A DNA stretch of 64,000 nt, taken from contig CALJEI010000004.1 in NCBI GenBank assembly GCA_938074605.1, positions 1 to 64,000 of the forward strand. Direction: 5' to 3'. The stretch comes from an uncultured Ignisphaera sp. GTDB taxonomy: Archaea > Thermoproteota > Thermoprotei_A > Sulfolobales > Ignisphaeraceae. Shown here in pieces: positions 1-64,000 of this stretch (position 1 is its first letter; each line of letters starts with the position of its first letter). The position numbers were made by a program, and so were the translations under genes. The notes under the pieces are model-generated. The model saw only the letters and a program-made list of their open reading frames with translations. It had not been told where the DNA came from and made no database searches.

Positions 1-735
1 GGTGTTATGGCTGTTAGAAGAGTTAAAAGAAGTGATATGGAAAAACTAGAAAAAGCAACAGGAGGAAGAATAGTAACAAGCGTAAGAGATTTAACGGAGA
101 AAGATTTAGGTGTATGTGAACTTGTTGAAGAGAGGAGAATAGGAAACGATAAGATGGTGTTTGTTGAGAGGTGTAAGAATCCAAGAGCTGTAACAATATT
201 ATTGAGAGGAGCTAATGATATGCTTCTAGATGAAGTTGAAAGGAGTATAAATGATGGCTTAAATACAATAAGAAACATCTTAAGAGAGCCTAAAACTGTA
301 TTTGGAGGAGGTGCTGTAGAGATTGAAGTTGCCATGAGACTTCGCAAATGGGCTGAAAGTGTTGGTGGTAGAGAGCAGCTAGCTATTTTAGCATTTGCTG
401 ATGCATTAGAAGAGATACCTTCAATACTAGCACAAACAGCTGGTATGGATGTGCTCGAAACGATAATGGAGCTAAGAAGATATCATGCAGAGGGAAGAAT
501 CGCTGCTGGTATAGATGTAGTTAATGGTAAGGTTGTAGAAGATATCAATACTTTAAATGTTGTTGAACCTGTAATGGTTAAAAAACAGATAATAAAAAGT
601 GCAACAGAAACAGCTTCAGCGATCCTAAAAATAGATGACGTTATTGCGGCATCTCCAAAGAGGGAAGAGAAGGGCAAAAAGGAGGGTAGGAGGGAAGAGG
701 AAGAAGAAGCAGGTAGCAAATTACCGTCATATTAA
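1..735 (+). CDS. Thermosome (group II chaperonin) subunit, C-terminal part, cut at the window start
   Basis: This is the C-terminal third or so of an ATP-dependent group II chaperonin subunit, which folds proteins in a double-ring cytosolic complex. The frame is open to base 1 (first codons read Gly-Val-Met), so the start lies outside the window. Numbering from the Met at base 7, the family's intermediate-domain stretch [13 protein letters not shown] lies near residues 100-112. The equatorial-domain signature [12 protein letters not shown] is near 168-179, and the block [15 protein letters not shown] is near 187-201. The protein ends in a charged Glu/Lys/Arg/Gly tail of about 25 residues, as in many thermosome subunits. 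The ATP-binding N-terminal motifs are off-window. Which subunit type (alpha, beta or gamma) it is cannot be decided from this part. Confidence 0.93.
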
Positions 736-798
736 GCTTAGTTACAAATGAATATTTAACGTTTTTAGGAAGTCTTGGATACTAACTAAAAATTTTAG

Positions 799-806
799 TT
801 TATAAA
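799..806 (+). promoter_or_regulatory. TATA box upstream of rpoK
   Basis: The element TTTATAAA sits in the 89-bp gap after the thermosome gene. A transcription start about 25 nt downstream would fall near base 830. This favours the ATG at 861 over the upstream ATG at 825 as the rpoK start. Position and consensus were judged by eye. Confidence 0.5.
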
Positions 807-860
807 GTTCATGAAACTTTTTTATTGTTTTTTAGTCACACCCTATTACCTGAATTTTAT

Positions 861-1232
861 ATGGTGACTAACTTGAGTGAAAAATCTGATATTGAAAACA
901 TTATTGTATCTAAAATCGATGATATTAAGATAGGACCAAAGAGATTAACAAAATATGAGAAAGCTAGAATTATTGCAGCACGAGCAACGCAGTTAGCAAT
1001 GGGTGCTCCTCCTCTTATAGATGTCTCTAAACTAAAGTCCAGAGACCCTATAATTATAGCAGAGCAAGAGTTCTTAATGGGGGTATTACCAATAATAATA
1101 AAACGGGAGAAGCCTAATGGGGAGTATCAGCTTGTACCTTTAAAAATTTTAATTGAAGTTGAGCAGAGGAAAATAAAAAGTATCGAGATGCTTATGACAA
1201 AAATTTTTGGTGAAGAAATGTATGGTACATAA
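861..1232 (+). CDS. rpoK: DNA-directed RNA polymerase subunit K (Rpb6/omega homologue)
   Basis: Small subunit of the archaeal RNA polymerase, homologous to eukaryotic Rpb6 and bacterial omega; it helps assembly and stability of the core. The family core is clear in the second half: PKRLTKYEKARIIAARATQL followed by MGAPPLI and a P-I-I-I-A-x-x-E-F block. The 123-residue product from ATG 861 has an acidic N-terminal extension of about 30 residues before the conserved core. An in-frame ATG at 825 would add 12 residues with no family resemblance; a TTG at 873 is a further alternative. The gene stands alone between the thermosome and topoisomerase genes and has its own TATA box. Confidence 0.93.
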   Translation: MVTNLSEKSDIENIIVSKIDDIKIGPKRLTKYEKARIIAARATQLAMGAPPLIDVSKLKSRDPIIIAEQEFLMGVLPIIIKREKPNGEYQLVPLKILIEVEQRKIKSIEMLMTKIFGEEMYGT

Positions 1233-1310
1233 TAATTTCCACCTTCTATTACTTGATACAGTAGATTATTTTAAGCAGACTGTATAATTTAATAAAATCT
1301 ATAGATTACA

Positions 1311-3347
1311 ATGTATAGTTTACCACGTAGCTATATATTGATTATAGCTGAAAAGCCTAAAGCAGCAGAAAAAATAGCAAGTGCCCTTGGCAAGGCCAAT
1401 AAGAGAAAAATACTAGGAATCCCTATATGGATTGTACAACAGGTAGAAAGAACTTACGTTATAGCTTCAGCAGCAGGACATCTCTACTCACTATATACTG
1501 ATGAGAAAAGTTATCCTATCTTTAGCTATAGGTGGGTACCAAAGTATCTTGTGGATAGAAATAGCAAATATACATACAGATTTCTTAAGGTACTCGATAT
1601 CCTATTCAAAAATGCTGATGAATATATTAATGCATGTGATTATGATATAGAGGGTTCTTTAATAGGATACCTAATAATCAAACATTTAGGTGATGTTAAA
1701 AAAGCAAAGAGAGTTAAATTCTCAAGTTTAACTAAACAAGAAATTTTGAAGGCATTTGCTAATCTATTGCCTATGGATTTTGAAATGATTGAGGCAGGCT
1801 ATTGTAGACATGTACTTGATTGGATATGGGGTATAAATATATCCAGAATGCTAATGGATCTATATTCTAAAGCATTCAAGTTGAGAAGAATATTAAGTGC
1901 AGGAAGGGTGCAGACACCCACACTAGCCCATGCTACAGATATAATACTTCAAAAAAAGCTTCACATACCGATACCATCAATATATCCAATTATATGGATT
2001 GATATAAATGGAAAAGAATACATAGTTACCCTAATTGATGAACCATTCAAATCTTTAGAGAAAGCCAGACAATATGTAGAGAACATTAAGACGAATCAAT
2101 ATGCTAAAATAATAGATATAAGGATAAAAACTATAGAACTTCAGCCACCACATCCATTTAACTTACCAGACCTCCAGAGTGAAGCATATAGAATATATGG
2201 TTTTACGCCGTATAAGACACAAAAACTTTCAGAGGATTTATATTTAGAGGCATTAATTAGTTATCCCAGGACAAATAGCCAAAAGCTTCCACAATCACTA
2301 GATAATAAAGAGATACTCAAGAAACTTGCGGAGAATGCTAGATACAAAAAGTACATTGAGGAATTATTTAAAGAGACAAAAGGTATATTGAAACCAAATA
2401 ATGGAATGAAGGACGATCCGGCGCATCCCGCTATCTACCCAACAGGTGAAAAGAGTGGTGCTAAGCTTAGCGATAATCATATAAAGCTATATGATCTAAT
2501 AGTTAGAAGATATCTAGCTACATTTTCAACAGCTGCAAAAATACAAAGTGTAGAGCTGGTATTTGAAATTGGTGGACTTAAGTACTCTATGAGTGGTCTA
2601 AAAATAATTCACAGTGGTTGGCTTAAGTATTACCCATATTCTATAACAGAAAAAATAATTTTATACGAAGGACTGAGAAAAGGATTGCTCTTGCCTATTA
2701 AGAGATGTAAGCTTACAACTAGATATAGCAGGGTAAAAGAGACTGTAAACAAGTATTCTCTTTTTAAATGGATGGAAAATGTAGGGATAGGTACAGAATC
2801 TACACGAGCTGAAATTGTGGAATTACTATATAGAAGAGAGTACTTAATCCAAAGATCAAAAAATACTGACATATCTGATGTAGGTGTAATGGTTGTTAAT
2901 ATATTAAGGAAATATGTACAAGAGCTTATTAGTGTAGATCTTACTAGGAGATTTGAACAATATCTGGAATCAATCAAGATCGGAAAAAACAAATGTGAAG
3001 ATATAATTAGTGAAGCTAAGAAAATGATATTACATTACATAACTAGCATCAAAAATATTGAAAAAAATGTCATAGAGGAAATGTACAATTATATTCCATA
3101 TAAATATAGTAGAGAGGGAGAAAAACCATTATATAGAAAATGTGTAATATGTGGCCGTAGGGCAGTTCATAGTGACTTCTGTATATTCCATTATACAGCT
3201 TTTACAAAACTTAAGAGCTCATATGAATACTGGAGAGAGTTAGGTTATGACTGGAGCAGCTACATAGAAAAGCTCTTAAAGCTGCGTAATACTGGAATGT
3301 ATGTAAAGGACGTATGCAACTATTTATTAGCGAAAGATAAGAGATAA
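1311..3347 (+). CDS. topA: Type IA DNA topoisomerase (archaeal topoisomerase I/III)
   Basis: Cuts one DNA strand through a 5'-phosphotyrosine link and passes the other through, relaxing negative supercoils or decatenating. The N-terminal Toprim domain is seen at about residues 8-130, with the early glutamate in IIAEKPKAAEKIA and an acidic CDYDIEG motif at 109-115. The active-site block LISYPRTNSQ places the catalytic tyrosine near residue 318. RRILSAGRVQTPTLA (192-206) is another family signature. The C-terminus has a single putative zinc knuckle, C-V-I-C with a later C-x2-H. At 678 residues with no helicase domain it is not reverse gyrase. Whether it is named topo I or III differs between databases. 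Confidence 0.93.
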   Translation: MYSLPRSYILIIAEKPKAAEKIASALGKANKRKILGIPIWIVQQVERTYVIASAAGHLYSLYTDEKSYPIFSYRWVPKYLVDRNSKYTYRFLKVLDILFKNADEYINACDYDIEGSLIGYLIIKHLGDVKKAKRVKFSSLTKQEILKAFANLLPMDFEMIEAGYCRHVLDWIWGINISRMLMDLYSKAFKLRRILSAGRVQTPTLAHATDIILQKKLHIPIPSIYPIIWIDINGKEYIVTLIDEPFKSLEKARQYVENIKTNQYAKIIDIRIKTIELQPPHPFNLPDLQSEAYRIYGFTPYKTQKLSEDLYLEALISYPRTNSQKLPQSLDNKEILKKLAENARYKKYIEELFKETKGILKPNNGMKDDPAHPAIYPTGEKSGAKLSDNHIKLYDLIVRRYLATFSTAAKIQSVELVFEIGGLKYSMSGLKIIHSGWLKYYPYSITEKIILYEGLRKGLLLPIKRCKLTTRYSRVKETVNKYSLFKWMENVGIGTESTRAEIVELLYRREYLIQRSKNTDISDVGVMVVNILRKYVQELISVDLTRRFEQYLESIKIGKNKCEDIISEAKKMILHYITSIKNIEKNVIEEMYNYIPYKYSREGEKPLYRKCVICGRRAVHSDFCIFHYTAFTKLKSSYEYWRELGYDWSSYIEKLLKLRNTGMYVKDVCNYLLAKDKR

Positions 3348-3371
3348 GTAAGAAGTGCTATTCTTTTGTAA

Positions 3372-3899
3372 TCAGCTATGGATTGGTAATCCTGTTATTT
3401 TAATTATAATTTTATTGATACTCAATGCTTTACCTACTACTCTACTATGATCTATACCTCTGTCAACACCTTCTAGTAGTCTATGTATATAGTTAATGTA
3501 TTTATTAGAGGTACTATTGATAATAACCTGTATTGCATTGGGACATTCGATACTCTTTCTATAGACTATGCTAAGACTGTCTATAAATGGATTATTATCC
3601 CCCTTAGTTACATATAAGGTTTTACTATTACACTCTAGTTTTGCAATAACTCTATGAATTACAAACTCCTCCCTATCATTTCTAAATACAATTATATCGC
3701 CAAGATTTATTGTATGTGAAGGAATTACTACTACTAAATCACCATCACGTAAAAGAGGATGCATGCTGTTACCTCTTATAACAGCTAATGTTATTTGACC
3801 AAAAACATAATATACGATATTTGCATACAATAAAAATGCTATAATGAGTATTAGAAGGGAATTGAACAATAGTTTTATAAATTTTCTTATTATGAACAA
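3372..3899 (-). CDS. Signal peptidase I (archaeal/ER type, S26B)
   Basis: Membrane-bound protease that removes Sec signal peptides on the outer face of the cytoplasmic membrane. One N-terminal transmembrane segment spans about residues 9-33. The catalytic serine is in GNSMHPLL (Ser45). The general base is His82 in IHRV, not lysine, as in archaeal and ER-type enzymes. The third box, KGDNNPFID (99-107), supplies the conserved aspartates. The length of 175 residues suits the archaeal family. The gene ends facing topA and starts one base from the stop of the Zn-ribbon gene upstream, so the two are probably co-transcribed. Confidence 0.93.
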   Translation of the reverse strand: MFIIRKFIKLLFNSLLILIIAFLLYANIVYYVFGQITLAVIRGNSMHPLLRDGDLVVVIPSHTINLGDIIVFRNDREEFVIHRVIAKLECNSKTLYVTKGDNNPFIDSLSIVYRKSIECPNAIQVIINSTSNKYINYIHRLLEGVDRGIDHSRVVGKALSINKIIIKITGLPIHS

Positions 3900-3900
3900 A

Positions 3901-4224
3901 TCATTCTTCCTCTAAAATATCCTTGAGGTCTAGCTCTATAACTGTAGGCCTACGGGCTTCTTTTTCTTCGCTAGCTAATTTCAACTCTTTACCTTTTGAA
4001 CCTTCAATCTCAATACTATCACCACCTACTTTCATTTTAGATATAACAGCTCGCCACTTATAATTGCAGGAGGGGCATTCATAAATACCCATTACAGTAA
4101 TTGTTATACGACCACTACTATCTGGTATTGGTGCAACTAATTGCCATGTCCTTTTTGGCGAAGATGCAATAACACCACATCTTGGGCATATATTGGGACT
4201 TTGTTGTTGGGATTTTTTAGGCAT
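3901..4224 (-). CDS. Crenarchaeal zinc-ribbon protein
   Basis: A 107-residue protein with two C-x2-C knuckles (Cys13/Cys16 and Cys50/Cys53) that together would bind one zinc. Between them lies a beta-rich stretch, TWQLVAPIPDSSGRITITV. The tail is acidic and lysine-rich (about residues 70-107). It resembles small conserved crenarchaeal zinc-ribbon proteins of nucleic-acid-associated type, but I cannot assign a specific function or name. The gene lies directly upstream of the signal peptidase gene on the same strand, separated by one base, and diverges from enolase. Confidence 0.7.
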   Translation of the reverse strand: MPKKSQQQSPNICPRCGVIASSPKRTWQLVAPIPDSSGRITITVMGIYECPSCNYKWRAVISKMKVGGDSIEIEGSKGKELKLASEEKEARRPTVIELDLKDILEEE

Positions 4225-4298
4225 GGTTTCTACACTGACATATTTAGCGTAATTGAGGATATATAAGTTTAATCCACCCCAATCAATATAATCAAAAT

Positions 4299-4307
4299 CT
4301 TTTTAAA
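4299..4307 (+). promoter_or_regulatory. TATA box of the enolase gene
   Basis: CTTTTTAAA lies about 40 nt before the eno ATG. Transcription would start near base 4330, giving a leader of about 14 nt. No good Shine-Dalgarno sequence is seen just before the ATG, consistent with a short-leader mRNA. Confidence 0.45.
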
Positions 4308-4343
4308 CTATAATCAGTAATCCTAAATCCTAGGGAAACCTAG

Positions 4344-5636
4344 ATGTCTAATGCATATATAATTAAATATGTAGATTCTTTACAAGTAGTAGATTCTAGA
4401 GGAGATCCAACTATAGAAGTAGTGGTAGGAACGGTTGGAGGTGGTATAGGTAGGGCGATAGCTCCTGCAGGTGCATCTAGAGGAAAATATGAAGCTGTAG
4501 AGCTTAGAGATGGCAATCTCTCAAGATATAAAGGTAGAGGGGTAGAGAAGGCTGTAGGTAATGTAATAAATTTCATAGCTCCTGCTATTCAAGGTCTTGA
4601 TTCAAGAAAGCAGCGAGAAATAGATAAAATAATGATTCAAGTAGATGGTACTCAAAATAAAGAGAAATTAGGAGCTAATGCTATTATAGCGACAAGTCTT
4701 GCTGTGGCTAAGGCAGCTGCTGACACATCTAAAATACCATTATTTCAGTATTTAGGTGGTATAAGGGCACGAGTACTTCCGATACCTATGTTGAACATAA
4801 TTAATGGTGGTGCTCACGCTGGTAATGAGTTGGCTGTGCAAGAATTCATGATTGTACCTATAGGTTTTGATACATTCTCTGAAGCTTTAAGGGCTGCTAT
4901 AGAAATTTATAAGGAATTGAAAAGTGTTTTGAAGGAGAAATATGGTGCACATGCTATAAACGTTGGAGATGAAGGAGGATTTGCACCACCAATGAAGTTC
5001 GTAAAGGAGGCTATAGAGGTATTATTAACATCTATTAAAAACTGTGGATATGAATATGAGAATCAAGTTAAAATTTCGCTAGATGCTGCAGCTTCTCAAT
5101 TTTATATTGAGAATAAAAATATATATAGAATTGATGGTAGGGATTTAAAACATGAGGAGATGTTAGAGTATTGGAAAGATCTCGTATCAGAGTTCCCAAT
5201 ATTAAGCATAGAAGACCCATTTCAAGAGGGAGACTTTGAGGGTTACGCTAAACTTAGAAAGGAAATTGGGGATAAGGTAATAATTGTTGGCGATGATTTA
5301 ACTGTAACCAATACTGAGATGCTTAAAAAAGCACTACATATTAATTCGGTAATGGGAGTTATTGTGAAGCCAAACCAAGTTGGTACACTATCTGAGACCT
5401 TAGATTTTATAGAATTAGCTAAGTTGAATGGAATAGCAACTATAATAAGTCATAGAAGTGGTGAAAGTGAAGATAACTCAATAGCGCATATAGCTGTTGC
5501 AGTAAATGGACCATTCATAAAAACAGGGGCGCCTGCTAGAGGTGAGCGTACTGCTAAATACAATGAATTGCTTAGAATAGAAAAGTATTTAGCTTCAGAA
5601 TCAGTATATGCGGGAAAAATATACAAATTTGTATAA
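4344..5636 (+). CDS. eno: Enolase (2-phosphoglycerate dehydratase)
   Basis: Interconverts 2-phosphoglycerate and phosphoenolpyruvate in glycolysis and gluconeogenesis. The 430-residue length is normal. The N-terminal DSRGDPTIEV block (17-26) is followed by the mobile-loop signature APAGASRGKYEA. Magnesium ligands are seen as Asp247, Glu290 (in SIEDPF) and Asp317 (in VGDDL). The catalytic pair is Glu210 in VGDEGG and Lys342 in IVKPNQVGT. The substrate loop SHRSGESED is at 369-377. Phosphoglycerate mutase (41904) and PPDK (12194), which act on the same metabolites, are elsewhere in the window. Confidence 0.97.
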   Translation: MSNAYIIKYVDSLQVVDSRGDPTIEVVVGTVGGGIGRAIAPAGASRGKYEAVELRDGNLSRYKGRGVEKAVGNVINFIAPAIQGLDSRKQREIDKIMIQVDGTQNKEKLGANAIIATSLAVAKAAADTSKIPLFQYLGGIRARVLPIPMLNIINGGAHAGNELAVQEFMIVPIGFDTFSEALRAAIEIYKELKSVLKEKYGAHAINVGDEGGFAPPMKFVKEAIEVLLTSIKNCGYEYENQVKISLDAAASQFYIENKNIYRIDGRDLKHEEMLEYWKDLVSEFPILSIEDPFQEGDFEGYAKLRKEIGDKVIIVGDDLTVTNTEMLKKALHINSVMGVIVKPNQVGTLSETLDFIELAKLNGIATIISHRSGESEDNSIAHIAVAVNGPFIKTGAPARGERTAKYNELLRIEKYLASESVYAGKIYKFV

Positions 5637-5667
5637 AGCATATCCTAGCATTCAATAATTCAAAACT

Positions 5668-5726
5668 AATCAGCCACGGGTTCGAACATCATAATACTTC
5701 AGTAGCGCCTCGGCATCATCACATAA
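5668..5726 (-). ncRNA. C/D box guide sRNA (2'-O-methylation), predicted
   Basis: Read on the minus strand, the order is exact for an archaeal C/D box RNA. Box C is GTGATGA (5722-5716), then a 13-nt guide, then box D' CTGA (5702-5699). A short linker is followed by box C' ATGATGT (5692-5686), a second guide, and box D CTGA (5673-5670). The flanks can form a short AU-rich terminal stem with one G-U pair. The D guide, TTCGAACCCGTGG, is complementary to a tRNA T-arm (CCACGGGTTCGAA); the box D+5 rule points at a G in the T-stem. A minus-strand TATA-like element lies at about 5738-5746. The target of the D' guide was not recognised. The C-to-D span of 53 nt fits the class. Confidence 0.85.
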
Positions 5727-5795
5727 TTTAAATTACTTAATATAAAACCTAAAAAATTCTTGTGCTAAATACCTAATTTTAGGTAGAAGACTAAT

Positions 5796-6953
5796 ATGGT
5801 TACAAATCTTCCTGCAGAGGCAAAGGCAAAGTTTGTTAAGTACATGGAAGCAAAAACACCTGAGGAAAAACTTAAGGCGTTACAAGAATTCTTTGCAGCT
5901 GTTCCTAAACATAAGGGTACAGAGAATTTGGTAAGATGGATTAGAAAAAGAATGTCAGAACTTAGAGAAGAAATAAAAGAGAGAGATAGGAAGAAATCAG
6001 GCAGTGGAATATCAATATTTATTGAGAAAGAAGGGGCCGCTCAAATAGTTATTATAGGTTTTACAAAGGCTGGCAAAAGTGCTCTTTTAAAAGCATTAAC
6101 AAGCGTCAATGTTACAGTTTCTGATATACCCTATACAACAAAGATGCCTGTTGTTGGTATGCTGAGATATGAAGACATACAACTCCAGTTAATTGAAGTT
6201 CCTTCGATAATACCTGCAGTGAGTGCATGGAATACTAAAAGCATAAGTTTAGCAAGAAATAGTGATGGATTAGCTATAGTTTTAGATGCATCTAGAGATT
6301 TTATTAATGAGTTCAAAGAAATAAATAGTTTTCTTAATGAACATGGTATCTACATAGTTAAGCCTCGTGGCTATATAGAAATTGAACGTAAGCATGATGG
6401 AGGAATAAGGATTGTGAACTATGGAAAACTGCTATGTCCTGAATCCAATGTTGTTAAGCTAATGAATAGTTATAGAATATATAATGCTGTTATAAAGGTG
6501 TATGGTGAGGCTGACTTAGATGAAATTGAAAGAGCCATCTATGAAAACATAGTATACAAGCCAGCGATAGTCATTCTAAATAAAATAGACCTCTTGAAAT
6601 CTCAGGATATGTTAGATAAATTTAAACAGATATTGCCTTTAGAGATACCCTTAGTAATGACATCAACTTTAAGTGGCGTTGGGCTTAATGATATAGGTTA
6701 CTCAATATTTCAAACACTTAAAATAATAAGAATCTATACAAAACCTCCTACAGGCAAACCATCATCAAAACCACTTATATTAAGAAAAGGAGCTACAGTA
6801 CTTGATGTAGCCAAGGCGATACATAGAGAATTTGTAGAAAAATTTAGTTACGCAAGGATATGGGGACCTTCAGCAAAGTATCCAGGCCAGAAAGTTGGTT
6901 TAGATCACGTGCTAGAAGATAAAGATATTGTTGAAATAAATATCAAGAAGTAG
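5796..6953 (+). CDS. DRG/Rbg-family GTPase with C-terminal TGS domain
   Basis: Developmentally-regulated-GTP-binding-protein family member, thought to act with ribosomes during translation. It has a helical N-terminal region (about 1-65), then a G domain. The P-loop is GFTKAGKSA (88-96) and the G4 motif is NKID (262-265). The G3 position reads EVPS rather than the usual DxPG, so this family feature is diverged. A TGS domain fills about residues 310-385. The length of 385 residues matches archaeal DRG proteins. The gene stands alone downstream of the divergently read sRNA. Confidence 0.88.
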   Translation: MVTNLPAEAKAKFVKYMEAKTPEEKLKALQEFFAAVPKHKGTENLVRWIRKRMSELREEIKERDRKKSGSGISIFIEKEGAAQIVIIGFTKAGKSALLKALTSVNVTVSDIPYTTKMPVVGMLRYEDIQLQLIEVPSIIPAVSAWNTKSISLARNSDGLAIVLDASRDFINEFKEINSFLNEHGIYIVKPRGYIEIERKHDGGIRIVNYGKLLCPESNVVKLMNSYRIYNAVIKVYGEADLDEIERAIYENIVYKPAIVILNKIDLLKSQDMLDKFKQILPLEIPLVMTSTLSGVGLNDIGYSIFQTLKIIRIYTKPPTGKPSSKPLILRKGATVLDVAKAIHREFVEKFSYARIWGPSAKYPGQKVGLDHVLEDKDIVEINIKK

Positions 6954-7035
6954 TGTGCTTCACAATAGTAATATAGCGACTAATTCATTACAGCTTATAT
7001 TCTGTGCTTCACATAACTATGACCGGTGGTTAATA

Positions 7036-7356
7036 ATGTCAATAGACAAAATAGTACTTGTAACAGCTAAACATTTACCTCAACATAAATACTTTGAAAA
7101 TATAGCTAGAGAGCTTGCCAGTGAATTGAACATAGAACTTGAAATATTAGAGGAGGATTATGTGTTCGTTAATACATATGGTGAAAAGGATGAATTTGGA
7201 TTAGCATGGCTTCCACAACTATTCATTGTGATGCATAATGATATAGTGAAGCCAATATTAACTAAATTACCAATAAATGAAAAAACCTTAGAATTTGATA
7301 TTGAAAAAGCCAGACAAATGGCCAGAGAAGCACTAGAGTTGGCATCTCGGTCTTAA
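7036..7356 (+). CDS. Conserved small protein of unknown function
   Basis: A 106-residue acidic protein, no family recognised. The alternation of strands and helices (IVLVTAKHLP, a helix, LEILEEDYVF, a helix, LFIVMHNDIV) would fit a small thioredoxin-like or Rossmann-like alpha/beta fold, but there is no CxxC or nucleotide motif. The start at ATG 7036 is preceded by GGTGGT 5 nt away. An open frame continues upstream to 6955, but those 27 residues look non-coding. It follows the DRG GTPase gene by 82 bp on the same strand. Confidence 0.6.
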   Translation: MSIDKIVLVTAKHLPQHKYFENIARELASELNIELEILEEDYVFVNTYGEKDEFGLAWLPQLFIVMHNDIVKPILTKLPINEKTLEFDIEKARQMAREALELASRS

Positions 7357-7388
7357 AATAAACAAATAAAATAATTGGCCATTAATTA

Positions 7389-7808
7389 CTATTCCTCAGT
7401 TTCTTCACTTATTTCTTCCTGTGAAGTAATGTTCTTGGCTAATTCTATAATCTTCTCAGTGACATAATCATCTATATATGGACTCACGACAAATACCTTT
7501 GAATCTATGATATTGTCATCTACCCACTGATTTTCAAAACTAATTAGATAGACAGGAATTTCAAAGGAAGCTGCATCACCCCTACGCTTAAGGTTAAACT
7601 GGGAATACATATCATACTGTTCCCTTGTAATTGGTAGCTTGACGGAAATCTCTTGTTTATGTCTAACAATTATTAGATCGGACTTTATAGGATCCCATAA
7701 CTCGAGAGTCTTTAGTATTACATTTTTTAGAACAATATTAAAATCTCCTTCCGCTATTTGTTTATCCTTTACCTCTCCGTTTTCTGCTCTTACTATAAGT
7801 AGCTTCAT
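7389..7808 (-). CDS. Conserved crenarchaeal protein, DUF2286-like
   Basis: A 139-residue protein that resembles, from memory, the archaeal DUF2286 family of unknown function. It contains a conserved-looking core (LELWDPIKSDLIIVRH, then VYLISFENQWVDD) and an acidic Glu-rich C-terminus. The start ATG at 7808 is preceded by GGGTG about 8 nt upstream; a TTG at 7823 would add five residues. It is convergent with the gene ending at 7356 and shares the strand with the small membrane protein upstream. No catalytic motif is evident. Confidence 0.65.
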   Translation of the reverse strand: MKLLIVRAENGEVKDKQIAEGDFNIVLKNVILKTLELWDPIKSDLIIVRHKQEISVKLPITREQYDMYSQFNLKRRGDAASFEIPVYLISFENQWVDDNIIDSKVFVVSPYIDDYVTEKIIELAKNITSQEEISEETEE

Positions 7809-7892
7809 AACATAAACACCCAAGTTTTTCGGCTCTGCTCTAATTAAAAATTACTTTATATACTTTTTGTATAAAATACTTAAATGTTCATA

Positions 7893-8138
7893 TTATGGTA
7901 TTATGATTGAAAGTGTAATAAATACCGCTCCTATTGTAAGCAACACTAAACCCAGATACTTAACCTTCATTCCAAGGAATGCCTTAGTAAGCTTTATGAA
8001 GCCTAGCGAGATATAGTAGATTAATACTATAGCGATTAGCACAATTCCTATCCAGGCAAATATCTTGGCAATATCGCTACCACCTCTAAATAATAGTATA
8101 AAGTGACTTAACACGCTATTTAATTCTTCTAGCCCCAT
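7893..8138 (-). CDS. Small two-helix membrane protein
   Basis: An 81-residue protein with two strongly hydrophobic stretches, about residues 25-48 and 59-80, joined by a short basic loop (KLTKAFLGMKVK). This predicts a helical hairpin in the membrane. No family recognised. Its open frame and its position between same-strand genes support it as real, but no partner is suggested by the context. Confidence 0.55.
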   Translation of the reverse strand: MGLEELNSVLSHFILLFRGGSDIAKIFAWIGIVLIAIVLIYYISLGFIKLTKAFLGMKVKYLGLVLLTIGAVFITLSIIIP

Positions 8139-8236
8139 CTATCTCAACCAAATTTTAATTAAATTAGGAAGTAAATATTAAAGTAGTGAGCCACATAACT
8201 AATATATAACGTAATAAAAGTTTGTTATATTATAAA

Positions 8237-8290
8237 GATGATGTAGGTTAAAAGCGCTGAAAGTATGTGATGAGAAAACCTGTCTGACTA
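8237..8290 (+). ncRNA. C/D box guide sRNA next to the polB stop codon, predicted
   Basis: On the plus strand the boxes run C ATGATGT (8238-8244), a guide of about 12 nt, D' CTGA (8257-8260), a 6-nt linker, C' GTGATGA (8267-8273), a 10-nt guide, and D CTGA (8284-8287). The D box ends on the base before the complement of the polB stop codon, so the RNA's 3' flank overlaps the 3' end of polB on the other strand. An AATATATAAC element at 8201-8210 is well placed as its TATA box. The predicted target strings are CGCTTTTAACCTA (D' guide) and ACAGGTTTTC (D guide); I could not identify the target RNA. Box C departs from consensus only at its last base. Confidence 0.8.
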
Positions 8291-11143
8291 CTTACTGGGT
8301 AATCTACTACCTCCACCAGTAATATCCTCCCATGATATGTTTAATGCTGTGAAAAGCTGTTCTAATGTTGAGGCCATTGCTTCTAAGTATTTTTGTGTAT
8401 CTATTTCAGATATTTTTGCTAATTGTATAGGTTTTACACCATCCTTACTCTTTACCTTTACAAATGTTATTACATCACCAGGTGAAACACTTACATTATA
8501 TCTTTGTAGCATTAGGGCTGCTTTGACATGCTGTGGAGTGGTCTTTTTATATTCAGAAAGAGGCTTTGAAAGACCCATATGAAAAGCTACTTCATCAAGC
8601 GTTAGCAGCTTATATTTGAGTAGAAGGTAGTATTTTTCAAGATCTTCTCTAACACTATTAATTATCTTAAATGCATCTTCAGGCTCCTCTATGGAAGTAA
8701 TTTTCCTCAGAATTTCTACGAAGAGATTCTTTATGAAATCAGGTGTATTTCTTTTTTTACCCATCATGCCTTTTATGTCAACTTCGTTACTTGGGGTAAT
8801 ACCGACATAGTTTTTCTTTAGTGCGAAGGCTACAAACTTATACCTCTTATCTATTTCGAGCTCAAGCCCAAATGTTTCTTCAACCCATTTTTTCAACTCC
8901 TCCAATTTCAATTGATCAGGATTCCATATGAACAGTGAATCAGTATCACCATATAATACCTTAAGACCCAACTCTTCAGCTTTTCTAATCGTGAATGTGA
9001 TGATTCGTCTGCCAAATGCTGTAACACTTTCTGCTACAGAAGGAGCATAAAGTGGAAAGGTATCTGCACCAAATACACCATAGGCGGCATTAATAAATAC
9101 TTTCATGGCTCTCTGTACAGTGTCGTACCAACTCCGTAACATTTCATTAATATTTTTATCCTTTACTTTTTTCTTATATATCTTAACCCTAAAATCTCTA
9201 AGCATACCAACAATTTCAGCAGTAATACCTGGTTTATCTTGGCATACTCTATGTATTATATTGTTTGCCTCATCTATAATGTCAATCACCCTATTACAAT
9301 TCCTTTCATCAGGATCGATAGTCTCATAACTTAAATTCCACTGCTTCATTATAGATGGATATAGTGAAGCAAAATCTAAAACTACAACATTAAAGAATAA
9401 TCCTTGTGGAGGCTCTATAACTATTGCTCCAGCATATTTTTTACCTTTAATTATTGCTTCTGTAACCTTTTTGCCCTTTAAACTTTGTATATCCTCTTGT
9501 CTTGGTATTAAATATCCTCTGCGTCTATGTTCCCAATAGAATAAGTTTTTAATCCATACTGAAACTGTTGATCTACACACATCTTCTAGACCAAGCTTAC
9601 TTATACGCATGAGCAGTAAAATCAATTTCCATACAAGTTCATCTGAAAATGTAGTTAACTGAAGTGTAACTTCAGCATCTCGAAAATTATAGTGTGCAAG
9701 CATTGCTAGATCTATTTTGCTAAGTTCTTCATCTAACTGTACTTTGCCTACCCCTAAAAGAGCTTGGGCTACACTATCTAGGTTTACTTCTTTATACTTT
9801 CCCTCAAAGGCATATACTTGGATAGCTTTATTGCTAAAGAATTTATAGAGATCAATGTGTAGTGCTTTAGAGAACTTGGCTTCAAACTCTATCTTACCCC
9901 CTTTCATCACCTTCTTTACTTTTATGCCGATTAACTCTTTTGGTATACCTACTTTAAGCATCCTAACATATAAATACCGTATATCAAAATTGTCGCCATT
10001 AAATGTTACTACTATAGGATACTGTGATACAATAGAAAGGAGGTCTAACATCATACCATATTCACTATCATATATCTCAATATCGGCATCACATAATATC
10101 TCCTTTAATATTTTTAGATTTTCTCTAAATAAAACTAAAGTCTTTTTTATATTATCATTAGAGGTCAGTGCTATAGATATTATAGGGTACTCAGCTACAT
10201 CTGGAGAAGGAATTCTTCCTTCAAACGGTGTATATACTTCTATATCTATGGCGATTCTTTTTGGTGTAAACCATTTTGTTTCAAAAAGTTTTGCAAAATG
10301 TACAGCTATTTCAGTAGATTCTGGAGGGACGGCTAATGTCTTAATAATACTTTCTTTGAGATCTTCAATGTTAACATCGTATATCTCTAAAATTTTATCA
10401 CCATGAACGGTGTATAGTAGTCCAGGTATCAGTTGTCTGTCATAGATGTAGTTTATATGGTATCGTATATTAGCTTCCCAAGCTATGGGTGCCTTTGTTC
10501 TTAAGCTTCTAACAGCGACAGGATCTTTTGTTACAATTTTCGTAAAGAAGCGTTTTGAATTGTTAAGAGCATCAAATTTTTCTATAATTTCTACTGATTC
10601 AAAGGAACTATGTCTAGTGATTTCACTTATCTTACTTACCTTATCAGGTGGAATATCCGTTAGAAAGTATGGTTTGTGCCCTGTCTTATCGTACCAATAC
10701 AACAATTCATGAGTATTGGTATTATAGAATATTAGAACAGCTTTTTTAAGGTCACCATCATAGTCAACTTGCATTAAATATGCATTATCTATTTTGTCTA
10801 CAGTGTTGGGACTTATACTAAGCTTAATAGTACGTGGATTCTCTATATTAATATCTCCTAAAACTTCTACCTTCAACTCAGAAGTTTCATAGAGTTTAGG
10901 GGTTCTAGATATAGTCTTAGATTTCTCAATTCGCTGATTATATACCTCATTAGGCGTTTCTGTAGAAGAGCTTCCGCCTATAAAATCAGTTGATGGTTTA
11001 ACTAAAGAAACTGTAGCTTTAAGTTCATCAGATTGGGGTTGCTTTTTGTAACTAGAAGTAGATACTGGAGGAGTTTCCTGTTTAAAATTCTCATCTTTTT
11101 TCTTACTTTTTGTGAATTCTAATAATGATCTATTTTTTGACAT
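8288..11143 (-). CDS. polB: Family B DNA polymerase (crenarchaeal PolB1-like)
   Basis: Replicative DNA polymerase with proofreading. Exonuclease motifs are present: Exo I with Asp300 and Glu302 in DIEVYTP, Exo II NGDNFD (382-387), and Exo III with Asp489 in YNFRDAE. Polymerase motifs are A (Asp590, SLYPSI 593-598), B (KVFINAAYG, 681-689) and C (YGDTDS, 731-736), all intact, so the enzyme should be active. At 951 residues it is somewhat longer than typical; the extra length is a low-complexity N-terminal region (about 1-90). That region opens with a short hydrophobic SLLEFTK motif that could be a PCNA-interacting peptide. The 3' end abuts the plus-strand C/D sRNA. Confidence 0.95.
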   Translation of the reverse strand: MSKNRSLLEFTKSKKKDENFKQETPPVSTSSYKKQPQSDELKATVSLVKPSTDFIGGSSSTETPNEVYNQRIEKSKTISRTPKLYETSELKVEVLGDINIENPRTIKLSISPNTVDKIDNAYLMQVDYDGDLKKAVLIFYNTNTHELLYWYDKTGHKPYFLTDIPPDKVSKISEITRHSSFESVEIIEKFDALNNSKRFFTKIVTKDPVAVRSLRTKAPIAWEANIRYHINYIYDRQLIPGLLYTVHGDKILEIYDVNIEDLKESIIKTLAVPPESTEIAVHFAKLFETKWFTPKRIAIDIEVYTPFEGRIPSPDVAEYPIISIALTSNDNIKKTLVLFRENLKILKEILCDADIEIYDSEYGMMLDLLSIVSQYPIVVTFNGDNFDIRYLYVRMLKVGIPKELIGIKVKKVMKGGKIEFEAKFSKALHIDLYKFFSNKAIQVYAFEGKYKEVNLDSVAQALLGVGKVQLDEELSKIDLAMLAHYNFRDAEVTLQLTTFSDELVWKLILLLMRISKLGLEDVCRSTVSVWIKNLFYWEHRRRGYLIPRQEDIQSLKGKKVTEAIIKGKKYAGAIVIEPPQGLFFNVVVLDFASLYPSIMKQWNLSYETIDPDERNCNRVIDIIDEANNIIHRVCQDKPGITAEIVGMLRDFRVKIYKKKVKDKNINEMLRSWYDTVQRAMKVFINAAYGVFGADTFPLYAPSVAESVTAFGRRIITFTIRKAEELGLKVLYGDTDSLFIWNPDQLKLEELKKWVEETFGLELEIDKRYKFVAFALKKNYVGITPSNEVDIKGMMGKKRNTPDFIKNLFVEILRKITSIEEPEDAFKIINSVREDLEKYYLLLKYKLLTLDEVAFHMGLSKPLSEYKKTTPQHVKAALMLQRYNVSVSPGDVITFVKVKSKDGVKPIQLAKISEIDTQKYLEAMASTLEQLFTALNISWEDITGGGSRLPSK

Positions 11144-11258
11144 AATTTTAAAACCTATTAAGGCAGTGTAGCCATCTCCTAGATAAAGTTACCTTTAACA
11201 GCTTTAAAAGTGTAAGCTGTAATAACTAGCTGTTTTAGCTATTACTATATGTGATATT

Positions 11259-11993
11259 CTATTTTAGGGGAAAATAATATTCTGATTCATACATCTGTTT
11301 ACGCTTCTCATATTCATCTCTATTCATAATGGGTTTTGCAGGAATGCCTGCTACTACTGTATAAGGTTCAACACTCTTAATGACAACTGAACCAGCTGCT
11401 ATTACTGCACCTTTACCTATAATTATTCCAGCAACAATTGTACTATTTGCACCTATAATGACATCATCTTCTACAATGGTCTTTACAATTCTTTTACTTG
11501 GTGGGTATCTATCGTTTGTGAATACAACATGTGGAGCTATAAAAACACGTGACCCTATTTCAACTTTAGGGGGAATATATACATTTGACTGTATGACTGT
11601 ATCAGACTTTATATGAACATAACCATCAATAATGGTATCTGTACCTATTTTACAGGAATTTTCTACAGTAGTATCCTCCCTAATTACCACATTATGGCCT
11701 AATTCCACACCTCTACCAATATTGACACGTTCATATATTATAGAGTTTCTCCTTATAATGCACCCCTCTCCTATAGAACTTCCTTCACTAAGTTCATCTA
11801 ATAGCTCATCTAGTGATTGATTAACACTGTTTCTAATGATTTCTTTTAATTTGCTTCTGATAGGATAGCCTACTGTAACAAAATCGTCTAGATATGTATT
11901 TAGCCCAATTTTACTTGGGCCAAATAATTTTATATTTGAGCCTATAATTAGTGTACCATAGATTTCACATTTCCTCCCTATGAATAGCGTCAT
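11259..11993 (-). CDS. Left-handed beta-helix (hexapeptide) acyltransferase
   Basis: Acetyl/acyltransferase of the bacterial-transferase hexapeptide family, probably acting on a sugar or sugar nucleotide. Repeated [LIV]-G-x4 hexads run from about residue 5 to 220 (for example IGRGVELGHNVVI and IGANSTIVAGIIIGKGAVI). They end in the family's typical A-G-I-P-A-K-P block, followed by a short helical tail. A loop of about 30 residues rich in Ser, Glu and Leu interrupts the early coils. The ATG at 11993 begins directly with the first beta-helix turn; an upstream in-frame start at 12035 adds 14 hydrophobic residues. The substrate cannot be told from the sequence. Confidence 0.85.
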   Translation of the reverse strand: MTLFIGRKCEIYGTLIIGSNIKLFGPSKIGLNTYLDDFVTVGYPIRSKLKEIIRNSVNQSLDELLDELSEGSSIGEGCIIRRNSIIYERVNIGRGVELGHNVVIREDTTVENSCKIGTDTIIDGYVHIKSDTVIQSNVYIPPKVEIGSRVFIAPHVVFTNDRYPPSKRIVKTIVEDDVIIGANSTIVAGIIIGKGAVIAAGSVVIKSVEPYTVVAGIPAKPIMNRDEYEKRKQMYESEYYFPLK

Positions 11994-12193
11994 GGACAAC
12001 ACCTTAATATTAAGAAGAAATAGTGTTTGGGTCATTAATATTTATTTTAGTTAGTTAGAAATAAATAGGCTGTGTAAATAAACTTATACATTTTTATAGT
12101 TAGGCTATATACAATTAAACTCTTTAAGAAAGGTGAGTTTTTAAGCACGAGAAATTGTCACAGGTATAAGATGTAGCGAGGTGGTATATAGCA

Positions 12194-15043
12194 ATGCCTA
12201 AAAAGTATGTATATCAATTTGAGGAAGCAGATGAACATAATAAGAAGCTCTTTGGAGGTAAAGGTGTAAGTTTAATACAGATGTCTAAATTAGGATTGCC
12301 AGTACCACCAGGATTTATAATAACTACTGATACTTGTGTAGACTTCTATTCAAGTAGAAAGGAGGAGATAGATGTATTAGAAGCTGAATTGACTAAGAAT
12401 CCACCTCCGGAGATTAGGGATAAGATTATCGAAAGAATATGGGGTATTATAGATTCACTACAATTTCCAGTTGGCCTATGGGATGAAGTAGTTAATCATA
12501 TGAAAATACTTGAACAAAAAACAGGGAAAAAATTTGGTGATCCAAACAATCCACTACTAGTTTCAGTAAGAAGTGGAGCACCAATCTCAATGCCGGGTAT
12601 GATGGATACTGTTCTTAATCTTGGATTAAATGATGAAGTTGTTGTGGGTTTAGCTAAATTAGCAGACAATGAATGGTTTGCATACGATGCTTATCGAAGA
12701 TTTATAAATATGTTTGGCAAGATAGTCCTTGGAATAGAAGATAAATACTTCAATGCAGTATTTGAGGAACTTAATGAGAAGTATAAGAAGGAGGTAGAGG
12801 AGAAATTCTCAGATGAAATTAATAAGATAAAAGAGAAAATACCTACATATGTACCAAGGTTAGATGCACAACCACCAAGAGAATTAGCACCAAAACTCTG
12901 GCAAAGATCTACCGAATATCTTAAAGAACTAGTAGATAGCTATAAAGAGATTGTTAAGAAGTATTGGGGCGAATTTCCACAGAATCCATGGAAACAACTT
13001 GAATTAGCGATAAAGGCTGTCTTTAGATCTTGGATGAACCCTAGAGCGATATACTATAGGATAATGAATAAGGTAACACCAGATGTAGCACACTGTACAG
13101 CTGTAAATATTGTTACAATGATATTTGGAAACATGGGATGGGATAGTGGTACAGGGGTAGTATTTAGTCGTGATGTTGCTACAGGAGAAAATGTGCTCTA
13201 TGGGGAATATCTTCCTAACGCACAAGGAGAAGATGTTGTAGCAGGTATAAGAACACCGCTACCAGTATCATCATTAAATGTGGTGTCTCCAAAGCTCTAT
13301 GATGAAATAGAAAGAGCGTCTAAACTACTTGAAAGAGTCAATAAAGATGTACAGGATATAGAATTCACAGTAGAGAAAGGCAGGCTCTATTTCCTGCAGT
13401 GTAGAGATGCAAAAATGACGCCGCTAGCTAGAGTAAAAACCGCTGTTGATATGGCTAAGGAGGGTATATTAACTAAGGAAGAGGCCATTCTAAAAATTAG
13501 TCCAGAGCATGTTATTCAATTACTTTATCCTAGAATAGATCCAAAGGCTAAGATTGCACCATTGGCAAAAGGCTTACCAGCATCACCTGGGGCTGTAAGT
13601 GGACAAGTGGTCTTCCACCCAGATGATGCAGTTAGATGGGCTAAGGATGGCAAAAAAGTAATATTGGTTAGAATAGAGACAAAACCAGATGATGTACATG
13701 GATTCTATGCATCTGTAGGGATTTTGACGAGTAGAGGGGGAATGACTAGCCATGCAGCTGTAGTTGCTAGAGCCATAGGTAAAACAGCTGTAGTTGGTGC
13801 AGAAGCTATTGAGGTACATGAGGAAGAAAAGTACTTTAGGGTGGGCAATACCATTGTTAAGGAGGGAGATTGGGTAACAATAGATGGAAATACAGGTAAT
13901 GTTTACCTAGGGGTAGTTCCAACAATTGAAGCTGGATTAATCCCAGAGTTAGAAGAGGTATTAAGTTGGGCTGACTCAATTAGAAAGCTTGGGGTGAGAG
14001 CAAATGCTGACGTGCCCACAGATGCCGAAATAGCTTTGAAGTTTGGTGCTGAGGGTATAGGTCTACTACGTATTGAGCGAATGTTTAGAAAACCAGAGAG
14101 GCTTGAACTACTACGTAAAGTTATATTAGCTGAAAATGTTGAAGAGAGGAGCAAACATCTAAAACCCCTATCCGAAATGATAAAACAAGACTTTAAGGAA
14201 ATCTTTAGAGTGATGAATGGTAAACCAGTTATAGTTAGACTAATTGATCCACCGCTTCATGAATTTCTACCAAAACCAGAAGAAATATTAAGAGAAATAT
14301 ATGAACTCAAGATGAAGGGAGCTACAGAAGATATTATCAGAGAGAAGGAATGGCTCTACAAGAGAGTGTCTGTACTCCAAGAAGCTAATCCAATGTTAGG
14401 TCATAGGGGTGTTAGAGTAGGTGTCACCTATCCAGAGTTCTACCACTATTTAACACTAGCAATACTAGAGGCTACAGCAGAGCTAAAGAGGGAGGGCTAC
14501 AACCCAGTTGTAGAGATAATGATACCACAGGTATCAGATGTAAATGAAATTAGGTATGTTAAACAAAAAGCTATACTACCCATACTAGAGGACGTGAAAA
14601 AGAAATTCGGTATAGAATTAGACATAAAAATAGGAACCATGGTAGAAACTGTAAGGGCATGTCTAACAATGAATGAAATAGCAAAAGAAGTTGACTTCAT
14701 AAGCTTTGGAACTAACGACTTAACCCAGGCAACATTCAGCTTTAGCAGAGATGATGCAGAAAACAAGTTCCTACCATTCTATCTACAAGAAAAGATATTG
14801 CCTATTAACCCATTTGAAAGCATAGATATAAAAGGAGTTGGAAAATTAATTGAAATAGCAGTTAATATGGCAAGGGAAAACAACCCAAAGATAGAAATAG
14901 GTATTTGTGGAGAACATGGAGGCGATCCAGCATCAATAATGTTTCTACATAGAGTAGGTCTAGACTATGTAAGTGCATCACCATTTAGAGTGCCAGTTGC
15001 AAGACTAGCAGCAGCACAGGCAACGATTAAGAATAAAAAATAG
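12194..15043 (+). CDS. ppdK: Pyruvate, phosphate dikinase
   Basis: Reversibly converts ATP, phosphate and pyruvate to AMP, pyrophosphate and phosphoenolpyruvate. The N-terminal nucleotide-binding domain starts with GGKGVSLIQM and contains SVRSGAPISMPGMMDT. The swivelling phosphohistidine domain carries SRGGMTSHAAVVAR with the catalytic His at residue 520. The C-terminal PEP/pyruvate barrel includes GHRGVRVG, SFGTNDLTQ and GICGEHGGDP with the catalytic Cys near residue 905. MPGMMDT and the FRSWMNPRAIYYR region separate PPDK from PEP synthase. The length of 949 is above the usual 870-900. A GAGGTGG Shine-Dalgarno lies about 10-16 nt before the ATG. Confidence 0.95.
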   Translation: MPKKYVYQFEEADEHNKKLFGGKGVSLIQMSKLGLPVPPGFIITTDTCVDFYSSRKEEIDVLEAELTKNPPPEIRDKIIERIWGIIDSLQFPVGLWDEVVNHMKILEQKTGKKFGDPNNPLLVSVRSGAPISMPGMMDTVLNLGLNDEVVVGLAKLADNEWFAYDAYRRFINMFGKIVLGIEDKYFNAVFEELNEKYKKEVEEKFSDEINKIKEKIPTYVPRLDAQPPRELAPKLWQRSTEYLKELVDSYKEIVKKYWGEFPQNPWKQLELAIKAVFRSWMNPRAIYYRIMNKVTPDVAHCTAVNIVTMIFGNMGWDSGTGVVFSRDVATGENVLYGEYLPNAQGEDVVAGIRTPLPVSSLNVVSPKLYDEIERASKLLERVNKDVQDIEFTVEKGRLYFLQCRDAKMTPLARVKTAVDMAKEGILTKEEAILKISPEHVIQLLYPRIDPKAKIAPLAKGLPASPGAVSGQVVFHPDDAVRWAKDGKKVILVRIETKPDDVHGFYASVGILTSRGGMTSHAAVVARAIGKTAVVGAEAIEVHEEEKYFRVGNTIVKEGDWVTIDGNTGNVYLGVVPTIEAGLIPELEEVLSWADSIRKLGVRANADVPTDAEIALKFGAEGIGLLRIERMFRKPERLELLRKVILAENVEERSKHLKPLSEMIKQDFKEIFRVMNGKPVIVRLIDPPLHEFLPKPEEILREIYELKMKGATEDIIREKEWLYKRVSVLQEANPMLGHRGVRVGVTYPEFYHYLTLAILEATAELKREGYNPVVEIMIPQVSDVNEIRYVKQKAILPILEDVKKKFGIELDIKIGTMVETVRACLTMNEIAKEVDFISFGTNDLTQATFSFSRDDAENKFLPFYLQEKILPINPFESIDIKGVGKLIEIAVNMARENNPKIEIGICGEHGGDPASIMFLHRVGLDYVSASPFRVPVARLAAAQATIKNKK

Positions 15044-15153
15044 AATTGAGATGTATTATTTTTAATTGACTTTTAAGCTATTTTTATCTAGTAAAGGTTT
15101 AAATTCTGTCAGACAAAACTAATAAGAAGTATACCAGATATAAGTGACCATTT

Positions 15154-17367
15154 ATGTCAAATGATAAGGAAATAGCTCTTAGAGTTGAATCAGCAAGACA
15201 GAGAGATGTTGGTAAAAAGATTGCAAGGGTTCCCAGAAAGGTGTTTAAGGGACTTGATATAGAGGTAGGAGATTATATAGAAATTAAAAGTGTAAGGGGT
15301 GCTACTGTAGCTCAGGCATGGCCAGCCTATCCTGAGGATGAGGGTTATGAAATTATAAGAATTGATGGTTTTATGAGGGAGGTTCTAAATGTAGGTGTCG
15401 GAGATGTTGTATATGTTAGGAAAGCAAATGCTGTTCCTGCTCAAAGAGTCATTCTAGCTTTTACTGAAGGGGATTTCTTTGGTGCAGACTATGATCCTAG
15501 ATATAGAGAGTATTATGCAAAGAATCTTGCTCAATACATTAAGAGGGAACTTATTCAAAAACCTTTGATAAGGGGAGATATAGTTGTTGTATCCTATTTT
15601 GGCTATTTCGGTAACCCAATAAGACTAAGAGTCATATCTACAACACCTTCACAAATAGTATATGTTACGGAGGCTACAGATATTATTATAAGAACTGAGC
15701 CAGTTAGAGGTGCACCTGCAGGAGTTCCAAGAGTAACATGGGAGGATATAGGCGATCTTGAAGAAGTTAAAGAAAAGATTAGAGAAATTGTTGAATTACC
15801 TCTTAAACACCCTGAATTATTTGATAGACTTGGTATAGAGCCTCCGAAGGGTATATTACTATATGGTCCACCAGGTGTTGGTAAAACTCTTTTAGCAAAG
15901 GCGTTAGCTAATGAGACAGGAGCATATTTTATAGCTATAAATGGGCCTGAAATAATGTCAAAATACTATGGTGAGTCAGAGCAGAGGTTAAGACAAATAT
16001 TTGATGAAGCAAGAAAGAATGCTCCAGCCATAATATTTATAGACGAAATTGATGCAATAGCGCCTAAGAGAGAGGAAGTTGTAGGAGAGGTTGAGAAAAG
16101 GGTCGTTGCACAACTTCTATCGTTGATGGATGGTCTTGAAGAGAGAGGTAGGGTTGTTGTTATTGGTGCTACCAATAGACCTGATGCCTTAGATCCTGCT
16201 CTTAGAAGACCTGGTAGATTTGATAGAGAAATAGAGGTCCCACCACCTGATAAAAGGGCTAGAAGAGAAATTGTATCTGTACATACAAGAAATGTACCAT
16301 TAGCAGAAGACATAGATTTAGATAAATTAGCTGAAATGACATATGGATATACGGGTGCAGATTTAGCTGCATTAGTAAAAGAGGCTGCCATGAATGCCCT
16401 CAGAAGATTTCTTAAGGAGCATGCCATAGATCTAGATAAACCTATACCATCTGAATTGCTACAAAAACTAAAGGTGACAATGAGCGATTTCTTAAACGCT
16501 ATGCGTAATGTTGCACCCTCGCTAATGAGAGAAGTATTGATAGAGGTTCCAGAGGTTCGCTGGGATGATATAGGCGGCCTAGAAAATGTAAAGCAGCAAC
16601 TCAGGGAGGCAGTAGAATGGCCACTCAAATATCCTGGTATGTTTGAGCAGATGGGAATAAGAGCACCAAAAGGTATACTGTTATATGGCCCCCCTGGATG
16701 TGGTAAAACATTACTTGCAAAAGCAGTAGCGACTGAAAGTGAAGCTAATTTTATAGCTGTTAAAGGACCTGAAATTCTTAGTAAATGGGTTGGCGAATCG
16801 GAGAAGGCAGTCCGTGAAATATTTAGACGAGCCAGAAGAGCAGCTCCGGCCATAGTATTCTTTGACGAAATTGATGCCATTGCTCCTGTAAGGGGGCATG
16901 ATGTATCTGGTGTAACTGATAGAATTGTGAATCAACTTCTAACAGAAATGGATGGAGTAGAACCATTAAGAGGCGTTGTTATTATTGGTGCTACCAATAG
17001 ACCTGACCTACTAGATTCTGCACTTCTCAGACCTGGTAGATTTGATAGAATAATATTTGTTCCTCCCCCAGATGTAAAAGCCCGTTATGAAATACTAAAA
17101 GTACACACTAGAAAGATTCCATTAGCCGATGATGTCGACTTAGTTCAATTAGCTAAAGCTACTGAAGGATATAGCGGAGCTGATTTGGAGGCCTTAGTTA
17201 GAGAAGCTGTTATGCTTGCATTAAGAGAAGATATGAGGCCTCGTCCCATATCATATAAATACTTCCAGAAGGCTATGGAGTATGTAAAGCCAAGTCTTAC
17301 TAGAGAAAGATTAGAAGCATACGAAAGAGTTCATGAGGAATTAACAAGGAAGATGCTATACATGTAG
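15154..17367 (+). CDS. Cdc48/VCP-type double AAA+ ATPase
   Basis: Hexameric unfoldase that remodels or unfolds proteins. An N-terminal double-psi barrel/Cdc48 N domain (about 1-190) is followed by two AAA modules. D1 has GPPGVGKT at 238-245 and DEID from 297. D2 has GPPGCGKT at 512-519 and DEID from 571. Arginine-finger regions ([17 protein letters not shown]) are present in both. The protein ends in Leu-Tyr-Met, a good HbYX motif, which in proteasomal ATPases docks into the 20S core. At 737 residues it is a normal full-length archaeal Cdc48. No peptidase gene is adjacent. Confidence 0.95.
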
Positions 17368-17403
17368 ATACCATCTGGCATATAGCAGGTAAGTGGTAAA
17401 TAG

Positions 17404-19902
17404 ATGAAAATGAAAAAGAGTACAATAAAAATAACTAAGGATGAAATTGTACGCTATGTAAAGATAGATACATATGAAAAGTTCAAAAATAAGGTAATAC
17501 ACGAGTTAAAAAATGCTTTAAATAATAACCACAGACTTCTTATAATACTATCAAGTGATGACAGTAAGAAACTTGCCATATTACTTGCTGACTTAACAAT
17601 ATCATTTATACGTAAGATTATTAAGTATAGGGATACAGTTAGACTACTATATATGCATCACGATGAGTTCTTGGATGCTGTAGTAAGGAGGAGAATAGTC
17701 GACAGAATTATTAATATGTATTTAAAGAATAGAAAATTAAACGTAAAACTAGACATATCAGTGTATGAAAATTCAGAAAGATTTCTAGGAACCACATATC
17801 AAGGTATTGTATTAGATCTAATAAATAGTTTAAGGCCTATTGATATAGGAAGACTTGTTGGTATTGTTGAGGGTGGTGGTGTAGTAATCCTCCTTACACC
17901 TAAATGGAGTGAATGGATAGATAGAAGGAATCTCTTTCAAATATCTTTGACTACACCCCAGTATCCAGAGCCAAGGAAGGCATTCATTAAATGGTTTCAA
18001 TCTATAACGTTAGATAGTGATGGTGTATTTATATATGATGTGGATAATGAAGCAATTATTAAGACAAGCGACCTCAAATTTAGACAGCCATATAGAAAAA
18101 GCATTGAAATTCCAGAGCATATACAATTTCCTGTAAAGTTATATGAACTTGCAATAACACAGGATCAAGTCAATGCTATAAATCTCTTAGAGAGCTTAAT
18201 TACTCCACCAAGAAAACCTATAATTAGAACGACTATAGTATTGATAGCTGACAGGGGAAGAGGAAAGTCATGTGCTATTGGCATAGGATTAGTAGGATTA
18301 ATTCACAGCCTTATGAATACCAAAAATAAGGTTAGAATAGGAGTTACAGCACCAACTCTAAACAATGTGCAGTCGCTTATGACATTAGCTATAAAAGCTC
18401 TTGAGACACTTAATATAGATTATAGTGTTATTAAAAAGAATGGCTTAATTCTAGAAATTAAAGGCGATAAGTTTAGTATAGAATATTGGGAACCTGCTGT
18501 TTTAAATAAAATAAATGTTGATATAGCTGTAGTAGATGAGGCTGCAGGTATTCCAGTTCCGTTACTCCATACCATTTGGCAAAATTTTAGAAGGACAATA
18601 TTTGCAACTACTATACATGGTTACGAGGGTGCTGGAAGAGGTTTTTCAATAAGATTTATGAAGAGAATTAAAGAGGATAGAGAAACAAACTTATATGTAT
18701 ATGAAATGGAAGAGCCAATTAGATATAGTAAGGATGATCCTGTTGAGAAATGGCAGTTTAGAGTATTACTACTTGATGCTGAACCAGATAATATAACAGA
18801 GGAAGACCTAGGTTATATAGAGAGTCAGGAATTCAATTACATTATATTTGACCCTAATACCCTCTTTACAGTAGAGAAGGAGAAAGTTTTACGTTCACTC
18901 TTCGGTATCTATGTTTTAGCACACTATAGAAATGAACCTGATGATCTTGCAATGATGGCTGATGCACCACATCACAGTATAAGAGCACTGGCATTACCAA
19001 ATAATAAAATAATTGCAGCAGCACAACTAGCAGAGGAGGGGCCTATACCAACTGATTATATAGACTCATTGTTGAGAGGTGGCAAGATTCCAGGTAATAT
19101 AATACCTGATAGACTGTTAAAGCATGGTAGGATTGTAGAGATTGGCTATGGCAAAGGATGGAGGATTGTTAGGATAGCAGTACATCCTGATGTACAAAAT
19201 AGGGGGATAGGTACATATTTGTTAAAGAAGCTTGTAGAGGAAGCTATAAACAGAGGCTATGATTGGATAGGAAGTGGATTTGGTGTTACAGAAAAGCTAC
19301 TGAATTTTTGGCTAAAAAATGGCTTCATACCACTACATATCTCACCAGATAGAAATCCAGTTAGTGCAGAATATACCGTCCTAGTGATTAAACCATTGAG
19401 TGACATGTGGAGAGATTTGGTTGAAATACTTAGCAAAGAATTTAGAATAAAGATAATTAAAAGTCTTCATGATACATATAGAGACCTGGAGGCTGATGTA
19501 GTGCAGATGCTTTTAAATTCATATGGAAGCCTAAATGTTATTGAAAAGTGTGTAGCACCAAATCTTACCCCAATACAGCTAGAGAGAATAATCAGCTATG
19601 TAGAGGGTTACATGACGTACGAATCCTGTAGTGATGTTATTACAATACTAATTGAATATTATTGGAGAAATGTAGAGTATTGTAAGATTCTGAGTAGAAA
19701 TGAAGAAATTATTACAATACTTAAGACTCTCCAAGGACATTCATGGGATACAATATCACATGTCTCTAAAATTAAAAAACAAAAGTTATTGGATGATATG
19801 AAGAAAATTATATGGAAGTTATTAAATAAATATTACTCGCTTTCAGAAAGTGACATAGACAATATAATAGGTAGAACTTCAATAAAATTATATAAGGATT
19901 AA
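17404..19902 (+). CDS. tmcA: tRNA(Met) cytidine acetyltransferase
   Basis: RNA cytidine acetyltransferase of the TmcA/Kre33/NAT10 family, making N4-acetylcytidine in tRNA and, in archaea, often in rRNA and other RNAs. It carries an N-terminal domain, then a helicase-like module with Walker A DRGRGKS (Lys288) and Walker B VDEAAG (Asp378). A GNAT domain follows, with the acetyl-CoA loop near residue 600 (VHPDVQNRGIGTYLL), then a C-terminal RNA-binding tail. The 832-residue length fits archaeal members. It lies 36 bp after cdc48, with a GGTAAGTGG-type ribosome site before the ATG, so the two may share a transcript. Confidence 0.94.
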   Translation: MKMKKSTIKITKDEIVRYVKIDTYEKFKNKVIHELKNALNNNHRLLIILSSDDSKKLAILLADLTISFIRKIIKYRDTVRLLYMHHDEFLDAVVRRRIVDRIINMYLKNRKLNVKLDISVYENSERFLGTTYQGIVLDLINSLRPIDIGRLVGIVEGGGVVILLTPKWSEWIDRRNLFQISLTTPQYPEPRKAFIKWFQSITLDSDGVFIYDVDNEAIIKTSDLKFRQPYRKSIEIPEHIQFPVKLYELAITQDQVNAINLLESLITPPRKPIIRTTIVLIADRGRGKSCAIGIGLVGLIHSLMNTKNKVRIGVTAPTLNNVQSLMTLAIKALETLNIDYSVIKKNGLILEIKGDKFSIEYWEPAVLNKINVDIAVVDEAAGIPVPLLHTIWQNFRRTIFATTIHGYEGAGRGFSIRFMKRIKEDRETNLYVYEMEEPIRYSKDDPVEKWQFRVLLLDAEPDNITEEDLGYIESQEFNYIIFDPNTLFTVEKEKVLRSLFGIYVLAHYRNEPDDLAMMADAPHHSIRALALPNNKIIAAAQLAEEGPIPTDYIDSLLRGGKIPGNIIPDRLLKHGRIVEIGYGKGWRIVRIAVHPDVQNRGIGTYLLKKLVEEAINRGYDWIGSGFGVTEKLLNFWLKNGFIPLHISPDRNPVSAEYTVLVIKPLSDMWRDLVEILSKEFRIKIIKSLHDTYRDLEADVVQMLLNSYGSLNVIEKCVAPNLTPIQLERIISYVEGYMTYESCSDVITILIEYYWRNVEYCKILSRNEEIITILKTLQGHSWDTISHVSKIKKQKLLDDMKKIIWKLLNKYYSLSESDIDNIIGRTSIKLYKD

Positions 19903-19928
19903 AGGTATAATATACACAGGTTACTACA

Positions 19929-20330
19929 ATGAAAGTGGAGTGGGCTAAAATAGTAAAAGAGTTAAGCGAGGAAGCCCAAAATATCTATATGGAATGTCCT
20001 AGTTGTACCTCTCCTGAACATTGCACAGCAGTACTACCAATAACTACTCCCGTTAATATCATTAATCTTAATAGTTGCTGCTCATGTCTATTAAGCCATA
20101 TTCTAGACTCCATTCCAAACATAGGTAGAATGTATATACAGTCTAAAACATCCGATGAATATACAATAATATATGCACTAAGTAATGTAATTATAGAGAT
20201 ATCAGGAGATAACGCTTTAGTAATACCGGTAGATAAAATTTATGAATTTCTAGAAATTTTAAAAGAACTCGATAATGAGAACGTATCTTCTATAGTCATG
20301 TGGTTAAAAGAAGAGGGTTTTAAAATTTAG
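19929..20330 (+). CDS. Small cysteine-rich conserved protein, function unknown
   Basis: A 133-residue protein directly after tmcA (26 bp gap), same strand. Its first half carries clustered cysteines: a C-P-S-C knuckle near residues 18-21, then Cys27, and a C-C-S-C group near 49-52. This pattern suggests a bound metal. The second half is predicted alpha/beta with no motif. No family recognised. Its position suggests expression with tmcA, but a functional link is not shown. Confidence 0.6.
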   Translation: MKVEWAKIVKELSEEAQNIYMECPSCTSPEHCTAVLPITTPVNIINLNSCCSCLLSHILDSIPNIGRMYIQSKTSDEYTIIYALSNVIIEISGDNALVIPVDKIYEFLEILKELDNENVSSIVMWLKEEGFKI

Positions 20331-20349
20331 AATTGAACTGCACATCGCG

Positions 20350-21056
20350 CTATAGTATATTAGGATTTTTAAAGATACTTACTCTAATTTTCACTCTATC
20401 TATAGATATAGCATTATAATAGAAACCTTTTACTAGTGGACCAGGATTTATGGTAATTGTACCATTAATTTCATCAATATAGTGAGATTCATGGACACAT
20501 AAAGCTAGTACAGGATTTATGTATTCAATAAAACTTTTGATAGCTTACGAATTTATATAATCATTATTAAAAACTTTATTGCGGACAAAATTATACGTGG
20601 AGTATGTACTATGAAAAATAGAGAATTCACTATCTAAAACATTTTTGTTTTTGAATACAATTCATACATAATGATTGAAGAACATGATGAACATCTTCCT
20701 CAGAGCACTTAAGTATAGTATTAAATAGTGTTATAGTAGATCCTTCAAATCCTATAAATAATATATTTTCTACCCTTCTACATCTTCTTTAATAGAAGTA
20801 TACAAATCTAGAAGAATTAGTTAATTGTTCATAATATGGCGTAAGATATCCACATTTATTTGGTACAGCTATAACGTATTCGATGTGAAAGTCCTTTATA
20901 TCATCATCAGCTTCCTTAGAAAGTTCAGCGTTTCAAGATATCTATGATGGAGTATTGTAACACCAGAAATACTATCACTGTGACATCTTCTTCCATTAAA
21001 ATCTCTTTAAATTTATCTATGTAACCATGTATGCCACTTACTACAATGAGCTTCAA
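20350..21056 (-). pseudogene. Degraded calcineurin-like metallophosphoesterase gene
   Basis: Reading the minus strand in shifting frames recovers successive blocks of one metallophosphoesterase in the correct order. A TTG start at 21056 overlaps the stop of the upstream gene and opens KLIVVSGIHGYIDKFKEIL, where the metal-binding D-x-H has become G-x-H. A stop follows near 20930. Later blocks in other frames read IEYVIAVPNKCGY, then FIGFEGSTITLFN with SEEDVHHVLQSL, and finally SFIEYINPVLAL, HESHYIDEINGT and INPGPLVKG, ending at TAG 20350. At least three frameshifts or internal stops are needed to join them. The usual GNxD and GHxHE ligands are also altered. It was the last gene of the NucS-containing operon. 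Confidence 0.85.
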
Positions 21057-22018
21057 TAAACATCATCTAACTCTATAGCATCAATTCTTATGCTTGATCT
21101 TAAAATTTCAATGCCACTACTAGGTTCTCTACTATATAACTCTTTTCTTTGTGCTTCTAAAAATTGGGCTTCAACGCCTATAAACTCTGCAGCATTAATT
21201 ATTTTCTTTCCAGTTTTATTGAACTCCTTTACTACTTCAAGGATTTTGTTTAGATAATTCAATTCTCTGCATATATGATGATCTAGTATCACTATTTCCA
21301 ATTCAGGCATTTGTAGAAATAATTTAAGAAATTGTAGAGACCTTTCAAAGCTAGCCATTGAATAACTATGATGCAAGAGGTAGGTAGGAGGTCCATCAAT
21401 AATTGCAATCTTAGGAGAGCATATTTTAAGGAGCTGCATATGTTCCTCTGCTGGACCACCCTCTATATCGGAGGTAAATAATACTGTATAGTCTTCATCA
21501 CTGACACACAATGAGAGTACATATCCTAACCTAGTGCTTTCACCGTGTGGTAATGGACGGGAGAATGTTAATCTGGTTTTTCCAATACTTATCGTCTTAC
21601 CATCTATAATCTTTATATCTTTACATCTACTTTTTATCAAATTTAAAAATCTATTAGCTCTTACCTTCTGTGAAAAATTGATATATTGTTTAGGGTCTTT
21701 GAGTAGGAATATCTTACCCTTATAGTTATCTACATCTATAAATCGACCAGGGTCATGGTGGTCATAATGGTAATGCGTTATAACTATGTATTCACTATCT
21801 TGAATAAGGGAATTGATGTTTTCAAACATTTCTAGCAATCTTAATGCCTCAATCTTATGAGGAGGAAGATTGTATCTTCTTGGCGCAAGAGCAGCTGATG
21901 GATCTATAAATATTGAAGTATCAGATGTCTGTATGTATGTAGCTTGGGATCTAACCCCAAGGCTTTCAAAGGCTATTAGTTTTAGTATCATCGACTTACC
22001 CATAGTAGAATATTGCAT
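21053..22018 (-). CDS. MBL-fold metallohydrolase, UPF0282 family
   Basis: Metallo-beta-lactamase-fold protein of the archaeal UPF0282 family, activity unknown. The metal motif THYHYDHHDP sits at 81-90 (His82, His84, Asp86, His87). The family's N-terminal pattern (FESLGVRSQATYIQT, then IDPSAALAPRRYNLPPH) is clear. Further conserved blocks are TSDIEGG and IIDGPPTYLLHH. The start given overlaps the upstream stop as TAATG; an internal ATG at 21991 would begin right at the conserved part and is equally possible. It sits in the DHH-NucS-thioesterase operon, followed by the metallophosphoesterase pseudogene. Confidence 0.85.
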   Translation of the reverse strand: MQYSTMGKSMILKLIAFESLGVRSQATYIQTSDTSIFIDPSAALAPRRYNLPPHKIEALRLLEMFENINSLIQDSEYIVITHYHYDHHDPGRFIDVDNYKGKIFLLKDPKQYINFSQKVRANRFLNLIKSRCKDIKIIDGKTISIGKTRLTFSRPLPHGESTRLGYVLSLCVSDEDYTVLFTSDIEGGPAEEHMQLLKICSPKIAIIDGPPTYLLHHSYSMASFERSLQFLKLFLQMPELEIVILDHHICRELNYLNKILEVVKEFNKTGKKIINAAEFIGVEAQFLEAQRKELYSREPSSGIEILRSSIRIDAIELDDVY

Positions 22019-22452
22019 TAAAGTTTTTCAACTACAAATATTGTAGTAGAATTTGCTACATCAGCATCTAAACAACGCAAAAATGTATTAACATGTATAA
22101 TTCTATCTGATCTACTTGTTATACACGACTCTAATTCTATATCACCAAGCGTTTCAGGCTGCTTTAAGAAATTTATTGAATGGCTAATGGCTACCAGATA
22201 TTCATCCTCATTTATGGTAAGCCTAGCGGCATTCTCAGCAGCAGTAAGGGTTAGCATTGCTATATAGCTGCCATGTATATTTCCATGGTTATTAAATAGC
22301 AGAGGGACAGCCTCCACTGTTATATAGCTACATCTATTCTTTTTATCTTCTCGATGTTCTTTAATTTTTAGTATATCCTTTATAAACTCTGGGAGAAAAT
22401 CCGACTCAGTATCCGATATCATCATATTTTTCACCTTAACCATATTGTACAA
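22018..22452 (-). CDS. Hotdog-fold thioesterase, PaaI-like
   Basis: A 144-residue hotdog-fold protein, probably an acyl-CoA thioesterase. The family pattern appears as NNHGNIHGSYIAMLTLTAAENAA (shown in two parts: HGNIHGS near residues 56-62, then the long hydrophobic helix) and the later SHSINFLKQPETLGDIELES strand pair. The catalytic-type Asn/His-Gly-Gly segment is slightly diverged (HGS for HGG). It overlaps the MBL gene downstream by one base and follows nucS by 8 bp, so all are translated from one operon. The substrate is unknown. Confidence 0.72.
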   Translation of the reverse strand: MYNMVKVKNMMISDTESDFLPEFIKDILKIKEHREDKKNRCSYITVEAVPLLFNNHGNIHGSYIAMLTLTAAENAARLTINEDEYLVAISHSINFLKQPETLGDIELESCITSRSDRIIHVNTFLRCLDADVANSTTIFVVEKL

Positions 22453-22460
22453 ATAATAAA

Positions 22461-23243
22461 CTATGCTGACTGGGTTTTAAATTTAGCATAGCTGTAGATA
22501 TCTTTATGAACACTTTTAGTACCACTAATTATTTGATCTAAGCTTATATAGGTAATACCCTCCCTAACAATCATTGCCATGGCCTCATCGGTTATCGATG
22601 GCGCTATAACTACCCCTTTCACACTAAATCCCCTTGATGTATAGTATTCAAGATATCTCTTTAACTGTAGAACTGCAGCAATTCCCGCTTTTTCATTTTT
22701 TACTTCAACTACTATTAGATTCTCATTTTGGTCCTTAAGAAGGATGTCGACTTTACCATAGGGTGTTGAAACATCTGTTCCAACTATTATTGAGGCATTC
22801 AGTATGCTACTGGGATTTAAGGTTATGAGATTTATGATATCAGATTCTCTGCCTATAACCATCAGTTTTGTTGATACTATATTACAGAATTTGATAAAGT
22901 CTATTTTAATAAAGTCAATTAATACTTCTTCATGTGGTGTATATCTATATGATCTTATTCTTAATCTATTTTCTATACAACTAAATAATACTATTGATTT
23001 TGGTGGCTGCCAGTTTAATGGCTCTACATTACTTGATTCATGAATCAGTAAAGAGCCATCTGGTTTAAGTATAACTATTCTATTGCCTTCTGCAGCATAG
23101 GATAGAGCTCTGCCAATATACTCTATCACAATTCTACCAACAATAATTAAAGTCTTATCTTTCTTTACCTTATTTAATTTTTCAGCCATCTCCTTACAAT
23201 CAGTGGTACTGATTTCGCTGCATATATTCATAGAAATCAACAT
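22461..23243 (-). CDS. nucS: Endonuclease NucS/EndoMS
   Basis: DNA endonuclease of the NucS/EndoMS family, which cuts branched DNA or both strands at mismatches and works with PCNA. The N-terminal beta-rich DNA-binding/dimerisation domain spans about 30-120. The C-terminal RecB-like nuclease core has Asp166 in GKVDILL, then Glu180-x-Lys182 in VVEVKNEKAG and Gln193 in AVLQLKRY, matching the catalytic D-ExK set. The length of 260 is right for the family. Its start overlaps the DHH gene stop by 7 bp, pointing to coupled translation. I see no certain PCNA peptide at the C-terminus. Confidence 0.92.
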   Translation of the reverse strand: MLISMNICSEISTTDCKEMAEKLNKVKKDKTLIIVGRIVIEYIGRALSYAAEGNRIVILKPDGSLLIHESSNVEPLNWQPPKSIVLFSCIENRLRIRSYRYTPHEEVLIDFIKIDFIKFCNIVSTKLMVIGRESDIINLITLNPSSILNASIIVGTDVSTPYGKVDILLKDQNENLIVVEVKNEKAGIAAVLQLKRYLEYYTSRGFSVKGVVIAPSITDEAMAMIVREGITYISLDQIISGTKSVHKDIYSYAKFKTQSA

Positions 23244-24235
23244 AAGCTATTTGTAATGAATTCTCTTAATATATTCTTAAGTTTTTCTAGTGATTCATAG
23301 TTCTTTACAGTAATTGAGGCAGCCTCTCTATGCCCGCCATAGACACCCTCAATTTTTTGTGGTAGTCTGTGGGCCAGGTTCTTGCAAAAGTCAAGTGCTT
23401 TTCCTTCAGCTGATCTTACTGTTATGACAGCTTTATCTTCCTCCTCCCTCAGAAGTATCATTGGGCATCTAAACTTCTTTATATATTCTGAAGATGCTAT
23501 TCCAAAGAGACCAGCAAATATAAGTGACTCTGTAATAGTAAATGATGCTAAATGCCATCCACATATTCTCTCAATTCTCTCTTCAATTTTCTTTAACAGT
23601 AGTTGCAAAAGCCATTTACCCTTCCAAAATTTCTTTTCAAATTCACTTGAATTCCAGAATTCCTCTCCTTTTACAATAGCTTCTACAGATGAAGTAATTA
23701 GTTTTTCATTTAGTGGCTCAATGGCTAATACAAGCTTGATTCTATCAGCAGCATCCCTTACATTTACATCGACAGTGTCTCCTCCTTCGCATACATTTGC
23801 TACTTGTACTAAAAATTTTTCATAATTGTTAAGATTTTTTACAAGCATATTTGCAATTACTTGAGGTGTTGATTGAACACTATGCCAGTAGGTCTTTACT
23901 TTTAAGTTATAATTCTTGAACATTTCTATTGTGTATAATGATGAAAGATGATGGTCTATAATAATTATATCAGTTGAAGTATTGCTAAAGTTCTTTAATA
24001 GCATATCAATAATGCTGCTCCGTATAGCTAAATCTAGTATAATCACAGTCTCTATAGACTCTTTGCTACTCTTTCTAGCTATGGCGAGTAGATCTTGCTC
24101 CAACCTCCAAGGATGTGAGTATCTTAAAATAATGTGTGAGGGAAAGAAATCCATTAAGAAATGCCTGATATAAAGTCCAGCTGAGATAGCGCCATCGCAG
24201 TCACCATGGAATATGATAATGGCCTTGCCGCACAC
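23237..24235 (-). CDS. DHH-family phosphoesterase
   Basis: Manganese-dependent phosphoesterase or nuclease of the DHH superfamily. Ligand motifs are complete: HGDCDG at 10-15 (His10, Asp12, Asp14), Asp68 in IILDLA, and DHH at 94-96 (IIIDHHLSS). The C-terminal DHHA1-like substrate domain ends with a GGHREAA motif near 300-306. At 332 residues it could be a RecJ-like nuclease or a nano-RNase/oligonucleotide phosphodiesterase; the sequence alone does not settle this. It is the first gene of the operon with nucS, whose start overlaps its end, which suggests a role in DNA metabolism. Confidence 0.87.
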   Translation of the reverse strand: MCGKAIIIFHGDCDGAISAGLYIRHFLMDFFPSHIILRYSHPWRLEQDLLAIARKSSKESIETVIILDLAIRSSIIDMLLKNFSNTSTDIIIIDHHLSSLYTIEMFKNYNLKVKTYWHSVQSTPQVIANMLVKNLNNYEKFLVQVANVCEGGDTVDVNVRDAADRIKLVLAIEPLNEKLITSSVEAIVKGEEFWNSSEFEKKFWKGKWLLQLLLKKIEERIERICGWHLASFTITESLIFAGLFGIASSEYIKKFRCPMILLREEEDKAVITVRSAEGKALDFCKNLAHRLPQKIEGVYGGHREAASITVKNYESLEKLKNILREFITNSLC

Positions 24236-24320
24236 TAAATTTCACCATTAACAAGTTTCTCCTCTGCGTTATATATATTAATCTGCATACAACAATATTG
24301 TCGTGAAGGGAATTTAGCTA

Positions 24321-25385
24321 ATGCAACTAGCATTCCATAGTATATATAAGGATTACATATCACATGCATTCAACATTCTGAGAAAACAGAAGTACCATAT
24401 AATAGGAGGTCATAGTGCTGTCAAAAAATGTTACTGGGTCCATAAGGCCTTAACAGAGAAAATGTTTTGCTATAAAGCTAAGTTCTATGGTATTGAATCA
24501 CATCGATGCATCCAATTTTCACCAGCCATCCTTTGGTGTTGGAATTATTGTCTACATTGCTGGAGGTATAGAGCTGAAGAACAGAATAATAAGATATGGG
24601 CTAAACTACCTAAAGATGCTGATGATCCGAGAACTCTTGTTGATATGGCTATAAAGGAGCATAGGAGAACAATTAGTGGGTACAGGAGATACCCAAACGT
24701 TGATACGGCTATGTATAGGGAAGCTATGAATCCGAAACATGTAGCAATCAGCCTTACTGGTGAACCTACACTTTATCCGAGACTCGATGAACTTATTGAA
24801 GAATTCCATAGAAATGGTCTTACAACATTTCTTGTTACACGAGGTGTACGACCTGAAATACTTGCCAATCTTAGAGTTGAACCTACACAACTCTATGTGT
24901 CTATTGAAGCTTTTGATGAATATAGTTATATAAAATTCAATAATCCTATATCCCCCATTTTCTGGAAAAGAACTTTAGAGACACTAGAAATACTGCCAAG
25001 CTTTACAAGCCCTACTGTAATTAGAATAACATTAATTAGAGGATTCAACATGAATGTGGAGGCTATTGAAAAATGGGCTAAATTAATGTTAAGGGCTTAT
25101 CCAACATTTATAGAGGTCAAGGCATACATGCATATAGGGGCATCAATAACTAGATTAAATCGAAGTAATATGCCTAATCATGATGAAGTTAAAAAATACG
25201 CACAGATGCTTGCTAATATAATCGGGTATAGCATTGTTTCTGAAAGTAGAACTAGTAGGGTTGTATTGTTATCAAGGATTGATAAACCTATTATAAGATA
25301 TGGTAATCCGCCTATTAACTGGTATGATATAGAAAAAGTTGATGAAGAGCAGAGCGAATATGACTATATTCAGGAGCTTATATAG
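24321..25385 (+). CDS. taw1: 4-demethylwyosine synthase (TYW1/Taw1)
   Basis: Radical SAM enzyme that condenses N1-methylguanosine-37 of tRNA(Phe) with pyruvate-derived carbon to form 4-demethylwyosine. The radical SAM triad is Cys73-x3-Cys77-x2-Cys80 in LWCWNYCLHCWRYR, and other cysteines upstream (KKCYW, MFCYKAKFYG, HRCIQF) match the family's second-cluster region. The SLTGEPTLYPR block is the family's GEP motif. The length is 354 residues, and there is no flavodoxin domain, as expected in archaea. It diverges from the DHH operon across an 85-bp gap. Confidence 0.94.
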   Translation: MQLAFHSIYKDYISHAFNILRKQKYHIIGGHSAVKKCYWVHKALTEKMFCYKAKFYGIESHRCIQFSPAILWCWNYCLHCWRYRAEEQNNKIWAKLPKDADDPRTLVDMAIKEHRRTISGYRRYPNVDTAMYREAMNPKHVAISLTGEPTLYPRLDELIEEFHRNGLTTFLVTRGVRPEILANLRVEPTQLYVSIEAFDEYSYIKFNNPISPIFWKRTLETLEILPSFTSPTVIRITLIRGFNMNVEAIEKWAKLMLRAYPTFIEVKAYMHIGASITRLNRSNMPNHDEVKKYAQMLANIIGYSIVSESRTSRVVLLSRIDKPIIRYGNPPINWYDIEKVDEEQSEYDYIQELI

Positions 25386-25479
25386 TTGAATATATTTATA
25401 CAGTGTTTATGTTAATTTTTGTTTTTAATCGGAAGCAGCCAATATCTATCTGGGAGCAGTATTTAATTAGGTGTAGTGA

Positions 25480-26487
25480 TTGACGATAGAGCAAGTGAGA
25501 GTAAAGATAAGCGATAATGGTGCCATTGAGTTTCCATATAAAATTTGTATAGATGGTCATGGCGATGGCTGTTTAACAAGAGTTGTTACACATATACATG
25601 CTGATCATATACTGCATTTGGATAGAAGTATTGTTGCAAGTAGGTATATAATTGGCACGCCAATCACTGTAGAACTACTAAATGTTTTGGGCTATAACAT
25701 ACCATCTATAAAAACAGTTCTACTAAACTATGGAGAGACCATATCTTTTGAAAAAGCTAAGCTTAAGCTTGAGATAGCCCAACATATACCTGGAACAGCT
25801 CAGGTAGTACTTCACGACACAGATTTTACTATAGCATATACAAGTGATTTTAAAAATCCTGGTAGTGGAACAAAAATCATTAAGGATGTAGATGTACTGG
25901 TTATAGATGCTACATACGGAGACCCCAAATACTCTAGAGCAAGTGAGGATGTGATATGGGATGAATTCACAAAGGTGATTAAAAAGTTTCTTACGGTAGC
26001 ACCTATAGCCATATATGCATACTATGGGAAGGCACATGAAGTTATGAATAGATTAAGAGAATCAGGTATAGATGCACCCTTTATCCTCTCACATCATCAT
26101 TGGAAGGTAAACCAAGTTCTAAATAAGTATGGTTATAATATACGGGATATTATGTTGTATGGTAGTAAAGAGTGTGAAGAGGTTAAGAGAGATGGATGGT
26201 TTATAGAATTTCATCATGCAGCTTTATTTAAATCATTTAAGACAAGAAGAGGTCTATTTCATATACTTCTTACAGGCAGATTTGCAAAGACAATAGTTAA
26301 ATTAGATGAAGGTAATAGTTGGATTGTCGGTATAAGTGGTCATGCCGACTTTAACGAGCTTATATACTACATTGATGAAGCTAAACCAAAGCTTCTTATA
26401 GTAGATGGCTTTAGGAGTAACTACGCTGAGAAATTTACTGCTATTGTAAGGGAGAGATTTGGCTTAAGGGCTATCACAAATCCATAG
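25480..26487 (+). CDS. MBL-fold nuclease-like protein (RNA/DNA processing type)
   Basis: Metallo-beta-lactamase fold with the nuclease-type motif THIHADH (His38, His40, Asp42, His43). Later blocks are AQHIPGTAQVVL, YTSDFKNPG and DATYGDP, then SGHADFNEL near the C-terminus. This order resembles archaeal exonuclease/mRNA 3'-end-processing-like MBL proteins (COG1236-type), but it lacks the long beta-CASP insertion and the KH domains. The length is 335. A TTG start at 25480 is preceded by GGTG 6-9 nt away. Its true substrate is unknown. Confidence 0.82.
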   Translation: MTIEQVRVKISDNGAIEFPYKICIDGHGDGCLTRVVTHIHADHILHLDRSIVASRYIIGTPITVELLNVLGYNIPSIKTVLLNYGETISFEKAKLKLEIAQHIPGTAQVVLHDTDFTIAYTSDFKNPGSGTKIIKDVDVLVIDATYGDPKYSRASEDVIWDEFTKVIKKFLTVAPIAIYAYYGKAHEVMNRLRESGIDAPFILSHHHWKVNQVLNKYGYNIRDIMLYGSKECEEVKRDGWFIEFHHAALFKSFKTRRGLFHILLTGRFAKTIVKLDEGNSWIVGISGHADFNELIYYIDEAKPKLLIVDGFRSNYAEKFTAIVRERFGLRAITNP

Positions 26488-26850
26488 CCGTTCTCATTTC
26501 ATGAAAAATAGGGTTTAACACCCTAATACTATTAAATTATCTACAATTGCTGATCCTTATAAAAAATGTGATGCTGTATCACTAAGGTAGAAGGCTTGAA
26601 TTGCTTTTACTTTCAATTATAATCATAATCATATATAGTAAAATTAAGGAACTCAAATAATATTATTTGCTGTAAGACTTATTGTATAAAGCAATCATTA
26701 GAGGAATCTCACTATTAGAGATGAAATATGTGTCACACGGAGTTATAGAATTTCTTAAAGAGATATAGGGAAACGCGCTAAAGTAATACAAAGATTTTCA
26801 TACCTCCTAGAAGAAAATAGAAAGTAGTTAAATAAATTTATAAGAGTGGC
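26488..26850 (+). other. Gene-free 363-bp interval with a hairpin and possible coding relic
   Basis: No intact gene is seen. A hairpin TAGGG-TTTAACA-CCCTA lies at 26509-26525, just after the upstream stop, and may act in 3'-end formation. From about 26690 to 26825 short stretches in two frames (for example ISLLEMKYVSHGVIEFLKEI, then AKVIQRFSYLLEENRK) read like joined remnants of a lost gene, but no family was recognised. The 3' end holds the L12 promoter. Confidence 0.4.
26834..26844 (+). promoter_or_regulatory. TATA box of the L12 gene
   Basis: AAATTTATAAG lies about 55 nt before the L12 start. Transcription would begin near base 26866, leaving a leader of about 30 nt that contains a GAGAGGTG Shine-Dalgarno sequence. 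Confidence 0.45.
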
Positions 26851-26895
26851 TTGTGTAATCTGTTCTATGAACTCTATAGAGAGGTGTTTGGAAAT

Positions 26896-27222
26896 ATGGA
26901 GTATATATACGCAGTACTGTTATTACATTCGGCAAAGAAAGACATATCTGAAAGTAGCTTAAGGAAGGTACTCGAAGCAGCAGGTATAGCTATAGATGAC
27001 ATTAGACTAAAAGCCCTTGTAGCAGCTGTGAAGGAATTAAATATAGACGATATACTTAAATCGTCATTTGCAATGCCCGTAGCACCAACAACAGTAACAG
27101 CTACTACACCAACACCATCGCAACCGCAACAAGCTCCTGAAGTTAAGAAGGAAGAAGAGGAGAAGAAAGAAGGGATCTCAGAGGAACAGCTAGCTGAAGG
27201 TCTAGCATCACTATTTGGCTAA
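26896..27222 (+). CDS. rpl12: Ribosomal protein P1 (archaeal L12, stalk protein)
   Basis: Stalk protein of the large ribosomal subunit that recruits translation GTPases. The N-terminal dimerisation domain begins MEYIYAVLLLHSAKK, followed by the helix set ending around residue 60. An Ala/Pro/Thr/Gln-rich hinge (about 64-85) leads to the highly charged KKEEEEKKEG tail. The protein ends with the conserved SLFG factor-binding motif. The product is 108 residues. The ATG at 26896 has an AGAGGTG site about 11 nt upstream; an earlier in-frame start at 26851 would add an unlikely N-terminus. It lies upstream of alaS, but the usual L11-L1-L10 genes are not upstream here. Confidence 0.93.
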   Translation: MEYIYAVLLLHSAKKDISESSLRKVLEAAGIAIDDIRLKALVAAVKELNIDDILKSSFAMPVAPTTVTATTPTPSQPQQAPEVKKEEEEKKEGISEEQLAEGLASLFG

Positions 27223-27281
27223 ACACCATTTGTAAAGAAGGCGATGTATTTTCATAGAAATAAAGTATCGAAGGTATTGTA

Positions 27282-30044
27282 ATGAACAAAGCTGTTGATG
27301 AGTCGATATATAGAGTTAGATTATTTAGAGGGAAATATGCAAGAGATAGTTGTAGAAAGTGTGGAGTATATTTTTGGAGCACTAAGGCTAGAGAAGATTG
27401 TGCAGATGCCCCCTGCAGTGACTATACATTCTTCAGTATACCAGTTAAGAGGACACTAAGTTATAGGGATACTATAAATACATTTTTAGATTTCTTCAAC
27501 AGATATGGACATGAAGTTATAGAGCCAAGACCTGTTGTAGCCAGATGGAGGGAGGACCTATACCTTACAATAGCTAGTATTGTTGTATTTCAGCCGCATG
27601 TCACATCAGGACTTGTTCCCCCACCAGCTAATCCATTAGTTATAGCGCAGCCATGTATAAGATTAGAGGATATAGACTCTGTTGGCTTAACTATTGGTAG
27701 ACATATGACAAACTTTATAATGGGTGGCCATCATGCATTTAACTATAGAGATAAATACATATATTGGACTGACGAAACAGTTGAATATGCAAGACAGTTT
27801 TTCGCCGAGGAGATAGGGATTCCAGAGGAAGAGATAGTATTCAAGGAGTCATGGTGGGAGGGCGGAGGCAATGCGGGACCGTGTTTTGAAGTAGCGGTAG
27901 GCGGACTCGAGTTAGCTACACTAGTATTTATGATGTATAGAATTGACGGCTCTACCTATGTGGATATGCCTCTTAAGATAGTTGACACAGGATATGGAAT
28001 TGAGAGAATAACATGGTTTACACAAAAAACTCCTACGGCATTTCATGCTGTATATGGAGACCTTGTAAAAGAATTCCATAGACTTTTAGGCATACCAGAA
28101 CCTGACAAAGAGATACTATATGAATTCTCTAAGAGAGCTGGTAGAATAAAGGTTGAAGAAATAGCAACTATAGATGCAATTATTAATGAGGTAAGTGAGG
28201 CTATAGGTGTTAAAAAGAGCTTAATTGAAGAACAGATAAAGCCCATATTTGATCTATATGCAATTATTGATCATACAAAAACAATATCGTTAATGCTCGC
28301 AGATGGTATTGTACCTTCGAATAGTGGCGAAGGCTATTTGGCTAGACTTGTCATTAGAAGGGTGCTTAGGAGGCTAAATAGACTGAAGAATGATATACCA
28401 CTATATATCCTTATTGATAGGCAGTTAAGTTTTTGGGGAGACCTATATCATAGGATGGTGAAGAATAGAGAGAAAATAAAAGAGATCATAGAGCTTGAAG
28501 AGGAGAGATATAAAGAGATGCTATCAAGAGTTTCTGTAGTAGTAAATAGGTATTCAAAGAGAAGCCCAACGGTTGAAGATCTGGTTGAGATATATGATTC
28601 TCACGGGATACCACCGGACATTATTAGTAGTGAGCTTAAGAGAAGATATGGTATTGTGGTAGAAGTACCATCAAACTTCTATTCCATAGTAGCTTCTAAA
28701 CATAGTAAACCGAAGACTGTTAGAGAAAGGGAACGTGAAGTAGAAAAACTACCTACTCATGTGGTTAATTGGGCTCTAAGATTTCCTGAGACTAAAAGGC
28801 TATTTCACGAAGAACCCTATCAAAAGGTTTTTAAGGCTAAGGTACTGGGGGTTTTAGACAGCAAGTATGTCGTACTAGATTCAACAATATTCTATCCAGA
28901 GGGAGGAGGCCAGGTAGGGGATAGAGGTATATTAATAGCTAATTCCAAGAAGTATAAAGTTGTAGATAGTAAAAAAGTAGACAATGTGGTAATCCATGTT
29001 GTAGAGGATGCTAATGATATTTCTGAGGGTATGGAAATTGTTGGTGAGATAGATTGGAGTGTGAGATACAAGCGAATGAGACACCATACAGCTACGCATA
29101 TACTGTTGGGAGCTCTTAGAAGGGTTCTTGGGGAACACATCTGGCAAGCAGGTGCTGAAAAAACTGAGTTTAAAGCTAGACTGGATGTAACGCACTATAA
29201 ACTTCCCTCAGATGTGGAGATAGCAGAGATTGAGCGGCTAGCTAATAGTATAGTTGATAGTGCTATCGATGTTAGAGTGAGCTATCTACCTAGAAACATA
29301 GCTGAAAACCTATATGGATTCACTCTCTACCAAGGAGGAGTGCCCATGACGCCTATAATAAGGGTTGTTGAGATACCTAATTGGGATGCAGAAGCCTGTT
29401 TTGGTACGCATGTTAGGAACACTAGTGAGGTTGGTGGAATCAAGATAGTGAATGTTGAAAAAATTGCAGATGGTATAGTAAGATTTGAATATGTAGTAGC
29501 AACTGCAATGGCAGATTACATAAAAGGCGTTGAGGGAATATTGAGAAACATTGCTGGTAAATTTGGTGTTGGCATATATGAAATTGATAAGAGAATTGAT
29601 ACATTAATCAAGGAATTCAACAATTTAAAGAGTATGTTAAGCATGTATAGAGAAAGATATATAGATGATCTTCTTCAGCAAATAGTTAGCAAAACAATGG
29701 ATACGGAGTTGGCCAAATTTTATTTACTTAGGTTAGATATAGATGATAGAGAGATGCTAAGAGAGCTATTAATTAGAGCAATATCAAAAGAACCCAGGCT
29801 AGCTGTATTAGTAATTACTCCACAGAATGGTAAAACATATATAGAGATATCCCTTGGTTTAAAAGCTCAAGAAAAAATTGACGCAAAGGATATAGTGTCA
29901 GAAATATCTAGATACATAAATATTAGAGCGGGCGGAAAAAAAGATCACATTACAGGAATCATAGAATCAGATATAGATACAGCAGAAAAAATCATAGAAA
30001 GCGTGATTCAAGAATTTACAAAAGATAGAACACACAAAACCTAA
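27282..30044 (+). CDS. alaS: Alanine--tRNA ligase
   Basis: Charges tRNA(Ala) and edits mischarged products. The archaeal-type N-terminus has a cysteine-rich zinc element (CRKCG, then C-x4-C), followed by the class II catalytic core (residues about 55-260, with ARWREDLYLTIAS and the GGNAGPCFEV block). The editing domain carries HHTATH (His602 and His606) and CFGTH (Cys706, His710), which form the zinc site. A C-terminal DHHA1-like domain ends with a GGKKDHITG segment. The 920-residue length fits archaeal AlaRS. It is 59 bp downstream of rpl12, a pairing common in archaea, and is followed by a tRNA gene. Confidence 0.96.
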   Translation: MNKAVDESIYRVRLFRGKYARDSCRKCGVYFWSTKAREDCADAPCSDYTFFSIPVKRTLSYRDTINTFLDFFNRYGHEVIEPRPVVARWREDLYLTIASIVVFQPHVTSGLVPPPANPLVIAQPCIRLEDIDSVGLTIGRHMTNFIMGGHHAFNYRDKYIYWTDETVEYARQFFAEEIGIPEEEIVFKESWWEGGGNAGPCFEVAVGGLELATLVFMMYRIDGSTYVDMPLKIVDTGYGIERITWFTQKTPTAFHAVYGDLVKEFHRLLGIPEPDKEILYEFSKRAGRIKVEEIATIDAIINEVSEAIGVKKSLIEEQIKPIFDLYAIIDHTKTISLMLADGIVPSNSGEGYLARLVIRRVLRRLNRLKNDIPLYILIDRQLSFWGDLYHRMVKNREKIKEIIELEEERYKEMLSRVSVVVNRYSKRSPTVEDLVEIYDSHGIPPDIISSELKRRYGIVVEVPSNFYSIVASKHSKPKTVREREREVEKLPTHVVNWALRFPETKRLFHEEPYQKVFKAKVLGVLDSKYVVLDSTIFYPEGGGQVGDRGILIANSKKYKVVDSKKVDNVVIHVVEDANDISEGMEIVGEIDWSVRYKRMRHHTATHILLGALRRVLGEHIWQAGAEKTEFKARLDVTHYKLPSDVEIAEIERLANSIVDSAIDVRVSYLPRNIAENLYGFTLYQGGVPMTPIIRVVEIPNWDAEACFGTHVRNTSEVGGIKIVNVEKIADGIVRFEYVVATAMADYIKGVEGILRNIAGKFGVGIYEIDKRIDTLIKEFNNLKSMLSMYRERYIDDLLQQIVSKTMDTELAKFYLLRLDIDDREMLRELLIRAISKEPRLAVLVITPQNGKTYIEISLGLKAQEKIDAKDIVSEISRYINIRAGGKKDHITGIIESDIDTAEKIIESVIQEFTKDRTHKT

Positions 30045-30072
30045 AAACTCACACAAAATAGACAAGCTAGTT

Positions 30073-30150
30073 GGGCCCGTAGCTCAGCTAGGATAGAGCG
30101 CTGGCCTTCTAAGCCAGTGGTCCGGGGTTCAAATCCCCGCGGGCCCGCCA
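30073..30150 (+). tRNA. tRNA-Arg (anticodon UCU)
   Basis: A full cloverleaf is seen. The acceptor stem GGGCCCG pairs with CGGGCCC. The D arm is GCTCAGCTAGGATAGAGC. The anticodon stem CTGGC/GCCAG holds the loop CTTCTAA, giving anticodon UCU for arginine AGA codons. The T arm is CGGGG-TTCAAAT-CCCCG. The discriminator base is G and the 3' CCA is encoded. There is no intron. It lies 28 bp after alaS on the same strand. Its T-arm does not match the guide of the C/D sRNA at 5668-5726. Confidence 0.97.
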
Positions 30151-30306
30151 CACAATAAATCAGACTAAATTCGCATGGTACATTGCTTTATCATAACTGA
30201 AAGCCTTGTTCTTCAAAGTACGTAGAGGTTATAACAACATTAATAGAATAAAGATGTTTATGCACAATACTATTGAGGACAAGATTTTGTATTAGGTGCA
30301 GAAAAG

Positions 30307-30315
30307 CTTTATAAA
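30307..30315 (+). promoter_or_regulatory. TATA box of adk, predicting a leaderless transcript
   Basis: CTTTATAAA is centred about 30 nt before the ATG at 30341. The expected transcription start falls at or within a few bases of that ATG, which supports it as a leaderless start. Confidence 0.55.
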
Positions 30316-30340
30316 AAAGTATAGGAATTACTAGTTGGTA

Positions 30341-31015
30341 ATGAATATGCGTTTAGTTTTCATAGGACCACCAGGAGTAGGTAAGGGTACATATGCTAAG
30401 ATGATTTCAGGAAAATATGGTATTCCACATATATCTACGGGGGATATTTTTAGAGAAGAGATAGCCAAAGAATCAGAGCTAGGTTTAAAGGTGAAATACT
30501 ATGTTGAAAGGGGTTTGCTAGTTCCAGACGATATTGTTATAGAGATTGTAAAGAATGTATTAGAAAGGCCTGAATGTAGAAGAGGTTTTATACTAGATGG
30601 TTTCCCAAGAACAGTTAAACAGGCTGAGGAGCTAGATAAAATTACTGTATTGGATGCAGTACTTCTTTTTGAGGCACCTCTTCATGTCATTATAGAGAGG
30701 GTTTCAGGTAGACTGGTATGTCCAAATTGTGGTGCAATATATAATGTTTCCTGGAAACCGCCTAGGAAACCTGGGATATGTGATGTATGTGGTTCAACAC
30801 TAATTAGAAGAAAAGATGATGAGCCAGAAGTTATTAAGGCTAGATATGAAGTGTATCGCCAAACATTTACACCTGTGATAGAGTATTATAGAAATAAAAA
30901 AATATTGATAGAAGTTTATGCAGGGCGTGAAGCACAAGAGGTAGTAACTGAAGTAGAGAAAATATTAAGGGAAAGAAAAATCATAAAAAATGAACATATT
31001 ATATCAAAACATTAG
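30341..31015 (+). CDS. adk: Adenylate kinase with zinc-binding LID
   Basis: Interconverts ATP plus AMP and two ADP. The P-loop is GPPGVGKG (residues 9-16), followed by the AMP-binding STGDIFR segment and DGFPRT. The LID domain has two C-x2-C pairs, Cys127/Cys130 and Cys147/Cys150, which would bind structural zinc. This is the bacterial-type long adenylate kinase, not the short trimeric archaeal type. The length from ATG 30341 is 224 residues; ATG 30347 would remove two. The TATA box position favours 30341. The C-terminal 15 residues are lysine- and isoleucine-rich. Confidence 0.94.
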   Translation: MNMRLVFIGPPGVGKGTYAKMISGKYGIPHISTGDIFREEIAKESELGLKVKYYVERGLLVPDDIVIEIVKNVLERPECRRGFILDGFPRTVKQAEELDKITVLDAVLLFEAPLHVIIERVSGRLVCPNCGAIYNVSWKPPRKPGICDVCGSTLIRRKDDEPEVIKARYEVYRQTFTPVIEYYRNKKILIEVYAGREAQEVVTEVEKILRERKIIKNEHIISKH

Positions 31016-31103
31016 ATTTTAACTATAAACAATTCAATAGATAATAAATGTATGTATAGCGTAAGCTAATTGAATTAAATATATCTATAGGGTATATGGT
31101 GTT

Positions 31104-31337
31104 ATGCATAGGCCTATAATAGATTATGTACTATGCAACAATTGTACAACATGCACCGAACTTTGTCTATACAAAGCTATATACATTGATAGTATTGATG
31201 GGTATGTGAAGATAGATTATGCTAAATGTAAGAATTGCGGAATATGTATAAGAATTTGTCCATATGGAGCAATAAGATATTCCCATAATAAAAATCAGTG
31301 GGTGCCGACAACATCATCTATTATCAGAGCGGACTAA
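31104..31337 (+). CDS. 2[4Fe-4S] ferredoxin-like protein
   Basis: A 77-residue electron carrier or small redox subunit. Two C-x2-C-x2-C-x3-C motifs are complete: Cys11, 14, 17, 21 and Cys42, 45, 48, 52. The second is followed by the usual proline, while the first has leucine in that place. Each motif is expected to share its last cysteine with the other cluster. A GGTG site is 4-7 nt before the ATG. No oxidoreductase gene is adjacent, so its partner is unknown. Confidence 0.85.
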   Translation: MHRPIIDYVLCNNCTTCTELCLYKAIYIDSIDGYVKIDYAKCKNCGICIRICPYGAIRYSHNKNQWVPTTSSIIRAD

Positions 31338-31364
31338 CTATTCATCATATCTATTCACTGCGTC

Positions 31365-34064
31365 CTATTGACTATTGATGCTAGAGCTTTTACTTTTATT
31401 CTCTATAGCTTTTTTAACCATATCCTGCAACTTTACTATAAGTCTCCTTTTATCATCCATTAATACGACGTCACTATATCCATAGGCAATAATGTTGTGT
31501 GCAAATGGGCTTGGAGCATAGTAACTATAAACTATGTCTATGGTTATTTCACCACGCTCAATTTTATCAATAACTTCTCTAGTATGTGTTAAGTCCATAA
31601 AATCTTCCAATATTTCTCTATAAGTTTCTTCAATTATTGGAAAATCATGAAGAGACTCTACAATCTGTATAAGTTTTTCAGAATTTATCTGCCTTCTAGT
31701 TAATGAAACATCAACGCCCTTATATCTTCTAAGTAACATAAAGGACCTCTCTGCACAATGTCTAAATCTTTTTTTAAATAACTCAGTTCTTCTAATGGCT
31801 TTACGTGCTATTTCTTCAACATTATCCGATCTAACATATTTGATGAGTTTTTCTATTGTCTCTCTATTGATATTTGAGGAGATGGTTAGCATAAAGCCAT
31901 TGTCCGTTACAGTAATTTTAACGCTTTCATTAATAATAGATCCAAGTATATATGCATAGACACGAGATAGCACATCATTAACTCTCCTACCGAATAGTGT
32001 ATGGAATATTATGTTCGTAGCCCCCTTCTCATCGTCATACCATATCTCTATCAGTATATTAGTATCTGATGGAACTTTTCCATCTGTAAATAGCATTTGC
32101 TGATATATGTAATCGTATACATATTCTGCAGCATGTCTTTCGATATCATATATATCCATAATCCATTTAATAACTGTTTCCTTAGGTAATGTAGCTATCA
32201 TATTAGCTACAGTTTTTCTAAACCTGCCAATCTCTAATGCAGAGTCATATGTGAGGGGTAGCATTTCTGAAAACCATGTTGGTACAGTAGGGCGTTCACC
32301 TTCAGCAGGTTCTACAAGTACTATAGCTGGCTGTATTGCTAGAACTCTATATGTTTTACCACCAAGTACTATTATATCACTGGGTGACAGGATTTCAACA
32401 AAACTTTCTTCAAGATCACCAACATACTGTTTTTTACCATTTAAGTATAACATGACGGAAATTTTAGCTTCATCAGGTATTGTACCAACATTTAATTGAT
32501 ATATCATTCTAGAACCCTTTCTTTTACTGATAATTTTTGTTAACTCGTCATATCTTATTTTTGCATAAACATTGTGGTCCTCTAGACCAGGGTAGCTTCC
32601 TGAAAGATAATTGATTACGTTCATAAGTTCCTTTTCTGTTAAGTCATGATATGGATAACTCCGTCGTATAATTCTAATAACCTCATCTATTGTTTTAGGA
32701 CCTTCTAATGATATTCCAACTATATGCTGTGTTAAAACATCAAGTGGCTTTTTAGGTATTTTAATTTTATCAATCTTCCTCTCCCTAGCAAGCTTTGCAA
32801 GTACAGTACATTCGATAAGGTCATCCCTATCAACAACTATTATAGCACCCTTACTTACAGTATATGCATTATGGCCAGCCCTACCAATTCGCTGTAAGAG
32901 TCTAGTTACACTTTTTGGGCTACTTAGTAAGAGAACCAAATCTATATAGCCAACATCTATACCAAGCTCAAGACTAGTTGAAGAAACGACAACTCTGAGT
33001 TGTCCTTGCTTAAGTTTTTCTTCAACATCAAGCCTTACATCTCTACTTAAACTACTATGATGAGCTTCAATCTCATCAGCGTTCAAAATACCGTTATTGC
33101 TGAATATCTTCTTTAATTTGTATACCACTCTTTCAGTAGCACTTCTTGTATTTGTAAATAGTAGAGTTGTCCTGTGCTGCAAAATAAGTTTTGCAGTTAT
33201 TTCATATATGGATTCATTTAGTATAGAGGTTGGGGTATACACAAGATCCATAATAGGGCATAGGACCTTTATATCAATAGGTTTAGAGAATCGTGCATCA
33301 GCTATTACAATAGGTCTAGGAGTGCCATCATCTTTATAACCGGCTAAGAATCTGGCAACATCTTCTAGGGGGGATATTGTGGCACTTAAGCCTATTCTTT
33401 GAAAATCTCTTCCAGCTAGCTCAACAATTCGTTCAAGTGAGAGCATTAAATGTGAACCACGTTTGTTGCCAGCCAATTCATGAACCTCATCTATAATGAG
33501 CCATTTAACTGTAGCTAGTTTTTCACGAAACTTAGTAGCATTCAATGCTAAAGCAAGGCTCTCAGGAGTTGTTATTAATATATGCGGAGGTGTTTTTATC
33601 ATCTTAGACTTTTCAGCAGGTAAGGTATCGCTAGTTCTAACAGCTATACGAATATCGATATTAACACCATAATGCTCCTCTATCTTAGAATGCAGTTCAT
33701 TAAGAGGAACAATTAAATTCTTATACATATCATTATTAAGTGCTCGAAGAGGTGAAACATAGACCACATATATGTTGTTCTCAAGCTTATCCTCTAGACC
33801 AAGTCTGAATAAATCATCAAGTAGTGGTAGAAAAACTGCCAAAGTCTTACCCGTACCAGTAGGGCTAGACACCAATACATTAAAACCCCATTTAATATAG
33901 GGAATGACCATTTTTTGAGGCAGTGTTAATACACCAAATTTATTTTGAAACCATGAGGCTATAGGCTCTAATAAAAGATTGAAAATATCTCTTTCATCAA
34001 ATTCTTTTGCATATGCAATACCATTCATAAATTCAATAGATATGTTAGCTGGCTGATCACCCAT
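31365..34064 (-). CDS. lhr: Lhr-type superfamily 2 helicase
   Basis: Large helicase-related (Lhr) ATP-dependent DNA translocase involved in DNA repair. Motif I is SSPTGTGKT (Lys73), motif II DEVH (192-195), motif III SAT, and motif VI QRIGRAGH (391-398). The Lhr-specific C-terminal region (winged helix and large beta/helical domain, about 430-880) is present. The length of 899 matches the archaeal Lhr core form without the extra bacterial C-terminal extension. The gene is convergent with the ferredoxin gene, 27 bp apart. Confidence 0.92.
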   Translation of the reverse strand: MGDQPANISIEFMNGIAYAKEFDERDIFNLLLEPIASWFQNKFGVLTLPQKMVIPYIKWGFNVLVSSPTGTGKTLAVFLPLLDDLFRLGLEDKLENNIYVVYVSPLRALNNDMYKNLIVPLNELHSKIEEHYGVNIDIRIAVRTSDTLPAEKSKMIKTPPHILITTPESLALALNATKFREKLATVKWLIIDEVHELAGNKRGSHLMLSLERIVELAGRDFQRIGLSATISPLEDVARFLAGYKDDGTPRPIVIADARFSKPIDIKVLCPIMDLVYTPTSILNESIYEITAKLILQHRTTLLFTNTRSATERVVYKLKKIFSNNGILNADEIEAHHSSLSRDVRLDVEEKLKQGQLRVVVSSTSLELGIDVGYIDLVLLLSSPKSVTRLLQRIGRAGHNAYTVSKGAIIVVDRDDLIECTVLAKLARERKIDKIKIPKKPLDVLTQHIVGISLEGPKTIDEVIRIIRRSYPYHDLTEKELMNVINYLSGSYPGLEDHNVYAKIRYDELTKIISKRKGSRMIYQLNVGTIPDEAKISVMLYLNGKKQYVGDLEESFVEILSPSDIIVLGGKTYRVLAIQPAIVLVEPAEGERPTVPTWFSEMLPLTYDSALEIGRFRKTVANMIATLPKETVIKWIMDIYDIERHAAEYVYDYIYQQMLFTDGKVPSDTNILIEIWYDDEKGATNIIFHTLFGRRVNDVLSRVYAYILGSIINESVKITVTDNGFMLTISSNINRETIEKLIKYVRSDNVEEIARKAIRRTELFKKRFRHCAERSFMLLRRYKGVDVSLTRRQINSEKLIQIVESLHDFPIIEETYREILEDFMDLTHTREVIDKIERGEITIDIVYSYYAPSPFAHNIIAYGYSDVVLMDDKRRLIVKLQDMVKKAIENKSKSSSINSQ

Positions 34065-34233
34065 TTAATGACCCACCAACCTACTATAATGAATACTCAG
34101 TAGGCTTACCATGTTTATAATCTACTAAACACTAAACTATTGTAACTATTATTAAGTGTTAGGCTTATGACAGTTCGCTAAACTGTTACGAATTTTAGCA
34201 ATGTTATGTGTTAACAAGAATGATAGACAAAAT

Positions 34234-34479
34234 TCATAGTCCAATATATGAAAGTGCTTCTCTTACATTAGGTGGTAGCGATATAAAGTCTATCTCTTCT
34301 GCTTTTGCTGTATTGTATTCCCACTCTTTCTCACTGCCATCAGATAATACATAAACATGCTTAGTTACATATATAGGCACTATAAATAGCTTTCCATCAC
34401 TAGATCTGCAAAGTTCAACAACAATTTTCTTGTTCCCTTTTTTAACTAAGTATATTTTTTCTATAGTAACTTTAATCAT
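34234..34479 (-). CDS. Small conserved protein, function unknown
   Basis: An 81-residue protein of predicted beta-strand character with a helical end, no family recognised. It begins 2 bp after the stop of the gene at 34482, so the two form an operon. The frame is full-length with an ATG start. No membrane segment, metal motif or signal peptide is evident. Confidence 0.6.
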   Translation of the reverse strand: MIKVTIEKIYLVKKGNKKIVVELCRSSDGKLFIVPIYVTKHVYVLSDGSEKEWEYNTAKAEEIDFISLPPNVREALSYIGL

Positions 34480-34481
34480 CT

Positions 34482-35210
34482 TTACTCACTTTGAATCTCT
34501 TTTTCAGCCGGGCTAGTTTTTAAGCTCTTTAGTATATTTTCTTGAAGGGTAAAGAAGTGTTTTGAGACTTCGATAATATAGTTTGTCGATGGTAGAGCCT
34601 TGGGTATACCGATATCTAGAGCTATTATATTTTTAGCCATATTTAGTTCAATGTCATTTCTTATTTTACCTAATGATATTCTAGCCCCCACTTCATATGC
34701 GATTACAAATTTTACGAACCGTCGTATTGTCTCTTGAAATTCTGGAAATAATGTATATAGTTTTTTAATAAATGTAATCATATTACTATACTCTGTAAAG
34801 CCGAAATAGTATAGAGTAAATGCAAACCTTAGCATCCTAGCTATAAATGTTTCTTCAATATTTTTACATACTTCCTCAATATTTTTGCAAATCTCATCTC
34901 TATTATTACCTCGTAGGATACTGTCATACAATTTTTCAAATAGAATTTCTTTACTGAATAGCAAATTGATAATCTCTGCAGATATCTCTCTATCTAATCC
35001 TAAACCCCACTTCCCAATTATATAAATTGTTATCATCTCTTTATCAAAGATATCAGATGGGCTACTGGCACCTCTTATAGGTTCAACATTCATACCTTCA
35101 TATATGTTCTTTATGATATTGACCACTTCTTCACGGTTAACTATATTAGATCTAAGGATTTCACTCCATACATTTACAGCAGCCATTATTCTAAGCCTCT
35201 TAACATTCAT
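34482..35210 (-). CDS. Helical crenarchaeal protein, DUF2192-like
   Basis: A 242-residue, almost entirely helical protein. It resembles, from memory, the crenarchaeal family DUF2192 (the PSDIFDKEMITIYIIGKWGLG segment near 47-69 is the most family-like part, quoted here at 23 residues only as PSDIFDKE...GKWGLG). The function is unknown. It is first in a two-gene operon with the 81-residue protein. It diverges from the radical SAM gene at 35310 across 99 bp. Confidence 0.62.
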   Translation of the reverse strand: MNVKRLRIMAAVNVWSEILRSNIVNREEVVNIIKNIYEGMNVEPIRGASSPSDIFDKEMITIYIIGKWGLGLDREISAEIINLLFSKEILFEKLYDSILRGNNRDEICKNIEEVCKNIEETFIARMLRFAFTLYYFGFTEYSNMITFIKKLYTLFPEFQETIRRFVKFVIAYEVGARISLGKIRNDIELNMAKNIIALDIGIPKALPSTNYIIEVSKHFFTLQENILKSLKTSPAEKEIQSE

Positions 35211-35309
35211 ATATTACCACCACATCTAGCTACCATGTTGAGTAGCCCTTATCCCCACTCATTTCTTAATGAGGACTAGGTATATATATTCAAAGTATCT
35301 ACCTCAAAA

Positions 35310-36884
35310 ATGGGATTAAGGTTATTTTATATGATAAAGCTAATTAATGTTGATATTATTATAACATCAGACAGAACAATGATGACTAATCACCATGGTA
35401 GAGAATTCCTCGGATTTATGGCGACAGCACCAGCCATTGGAATTCCTGAAGGTATATGGATGGCAATATGTTGTCCAAAACCTCGTGTAGATGAATTTGG
35501 AAGACCTATAGAAGCACCGTATGGACTTAGAAAAATAGAGGCAGCTTTACAAGATGCAGGATATAACGCCTATATAATAGATCCAGACCACCTTAATAAA
35601 TACAAAGATAATGCTAAAATTCTCATGATAGGACATCACGATTTCTTTGCTTATGGGCCTCCAAGTTCTGAGTGGTGGTTACTAACAGGTAGAGAGCCTG
35701 TCAATAGAAGAAGTTTTTTTAAACTTATGGAAAGTGAAGCTGTTAATACTATGAGGAAGCGGGGTGTGAAAATAGTTGTTGGAGGTCCAGCAGCATGGCA
35801 GTGGCTATGGGAACCGGAACTGGTTGAAAAATGGGGAATTAATGTAATTATTGAGGGTGAAGCAGATGAATATATTGTTGATATTACATCAAAGCTTCTT
35901 AATGATGAGCCTATTCCAAGATATGTAGTGATAGGTGCAAGAGAATCGCCTCGTATAGATAAAATACCCATTATAAAAGGGGCAAGCGTGAATGGACTTA
36001 TAGAAATAACGAGAGGGTGTCCAAGAGGGTGTATGTTCTGCAGTGTTACGCTACGGCCTTTAAGACACATACCGATCGAAAAAATATTGAATGAGATTGA
36101 AGTTAACATATCATATTCAGTAAAAGGAGCAGTACTCCATAGTGAAGATGTATTGCTTTACGGATCTTACGGAATTGAACCAAATCCTGAACCTGTATTA
36201 AAGCTTCATCAAATGGTTATAGATAAGGTTGAAAGTATTGCATGGGCACATGCATCAGTAGCTTCAATAGTTGTAGCCCAAAGGAGATATAAACTTATTT
36301 CATCTCTTACAAATATTATGTATTCCAAATTAGAGCAGAATTATCTTGGTGTTGAAGTGGGAATAGAAACAGGGTCGCCTAGGCTAGCAAAGATTGTTAT
36401 GCCTGCAAAGGCCCTTCCATTTAAATCTGAAGAATGGCCTGAGGTAGTTGAAGAGGCATTTGCTATAATGCATGATCATAGGATAATACCAGCAGCAACA
36501 TTTATTTTAGGGTTTCCAAATGAGGAGCCAGATGACATAGTAAAGACTATTGAATTATTGGATAGACTGAAAAAATATAGAAGCATCATAGTACCAATGT
36601 TATTTGTACCTATGGGAGCTCTGAAACATGAAGAAGGTGGGATTGTTGGAATGAGGATAACACCAGAACATGCTGAAGCTATGAGGGTAGCCTTTTGGCA
36701 TACAATAACTTGGGCTGAGGACATACTAACCAAATTCTATATGAAGGGAATTAGATATGAACCTATAAAGTTGCTTCTTAAAGTATTTCTCTGGTATGCA
36801 AAAAGGAGGATGAAAGATATTGAGGAAAAATTCCTTCCAAACTTTACCGGTAAAGATTTGTCTATAAGACTGGCCCAAAAATAA
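35310..36884 (+). CDS. Radical SAM protein with N-terminal B12-binding-like domain
   Basis: A 524-residue COG1032-type radical SAM protein. The N-terminal 200 residues form a cobalamin-binding-like Rossmann region (VVGGPAAWQW, then IIEGEADEY), though no D-x-H-x2-G motif for base-off B12 was found. The radical SAM triad is Cys237-x3-Cys241-x2-Cys244 in RGCPRGCMFC. Further blocks are EVGIETGSPRL and FILGFPNEEPDD. The reaction is unknown. ATG 35310 is followed by another at 35331, and no clear ribosome site decides between them. Confidence 0.82.
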   Translation: MGLRLFYMIKLINVDIIITSDRTMMTNHHGREFLGFMATAPAIGIPEGIWMAICCPKPRVDEFGRPIEAPYGLRKIEAALQDAGYNAYIIDPDHLNKYKDNAKILMIGHHDFFAYGPPSSEWWLLTGREPVNRRSFFKLMESEAVNTMRKRGVKIVVGGPAAWQWLWEPELVEKWGINVIIEGEADEYIVDITSKLLNDEPIPRYVVIGARESPRIDKIPIIKGASVNGLIEITRGCPRGCMFCSVTLRPLRHIPIEKILNEIEVNISYSVKGAVLHSEDVLLYGSYGIEPNPEPVLKLHQMVIDKVESIAWAHASVASIVVAQRRYKLISSLTNIMYSKLEQNYLGVEVGIETGSPRLAKIVMPAKALPFKSEEWPEVVEEAFAIMHDHRIIPAATFILGFPNEEPDDIVKTIELLDRLKKYRSIIVPMLFVPMGALKHEEGGIVGMRITPEHAEAMRVAFWHTITWAEDILTKFYMKGIRYEPIKLLLKVFLWYAKRRMKDIEEKFLPNFTGKDLSIRLAQK

Positions 36885-36999
36885 AAATAATAACTAAAAC
36901 CAGGTTATTTCTCTTTAATGGAGTGGCTTAGAAATTAAAACTGTTAAGAGCCTTAGAATTAAAATTAGAAATACTGAGAAAAATGTATAGGGGCATGCC

Positions 37000-37485
37000 A
37001 TGTCTACTAAGGCTAAACTATTGCTTAGCTTAGCATTACTTAGAGAATTCCATAATAAAGTTGAATACTATAAGTCAGTTGTTAAAAGAAATATACATAT
37101 ATATAAAGAATATGAGAGACAGTATAATGACGGCAATAAATTTAGAGCCCTGGAAAAAGAGATATTAAGTCTTGAGAACATTTACAGACAGCTTAATAAT
37201 ACTAGCATCTTTCTTGAGCATGTAATACTACGCTTAGAAACACTAATTACTGCAAATAATGTTGCAGTTAGTATAGCTATGATAAGAGATATCGTTAAAG
37301 TTCTTAGAAATACTACATCAAAAACGGTACCAATACTTACAACTCTCATAGATAACCTTGATGAATTAGCAAGAACTTTAGTCATTGAGATGCAGAATAA
37401 CGTACAGCTTAAAAATAGCATAAATGCTGCATCTACAGAAGCTAAAAAAATCATCGATGAAGCTAAAAAAATTGCTGGGATGTAA
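37000..37485 (+). CDS. ESCRT-III/Snf7-like protein (CdvB family)
   Basis: A 161-residue, fully helical protein similar to the ESCRT-III core of crenarchaeal CdvB proteins, which form membrane-remodelling filaments in cell division. The hallmark is the segment around residues 45-85 (ALEKEILSLENIYRQL, then LEHVILRLETLI), close to the CdvB pattern of ALEQVILRLET. The helices continue with IRDIVKVLRNTTSKTVPIL. There is no C-terminal winged helix and no obvious MIM2 proline motif. The length is close to the short CdvB paralogues. cdvA and cdvC/vps4 are not adjacent. Confidence 0.75.
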   Translation: MSTKAKLLLSLALLREFHNKVEYYKSVVKRNIHIYKEYERQYNDGNKFRALEKEILSLENIYRQLNNTSIFLEHVILRLETLITANNVAVSIAMIRDIVKVLRNTTSKTVPILTTLIDNLDELARTLVIEMQNNVQLKNSINAASTEAKKIIDEAKKIAGM

Positions 37486-37496
37486 TAACAATAGAG

Positions 37497-38090
37497 CTAA
37501 ACATCACTATAGCCCTTTACATATAAATATAGCCTTGCAGTCCTCATAGGTAAAGCAACTTCAACAATTTGAACTGGCTTCCATCCAGGAATTTCAAAAT
37601 CTAACGTGACTATACGTGTACCCTTCTTTAATTCTGATTCAAGCTTAGGCTTTAAGGCTTTATTAACGGATGTAAGTAAGTACATGTAGATTATTGTAGC
37701 ATCAGAAATGGGGGCCCTAAAGAAGTCCTCGTTAATAAATTCAATGCGACTTAATACAGCCTCTGATCTAGCATTCTCCTTAGCTTTTTCAATCAATGTT
37801 GGATTAATCTCTACGCATACACCTTTTTGTGCACCCTTTTTAATAGCTTGAATAACGACACGTCCATCTCCACAGCCAAGATCATAAAATATATCATCAT
37901 GCGATATATTTGCTAGCTTCATGACAATATCTAGCAGCTCCTCTCTTGTTGGAACCCACGGAACTCTAGCACCCTCATAGTAACTTGAGACCAAGCCTAA
38001 CACCTCTTCATAGTTCTGAAAGACATTCATATTCTGATAGCACCTAAAAATTTTTCTGCCATGATTACATTTATAGAGATAGGATTTCAT
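37497..38090 (-). CDS. aKMT-like protein lysine methyltransferase
   Basis: SAM-dependent class I methyltransferase closely resembling crenarchaeal aKMT, a broad-specificity protein lysine methyltransferase. Key segments are VPWVPT (44-49), the SAM motif DLGCGDGR (70-77), VEINP, EDFF, and the MYLLTSVNKALKPKLE helix. The product is 197 residues. A TATA-like element about 30 nt upstream (38116-38127) would start a leaderless mRNA at ATG 38090; an ATG at 38030 would remove 20 residues that aKMT proteins generally lack. It is convergent with the CdvB-like gene, 11 bp apart. Confidence 0.8.
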   Translation of the reverse strand: MKSYLYKCNHGRKIFRCYQNMNVFQNYEEVLGLVSSYYEGARVPWVPTREELLDIVMKLANISHDDIFYDLGCGDGRVVIQAIKKGAQKGVCVEINPTLIEKAKENARSEAVLSRIEFINEDFFRAPISDATIIYMYLLTSVNKALKPKLESELKKGTRIVTLDFEIPGWKPVQIVEVALPMRTARLYLYVKGYSDV

Positions 38091-38183
38091 ACTATATTAG
38101 TCGGTATATGCCTTCATTTAAAAAATATTTTTAAAGTTATAAAATTTATGGTTTTATTTTAGAGAGGCTATCGTTTATGAGAT

Positions 38184-38840
38184 CTAAGGTGGGGTAAAGA
38201 CATATATGGTGTCTTTTATAATCTTTTCTGCTTCGATTAATAGCGTATTAGTATTGAGCTTTACTACATTCCATCCAATGGGTTTCTGTTGTATAAACTC
38301 ATTCACAGGTCTTAGAGGAAGGTTTAATCCTTCAATCCAATAATGCATTGGGATTACAGCTTTAGGTTTAAGAGTTTCAATGTTTTTCCACGCTACTTTT
38401 GCATCTATAGTAAATGTTCCTCCTACTGGAATCATTAACATATCTATTAAACCTAATTTTGTAGAGTAGTTTACATCAAGTTCGTGGCCTAGATCGCCAA
38501 CATGAACAAATGATATGTTGTCCACATATAACTTATATACTATGTTTCTTCCTCTCCTTTTCCCCTTCTCCCTATCGTGGTAGGCCTCTATACCCATGAA
38601 CTTAATATCATTTATAGATTCTTCACCTACATGCATCGAAAACACATTGGCACTAGGTTTAGCAACTATGGAATAAGCATTATGATCAAAGTGTTCATGG
38701 GTTATAAGGACGATGTCAGCTGAGACTTTAGGTGTTTTTATACCAAGACTTCTTCCATCATGGGGATCTATAACTATGGTAGTACCTTTTGATGAGACTA
38801 TTTCAAAGCATGCATGACCATGCCATCTCACTATAACCAT
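38184..38840 (-). CDS. MBL-fold metal-dependent hydrolase (UPF0173-like)
   Basis: A 218-residue metallo-beta-lactamase-fold hydrolase. The N-terminal WHGHACFEI is typical of UPF0173 proteins. The metal motif THEHFDH is at 47-53 (His48, His50, Asp52, His53). Later ligands lie in VHVGDLGHEL and PMHYWIE. The substrate is unknown. It is the third of three different MBL-fold families in the window (others at 21053 and 25480). Confidence 0.85.
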   Translation of the reverse strand: MVIVRWHGHACFEIVSSKGTTIVIDPHDGRSLGIKTPKVSADIVLITHEHFDHNAYSIVAKPSANVFSMHVGEESINDIKFMGIEAYHDREKGKRRGRNIVYKLYVDNISFVHVGDLGHELDVNYSTKLGLIDMLMIPVGGTFTIDAKVAWKNIETLKPKAVIPMHYWIEGLNLPLRPVNEFIQQKPIGWNVVKLNTNTLLIEAEKIIKDTIYVFTPP

Positions 38841-38949
38841 TTACTACCACCTACTTACAGAATATATTTTATTAAGCATAAAAACTTGATAAAAACATAA
38901 TTTCTTTAACTCCTGTGAAATACAAAAGGTAAATAAGGGTGAAAAGCAT

Positions 38950-39291
38950 ATGGATATTGATCAACAGAGCGATGATACTAATGATGCTGGAAGTAACATG
39001 ATTAGGCGTAGATTTGAGTCACGATTACCGCAATATGATAATGAGGCAAAGATTAGACAAGCATTTATGATACTTTCGAGGGTTATGAATGATCCATCAA
39101 TACCTAGAAATATAAGAAGGGCAGCTATGTATGCTATAAGGGCATTAAGTGAGAAGAATTTATCACCAGGTGTTAGAGCGGCAAATGCTGTTAGCATACT
39201 TGATGAAGTTAGTCAAGACCCAAATATGCCATTACATGCAAGAACACTCCTATGGAATGCCATTTCAATACTTGAGACTGTAAAAGATTAA
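38950..39291 (+). CDS. UPF0147 family protein
   Basis: A 113-residue helical protein of the archaeal UPF0147 family, function unknown. The conserved part is the C-terminal 80 residues ([20 protein letters not shown], then [17 protein letters not shown]), with two related helical halves. The N-terminal 25 residues are Asp/Asn/Ser-rich. AAGGGTGA lies 7-14 nt before the ATG. The FAU-1 gene follows after about 50 bp on the same strand. Confidence 0.85.
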
Positions 39292-39340
39292 AATCGAAGA
39301 ATTAACTAATATTTTATTGGAGTGGGTGGCTGATGTAGCT

Positions 39341-40774
39341 ATGCTATATAGAGTCAGGGGGCCATATGCTACAGCCTTAGCAAAAATAGTTTTAGACTCA
39401 GGCCATGAACTTGTTGATCTATCTAAAAAATTGGCTGAAAGAATTTCAATGCCTCAAAGAACTGAAGTACTACCTCAAGCAACAATAAAAGAAAGTGATG
39501 AAGATCCTGATGCTCTAATAATTGTAGGATACAAGGATGCTGTAGAAGCAATGCTTATTGAAATAGTGTCAAGAATACCATTTATAAGTTATAGATTTGA
39601 GGAGTTAGGGCCATATACAACAATAGCAGCAAGGCTGAAGGGTTTTGAAAGAGGCCAGTGCATAGCAGAAGTTCAAGGAAGTAAAATTATAGTTCAGGAT
39701 GTGAGTACATGTAACGAGAATGAAATTGCTATAGTACATGTTGTAAAACCTGCATTAAAACAAGACGATAAAGCTGTGGCGCTTCCAGGTGCCGCCATAT
39801 TAAAGGATACACTAGTTCTTCTAGATGATGGTGGAGGGCGTACCTATTTTAGTGAGCATATAAGAGACTATGATAGAAAAGCGATACTAACTACTATATC
39901 AAATCAATACACAAGACAGGGATTTAGCATCAGATGGAGGAGTACTGCACGCTCTGCACCACCAGAGAAAATTATTTATGAAATTGATGAGGCAGCTACT
40001 GAAGCGAAGAAGTTGAGAAGTATAAAACCAGTAGAACCTGCAATACTCTATCAAGGTGAAGCTATAGCATATATAAAACTATCACGGTCATCAAAAGAGT
40101 ATCTAGATGATGTTAGAAGATCTATTGTACCTACAACACCATATCATCATCAATTAAGGACATGCGGTGTGTGCGAAGATGCTATAGATCTTCTAGATAT
40201 ACTATCTAGCTATGTAGATGATAGGGTTGTAATCAATGCAATTGAAAATCAACTCATAAGATCAATAATTAATAGAAATGTAGTTCTAGAGCATAACAAA
40301 CCTGGAGAAAAGACTATAGAAATAGGGCCTATGACTATAGTAAATTCAGTAAAAACTGAACTGGGAACCATGATTATAGGGAAGCGTAAGGTACAAAAAA
40401 ATGGCATTTATAATGGTCTTAACATAGAGAAGAGGAGTGGAGATATAATTTATACATTCATACCATTGAATGATTGGTTTATCATACATCGATACACTAA
40501 TGAAAAGGGTGAGGAAAAGGGTCTATACATAAACATAAATACTCCTCCAGAAATATGCTATAACAAGGGTATTATTAAATATATAGATCTATTTGTTGAT
40601 GTTATAATTGTTGAGAATAACATAAAGGTTGTTGATATAAATGAACTTGATAAAGCCTACCAAAAAGGATTAATAGATATAGACACTATGTATATGGTTG
40701 AAGAATTAACCAAAAATATAGTAAATTCTATAGAAATTATTCGGAGAGTTCTTGGAGGCCTTTTCTTTCACTAG
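39341..40774 (+). CDS. Probable ribonuclease FAU-1 (RNase E/G-like with DUF402)
   Basis: Archaeal RNA-binding protein/ribonuclease FAU-1, which has an RNase E/G-like N-terminal part and a C-terminal DUF402 domain and is linked to AU-rich RNA binding and rRNA processing. The start of the product matches the family's V-R-G-x-Y-A-T-A-L opening. The middle has RTYFSEHIRDYDRKAILTTI and the Cys pair in RTCGVC. DUF402-like blocks (GDIIYTFIPLNDWF, then the acidic D-L-x-V-D-V) are in the last 110 residues. ATG 39341 has GGTGG about 11 nt upstream; TTG 39317 and GTG 39326 are alternatives. Its 3' end overlaps the convergent PhoU-like gene by 38 bp. Confidence 0.82.
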   Translation: MLYRVRGPYATALAKIVLDSGHELVDLSKKLAERISMPQRTEVLPQATIKESDEDPDALIIVGYKDAVEAMLIEIVSRIPFISYRFEELGPYTTIAARLKGFERGQCIAEVQGSKIIVQDVSTCNENEIAIVHVVKPALKQDDKAVALPGAAILKDTLVLLDDGGGRTYFSEHIRDYDRKAILTTISNQYTRQGFSIRWRSTARSAPPEKIIYEIDEAATEAKKLRSIKPVEPAILYQGEAIAYIKLSRSSKEYLDDVRRSIVPTTPYHHQLRTCGVCEDAIDLLDILSSYVDDRVVINAIENQLIRSIINRNVVLEHNKPGEKTIEIGPMTIVNSVKTELGTMIIGKRKVQKNGIYNGLNIEKRSGDIIYTFIPLNDWFIIHRYTNEKGEEKGLYININTPPEICYNKGIIKYIDLFVDVIIVENNIKVVDINELDKAYQKGLIDIDTMYMVEELTKNIVNSIEIIRRVLGGLFFH

Positions 40775-41756
40775 TTATTTCAGTATGGGCAGCACCCGCA
40801 GCTCTAATAGCTTTAGCTGTTGCCACCTCGGCTATTTCTGCAGCTTCATAAACGGCATTAATAGCTTCATGCGCCATTGCTAAAACACCATGAATGTTTA
40901 TACACTTTTGTATTGAATTTAGAATCTCTCGAGACATCTCTTCTCGTCCCAATAATACTTTCATGGCCAAATTCACATTCGTGGTAGTAAAGGCATTAAT
41001 CGATTTAGATACATAGGATGAAACCTTTGCAAAGATGTCTTTGAATACATTCCTACACTCAATACTGTTTTGAAATGCATCAAGGTTAATGTTGAGTAAC
41101 GTATTAGAAACTCTATCAAGTGAGTCCCCAATATGTTCAAGACTTTTTAGAACTATTGCATAGTCTAGGGAATAAGGAGGATCTCTAAATGAGGTCCTCT
41201 TAATTGCTCTAATACCAAGAAAGTGGAGCCTGTCAAGATCATCATCAAAATGTATCACCTCGTTTAATTTACTTTTATCACCAGTATTAAAGTAATCTAT
41301 TAAGAAGTCAAACATTGTATTTAGAGCTGATCGCATTGAAGAAATGACTTCATTTAAATCAGTATTAGCTTCATCAACAGAAATTTTTATTTTGAATGTT
41401 GTACCATCCATAGCTATGGCTCCAGGTAAACGCATGGCTATGGGATAGAACGCTTTTCTCACAATATCACGAACCTCTTCAACTACTATTATATCATATC
41501 CCTCTAAGTATCCTGCTACTATGAGTCTTGATAGTACATCAGGGTCTTCATGCTTTATCTTTATGCTGTGTATTATTCTATGTTGTGTAGCCGTAAGTGG
41601 TTTTATAAGTACATATCCGGAGCCTAGCGATACCTCAACGTTGGACCCTATTCCTAGACCTAGAACATTTAACCATTCCTTTGGAATAGTTATTCCAATA
41701 CTTCGTTCACCAACTCTAATAATCTTCCTTATATTTGAAGTAATTGCTGTGCTCAT
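40737..41756 (-). CDS. AbrB-PhoU regulatory protein
   Basis: A 339-residue fusion of an N-terminal SpoVT/AbrB-type swapped-hairpin DNA-binding domain (about 1-50, with SIGITIPKEWLN and GSNVEVSL) and two PhoU-type helical repeats (about 100-320). PhoU proteins act in phosphate signalling; the archaeal AbrB-PhoU form is usually inferred to regulate phosphate uptake genes. No pst transporter is in the window. A near-palindrome over its promoter (41797-41820) is a candidate operator for autoregulation. Confidence 0.82.
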   Translation of the reverse strand: MSTAITSNIRKIIRVGERSIGITIPKEWLNVLGLGIGSNVEVSLGSGYVLIKPLTATQHRIIHSIKIKHEDPDVLSRLIVAGYLEGYDIIVVEEVRDIVRKAFYPIAMRLPGAIAMDGTTFKIKISVDEANTDLNEVISSMRSALNTMFDFLIDYFNTGDKSKLNEVIHFDDDLDRLHFLGIRAIKRTSFRDPPYSLDYAIVLKSLEHIGDSLDRVSNTLLNINLDAFQNSIECRNVFKDIFAKVSSYVSKSINAFTTTNVNLAMKVLLGREEMSREILNSIQKCINIHGVLAMAHEAINAVYEAAEIAEVATAKAIRAAGAAHTEITSERKGLQELSE

Positions 41757-41796
41757 ATTACCACTTAATTATACTTTCTTATTTAATATCGTTACA

Positions 41797-41820
41797 ACAG
41801 TTTATAAATTTTATAACTGT
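41797..41820. promoter_or_regulatory. Near-palindrome over the promoter of the AbrB-PhoU gene
   Basis: The 24-bp element opens with ACAGTTTATAAA and closes with TTTTATAACTGT, so the two halves are inverted repeats with a one-base offset. It includes a TATA-like core on both strands. It lies 41-64 bp upstream of the AbrB-PhoU start and about 85 bp before apgM. It is a good candidate binding site for a dimeric regulator such as the AbrB-domain protein itself. Confidence 0.5.
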
Positions 41821-41903
41821 ATATATGGTATATAATGTCATGAGACTACTTTACTAAACATTTTTATTCTAGTGACTGTAATAATCTGTGGGTGTTAGTC
41901 GCA

Positions 41904-43187
41904 ATGAAGGCCATGATTATTGTCATTGATGGTATGGGGGATACATTGAAATATAGACCCACATCTTTAGAATTAGCTTTAAAACCAGGTATGGATATGC
42001 TGGCTAAAAAATCTATTGCTGGGTGTTTTTATCCAATTGATAGCGAAACTTCTCCAGAAAGCGATGCTGCTGTATTTTCTCTACTTGGTTATGATCCTAG
42101 AAAAATTAGCGTTGGTAGAGGACTTTTAGAGGCACTTGGTGTTGGAATAAGAATTAGAGAAGGTTATGAAGTTGCATTTAGAGCTAATTTTGCTACAATT
42201 GAGCCTAGTAGTAGAAGAATTATTGACAGAAGGGTAGGGAGAAGCTTAACATCAGAAGAAGCACAAAAACTTGCCCAATCCATTGATCAAATTAAGCTAG
42301 GCATTTATAATGGATATGCAAGAGTTGTTGCATCCATAGGACATAGGGCTATTGTTATTATAGGTAGTAGTGATAGAATGCTGAGTGCAGAGGTATCCAA
42401 TACTGATCCTGCTTATGATAAAGAGGGTAGGCTTTCAATTGCATTAAAAAGTTTCAGACCATTTGTGGAACCGTGTAGAGCTTTAGACAATTCAGAATCA
42501 GCTAAAATCACATGTGAGCTTGTTAATGAATTTACAAACAAAATTGTGGATATATTAGAGAATCACCCTGTAAACATCCAACGTGCAGAGAAGGGATTGC
42601 CAAAGGCTAACATACTACTTCTTCGAGATGCTGAAAATAGATATCCATCTATAGAGCCCATAAATAAGCTCTATAGTAAATCATTTGGTATTGTTGCAGA
42701 AATGCCCGTTGAGAAAGGCATAGGGACAATTCTTGGTATGGATGTAGCATTTGTATCACCACCAAGTGGAGATCCGCAAGTAGATTATAGTGAGAGATTA
42801 AGAGCGTCTTTAAGACTCTTGGAGAAGAATGATGTTATTTATATACATCTCAAAGGACCTGATGAACCAGGGCATGATGGGGAGAAGGATAGAAAGATTA
42901 AGGCGATAGAGGTTATAGACCGCTACTTTATTCAACCCCTTATAGAAAGTGTAGACTTAAACAATACTGCCATAATTATTACATCAGATCATGCTACACC
43001 ACCAGAATTAAGAGCCCACAGTAGCGATCCAGTACCAATAATAATTGCCTATAATGGTTTAAAAAGAATTGATGGACTTGAAAAGTTTACGGAATATGAA
43101 TGCTGTAGTAGGGGATCCCTGGGAATAATCACAAATGGTTTTAATGTTCTCAAAAAAATATTTGCGGTCTTAGAAGGTCAGCTATAA
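41904..43187 (+). CDS. apgM: 2,3-bisphosphoglycerate-independent phosphoglycerate mutase (archaeal)
   Basis: Interconverts 3- and 2-phosphoglycerate, feeding enolase. Metal motif IDGMGD is at 8-13, and the catalytic serine is Ser53 in SPESDAAVFSLLGYDP. The C-terminal metal-binding blocks are HLKGPDEPGHDG and TSDHATPPELRAHSSDPVP. The product from ATG 41904 is 427 residues, normal for ApgM. This ATG has GGGTG 9 nt upstream; a GTG at 41892 overlaps that site and is unlikely. A ROK sugar kinase gene follows on the same strand. Confidence 0.95.
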   Translation: MKAMIIVIDGMGDTLKYRPTSLELALKPGMDMLAKKSIAGCFYPIDSETSPESDAAVFSLLGYDPRKISVGRGLLEALGVGIRIREGYEVAFRANFATIEPSSRRIIDRRVGRSLTSEEAQKLAQSIDQIKLGIYNGYARVVASIGHRAIVIIGSSDRMLSAEVSNTDPAYDKEGRLSIALKSFRPFVEPCRALDNSESAKITCELVNEFTNKIVDILENHPVNIQRAEKGLPKANILLLRDAENRYPSIEPINKLYSKSFGIVAEMPVEKGIGTILGMDVAFVSPPSGDPQVDYSERLRASLRLLEKNDVIYIHLKGPDEPGHDGEKDRKIKAIEVIDRYFIQPLIESVDLNNTAIIITSDHATPPELRAHSSDPVPIIIAYNGLKRIDGLEKFTEYECCSRGSLGIITNGFNVLKKIFAVLEGQL

Positions 43188-43266
43188 TAGTCTACTTATA
43201 TGATGATAGCACCTCCTACCTGAGTTATGATGAACGGTAAGAGTGCTGAATATTTATAAAAAATTA

Positions 43267-44283
43267 ATGGTGTATACCTTGAAAGGATGTGTAGTAGGGG
43301 TAGATATAGGGGCAACATGGACAAGAATTGCGTTAGCAGACTTAAGTGGAACAATTTTAGATAAATACATTTTTAGAACTCCAAAAGAGGGTGATAAATA
43401 TACAATTGCAAATACTATAACTACAAATATTATTCAGCGCTACAAAGAATATACCGTTGATATAAAGGCTATTGGAATAGGTACAGCAGGACCTATTGAA
43501 TTATCAACAGGAATGGTTATCAACTCGCCAAATATTCCTATACGCACCTTTGAGCTTGCAAGACCCATTCAGGATACATTAAAAAAACCTGTTATAATGG
43601 TTAATGACTGTGTAGCTGCAGTTTGGGGAGAGAAGATACTTGGCTTAGGAAAAGACTATAGTAATATAGTGTATATAACAATAAGCAGTGGAATAGGTGG
43701 CGGCATGATTGTAAATGATACATTATTACTGGGTAAGATGGGGAATGCACATGAAATTGGGCACACCATAGTAGATGTAAGTGGCAAAATGAGGTGTGGA
43801 TGTGGAGGATATGGTCATTGGGAAGCATATGCCAGTGGTGTAAACATACCAAGATTTGCAAGGGTTCTTTTAAATGAAATAAGTATAGATGCAGATGAGA
43901 AAGAGTCGCCCATATACAGAGCATTTATGGAGGAAACTCTATCAACAGAGCTAATTTATAGTGAAGCTACCAAAGGAGATAAACTTGCACTTAAAATAGT
44001 AAATGAAATTAATAAGTATAATATAGCAGGTTTTGAAAATACTATAAACCTTTATGATCCAGAATTGATATCAGTAGGCGGTGCAGTTATACTAAGAAAT
44101 AAAGATATTGTATTTAAAAGAATAGTCGATGGCATTGCGAATTCGAAGGGTGTAGTAACTTCTTTGCCAAAAATTGTAATTACACCGTTTGGAGATGATA
44201 TTGTGCTTATAGGTGCAGTAGCATTAGCTTTAACACCTCCGCAAAATCTCATTAAGATGCTTAAGTATATCCAATATGTTTGA
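43267..44283 (+). CDS. ROK-family sugar kinase (glucokinase-like)
   Basis: ATP-dependent hexose kinase of the ROK family. The ATP-binding start GVDIGATWTRIA is clear, and the catalytic Asp is in MVNDCVAAVWGE. The sugar-binding EIGH motif is followed by the zinc loop MRCGCGGYGHWEAY. In this loop the third cysteine of the usual C-x-C-x4-C pattern is a histidine. Archaeal ROK enzymes often use several hexoses, so the substrate is left open. ATG 43267 is used; TTG 43279 with GGTG just upstream is an alternative. The next gene begins 6 bp after its stop. Confidence 0.88.
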   Translation: MVYTLKGCVVGVDIGATWTRIALADLSGTILDKYIFRTPKEGDKYTIANTITTNIIQRYKEYTVDIKAIGIGTAGPIELSTGMVINSPNIPIRTFELARPIQDTLKKPVIMVNDCVAAVWGEKILGLGKDYSNIVYITISSGIGGGMIVNDTLLLGKMGNAHEIGHTIVDVSGKMRCGCGGYGHWEAYASGVNIPRFARVLLNEISIDADEKESPIYRAFMEETLSTELIYSEATKGDKLALKIVNEINKYNIAGFENTINLYDPELISVGGAVILRNKDIVFKRIVDGIANSKGVVTSLPKIVITPFGDDIVLIGAVALALTPPQNLIKMLKYIQYV

Positions 44284-44289
44284 AGATTT

Positions 44290-45234
44290 ATGCCGCAAAG
44301 AACTATTACATTAAATAAAAGGATTGATATAAATAAATTGTTTTACCCATCTTTTATTCTTCCACTATTTGAAATAGATGTAGAGACAGGAACTCTTTTT
44401 AAGAGATGGGGCTACTGTAGGAATCTTAAGATAAGAAGAGATGATAATAACATTTTGGTAACTCATGAAGAGAGGGTATGTCTTGATTATGTAGATGAGA
44501 TTCTGGGGTTATGGTTTGATATCAATAGGTATAGGAGGAACATTAGTAGAAACTATCTAGAATTAATTGACAGAATAATGGAAATGCATGGTGAGCTGGG
44601 AATTGCAACATCGTCTAACGATGATATTGAAATCTTCTCATCGATATTTTTGTCACGTATAACAGACTTTCACAGAAATACTGTTAGATGGCTTAGAAGC
44701 ATACTCTCTATACATGGAAGTCTGGATAGAATTCTACATTTGAATAACTACAATAATATCTTTAAGAATATTAGCAATAGCTTTCAAATTAGACAGCTAA
44801 TAACAGCTCTTAAGGATTATATTGGTGTAAGGGATACAGTATTTAGGTATAGGAATTATATTTATGACGTCAAGAATACTCTTTTTAAGATAAAGTTTGT
44901 AGGACCAAAGGTTGTATATGCATACATACTCTTTATTCTAAAGAATACCAGCTATGCGCCAATAGATAGAAATTTTTTAAAATTTCTTAAAACATTTGCC
45001 ATAACACAAACACTTATTGGGAGGATACCCCAAAAAAGATGGTGTGCAACATATATTTGTGAACTCTGTAAATATAGAGAGGAATGCACATTACATAAAG
45101 TTAGAAGTGTTTTTGGTTATATGAGTGGATGGTTTCAAACTATTGCATATCTTCATATCAAAACAATGTGTAACATAGGGAAATGTAATATCTGTAAGCT
45201 TAAAGAAATATGTGTTAGCAGTCAAATATATTAA
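44290..45234 (+). CDS. HhH-GPD DNA-glycosylase-like protein with two cysteine quartets
   Basis: A 314-residue protein resembling the HhH-GPD base-excision glycosylases. A helical domain contains FSSIFLSRITDFHRNTVRW, then a helix-hairpin-helix-like segment FVGPKVVYAYILF followed by APIDRN, where the Asp fits the catalytic position. The C-terminus carries Cys252, 257, 260, 266 and again Cys294, 299, 302, 308. Both quartets have exactly C-x4-C-x2-C-x5-C spacing, similar to the [4Fe-4S] loop of endonuclease III (C-x6-C-x2-C-x5-C). It follows the ROK gene by 6 bp and overlaps the convergent nep1 gene by 20 bp. Base specificity is unknown. Confidence 0.65.
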   Translation: MPQRTITLNKRIDINKLFYPSFILPLFEIDVETGTLFKRWGYCRNLKIRRDDNNILVTHEERVCLDYVDEILGLWFDINRYRRNISRNYLELIDRIMEMHGELGIATSSNDDIEIFSSIFLSRITDFHRNTVRWLRSILSIHGSLDRILHLNNYNNIFKNISNSFQIRQLITALKDYIGVRDTVFRYRNYIYDVKNTLFKIKFVGPKVVYAYILFILKNTSYAPIDRNFLKFLKTFAITQTLIGRIPQKRWCATYICELCKYREECTLHKVRSVFGYMSGWFQTIAYLHIKTMCNIGKCNICKLKEICVSSQIY

Positions 45235-45919
45235 GAGCATTTTCAATACCCTCTATTACTCTTGAAAGCACAATCCATGCTTCAAGAACTTTTGGGTATA
45301 TAGATATCTTTTTAGTTGCAAGCTTTAAGGTAGATTCTTCAAAATCACCATGCTGAAATCCACCGATAATTATGCAGACCTTTCTATCGTTATTCATAAG
45401 ACTAGCAATGAAATTACCTAGAGTATCTGGGGATCGTTTAATTCCTTTTTCATGTAACAATATAATTTCGTCAAAACCTTTTTCATACATAAATTGTTGC
45501 AGAGATCTTTTCTCTACAACCATTAAAGGCTTACTAGAATTTGGGGGAACCTTTCCTAGCTTAAGGAGCTGTTCCATTAAGCCTACAAATCTATTATAGT
45601 TCCGTGGAATTCTAGTTTTAGGATCCACATGTATTATTATGTCATTTAATGTGTGTATATAGAACCTTAGTAAACCAGAGTCGTTTAATGGTGAAGATAA
45701 TGCAAGGAGAAGGGATATATGGACTATATCGGGACGGCCACGTTTGTACCACTTTGGCAATGATTTCATGGCTCTATAATGTAACGATATATCTAAGAGG
45801 ATATCACATGCCTTCTTTCCTTTCTTTTTAGCGCTATTTATTACAGTACTGTGAATCTGTATTTCTTTTGGTATGAGTTCTAAACCGGATTCTGCTAAAA
45901 CTATTGTTAGTGGATACAT
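45215..45919 (-). CDS. nep1: rRNA pseudouridine N1-methyltransferase Nep1
   Basis: SPOUT-fold methyltransferase of the Nep1/Emg1 family, which methylates a 16S rRNA pseudouridine (position 914 in archaeal numbering) and aids small-subunit assembly. Family blocks are KSLPKWYKRGRPDIVHISLL, YIHTLNDIIIHV, and IPRNYNRFVGLMEQL. The C-terminal SAM-binding region has IIGGFQHGDF. ATG 45919 gives 234 residues and begins at the family's first strand; an upstream TTG at 45934 adds five. Confidence 0.93.
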   Translation of the reverse strand: MYPLTIVLAESGLELIPKEIQIHSTVINSAKKKGKKACDILLDISLHYRAMKSLPKWYKRGRPDIVHISLLLALSSPLNDSGLLRFYIHTLNDIIIHVDPKTRIPRNYNRFVGLMEQLLKLGKVPPNSSKPLMVVEKRSLQQFMYEKGFDEIILLHEKGIKRSPDTLGNFIASLMNNDRKVCIIIGGFQHGDFEESTLKLATKKISIYPKVLEAWIVLSRVIEGIENALNIFDC

Positions 45920-46056
45920 TTCAATCCCTATCAATTTTTAGCTCATATCTGTAGCAGGTAAAAATATATTGTAGTTCACATCTAAAATATTTGCTCAATA
46001 ATTTAAAATTCTAAATATAATCTAGTGTATGGAAAAACATTGGTTGGGTGATTATA

Positions 46057-46572
46057 TTGCTTACTAAAAGAAGCTTGGAAGTAAGAAGGCATCCAGTACA
46101 TGAGGATAAGATTCTGGAAGCTCTATATAAGTTATTGATACTAGATTCCATTAATCTGGCTCTATATGTAGACTTTTCACTATTACGCTATCCATTAATA
46201 AAAATAACAGTTATGCCAATAGTAGCCGATATTGATGGTGAACCTTATGGATTAAATGAATTGATAGGAACTAGCATAATGGAGATTATTCTAAATATAG
46301 AAAGTTTGTATCAAAATGAGGTTGATCTTAATAAGGATGTACTTTCAATGAAATTATTATGTGAACACGGATGGATTGTATATGACTACACTGTATTAAG
46401 GTCAGAACAGGGTATACCATACACTTCTAAGCTATGGATACATATGACTGAGGGTAGGCCCTGGCACGAAGCTATCGATGTTGATGAAGAATTCTCCAAG
46501 TATATGAACGAAGTCGTCAGTAAAATTGTTGTAAAGGCTAGAAAGATTCTTGAGTATGATGGATATCTTTAG
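46057..46572 (+). CDS. Conserved protein of unknown function
   Basis: A 171-residue alpha/beta protein, no family recognised. It has an acidic overall composition with strands such as IKITVMPIVADID and a C-terminal helix. TTG 46057 is preceded by GGGTGAT ending 5 nt upstream, a strong archaeal ribosome site; the GTG at 46048 lies inside that site. It is divergent from nep1 and precedes HMG-CoA synthase on the same strand with a 99-bp gap. Confidence 0.6.
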   Translation: MLTKRSLEVRRHPVHEDKILEALYKLLILDSINLALYVDFSLLRYPLIKITVMPIVADIDGEPYGLNELIGTSIMEIILNIESLYQNEVDLNKDVLSMKLLCEHGWIVYDYTVLRSEQGIPYTSKLWIHMTEGRPWHEAIDVDEEFSKYMNEVVSKIVVKARKILEYDGYL

Positions 46573-46671
46573 TGTTATTCAATATATAACATCCATGGTT
46601 ATTTAACCCAAAAATATCTGGAGCTTTTACTACTAGAATTCTGTAGCTATGTGGCATAGGGGTATGGCTAT

Positions 46672-47730
46672 ATGAAACATGGTAATAGTGGAATTATTGG
46701 TTGGGGGGTATATATACCAAAGTATAGGATCTCTGTAGATGTTATTGCAAGAATGTGGGGTTATGATTTAGATACTCTTAGGAATATCTGGACTGAAGAA
46801 AAATCTATAGGAAATGTTGATGAGGATAGTGTAACTATAGGATATCAAGCTTCATTGAATGCTATTAGAAGAGCCGGTATAGATCCGAGGAATATAGATG
46901 CTATATATCTAGGCACAGAAAGCAAACCTTATGCTGTAAAACCAGGGGCGACAATAATTGCTGAAGCCCTTGGGATTAAACCATCGCATCAGGTTGCAGA
47001 TTTAGAGTTTGCATGTAGAGCTAGTAGTGAAGCAATTAGAATTGGGATATCTTTAGTAGAGAGTGGTACGGCTAAATATGTATTAGCAATAGGCGCAGAT
47101 GCGTCACAAAGTAGTCCGGGAGATGTATTAGAATTTACAGTAGGTAGCGGAGGTGCAGCATATATTATAGGACCGCAATTAAATGCTGTAGCATATTTTG
47201 AGGGAAGCACAACATATTCTACAGACACACCTGATTTTTGGAGAAGAGATGGAGTACCATATCCAAGACACGGCGAGGGATTTACGGGCGAACCAGCATA
47301 TTTCAATCATATAATTTCAGCAGCCAGATTATTGATGGAGGAATTAGGGTTAAAGCCTTCAGATTTTGATTATGCAGTGTTTCATCAGCCAAATGGAAAG
47401 TTTCCTCTTAGGGTTGGAGCAATGCTGGGATTATCAAAAGAGAAAATATTGCCAGGGATAGTAACTCCTTATATTGGAAACACATACAATGGAGCATTAT
47501 TAATAGGTCTTGCAAAAATTTTAGAAGAGGCCAAACCTGGTCAAAGAATACTTGCCGTGTCCTTTGGTAGTGGAGCTGGTAGTGACGCTTTTAGCATTAT
47601 AGTAACTGATAGGATAGAGAATGCGATTAACAGGGCACCTAAGGTTTCAGACTACATTAACAGGAAAATTCTAGTAACATATGATATTTATTTAAAGATG
47701 CGGGGATTAATTAATAAGTATAGACTTTAA
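46672..47730 (+). CDS. mvaS: Hydroxymethylglutaryl-CoA synthase (archaeal)
   Basis: Condenses acetyl-CoA and acetoacetyl-CoA to HMG-CoA at the head of the mevalonate route to archaeal lipids. The nucleophilic cysteine is Cys115 in LEFACRASSEA, and the catalytic His is His238 in VFHQPNGKFP. GSGGAAYIIG and SFGSGAGSDAF are family glycine loops. The length of 352 is normal. In many archaea an acetoacetyl-CoA thiolase and a DUF35 scaffold protein gene follow; here they do not, so the thiolase must lie elsewhere. Confidence 0.94.
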   Translation: MKHGNSGIIGWGVYIPKYRISVDVIARMWGYDLDTLRNIWTEEKSIGNVDEDSVTIGYQASLNAIRRAGIDPRNIDAIYLGTESKPYAVKPGATIIAEALGIKPSHQVADLEFACRASSEAIRIGISLVESGTAKYVLAIGADASQSSPGDVLEFTVGSGGAAYIIGPQLNAVAYFEGSTTYSTDTPDFWRRDGVPYPRHGEGFTGEPAYFNHIISAARLLMEELGLKPSDFDYAVFHQPNGKFPLRVGAMLGLSKEKILPGIVTPYIGNTYNGALLIGLAKILEEAKPGQRILAVSFGSGAGSDAFSIIVTDRIENAINRAPKVSDYINRKILVTYDIYLKMRGLINKYRL

Positions 47731-47870
47731 CACTTATAATTATCTAAACATAGATTTAGCCTTTTTGCTAATGTACATAGAGTATCAATACTAACAATTG
47801 CCTTAAAACCTCTTTCACTTTTAAGTATAGCGGTCTTACCAATGATTTTAACAGAAATTTTCTCACACAT
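47727..47870 (-). CDS. Possible small protein (47 residues)
   Basis: The 195-bp gap after mvaS holds a minus-strand frame of 47 codons with an ATG. It begins MCEKISVKIIGKTAILKSE and continues with AIVSIDTLCTLAKRLNL, ending Lys-Cys. The composition is protein-like: basic, hydrophobic alternation, four cysteines. An in-frame ATG at 47885 would add five residues. It reads in the same direction as the winged-helix gene upstream and could be its operon partner. Its last codons overlap the mvaS stop. No family recognised, so this may be chance. Confidence 0.4.
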   Translation of the reverse strand: MCEKISVKIIGKTAILKSERGFKAIVSIDTLCTLAKRLNLCLDNYKC

Positions 47871-47925
47871 GTTGGTGCCCAGCATATTATATGAATGGGT
47901 ATTACCGTTAGTTTTTAGAAATGGA

Positions 47926-48381
47926 TTACTCTACATCTAGATAATTTTCATATTCATCAATAATATTAATATCCTCTTCAGAAGAACCGCTTCTCATTTC
48001 CTTTAATACCTCTCCTAATGGTTTACCATATTTTCTTAATCTTGCAGCTACATTACCCCATCTAGCTCTAAATTTTGATGGTACTAACGGTCTAACTCTT
48101 TTTGTTGATTTTCTAGGGATGTAATTCTGTTCCATGCCGGGGAGAGCTAGTGTACCATCTGGAAGTTCAATAATTTCATCCTTTTCTATAAGTCTCACCA
48201 ACACCTTTCTAAGCCTATCCTCGCCTGCTATTCCTGCGAAACGTTCTCTAAGTTCTTTCCATGATACTGGTTTACCATTATTATTTATGGTCTCTTTTAC
48301 AAGACGTTCTAATTCATCTTCAGCAGGTGCTTTAAAGACCTCAATGTCGATGTCTTCATAAAGTTTTTTAAGCCTTATCAT
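47926..48381 (-). CDS. Winged-helix-like conserved protein
   Basis: A 151-residue protein with a predicted winged helix at about 20-85 (ELERLVKETINNNGKPVSW, LRKVLVRLIEKDEIIELPDG). A basic, Arg/Lys-rich stretch (about 90-120, with PRKSTKRVRPLVPSKFRARW) follows, then an acidic tail. The pattern suggests a nucleic-acid-binding protein, perhaps RNA- or DNA-associated. No named family recognised. An A+T-rich 290-bp gap lies upstream and probably holds its promoter (a TATAAAAATTTATAAAC-like run near 48424-48440). Confidence 0.6.
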   Translation of the reverse strand: MIRLKKLYEDIDIEVFKAPAEDELERLVKETINNNGKPVSWKELRERFAGIAGEDRLRKVLVRLIEKDEIIELPDGTLALPGMEQNYIPRKSTKRVRPLVPSKFRARWGNVAARLRKYGKPLGEVLKEMRSGSSEEDINIIDEYENYLDVE

Positions 48382-48675
48382 TAAATTTCACCTATATACT
48401 TTTTTTCTAATATTCTATATATCCATAAAAATTTATAAACTTTTCTATAATGAATTTATCTATTTTCAATCATTTTATGTTTTTACAATATTTGTTACAT
48501 TGTATTTTAATGTTTTATTTTACACTCTTCAATTCTTGTTTCAATATACCTCATTAAGAGTTAGGGTAATGAAAAATAAAATATGTATAGTTTTGTATCA
48601 GCCAAAGAAAATGAATCATAAGTGCTATGATGTTTATATAGTAAGACAGTATAGAGGGTGATAGTGGTATTAGCA

Positions 48676-48966
48676 ATGTCTAAGCATGTCGTTAAGTTAA
48701 TGGTGACAGGCTTAAATCCTGATGATTTTGTGAGATGTAGCATTATAGCCAATAAAGTAAGAAGATATACTAAAAAGTATGTTGATATACATATACTTTT
48801 AGTACCAAACACTATAGGTCTTAGTGGTATTATTGTTGAAGATGAGGGTATAGTTCATTGTGATGACGAAACAGAATCTATAGAAAGAATCATAGAAGGA
48901 ATTTCAAGATTTATATCTAAGAAAAAATTTATTGAACCTGAAATAGCAGCAGGCAATTTTGAATAG
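48676..48966 (+). CDS. Small conserved protein of unknown function
   Basis: A 96-residue alpha/beta protein with the pattern VKLMVTGL, helix, VDIHILLVP, and an acidic C-terminal helix. No family recognised. A TATA element GTTTATATAG at about 48632-48641 would start transcription near 48660, supporting ATG 48676 over an upstream GTG at 48658. The HTH-PRTase regulator gene follows after 55 bp. Confidence 0.55.
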   Translation: MSKHVVKLMVTGLNPDDFVRCSIIANKVRRYTKKYVDIHILLVPNTIGLSGIIVEDEGIVHCDDETESIERIIEGISRFISKKKFIEPEIAAGNFE

Positions 48967-48986
48967 AAATGGGGAGATAGCATTAG

Positions 48987-48995
48987 CTTTTTAAA
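48987..48995 (+). promoter_or_regulatory. TATA box of the HTH-PRTase gene
   Basis: CTTTTTAAA is centred about 30 nt before ATG 49022. The expected transcription start is within a few bases of that ATG, predicting a leaderless mRNA and supporting this start. Confidence 0.5.
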
Positions 48996-49021
48996 TTCTG
49001 AGCAATTCACTTGTTTCAGGC

Positions 49022-49759
49022 ATGAGGTTGACCATTATGGTTTTATACATAGATGAAAGAGAACTTGTTATTGAAATACTCTCGAGTTTAAAGACATTCT
49101 TTAAATTCAAAGAACTTGAATCAATTCTAGGCATATCGATCCCCACGCTGTGGAGATATATACATGGCGATATTAAACCAAGTCAAGAAAGATCTAGACA
49201 AATGATTATGAAATTGCTGGATAGTGATATGATTGATGTAATTAAGGGAAAGGTGGTTAAGGCTGACGAAGAAGGACTTATTAATGTTTATACGCTTGCA
49301 TATAACCTAGACATTCTCACTATTGCCTCCATAGATGCAATGTTATGGGCACAAAATATGGGATTTACAGCAGTTGCTACTGTAGAAACAGATGGCATAC
49401 CACTTGCCACATTAATTGCAAAAAGGCTTGGTGTAAAAATGGTTACAGTAAAGAGAAAAAAGGAGGTGGGCTTTAATAAATTTATTGAAGTAAATTATAT
49501 TACACGAACGCCTCCCGAGGTTGTATCACTATATTTACCTGAGGGCATAGTGGAGTATGGAGATAGAGTATTGATTGTTGATGATCTTGTTAGAAGTGGT
49601 CGTACTAGTATTGCACTATTTGAATTAATTAGAAGGGCTGGTGCTAGACCCACGGGATTTTACGCCCTTGTCAGCATAGGAGATTCTTGGAGAGGTGCTG
49701 TAGAAAAATATGTGGGAGCTAACTACAAGGTATTATTTAGAGTTGGTACTACTACTTAA
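49022..49759 (+). CDS. HTH-phosphoribosyltransferase regulator (GfcR-like)
   Basis: A 245-residue protein with an N-terminal helix-turn-helix (about 25-60, ELESILGISIPTLWRYIHGD) and a C-terminal type I phosphoribosyltransferase fold. The PRPP-binding motif is VLIVDDLVRSGRT at 183-195. This architecture is known from archaeal transcription regulators such as GfcR and bacterial PurR, where the PRTase domain senses a ligand instead of catalysing. Its target genes are unknown. The downstream genes at 49808 and 50441 are on the same strand with short gaps. Confidence 0.8.
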   Translation: MRLTIMVLYIDERELVIEILSSLKTFFKFKELESILGISIPTLWRYIHGDIKPSQERSRQMIMKLLDSDMIDVIKGKVVKADEEGLINVYTLAYNLDILTIASIDAMLWAQNMGFTAVATVETDGIPLATLIAKRLGVKMVTVKRKKEVGFNKFIEVNYITRTPPEVVSLYLPEGIVEYGDRVLIVDDLVRSGRTSIALFELIRRAGARPTGFYALVSIGDSWRGAVEKYVGANYKVLFRVGTTT

Positions 49760-49807
49760 ATAGTTGGAGGAGCATTACATTCATTTTTATAACTAGTGGT
49801 GTTATTA

Positions 49808-50416
49808 TTGACTATTAAGAGAATTGCTATACTCCAGAGTATTAGTTATAGTGAGTGTAATAAGATTGTTGATAGAGTGCTAAATGAGAATATAGATACT
49901 GTTTTCATATGTGGAGGTATTAGAGAATGTAGGGAAGCTATCGATATACCCAAAAATATATTTGGTATTGTAAATCTAGAGGATGATATATATATCATAA
50001 AGCTTTTGAAGAATAGAAATATGTATATTGCAGGTAGATGGAGACAAATGGAGGGAGATGTCTGTATAGGAGGTATCGATGCTAGAAATCCAATTCAAAA
50101 CCTCTTATCACTTATAGAGGAATTACCATATGGTTGTAGAAATCTAGTGTTACTGTCGCGTTATCCAGTATTAGAATCCAGCTGTTCTTCATTAGAGTTT
50201 TTTAAAAAGAGATTTTCAATAGGTTTTACAGGTAGTTTATTGGAAAAAATACTAGATCGGATAGAAAGAATAATAATCATTAGTTGTAATAATACCCTAG
50301 ATAGAAACTGTATTGATTTTATGATAAATGACAAATTTGTAAATATAGTTCTGGCAAATCATTTTACAAAAATCATCATAGATTTTACTAATATTAGAGA
50401 GTTGATTATTGAATAA
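49808..50416 (+). CDS. Metallophosphoesterase-like protein lacking metal ligands
   Basis: A 202-residue intact protein whose motif order matches calcineurin-like phosphoesterases, but the ligand positions are changed. Numbering is from the upstream GTG at 49796. The D-x-H position reads ILQSISY (11-17). The GD position is CGG (39-41). The GN(M)D position is VNLED (59-63). SHYPP has become SRYPV (121-125), and GHxHE has become SCNNT (163-167). Spacing between them fits the family. The inference is a non-catalytic pseudoenzyme, not a broken gene. TTG 49808 has GTGGTG 6 nt upstream. It may be co-transcribed with its neighbours. Confidence 0.6.
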   Translation: MTIKRIAILQSISYSECNKIVDRVLNENIDTVFICGGIRECREAIDIPKNIFGIVNLEDDIYIIKLLKNRNMYIAGRWRQMEGDVCIGGIDARNPIQNLLSLIEELPYGCRNLVLLSRYPVLESSCSSLEFFKKRFSIGFTGSLLEKILDRIERIIIISCNNTLDRNCIDFMINDKFVNIVLANHFTKIIIDFTNIRELIIE

Positions 50417-50440
50417 TAGAAGTAGAAGTGGTGATTAATA

Positions 50441-51991
50441 TTGAATTTTATTGCATATAAAGCGAGGAAAGAGTCTATAAGATTTGAAAAAAAGGGAAGG
50501 CCAAGTGATATAAAGATAGGTATTCTTATGCCGATGCCGTATAGTGCTGCTGTTAATTCACTTTTTTTCCAAACAGCCTATGAATATATAAATAGATTAG
50601 AGGGTGCTGTGGCATATAGATATGTATATGATATAAAGAATGATGTATTGGAGGCTCTAGATACAGAGATGAACATTAATAACCTTGATGCAATTTTTAT
50701 ATCACTGTCTTTTGAACTTGATTATGTAATTATTACTAGAATTCTGGATAAGCTTGGCCTTCTACACAAATACAAAGGTTACAGAAAGCCTATATTGATT
50801 GCCGGGGGTATAGCTGTTACTTCAAATCCATTACCATTAAGTAGTATTGTTGATGCAGTTGTTATCGGTGAAGTTGATGATGTATTAAAGGACCTCGTAT
50901 ATGTTATGGGTGAAGATAAGCCTCTCAACTACTTGGATAACTTTAACTTTATTTCCACATTACCAATCAGAAACAAAGTAAGGAGACACTTTATTAGAGA
51001 TCTTAACCAAGCTCTCCACTCGATAAATCAATTTTTTGCAATAGATGAAGAACCTGTCTATGGATATGGTATGAGGATTGAAGTTTCTAGAGGGTGTCCA
51101 TATCTCTGTGCATTCTGTATGGAAGGACATGTTCAATATCCATTTAGATATAGAGGAATAGAGGGGTTGTGGAAAATAATAGAGAGAGGATTAGAGAATA
51201 ATGTTGTTAAGAGAGTTATTTTTTACTCATTATCGTTATTTAGTGTACCATTTATGGATGTATTACTAAAAAAACTGAAAGAAAATTCTATAGAGGCATC
51301 TTTTCCATCACTGCGAGTTGAGTATATAACTAAAGAGCGTTTAGAACTCATTAGAGAACTAGGGCAAAGAATACTAACATTAGCTCCTGAAACCCTTGTA
51401 AAGAGTATGGCCTGCTCTATAGGTAAATGTTATGATATAGAGCATCTTGAGAATGTTATTAGGGGGTGTTTTCAGTATAAATTCGAGCGTGTTAAGCTAT
51501 ATTTAATTACAGGATTTCCTAAATTGGATTTAAATGAGGAGATAAATGAATTCAAAAGATTTTTAACTAAGCTTTCATGGATAAGAAGATTAAGATTTTT
51601 AAGAATAGTTCTTAACCCCCTTATACCAAAGCCGTGGACACCGTACCAATTTCTACCACCTGTAGCAATACTTAACCTAGTAGAGAATATCAATAAATAT
51701 TATAAAGTGGCAAGAGAATTTAATTTTGTTAGAATTGAACCCTACAATTATGAATGGGCATTTGCTCAAGCAGTAGTAGCGCAAGGTAATGAAAAGACGT
51801 CAGAATTCATAATTGAATGGAGTAGATATGGATTTAGCTTAAAGGGGTTTTATAGAGTATTTAAGTCAATAGATAGAGAATCAGTCAAATTTATTTATAC
51901 TGGCTGGAGTGAACCACCATGGTGTGAGGCTATAGATATGGGTCTCCCCCAAAATTATTTTAAAATGAGATATAAATATCTAATTAGCTGA
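50441..51991 (+). CDS. Radical SAM protein with B12-binding-like N-terminus
   Basis: A 516-residue radical SAM protein. The N-terminal 190 residues are a cobalamin-binding-like domain (DAIFISLSFELDYVI, LIAGGIAVTSNPLPL, VVIGEVDD) without a D-x-H-x2-G motif. The cluster triad is Cys219-x3-Cys223-x2-Cys226 in RGCPYLCAFC. A later LAPETLVKS block is also typical. The reaction is unknown. TTG 50441 is preceded by GGTGATT ending 5 nt upstream. It is a different family member from the one at 35310. Its end overlaps the convergent MDR-like gene by 8 bp. Confidence 0.8.
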   Translation: MNFIAYKARKESIRFEKKGRPSDIKIGILMPMPYSAAVNSLFFQTAYEYINRLEGAVAYRYVYDIKNDVLEALDTEMNINNLDAIFISLSFELDYVIITRILDKLGLLHKYKGYRKPILIAGGIAVTSNPLPLSSIVDAVVIGEVDDVLKDLVYVMGEDKPLNYLDNFNFISTLPIRNKVRRHFIRDLNQALHSINQFFAIDEEPVYGYGMRIEVSRGCPYLCAFCMEGHVQYPFRYRGIEGLWKIIERGLENNVVKRVIFYSLSLFSVPFMDVLLKKLKENSIEASFPSLRVEYITKERLELIRELGQRILTLAPETLVKSMACSIGKCYDIEHLENVIRGCFQYKFERVKLYLITGFPKLDLNEEINEFKRFLTKLSWIRRLRFLRIVLNPLIPKPWTPYQFLPPVAILNLVENINKYYKVAREFNFVRIEPYNYEWAFAQAVVAQGNEKTSEFIIEWSRYGFSLKGFYRVFKSIDRESVKFIYTGWSEPPWCEAIDMGLPQNYFKMRYKYLIS

Positions 51992-52862
51992 TTTGAATAA
52001 TTAATGGAGCCCTTATAATTCTTGGGATATCGTTAAGACTTAATAACTCTACCCTCTTAGCGAGATACTCTCTGAATTCATTAAAAACCTCCATACCTGT
52101 AGCAATATCACCAAATTTCATGGTTGTAACATATTTGTCGGAGGAATCAGAAAACAATGAAGCATCTAGCTTTAGCATTGATAGTATAGATGGATGTACA
52201 ATTATAATTGAGGCATCTCGAAAGCTTTTTAAAACAATACTGTTAACTAGTGGATCAGATGAAGCTAATATAATAACATCAATTTTTTTAGTACCATTAT
52301 ATATGGATATGTGTTCGCCCTTTATAATTTCAGGCCATAGAGTATATTTAGGAATTATTGCGAGTTTTGAAGAATATAGCATTGAATAGAAAGCAAATGG
52401 TAGAATAGAGAGATCATTGCCAACAATTAAGGTGTTGAATCCTTTAACTAGATCAAGTAATTTTTTATTGATTGAAAGTAGAGCTATAAATAGCATCTCC
52501 AGATCGCTGAATGCTTTTTGCGATGATACCAATGCATACTTTGAGTCAATGTTGTATATATCTTGGCAAGCTCCATCAATTTCTATAGGGGCATGCCCTA
52601 ATATTGGAAACACAACTACTCTATCACCCTCAGAAATGCTATAAGACTCTACACCAATTCGTAACACTTTACCTATTGCGATAGAGCCTAAGACTCTTTT
52701 GTAGTCTCTAGAAATTATAGAGCATTGGGTTAATGCTTCATCAGCTATAGACATGTAGGTATACTTTACCTCTACTAGAATCTCATTTTTTCTCAGCAAT
52801 AATCCAGCATAATTTTCAACTATGGTTTCACCACAATAATGTACAATAGCCCTTCTGTACAC
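51984..52862 (-). CDS. Degenerate MDR (alcohol dehydrogenase-like) protein
   Basis: A 292-residue protein that resembles zinc-type medium-chain dehydrogenases. The GroES-like N-terminal part is recognisable (ILVEVKYTYMSIADEAL, then VLGSIAIGKVLRIG and SEGDRVVVFPILG). The catalytic and structural zinc cysteines are missing, and the G-x-G-x2-G of the nucleotide fold is replaced by a VGNDLS segment. It is also shorter than the usual 340-360. It is probably non-catalytic or highly diverged. An alternative is a different reductase family. Confidence 0.5.
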   Translation of the reverse strand: MYRRAIVHYCGETIVENYAGLLLRKNEILVEVKYTYMSIADEALTQCSIISRDYKRVLGSIAIGKVLRIGVESYSISEGDRVVVFPILGHAPIEIDGACQDIYNIDSKYALVSSQKAFSDLEMLFIALLSINKKLLDLVKGFNTLIVGNDLSILPFAFYSMLYSSKLAIIPKYTLWPEIIKGEHISIYNGTKKIDVIILASSDPLVNSIVLKSFRDASIIIVHPSILSMLKLDASLFSDSSDKYVTTMKFGDIATGMEVFNEFREYLAKRVELLSLNDIPRIIRAPLIIQIS

Positions 52863-53022
52863 TGTATCTAAACACCTTACAATCTGATAAGATTTATTTC
52901 TTAAACTCCTTGATTAGATTTACGCTATTTAATATTAATGTTCTCCTAAGAATTTTTAGCTGTTATTGTATATAGCTAAGCAAATAAACGTATGTTATTT
53001 ACTATTCGCAAAATCATCAGCA

Positions 53023-53391
53023 CTAGGGGGGCAATATACTTACGTCTATTCTAATTATACCTAGGCTCTCAGCTATTTCTAAAGTCCATCCAGCGAGATC
53101 TCTTGCAATATGTGAAATGGCTGTATTTGGCTGTATTTCAATGTCCAGTACTTCTTTATATGCTCTTATAGCAGCTTCTGTATTGATTTTTGGAATAAAT
53201 TTTAATGTAAGAGCGTCTATCAATTCCAAGAGATTTCTTTTACCCTCTTTTATAAGTCTTCTAATCAATTCTATATCTTCAGATGAAGGTAAGGCCGAAG
53301 CTTTATCTATATTCATTTCATCCAGTATTTCAAAGTATTTCTGTAGAATTCGGTAATCTTTAACAATTTTTCCAGAGCTCAAAAAGAGCAT
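53023..53391 (-). CDS. Helical protein of unknown function
   Basis: A 122-residue mostly helical protein with a hydrophilic Asp/Glu/Lys-rich first half and the end ILPP. No family, metal motif or membrane segment recognised. It diverges from the GNAT gene at 53469 with a 77-bp gap, and is separated from the MDR-like gene by 160 bp. Confidence 0.5.
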   Translation of the reverse strand: MLFLSSGKIVKDYRILQKYFEILDEMNIDKASALPSSEDIELIRRLIKEGKRNLLELIDALTLKFIPKINTEAAIRAYKEVLDIEIQPNTAISHIARDLAGWTLEIAESLGIIRIDVSILPP

Positions 53392-53468
53392 AATAACTCA
53401 CACTATAAATAGTTTTATTTCTAGTGTATGCATAATTAAGTTTAAATTTAGAGTGGTGCTATAATGAG

Positions 53469-53942
53469 ATGAGTTTCATAAGAGTAAGACCTGCTATAAT
53501 GGATGATATAGATATGGTTATAGCTATTAATATTGAATGCTTACCAGAGCATTATCCACTGAGTTTCTGGGTAGAACATTTAAAGAAATGGAGCGATATT
53601 TTCTATGTGGCAGAAGTTGATAACGAAATTGTAGGATACGCATTATCGCGCATAGAAGAAGGACAATCCTATTTTAAGAGTAGCTATATAAAAATGGGAC
53701 ATATTGTTAGTGTAGCAGTTAGAGAAAAATTTAGACGGAAAGGAATAGCAACTTATATGATTCTAACACTATTAAACTCCTTAAAAAGCATCTATGGAGC
53801 TGAAGAGGCATTTTTAGAGGTTAGGATTAGCAATGAACCTGCAATAAAATTATATGAAAAACTTAGTTTTAAAGTTGTTAAGAAGTTAACACAATACTAT
53901 CTAGATGGAGAAGATGCACTTCTTATGGCTAAAGCCCTATAG
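53469..53942 (+). CDS. N-terminal acetyltransferase (RimI/Ard1-like GNAT)
   Basis: A 157-residue GNAT protein that resembles archaeal N-alpha-acetyltransferases, which acetylate protein N-termini. The acetyl-CoA-binding motif is VSVAVREKFRRKGIATYM (about 78-95; R/Q-x2-G-x-A pattern as RRKGIAT). Further features are FLEVRISNEPAIKLYEKLSF, typical of the RimI/Ard1 branch. A GTGGTG site lies 9-14 nt upstream of the ATG. The gene is single. Confidence 0.87.
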   Translation: MSFIRVRPAIMDDIDMVIAINIECLPEHYPLSFWVEHLKKWSDIFYVAEVDNEIVGYALSRIEEGQSYFKSSYIKMGHIVSVAVREKFRRKGIATYMILTLLNSLKSIYGAEEAFLEVRISNEPAIKLYEKLSFKVVKKLTQYYLDGEDALLMAKAL

Positions 53943-53971
53943 GCTTTTATATAGATATTAACTCTTTATTG

Positions 53972-54457
53972 CTATAGATTGAAAATGAATATCTTTTCAT
54001 TGAAAGCTTTTGCTAAGGGAATAACATTTATTATAGGTTTTGGAATAAAGTTATTCCTTGTAATAATTATTAGTGTATCTGAATAGGATATACACTTTAA
54101 TATAGAATCATATTTATGCTTAGGTATACTTATATCACCACTACATAACTCTATAACATCTGTATTGTGATATAAATTAGTGATAAAGTTGGTTAGAAGC
54201 GTCAAAGATTTACATAGTGCTACTAGACAAGATATATTATTGACTTTAATTTTATTTAAATTTTCTATTACAACATTTGAATTCAGATAAATATTATTGT
54301 ATTTTAGTATACATTGTTTCCATGAATATGAACATCTACCATTGATTACTGGAACTATTACTAAAGCGATTTTCTCCATACTTTTTATGATATCTGTATA
54401 AATCTTGTTATAAATTGGGGAATCTACTGTGATAAACTTAGCTTGACATTCTAACAT
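53972..54457 (-). CDS. Hypothetical protein
   Basis: A 161-residue protein rich in Ile, Asn and Lys with several cysteines. It alternates hydrophobic strands (IALVIVPVING, TLIIITRNN, IFIFNL), suggesting an alpha/beta fold. No family recognised. Convergent with the GNAT gene at 30 bp. Its A+T-rich codons are not unlike its neighbours. It could be a lineage-specific gene. Confidence 0.45.
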   Translation of the reverse strand: MLECQAKFITVDSPIYNKIYTDIIKSMEKIALVIVPVINGRCSYSWKQCILKYNNIYLNSNVVIENLNKIKVNNISCLVALCKSLTLLTNFITNLYHNTDVIELCSGDISIPKHKYDSILKCISYSDTLIIITRNNFIPKPIINVIPLAKAFNEKIFIFNL

Positions 54458-54802
54458 AGTCTATCGCCAAATGGTTTATTCTATGTTTATATTTTCATTT
54501 AAATATTTGAATGTATGTCTTCTACATGATTTCTATTATCTACTAATAAAGCTAAAACAAATGTACCTTATTTATATTATTTTGACCAGCTTTATAAAAT
54601 GATTTTAAGTGTGACTCAAATCAATATTTTTCAATATGCGAGCTTCGCTATATACACTATATGAGAAGGATTACTGTATAGAATTATGTTTATATATTAT
54701 CAATTCCAGATATTAGTTAGAGATTTCAAGATGGAGGTCGATATCATAACGTATGTCAGATGCTTATTTTAATTCAAAATCGTATAGAGGTAGAAAGCTT
54801 TT
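54458..54802. other. Gene-free 345-bp interval
   Basis: No open frame of protein-like composition was found. A TATA-like CTTTATAAAATG lies near 54589-54600 on the plus strand, and about 40 bp further a small hairpin GCGA-GCT-TCGC is found at 54638-54648. No C/D boxes were seen. Whether a short RNA is transcribed here is open. Confidence 0.3.
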
Positions 54803-55228
54803 TTAGCTATTGCGGCTTAACGTAATGTTCTTTTTTATAATTTCTACAGTGCTCTCAAGATATTCGTCAATTAAACCTGCATGTCTTTTTCTTATATGGT
54901 CCTCCATTATTTGGCTGGGTAGCTCTTCACCACATAAACCACATCTGGCTATATGACCATTGATTTCTTTTACTATTGGCTTTATTTTTAATATTATTGG
55001 GATAGCATGCTTTAGAAGTACCCTTGCTTTAACGACGGAACCGGTTTTCTCAACAATTCTTTGAATATAGCCCCTAACTTGATGTTTACTTAAACTATAT
55101 CTTATTGCAACACTACTTGGACTTACACTGTTAACAAAGTAATCATGAACAGCTCTTACTATATTATCTCTACCAGCCAATACTTTAATGATGAGATATT
55201 CAAGTACTGCTTCAGTAGATGACCTCAT
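54803..55228 (-). CDS. HTH protein with a C2H2 zinc finger
   Basis: A 141-residue putative transcription regulator. The N-terminal half has a predicted helix-turn-helix (about 22-60, with SPSSVAIRYSLSKHQVRGYI). A classical single zinc finger follows: Cys96-x2-Cys99-x11-His111-x4-His116. A short helical tail ends the protein. No target is known. It is divergent from the RHH regulator at 55558; two TTTATAAATA elements lie between them. Confidence 0.72.
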   Translation of the reverse strand: MRSSTEAVLEYLIIKVLAGRDNIVRAVHDYFVNSVSPSSVAIRYSLSKHQVRGYIQRIVEKTGSVVKARVLLKHAIPIILKIKPIVKEINGHIARCGLCGEELPSQIMEDHIRKRHAGLIDEYLESTVEIIKKNITLSRNS

Positions 55229-55557
55229 TATACTACCCTAGTACTAATATTAGATTTCATAAAAATTTATAAATAGCAACTCATATGCAGCCTTTATAAA
55301 TACTGGTCATAATAGTTATTACCGTGAGTATTTTTAAGCACTATTTAATACATAGAAAAACTTCTCGTTAGGTAATACCTGAAAACGATTAATACAGTCA
55401 TCTATTATACAATAAATACTGGCCCATTTTTTAGTTATAGACTTAATTATATTTTGTTGGATTTTAAATATCATATTGCATTATTATAACATATATATAC
55501 TGTCTTTAATTATAATAATACTCATTAGGAACAGTACCTTACTTCAGGTGTAAACAG
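55229..55557. promoter_or_regulatory. Divergent promoter region between two regulator genes
   Basis: This 329-bp interval separates the HTH-zinc-finger gene (minus) from the RHH gene (plus). Two direct copies of TTTATAAATA lie at 55266-55275 and 55293-55302; the first is well placed, on the minus strand, as TATA box of the zinc-finger gene. CATATATATAC near 55490-55500 may serve the RHH gene, with an AGGTG ribosome site at 55546-55550. No gene is seen inside. Confidence 0.4.
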
Positions 55558-55794
55558 TTGGTTGATGAGAGAAATGACTATATAGAATTGAATATAAGGA
55601 CGACGAAAATAGTCTCAGTAAAACTAGATGTTGATGTAGTGTATGAGCTTGATAAAATGATCAAAAAACATAACTTTAAGAGTAGATCTGAATTTATAAG
55701 GGAAGCTCTCAATCTATACATCGAGCTTCTAAATATGTATGGTAGAAAAGAATTGAAGGATATAATTAAAAATAAACTTAAAGTAGTTCGGTAG
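55558..55794 (+). CDS. Ribbon-helix-helix (CopG/MetJ-type) regulator
   Basis: A 78-residue RHH DNA-binding protein. The beta-strand TKIVSVKLDVDVVYELDK is followed by the helix-turn-helix pair KHNFKSRSEFIREALNLYIE, the typical RHH core near residues 16-57. TTG 55558 is preceded by CAGGTG ending 7 nt upstream. No toxin gene is adjacent, so it is more likely a stand-alone regulator than an antitoxin. Confidence 0.82.
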   Translation: MVDERNDYIELNIRTTKIVSVKLDVDVVYELDKMIKKHNFKSRSEFIREALNLYIELLNMYGRKELKDIIKNKLKVVR

Positions 55795-55923
55795 TATTGA
55801 ATCTTTAATAAATAATTCAATGTTAAAATAATTGATCTAACCAAATATTTTGGGGTTCTCGCCTAGAAATACAATTAATTATCTTGCTAGCATTCTTAGA
55901 TTCTCTATTAATATTTATTGTAT

Positions 55924-56772
55924 TTATTTCAATAACTCTTCAAAGTATTTGGCTGTTAGCTTCAATAGCTTAGCTATGTTGTCACAGTTAGTCACACTTT
56001 CTTTATGGCAGGCAACCTCTAATACTATTTTGCCCTTAAAATTATTCATCTTAAGAGCTTCAAAGAATTCGCTCCAATGTATTGTACCTGTAGATAGTGG
56101 TGGTAAGTGGAGGTCTTTATATCCATCGTTGTCATGGGCATGTATTAGGTTAACATATTTAGCAAGCTTATTATAGAATTCACTAGGTTGAAAACTATTT
56201 ACAATTGCATGTCCTGTATCTAAACATATACCAAATTTATTGCTTCCTATATTATCAATTAGATAAAGTAGATCATTTGGAAGATATCCATACACACCTC
56301 TTTCAAGGCGATTTTCAATACTAAGTCTTACGCCATAGTCTTCAGCATAACGGTATATCTTTTCAAAAAATACTATAGCTCTATCTCTAATCCTAGTTAA
56401 ATATTCTATGGAACTCTCATCTATATATGGATTGTTGAATGGTATATGTATAGCTGCTGAATTTACTCCTATTTCTGAATAAAACTTCAGCCATACATCA
56501 AAAATTTTTATAATGTTTGGCATCCTATCAAGTTCTATAGCTAATCTTATTTCCTCACCATATGGAAGGTGAGCTACATTCATATTTAAGGTGAGGGTTT
56601 GTATAACTTCTACAACTTCATCCATAAGGGTATCGAGTTTTTCACCGCGTTTTATAAAGTAATTAAAATTGTCATAACTAAGCTCAATATTTGTAAAACC
56701 ATGGTTATACAGTCTTTGAAGGGCTTGTGAGGGTCTCAAAAACATGTAAAGCATTGTTGATATGTAGATCAC
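55924..56772 (-). CDS. TIM-barrel sugar phosphate isomerase / AP endonuclease family 2
   Basis: A 282-residue xylose-isomerase-like TIM barrel. Metal-ligand segments typical of the superfamily are seen in order: MNVAHLPYGEE, AAIHIPF, LSIENRLERG, CLDTGHA, IHAHDNDGYKDLH and LEVACH. The set of Glu/Asp/His is complete, so it should be active. Whether it is a sugar isomerase/epimerase or an endonuclease IV-like DNA enzyme cannot be settled; it is more like the isomerase branch. It is convergent with the RHH gene, 129 bp apart. Confidence 0.8.
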   Translation of the reverse strand: MIYISTMLYMFLRPSQALQRLYNHGFTNIELSYDNFNYFIKRGEKLDTLMDEVVEVIQTLTLNMNVAHLPYGEEIRLAIELDRMPNIIKIFDVWLKFYSEIGVNSAAIHIPFNNPYIDESSIEYLTRIRDRAIVFFEKIYRYAEDYGVRLSIENRLERGVYGYLPNDLLYLIDNIGSNKFGICLDTGHAIVNSFQPSEFYNKLAKYVNLIHAHDNDGYKDLHLPPLSTGTIHWSEFFEALKMNNFKGKIVLEVACHKESVTNCDNIAKLLKLTAKYFEELLK

Positions 56773-57060
56773 ATTGGTTCACCTAGATGCTATGTTTTAA
56801 TGATATTTTAATTTTGATGCAGAAAGTTAAAAATTCTTTATAGCTATAATTGAGGTTATCGATAGTGTGGTACTAATATCATTTAAAGAAATGGCTATAA
56901 GGCTTCAAGTCTTAAATCATTAAGAGGAGTTCTTATCTTTATGATAAGGGTGGCAGTTGATATGCAGTCTATAGAGATGAGGGATAGTATAAAATAAGGT
57001 TTATAACCTATTTATGATCCAGAAACACAGTTCTGTATAGCCTAACTGGTGGTAGCAGTT

Positions 57061-58149
57061 TTGCTACAACAGTTACGCATTCATGGAGGTCATGCGCCAG
57101 AGGGCTGCATAGATTTTTCAACACCTATAAATCCCCTTGGAACACCTGAGATAATTAAACAGCTTATCTATGAATCTATTAGGAGTGAAACGTACTCTTC
57201 GTACCCTGACTATAGCTATAAAATACTTCGGGAAACTATAGCGGAATTCTACAACATTGAGTCTGAATATATTGTGCCCCTTAATGGAGCAGCCGAGGCA
57301 TTATATCTAATTATAGGTGCTGAAAAACCCATTACTGCAATAGTCTTTGAGCCTACATTCGGTGATCACAGGCCACTATTTCATATACTATCAATGAATT
57401 ATATATCTATTCAATATGTAGAGCTTTTTGACAGATATGTATTTCCATTCAATATAGCAAACAGTCTATATAGATTAATACAGCCTAGATGCATTATATT
57501 ACTTTCCACCCCCAATAATCCATTAGGAACATGTGTTTCGATGGAAACTATTGAAACAATGCTTCAGATCTACAAAAACTGTAACATTATTGTTGATGAA
57601 GCGTTTATGGATTTATCAAAGGATTGTCGATCTGCATTTAAATTAGTAAAAGATTACAAGAATATAATTATTTTAAGAAGTTTAACTAAAACATTTTCGA
57701 TACCAGGTTTAAGAATAGGATTTCTATATACTTCAAATATGGAACTCTTATATAGAATAGAGATATTTAGACAGCCATGGAATGTAAATAATATAGCTAA
57801 CTATGTTCTCTCTAGAGCCTTACATGAATACAAAGGTGATCTTAGGAAATTTATTGAATATTCAAAGGATGTAATAGAACGAGAACGGCAATTTCTTGAA
57901 CAGTCTCTCTATAATTTAGATGTACACTTCTATAAATCCTCTGCTCCCTTTATTCTAGTTAGATTTCAGAGTGATGTCAAACATATACAACAATCTTTAA
58001 AGCAGTTTGGGATATGGATAAGAGATGCTTCAACGTTTCAGTCTTTAACTAAATATCATGGGAGGATATCAGTAAGGTTAAGGAGAGATAATGAGGTTTT
58101 GATTAATGCTTTAAGAGTTATTTTAGAAAAGAAAAAAGAAAATATATAG
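57061..58149 (+). CDS. cobD: L-threonine-O-3-phosphate decarboxylase (CobD-type aminotransferase)
   Basis: PLP fold-type I enzyme that, in cobalamin synthesis, turns L-threonine phosphate into aminopropanol phosphate for CbiB. The PLP lysine lies in RSLTKTFSIPGLRIG. Other family blocks are STPNNPLGT and VDEAFMDLS. It resembles histidinol-phosphate aminotransferase in general, so the assignment rests largely on its position next to cbiB. TTG 57061 has GGTGGT ending 7 nt upstream; GTG 57049 lies inside that site. It converges on cbiB with a 32-bp overlap. Confidence 0.8.
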   Translation: MLQQLRIHGGHAPEGCIDFSTPINPLGTPEIIKQLIYESIRSETYSSYPDYSYKILRETIAEFYNIESEYIVPLNGAAEALYLIIGAEKPITAIVFEPTFGDHRPLFHILSMNYISIQYVELFDRYVFPFNIANSLYRLIQPRCIILLSTPNNPLGTCVSMETIETMLQIYKNCNIIVDEAFMDLSKDCRSAFKLVKDYKNIIILRSLTKTFSIPGLRIGFLYTSNMELLYRIEIFRQPWNVNNIANYVLSRALHEYKGDLRKFIEYSKDVIERERQFLEQSLYNLDVHFYKSSAPFILVRFQSDVKHIQQSLKQFGIWIRDASTFQSLTKYHGRISVRLRRDNEVLINALRVILEKKKENI

Positions 58150-59101
58150 TACAACAGATTAATGATAACCATATGATAGCAGCTATAAAAGCTATTTTTA
58201 AACTCATATTTACTGTATGGCTATTAATGTTCTTAATTTTCTTTCCTATACTATAATCTCCAATTTTCTCAAGCTTAACCATTAGTACACCAGCCATTGC
58301 AGATATTGGATGGCCTGCATTCAAACTCTGTGTAACACTATGGTATTCCCTCCATATACTATATGTATAACGCACACTGGTTTTTGCAAATGGTGCTAGA
58401 AAAATTATTATAAAAGCAGTTAATCTAGCTGGAATAAGATTAATTATGGTATCTACCTTTGCTGAAAACCATCCGACCTCCTTATATTCAGGTACTTTAA
58501 AACCAATTGCACCATCCAATGTATTTGAAATTCTCTGTAGTAAAGCTCCTATGGGTCCTAGAAGTAATGTATGGAAAAGTGGTGAGGTATATCCGTCAAC
58601 AAGGCTTTCTGCTAGGGATTCTATGGCTGCTGAAAGTACGTGTTCCTCATCTATTCTATAGACATCTCTTCTAACAATTTGTTGTGTCCAAAATCTTACA
58701 CACTGCCAATTACCTAAATTACTACATCTTTCAACATTCTTTACAATTGATATAAGTAATTTTAACGATATTGATAATTTTATTAGCCATCCTGCTATGA
58801 ACACCCATAGTAGAGGATGTATGGACCACGACACATATAATAGAATACTATATATAATTAGATGTAATGATATTATCAAAAACCATGTAGCTACCCCCCT
58901 TAATCTTGATGAATATTTTTTTCCAATCTTTATGGCAAGGAGGTATGATGTATGGACGGGGTGTATTGTCAAAAGAAATCCTTTATGAAAGGGATAGAGG
59001 TAATCAAATATATGAGCAATTAATATTGCAGAGATAATTAGCCATGGATTTTTGGGGTAGAGAAATTCAGGAATTATATACATGAGGTTAGCACCATGCA
59101 T
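58118..59101 (-). CDS. cbiB: Adenosylcobinamide-phosphate synthase
   Basis: Membrane enzyme joining aminopropanol (phosphate) to adenosylcobyric acid. The 327-residue protein has several hydrophobic segments and the family blocks HPVHTSYLLAIKIG, the R-R-D-V-Y block and a HVLSAAIESLAESLVDGYTS-type stretch near the middle, followed by DGAIGFK. Its start overlaps cobS by 28 bp, so translation is coupled. It is the last gene of the minus-strand cluster cobT-cbiS-cobY-cobS-cbiB. Confidence 0.92.
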   Translation of the reverse strand: MHGANLMYIIPEFLYPKNPWLIISAILIAHIFDYLYPFHKGFLLTIHPVHTSYLLAIKIGKKYSSRLRGVATWFLIISLHLIIYSILLYVSWSIHPLLWVFIAGWLIKLSISLKLLISIVKNVERCSNLGNWQCVRFWTQQIVRRDVYRIDEEHVLSAAIESLAESLVDGYTSPLFHTLLLGPIGALLQRISNTLDGAIGFKVPEYKEVGWFSAKVDTIINLIPARLTAFIIIFLAPFAKTSVRYTYSIWREYHSVTQSLNAGHPISAMAGVLMVKLEKIGDYSIGKKIKNINSHTVNMSLKIAFIAAIIWLSLICCTIYFLFSFLK

Positions 59102-59922
59102 ATAGCTCTTATTAATTCATATGAGAATCCCATTACATCGCCATTTACAAAGCCAAGTCTTCTTTTAGCATCAATAGCTATAATAATTGACACAAATATC
59201 ATGCTCATCATTATGAGAAGTACTATGTAGATCTCTGTATAGATAAGAATTGAAATAGGTATACATGTTATTAAGAATAAAATTACATTTTTAAGAAGAT
59301 TAGTAGCAACTTTGGCGCTAATCACAAATCTCTTCCCAAGTCCATTATAGGGTTCTTCAATACCAAAAAATGCCGTTATATACATTGCTTCTGCAGAAGC
59401 AATATATATTAGAATTAACTGTAATATGAAGAAGTATATGGAGCTCTTTGAGTTAAGTAAAAGGTATATTGATGCTGATGAGATTAGCAAATTTAGGGTT
59501 ATAGAAATTACTGCAAAAGTTCCTCTCTTAGGATCTTTAAGAACTTTAATAGCATATTCACCAGTTCTATGTGATCCTATAACATCACTATAATCGGCAT
59601 ATCCATCAAAATGGATACCACCAGTTACTAGTATATGGAAAATAGGGTAGAGTATAGAGATAATTATTATCTCCACCATTAATATATGTAGAATCCATAT
59701 AAGAAATGAGACTATAACTCCTTCAATTATACCTATGATGGGAATTAGATAAAAATACTGAGCTGCATATTCAATAGAGTTGTCATTTATAGGTATTGAT
59801 GTTAATAGTGCGAGTAGCGACTTCAGTCCTTTAATGATATTTCTCCAGTTCAACTGGAATAACACCATGGATGATGTAAAAATTTCTAAATTATATGCGG
59901 TGTTGAGACATCTATCGCCCAA
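59074..59922 (-). CDS. cobS: Adenosylcobinamide-GDP ribazoletransferase (cobalamin synthase)
   Basis: Integral membrane enzyme that joins adenosylcobinamide-GDP to alpha-ribazole (phosphate). About seven hydrophobic segments are seen over 282 residues. The conserved acidic block GGIHFDGYADYSDVIGSH and the following KDPKRGTFAVI are hallmarks of CobS. It lies 9 bp after cobY and overlaps cbiB by 28 bp. Confidence 0.93.
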   Translation of the reverse strand: MGDRCLNTAYNLEIFTSSMVLFQLNWRNIIKGLKSLLALLTSIPINDNSIEYAAQYFYLIPIIGIIEGVIVSFLIWILHILMVEIIIISILYPIFHILVTGGIHFDGYADYSDVIGSHRTGEYAIKVLKDPKRGTFAVISITLNLLISSASIYLLLNSKSSIYFFILQLILIYIASAEAMYITAFFGIEEPYNGLGKRFVISAKVATNLLKNVILFLITCIPISILIYTEIYIVLLIMMSMIFVSIIIAIDAKRRLGFVNGDVMGFSYELIRAICMVLTSCI

Positions 59923-59931
59923 CTCTAATAA

Positions 59932-60465
59932 TTAACTATAGCTACACTTTACATTCTTTAAATCATCGACTTTATCAATATCTATTACGCTATTTTTAGA
60001 ATATATTATATTTCTCCAAGAACCATGTGGTTTTTTAAATAGGGTTATTCCTACAAGTTTCTCGCCATTGTCATCTATTGTAAGTGTAACTATATCCTCT
60101 GATGTTTTAAGAGCTCTATTAACAAAGTCTATCAAAATTTTATTATCTGATATATATACATCGGCAGCTATCATAAGCAATGGTTTAGGTAATATATCTA
60201 AAAGAAGTGTAAGATCTCTAATAAAATCTTCTCCAGAAGTCTCTATACAATCAATAATTGAATATTTATCGGTACATATATGTTTAATTCTAAGTGTTGT
60301 CTTAGATAGAGCTAATACTATATATCGACAAACAATTTCTGAATCCATTAATAACTTTTCTAATACTGACTTTCCACATATATGCGATAAAAATTTTAGG
60401 GGAGACCCAAATCTAGTACCCCTACCACCAGCCATAATAATACAAGGGATCTTATCCATCAACAC
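59932..60465 (-). CDS. cobY: Adenosylcobinamide-phosphate guanylyltransferase
   Basis: Archaeal non-orthologous replacement of CobU that transfers GMP from GTP to adenosylcobinamide phosphate. The nucleotidyltransferase start MAGGRGTRFG (11-20) with the following Lys24 is clear, as is an acidic metal site in MIAADVYI. The length of 177 is typical. The position between cbiS and cobS supports the cobalamin role over other MobA-like functions. Its start overlaps the end of cbiS by 14 bp. Confidence 0.9.
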   Translation of the reverse strand: MLMDKIPCIIMAGGRGTRFGSPLKFLSHICGKSVLEKLLMDSEIVCRYIVLALSKTTLRIKHICTDKYSIIDCIETSGEDFIRDLTLLLDILPKPLLMIAADVYISDNKILIDFVNRALKTSEDIVTLTIDDNGEKLVGITLFKKPHGSWRNIIYSKNSVIDIDKVDDLKNVKCSYS

Positions 60466-61564
60466 TACCTCTACTTACTTCATCAAACAGCAATGTGTAG
60501 AGAGATCCAAGGAGAGCCGATAATATATCATCAACATATAGTCCACCCTCACTATATTTTAATCTTCCTAACTTCTTCATGTTTTCAATCCAGTACATAG
60601 AAAACAATGCTTTTGCTCCTCCTATATATAGGGCTAAGGAAATACCCAGAAGTTCATCAGCAACAATCTTTATTGTATCATTGGCATATTCATCAATTGT
60701 TAGACCTGGTATTGTACCCGAAGAACCGTGGAGATCAAGCTCTCTAGCAGCTATGATCAAGCTCCATACATTTGGATCCTTTAAAATTCTATAGAGAATT
60801 TTCCTAGCCTTTTCAACAGCTTTTTCAGAGGAAATACCTGGTATTGGCGTAGATATATATATGTCTCTAAACAGTGTTAGAAGATCTTCTACAGAGTACC
60901 CTATATGATTTCTCAATAACCATTCAATGCCATTTTTAATGCCTATTGATATAATGGAATTGTAAATAATCTTAGCCACACTATTACCAATGGGTGTAGC
61001 CATACTTGAAAATAGTATTTCACCGTCTAAGTCATAGGGTCTTGCAATGGCAATAGCATCTGTAACTGTACCTACGGCTCTCGAGCAACACCTTAATAGA
61101 AGGTCTGAGGAGGCAGCAGTTTTAGCCTCTACAGCTGTTTTTAAAAGATCAACCATAGCTTCTCTTGTAAGTGGTGCATCAACATATATAAGGATGTTTA
61201 TAGTACTAGCACCCATCCTTAACGGTTCATATAGCTTATTATAGCTAATACATAGAGGTGGTTCTAAACCCACAGTCATTACAATTTCACTTAAGTAGCC
61301 CTTAATATGGATAAGCTCATCCATTGGTATGGCAGTTAGGAAAACTATTCCAGATTCTATGTTAAGACTATCTAGGATTTCCTTATAGTACTTTATGATA
61401 TCATCTGTATGGAAATCGTTCTTAACCTGTTTAAAGATAGCAGACTTTGCAGTATTAGTGTTATCATTGATTGAAACTATTTTTAGAGTTGATATAAATT
61501 CTACGGGTTTTGGAAAATCGATAACAACGGTATCTTTGTTAATCCTTCTTATATTGAGATACAT
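60452..61564 (-). CDS. cbiS: CbiS: adenosylcobinamide amidohydrolase (CbiZ) fused to alpha-ribazole phosphatase (CobZ)
   Basis: A two-domain enzyme. The N-terminal 220 residues are CbiZ-like: FLTAIPMDELIHI, VTVGLEPPL, INILIYVDAPLT, AKTAASSDLLL and TVTDAIAIA are family blocks. CbiZ cleaves the aminopropanol arm from adenosylcobinamide to give adenosylcobyric acid. The C-terminal half resembles CobZ (a PgpA-like phosphatase), which removes the phosphate from adenosylcobalamin-5'-phosphate or alpha-ribazole phosphate. Fusions of this kind were described as CbiS in Methanopyrus. ATG 61564 has GGTGG 6 nt upstream; an open frame runs further back to 61618. It overlaps cobT by 26 bp. Confidence 0.88.
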   Translation of the reverse strand: MYLNIRRINKDTVVIDFPKPVEFISTLKIVSINDNTNTAKSAIFKQVKNDFHTDDIIKYYKEILDSLNIESGIVFLTAIPMDELIHIKGYLSEIVMTVGLEPPLCISYNKLYEPLRMGASTINILIYVDAPLTREAMVDLLKTAVEAKTAASSDLLLRCCSRAVGTVTDAIAIARPYDLDGEILFSSMATPIGNSVAKIIYNSIISIGIKNGIEWLLRNHIGYSVEDLLTLFRDIYISTPIPGISSEKAVEKARKILYRILKDPNVWSLIIAARELDLHGSSGTIPGLTIDEYANDTIKIVADELLGISLALYIGGAKALFSMYWIENMKKLGRLKYSEGGLYVDDILSALLGSLYTLLFDEVSRGSVDG

Positions 61565-62648
61565 AGCCATCCACCACAAGCATTCGATATTCATCATATA
61601 TAGATTTCTTAATTTCATCCATATTGAATCCTTTGATGAGAGCAGTTACTATAGTGCCACCTGCACCAACACCCTCTTTAACATAGCCTCTCTCATAAGC
61701 AGTAAGACCACTGTAGGGAGCATTAGCAAAGCTGAGTGATGAAAAGAGAATAGGTACCTCAAGTGCAATATCCTTTACAAGACCGGCTATATCAGCAGAA
61801 CTATCCTCGATAATCCATCTAGTGGTAGCTATTGCAACTCTACCTGCAATATCTACACCAAGCCTTTTTAAAATGGCTAAAACGGCACACATCTGTGTAC
61901 CTCCAGCAAGGAGTACCTTACACCCTCGTTCTATGACACTAGAGACAAAACCTGCGATAGATATATGTAGAGGGTCACCAAAAATAGAAACAACCCTAAA
62001 CACATCTTCTATAGGGGGCTGTAATCCACATCTCTTTAAAGCTTTCGTAAATATTTCTATCTTTAAATTATGGGGGTTTGTGGGTGAGGCACTGCTAACT
62101 CTTTTAGAAGCCCTATACCCTAGAGCTTCCATAATAGACATAGCTGTGGTTGTTCCTCCAGGGATAGACTCCCCAATCAAAAATACGCTCTCTCTTTTAC
62201 CAATCATTAATCCAAGGGTTTTACCACTAACATATAGCTTTTCAACATTTTGAATTGGGAGAGCGTCTTCAATATCAATCCTACCACCAATAGACTTCCC
62301 AGGGAGTGATATGTGTGGTGTCTGAGGCTCTATATAGGTACCACAATCAACAATTGAATAGGGTATTTGCAGAAGCTTAAGTGTAGCTCTGGTTAAAACA
62401 GCAGGTGTAGGTATACCATCGGGTGTTACAGGTACTATATTCAAGGTTTTAGGTTTTCCAAAAACGAGATACTCAACATCTAAAGTAGGTGTGTAGAGGG
62501 TGGCATTAGGATTAGAACCCGCAATACTTATACCAGGAATTGTTGAAACTTTTGTAGATGCTATAAAGTACAATGCATACACATTAAGCTCCTTGATATC
62601 CCTAACTATTTGCTCAGCAAAACCACCATAATCCAAAATTTTTATCAT
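61539..62648 (-). CDS. cobT: Archaeal CobT-like protein (UPF0284), nicotinate-nucleotide--base phosphoribosyltransferase type
   Basis: A homologue of CobT, the enzyme that makes alpha-ribazole phosphate from nicotinate mononucleotide and the lower-ligand base. The archaeal UPF0284 branch is recognised by TPDGIPTPAVLTRA, ESIPGGTTTAMSIMEALGY and LLAGGTQMCAVLA. ATG 62648 has GGTGG 6 nt upstream; an open frame extends to 62699. The lower-ligand base used in this organism is not known. It is the first gene of the cobalamin operon and diverges from thiC across 159 bp. Confidence 0.88.
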   Translation of the reverse strand: MIKILDYGGFAEQIVRDIKELNVYALYFIASTKVSTIPGISIAGSNPNATLYTPTLDVEYLVFGKPKTLNIVPVTPDGIPTPAVLTRATLKLLQIPYSIVDCGTYIEPQTPHISLPGKSIGGRIDIEDALPIQNVEKLYVSGKTLGLMIGKRESVFLIGESIPGGTTTAMSIMEALGYRASKRVSSASPTNPHNLKIEIFTKALKRCGLQPPIEDVFRVVSIFGDPLHISIAGFVSSVIERGCKVLLAGGTQMCAVLAILKRLGVDIAGRVAIATTRWIIEDSSADIAGLVKDIALEVPILFSSLSFANAPYSGLTAYERGYVKEGVGAGGTIVTALIKGFNMDEIKKSIYDEYRMLVVDGYVSQYKKD

Positions 62649-62807
62649 ATATAAACCACCTGTACAGATTAGCCACATGGTGACATAAGTAGGGAACACT
62701 AATAAATTTATTTATTACATAAGTAAGGACATTTAATAACAGTAAATGAATATATTAACGAAGTTTCCTCATTTTAATATTAAAAATTATAGGTAGAGGT
62801 GTATGTG

Positions 62808-64000
62808 TTGCCAATTAAAAATGTGGATGAATCAGTACTTAAGGATTTAGCAATTGAAGAAAAGATAGATATAGAATTTCTTAAAAGAGGGGTATTAAGT
62901 GGTAGAATAGTCATACCAATAAATGTTAAGAGGGATTATGTGAAACCTGTAGCTATAGGTGAAGGACTTAGGACTAAGGTTAATGTAAATATTGGGACAA
63001 GTGGAAGTGTTACTGATATAGATATGGAGATTAAAAAAGCTAGGGTTGCTGTAGTCTATGGTTCAGATACGATAATGGATTTGAGTACAGGTGGCAATAT
63101 AGATGAAATTAGGAGGATATTAATTGAAGCGTCAAAACCATTGCCATTTGGAACAGTGCCTATATATCAAGCCTGGATTGAAGGTGTAAGGAAGTATGGA
63201 GGTATGGGTATACCTTCTGACTGGTTTATATCCATAGTTGAGCGACACTTAAGGGATGGAGTAGATTTTATGACTATACATGCCGGTATATCAAGAGAGC
63301 TTGCAAGAAAGGCCATTAAGAGTACGCGTATTATGCCTATAGTAAGTAGAGGTGGTTCTATGGTTACAGTATGGATGCTTGAAAATAATGAGGAGAACCC
63401 CTATCTACAACACTGGGATTATTTAATTGAACTATTTAAGGAATACAATTCTATAATAAGCCTTGGTGATGCTCTTAGACCAGGTACTGTGGCTGATGCT
63501 CATGATTTTCTCCAGATAGAGGAACTTGTAAATAATGCAAGACTTGCAAGAGATGCAGTTTCTAAAGGGGTTCAGGTAATGATTGAAGGGCCTGGGCATA
63601 TGACTATGGATAAGATTGTTGCAGATGTAAAGCTTATGAAGAGTCTAAGTGGTGGAATTCCATATTATGTTCTCGGGCCCTTGGTTACAGATATTGCTGT
63701 TGGCTATGACCATATAGCAGCGGCTATAGGTGCAGCAATAGCAGCTGCAGCTGGTGCTGATATAATCTGTTATTTAACGCCATCAGAACATCTGTCTCTT
63801 CCAAATATTGAACAGGTTAAGGAGGGTTTAATAGCTGCTAAGATAGCTGCTCATGCTGGTGACCTCATTAAGCTTGGTGAAAGAGCTATCAAAAAAGATA
63901 TAGATATGAGTATAGCGAGAGCAAGGCTTAATTGGAATACGCAAATAGATTTAAGTTTTGATAGAGAGAGAGTTAGAAATATTAAGAATCAATTTGGGGA
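62808..64000 (+). CDS. thiC: Phosphomethylpyrimidine synthase ThiC, cut at the window end
   Basis: Radical SAM enzyme that converts aminoimidazole ribotide to hydroxymethylpyrimidine phosphate for thiamine. Nearly 400 residues are present and the frame is still open at base 64000. Family blocks are [68 protein letters not shown] and [12 protein letters not shown], all intact. The C-terminal C-x2-C-x4-C cluster motif lies off-window. TTG 62808 has GAGGTG 6 nt upstream; GTG 62805 is an alternative. No TPP riboswitch was seen in the leader. Confidence 0.95.

Follow-up and report, generated by a model that had tools for sequence, protein, structure and literature searches.

An unnamed Thermoproteota family of predicted OGG1-fold HhH-GPD glycosylases in which an extra cysteine quartet is invariant and an endonuclease III-type quartet dispensable

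There is continuing debate on whether the iron-sulphur (Fe-S) cluster of DNA glycosylases serves their structure, contacts DNA or transfers charge. OGG1 works without any Fe-S cluster (PMC9266487). Endonuclease III (EndoIII) and MutY (TIGR01083; PF00730 with PF10576) combine an HhH-GPD core with a C-terminal [4Fe-4S] loop, in which the first spacer of EndoIII is six residues long. The mammalian enzyme MUTYH is an HhH-GPD glycosylase with two metal sites, the second being a zinc linchpin in the interdomain connector (PMC12000561). The crenarchaeal HhH-GPD glycosylase SiRe_0278 (Sis-HhH-GPD), which belongs to a different family from the one described here, has a Fe-S loop with one canonical quartet (C203, C210, C213, C219), carries serine in place of the catalytic aspartate and repairs alkylated bases (PMC11754123). 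AGOG (PF09171) is an archaeal HhH-GPD glycosylase acting on 8-oxoguanine. In the literature searched, with most subscription journals outside its scope, we found no glycosylase with two Fe-S clusters or with a second one.

The window, a stretch of 64,000 nucleotides from a contig of an uncultured Ignisphaera sp., encodes a protein with ten cysteines (positions 43, 64, 252, 257, 260, 266, 294, 299, 302 and 308; Table 1). The last eight form two quartets with the same pattern, C-x4-C-x2-C-x5-C, separated by 27 residues (267-293), and the open reading frame, the spacing and the gap were confirmed exactly as read in the first-pass annotation of this DNA. When the protein's own residues were shuffled 300,000 times, one such quartet arose at a frequency of 1.9e-4 and two never did; conservation among homologues is nevertheless the stronger test. 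Comparison with the nearest relative (63% identity) gave 70/62/127 differences at the three codon positions, with dN 0.22 and dS 1.32 (dN/dS about 0.16), indicative of purifying selection, and we therefore regard this as a working gene.

Table 1. Features of the glycosylase gene and its immediate neighbours, in window coordinates
Feature	Coordinates	Strand	Basis or remarks
Two-quartet OGG1-fold HhH-GPD glycosylase gene	44290..45234	+	314 aa; ORF calls, intact homologues, dN/dS, AlphaFold model
N-terminal beta-rich domain, residues 1-75	44290..44514	+	As in OGG1/AlkA-type glycosylases; full-length Foldseek alignments to OGG structures
HhH-GPD core start, L121-S122-x-x-T125-D126...W134	44650..44691	+	EndoIII alignment, cf. 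LLSxQxTD
Helix-hairpin-helix, residues 191-215	44860..44934	+	Model helices 191-199 and 206-215
Predicted catalytic Lys207	44908-44910	+	101/101 homologues; aligned with hOGG1 GTKVAD, EndoIII GVGRKTA
Predicted catalytic Asp226, GPD loop A-P-I-D-R-N	44965..44967	+	101/101 homologues; aligned with hOGG1 P-V-D-V-H
Quartet 1, C252-x4-C257-x2-C260-x5-C266	45043..45087	+	Extra putative metal site; complete in 101/101 homologues
Long helix 267-294 between the quartets	45088..45171	+	Model helix 267-294; carries G280-W281-x-Q283-T-x-x-Y287
Quartet 2, C294-x4-C299-x2-C302-x5-C308	45169..45213	+	Canonical EndoIII-type loop by alignment, first spacer shortened
ROK-family kinase gene	43243..44283	+	PF00480 3e-54; upstream, 6 bp before glycosylase start
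EMG1/Nep1 methyltransferase gene	45215..45934	-	PF03587 5e-62; convergent, 20 bp overlap with glycosylase 3' end

Homologues were found in 25 of 60 close genomes and in 85 of 300 Thermoproteota genomes sampled evenly across the phylum; a search for relatives in viral contigs found none. The named records carrying them are metagenome-assembled genomes of Ignisphaera, Desulfurococcales, Sulfolobales, Pyrodictium, Thermogladius, Bathyarchaeota, Geocrenenecus, Culexarchaeum and others. All conservation counts below refer to an alignment of 101 distinct homologues, and contigs were scanned with a closer alignment, the wide profile A1 being too diverse for that use. The window protein alone had no HhH-GPD match in Pfam even at E = 10 and nothing useful in NCBIfam or among PDB sequences, so family profiles were required. 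Against the sequences of solved structures these profiles matched EndoIII (4e-7) and OGG1 (3e-5), and a deep-clade profile did so at 6e-12 and 7e-9, respectively, the core and the cluster loop forming two distinct aligned segments. Single deep members matched TIGR00588 (ogg, 8e-12), TIGR01083 (nth, 7e-10), PF00730 (HhH-GPD, 1.8e-4) and PF10576 (EndIII_4Fe-2S, 0.0024), the last in 9 of 16 deep-clade members; TIGR00588 was matched by 14 of the 16 and by 9 of 19 members of A1. The profile check of the first-pass proposal thus succeeded for the family and its relatives and failed for the window protein by itself, and membership of the HhH-GPD superfamily is firm.

Affiliation within the superfamily is a separate matter. 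No Pfam or NCBIfam model names the glycosylase family, Pfam OGG_N had no match in it, and PF09171 had none at E <= 1. Where curated cut-offs are shown, the single-member scores fall below them: the TIGR00588 equivalog score was not reached by the family, nor was that of TIGR01083 (25.7 bits in the deep member L116 against a cut-off of 211.7). We do not claim membership in OGG1 proper, because these curated scores fail, the equivalent of hOGG1 Cys253 (position 211) is not kept, being Ala or Ser and also Leu or Gly, and no activity is known.

An AlphaFold2 model built from 32 family sequences had a mean pLDDT of 94.5 and a pTM of 0.92. Its 50 best fold matches in the PDB (Foldseek) were all OGG-type 8-oxoguanine glycosylases, aligned at full length over about 300-330 columns with TM scores of 0.63-0.71 and E values down to 2e-8. 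The fold is thus shared from end to end with OGG1 and bacterial Ogg (TIGR00588; hOGG1, Clostridium Ogg 3i0w and MBOgg1 4ejy), although identity is only about 12% and the window protein differs from them in having two quartets. Its N-terminal domain, which EndoIII does not have, comprises strands 3-7, 27-30, 35-38, 46-51 and 54-58 in the model and has conserved S21, K38 and G41. Conservation at the start of the core is high (L121 and W134 in 100/101, S122 in 94/101 and T125 in 88/101), and further along Gly205 is invariant and P224 is found in 94/101. The HhH-like segment proposed in the first-pass annotation is therefore real, as Lys207 and Asp226 lie inside the HhH-GPD region matched by the family profiles.

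In the profile alignment Lys207 matches the catalytic lysine of hOGG1, Asp226 its GPD aspartate, and Gln283 with residue 287 its 8-oxoguanine-pocket helix, the helix motif aligning with G-W-A-Q315-A-V-L-F319 (3ih7). We take the hOGG1 counterparts to be K249 (Lys207), D268 (Asp226), Q315 (Gln283), F319 (residue 287) and H270 (residue 228). Gln283 is present and residue 287 is aromatic (Y/F/W) in all 101 homologues, and residue 228 is always His or Asn, with Asn in the window protein, so that the catalytic Lys and Asp and the equivalents of Gln315, Phe319 and His270 are features in common with OGG1/Ogg. Judging from this conserved set and its alignment to hOGG1, the protein most likely works as a bifunctional glycosylase whose pocket resembles that of OGG1. 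A protein that keeps the HhH-GPD fold but is catalytically inactive, or binds DNA outside repair, would agree with the facts that no activity is known and that no library searched names the family; we consider it very unlikely, since Lys207, Asp226 and Gln283 are invariant in 101 homologues and dN/dS is 0.16.

The two quartets differ in position and history. Quartet 1 comes after the GPD aspartate and before the last helix, a position at which none of the OGG1, AlkA or EndoIII sequences aligned has anything comparable; it is kept at identities as low as about 21-25%, and in some clades its C2-C3 spacing varies from 2 to 12. Quartet 2 is found beyond the last helix, at the place of the EndoIII cluster. 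In the deep clade it reads C-x6-C-x2-C-x5-C in 13 sequences, with spacers of x6, x2 and x7 in four more, and can be matched to the EndoIII cluster loop position for position, apart from the core. The x4 variant occurs in 38 homologues including the window protein, and a first spacer of four, compared with six in EndoIII, characterizes the window's clade. On these alignments quartet 2 is identified as the canonical EndoIII cluster loop and quartet 1 as the extra, family-specific one, which reverses the picture implied at the outset.

The suggestion of a duplicated DNA-reading loop, also made at the outset, is not supported in that form, quartet 2 being the canonical EndoIII loop and quartet 1 an ancient family-specific insertion at another position. 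That the quartets arose by recent tandem duplication of a single loop would account for their identical spacing in the window protein and for a similar residue bias in both. We regard such an origin as extremely improbable: the quartets occupy distinct sites in the structure, with a 28-residue helix between them, quartet 1 had arisen before any of the 101 homologues diverged, and the spacings of the two differ from each other in the deep clade. Recent loop duplication was accordingly rejected on the tree and the structural positions, though a much older copying event is conceivable.

Conservation of the two quartets, which the first-pass annotation had proposed to check, holds for one of them. 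The first is invariant, whereas the second is complete in 56 homologues and absent from 45. Quartet 2 changed at least eight times on a tree for which the quartet columns had been left out of the alignment, a count that does not give the direction of the changes; because quartet 2 is homologous to the EndoIII loop, repeated loss is the simplest reading. One homologue (L073:4944-5900, + strand) retains three of the four cysteines of quartet 2 (C-x4-C-x2-C, followed by F-V-V), possibly owing to decay or loss in progress or to a frameshift close to the C-terminus. Among genomes of the window's genus, the two-quartet form is found in five and a quartet-1-only form from another clade in four, with both in none (L018, L020, L021 and L023 against L001-L005); these apparently mutually exclusive forms suggest that one was replaced by a gene from another lineage.

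Four cysteines can bind zinc as well as an Fe-S cluster. For quartet 2, homology to the EndoIII loop favours Fe-S. For quartet 1, we infer the same preference from the exact EndoIII spacing, C-x6-C-x2-C-x5-C, which this quartet shows in 19 of 101 homologues, and from a bias towards C-P-L/I-R-x-x-C that it shares with quartet 2; Fe-S is thus the favoured prediction at both sites. When quartet-1 fragments were compared with Pfam, there was no decisive Fe-S or zinc match. The best Fe-S match was to WhiB, a [4Fe-4S] family (0.0045, in one of eight fragments tested), and one fragment matched a zinc finger weakly (0.12). The main rival to Fe-S is that quartet 1 binds a structural zinc like the MUTYH zinc linchpin, leaving quartet 2 as the sole [4Fe-4S] site and no such site where quartet 2 is lost. 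An HhH-GPD glycosylase with both Fe-S and zinc has precedent (PMC12000561, PMC9266487), and zinc is often bound by C4 sites whose loops vary. Set against the EndoIII spacing and the shared residue bias, and given that the MUTYH zinc site lies elsewhere in the chain, in the connector that joins the C-terminal domain, zinc at quartet 1 seems unlikely to us.

Taken together, the protein is probably an HhH-GPD base-excision glycosylase of OGG1 architecture with two cysteine-ligated clusters, most likely both [4Fe-4S], of which that at quartet 1 is indispensable. The initial description, glycosylase-like with possibly two clusters, thus survives as the best reading through the family profiles and the OGG1 fold, although the window protein on its own remains unmatched. 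The predicted architecture runs from the N-terminal domain through the HhH-GPD core to a final helix bearing the base-pocket residues. The enzyme would bind damaged DNA and flip a modified base, probably an oxidised purine, into the pocket formed by Gln283 and Tyr287, where Lys207 with Asp226 would break the glycosidic bond and probably also incise the strand at the abasic site. In the AlphaFold model the quartets flank helix 267-294, one per end, and the two clusters would accordingly sit at its two ends. We infer that quartet 1 probably fixes the Gln283/Tyr287 helix and the nearby DNA-contacting loops in place, a role that could not be dispensed with, while quartet 2 could be lost.

The family is thus an unnamed new one of Thermoproteota, in which an OGG1-fold glycosylase has an invariant extra quartet and a dispensable canonical quartet. 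If both quartets hold clusters, it offers a natural experiment, in which the extra cluster was never lost and the canonical one was lost several times, on an OGG1 scaffold that normally has neither, and direct comparison is possible between homologues that have one site and those that have both.

The family was also considered as a replacement for AGOG. The host has a separate AGOG gene (G000:C2:189254), besides an Nth-type HhH-GPD gene and UDG, and strong AGOG matches occur in 47 of the 85 genomes that have the family, as against 32 of the 215 that lack it. Replacement was rejected, as AGOG is more, not less, frequent alongside the family, which argues for a substrate of the family's own; given this coexistence, 8-oxoguanine need not be the main substrate.

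A gene for a radical-SAM protein of about 258 residues (PF04055 7e-23; C-x3-C-x2-C) lies within 400 bp of the glycosylase gene in 54 of 94 assessable loci (for example L056:5869-6642, - strand). The arrangements comprise 23 on the same strand downstream, 15 tail-to-tail, 9 on the same strand upstream and 7 divergent, and the genes often overlap by a few bases. Among the 300 genomes, counted without regard to kinship, 84 have both genes, one has the glycosylase only, 32 the radical-SAM gene only and 183 neither. These data raise the possibility of a two-gene system in which one partner, the radical-SAM enzyme, would generate a modified base, repair it or act on a product, and the other, the glycosylase, would excise it or guard against it. 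Adjacency in four arrangements, often with slight overlap, and co-occurrence in 84 of 85 glycosylase genomes speak for it; yet the orthologue in the window's own genome is on another contig (G000:C2:35218-35994), the co-occurrence counts ignore kinship, repeat runs of the partner's structure model agreed only moderately, and a fold search with the partner gave generic radical-SAM enzymes only (BlsE, PFL-activating enzyme, lipoyl synthase). We therefore hold it tentatively, as a possibility short of even, and it would add a partner to the probable base-excision glycosylase without contradicting it. The host also encodes, at G000:C4:74397-75152 (+), a further radical-SAM paralogue that is more distantly related (42% identity), as do many relatives.

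The recurrent radical-SAM neighbour points to a repair or modification pathway of hyperthermophilic archaea that is not described in the literature searched. A broader reading would make this an undescribed repair or modification-control system of Thermoproteota, in which an OGG1-fold glycosylase needs a new second Fe-S cluster, invariant and placed where the lesion-recognition helix starts, and cooperates with a radical-SAM enzyme dedicated to it on a lesion or modified base outside the range of AGOG, Nth and UDG; as a whole, cluster included, this is somewhat doubtful.

A dCTP deaminase gene is adjacent to or near the glycosylase gene in about a dozen loci. In one of them (L071:4441-4980, + strand; TIGR02274 2e-43) there is a one-base overlap between the deaminase stop codon and the start of the glycosylase gene, and the two genes also adjoin in L078, L080, L072, L074, L077, L079, L082 and L083. 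The neighbours in the window itself, the ROK kinase, a phosphoglycerate mutase and Nep1, are common to close relatives only: ROK kinase adjacency is seen in L054 and L055, and in L069 with one ORF between, and EMG1/Nep1 is a conserved neighbour in five loci. Between Nep1 and an ACP-synthase-III/HMG-CoA-synthase-like gene lies an ORF of 174 aa (46048-46572, + strand) that had no Pfam match at E <= 0.001 and is kept in L054 and L055.
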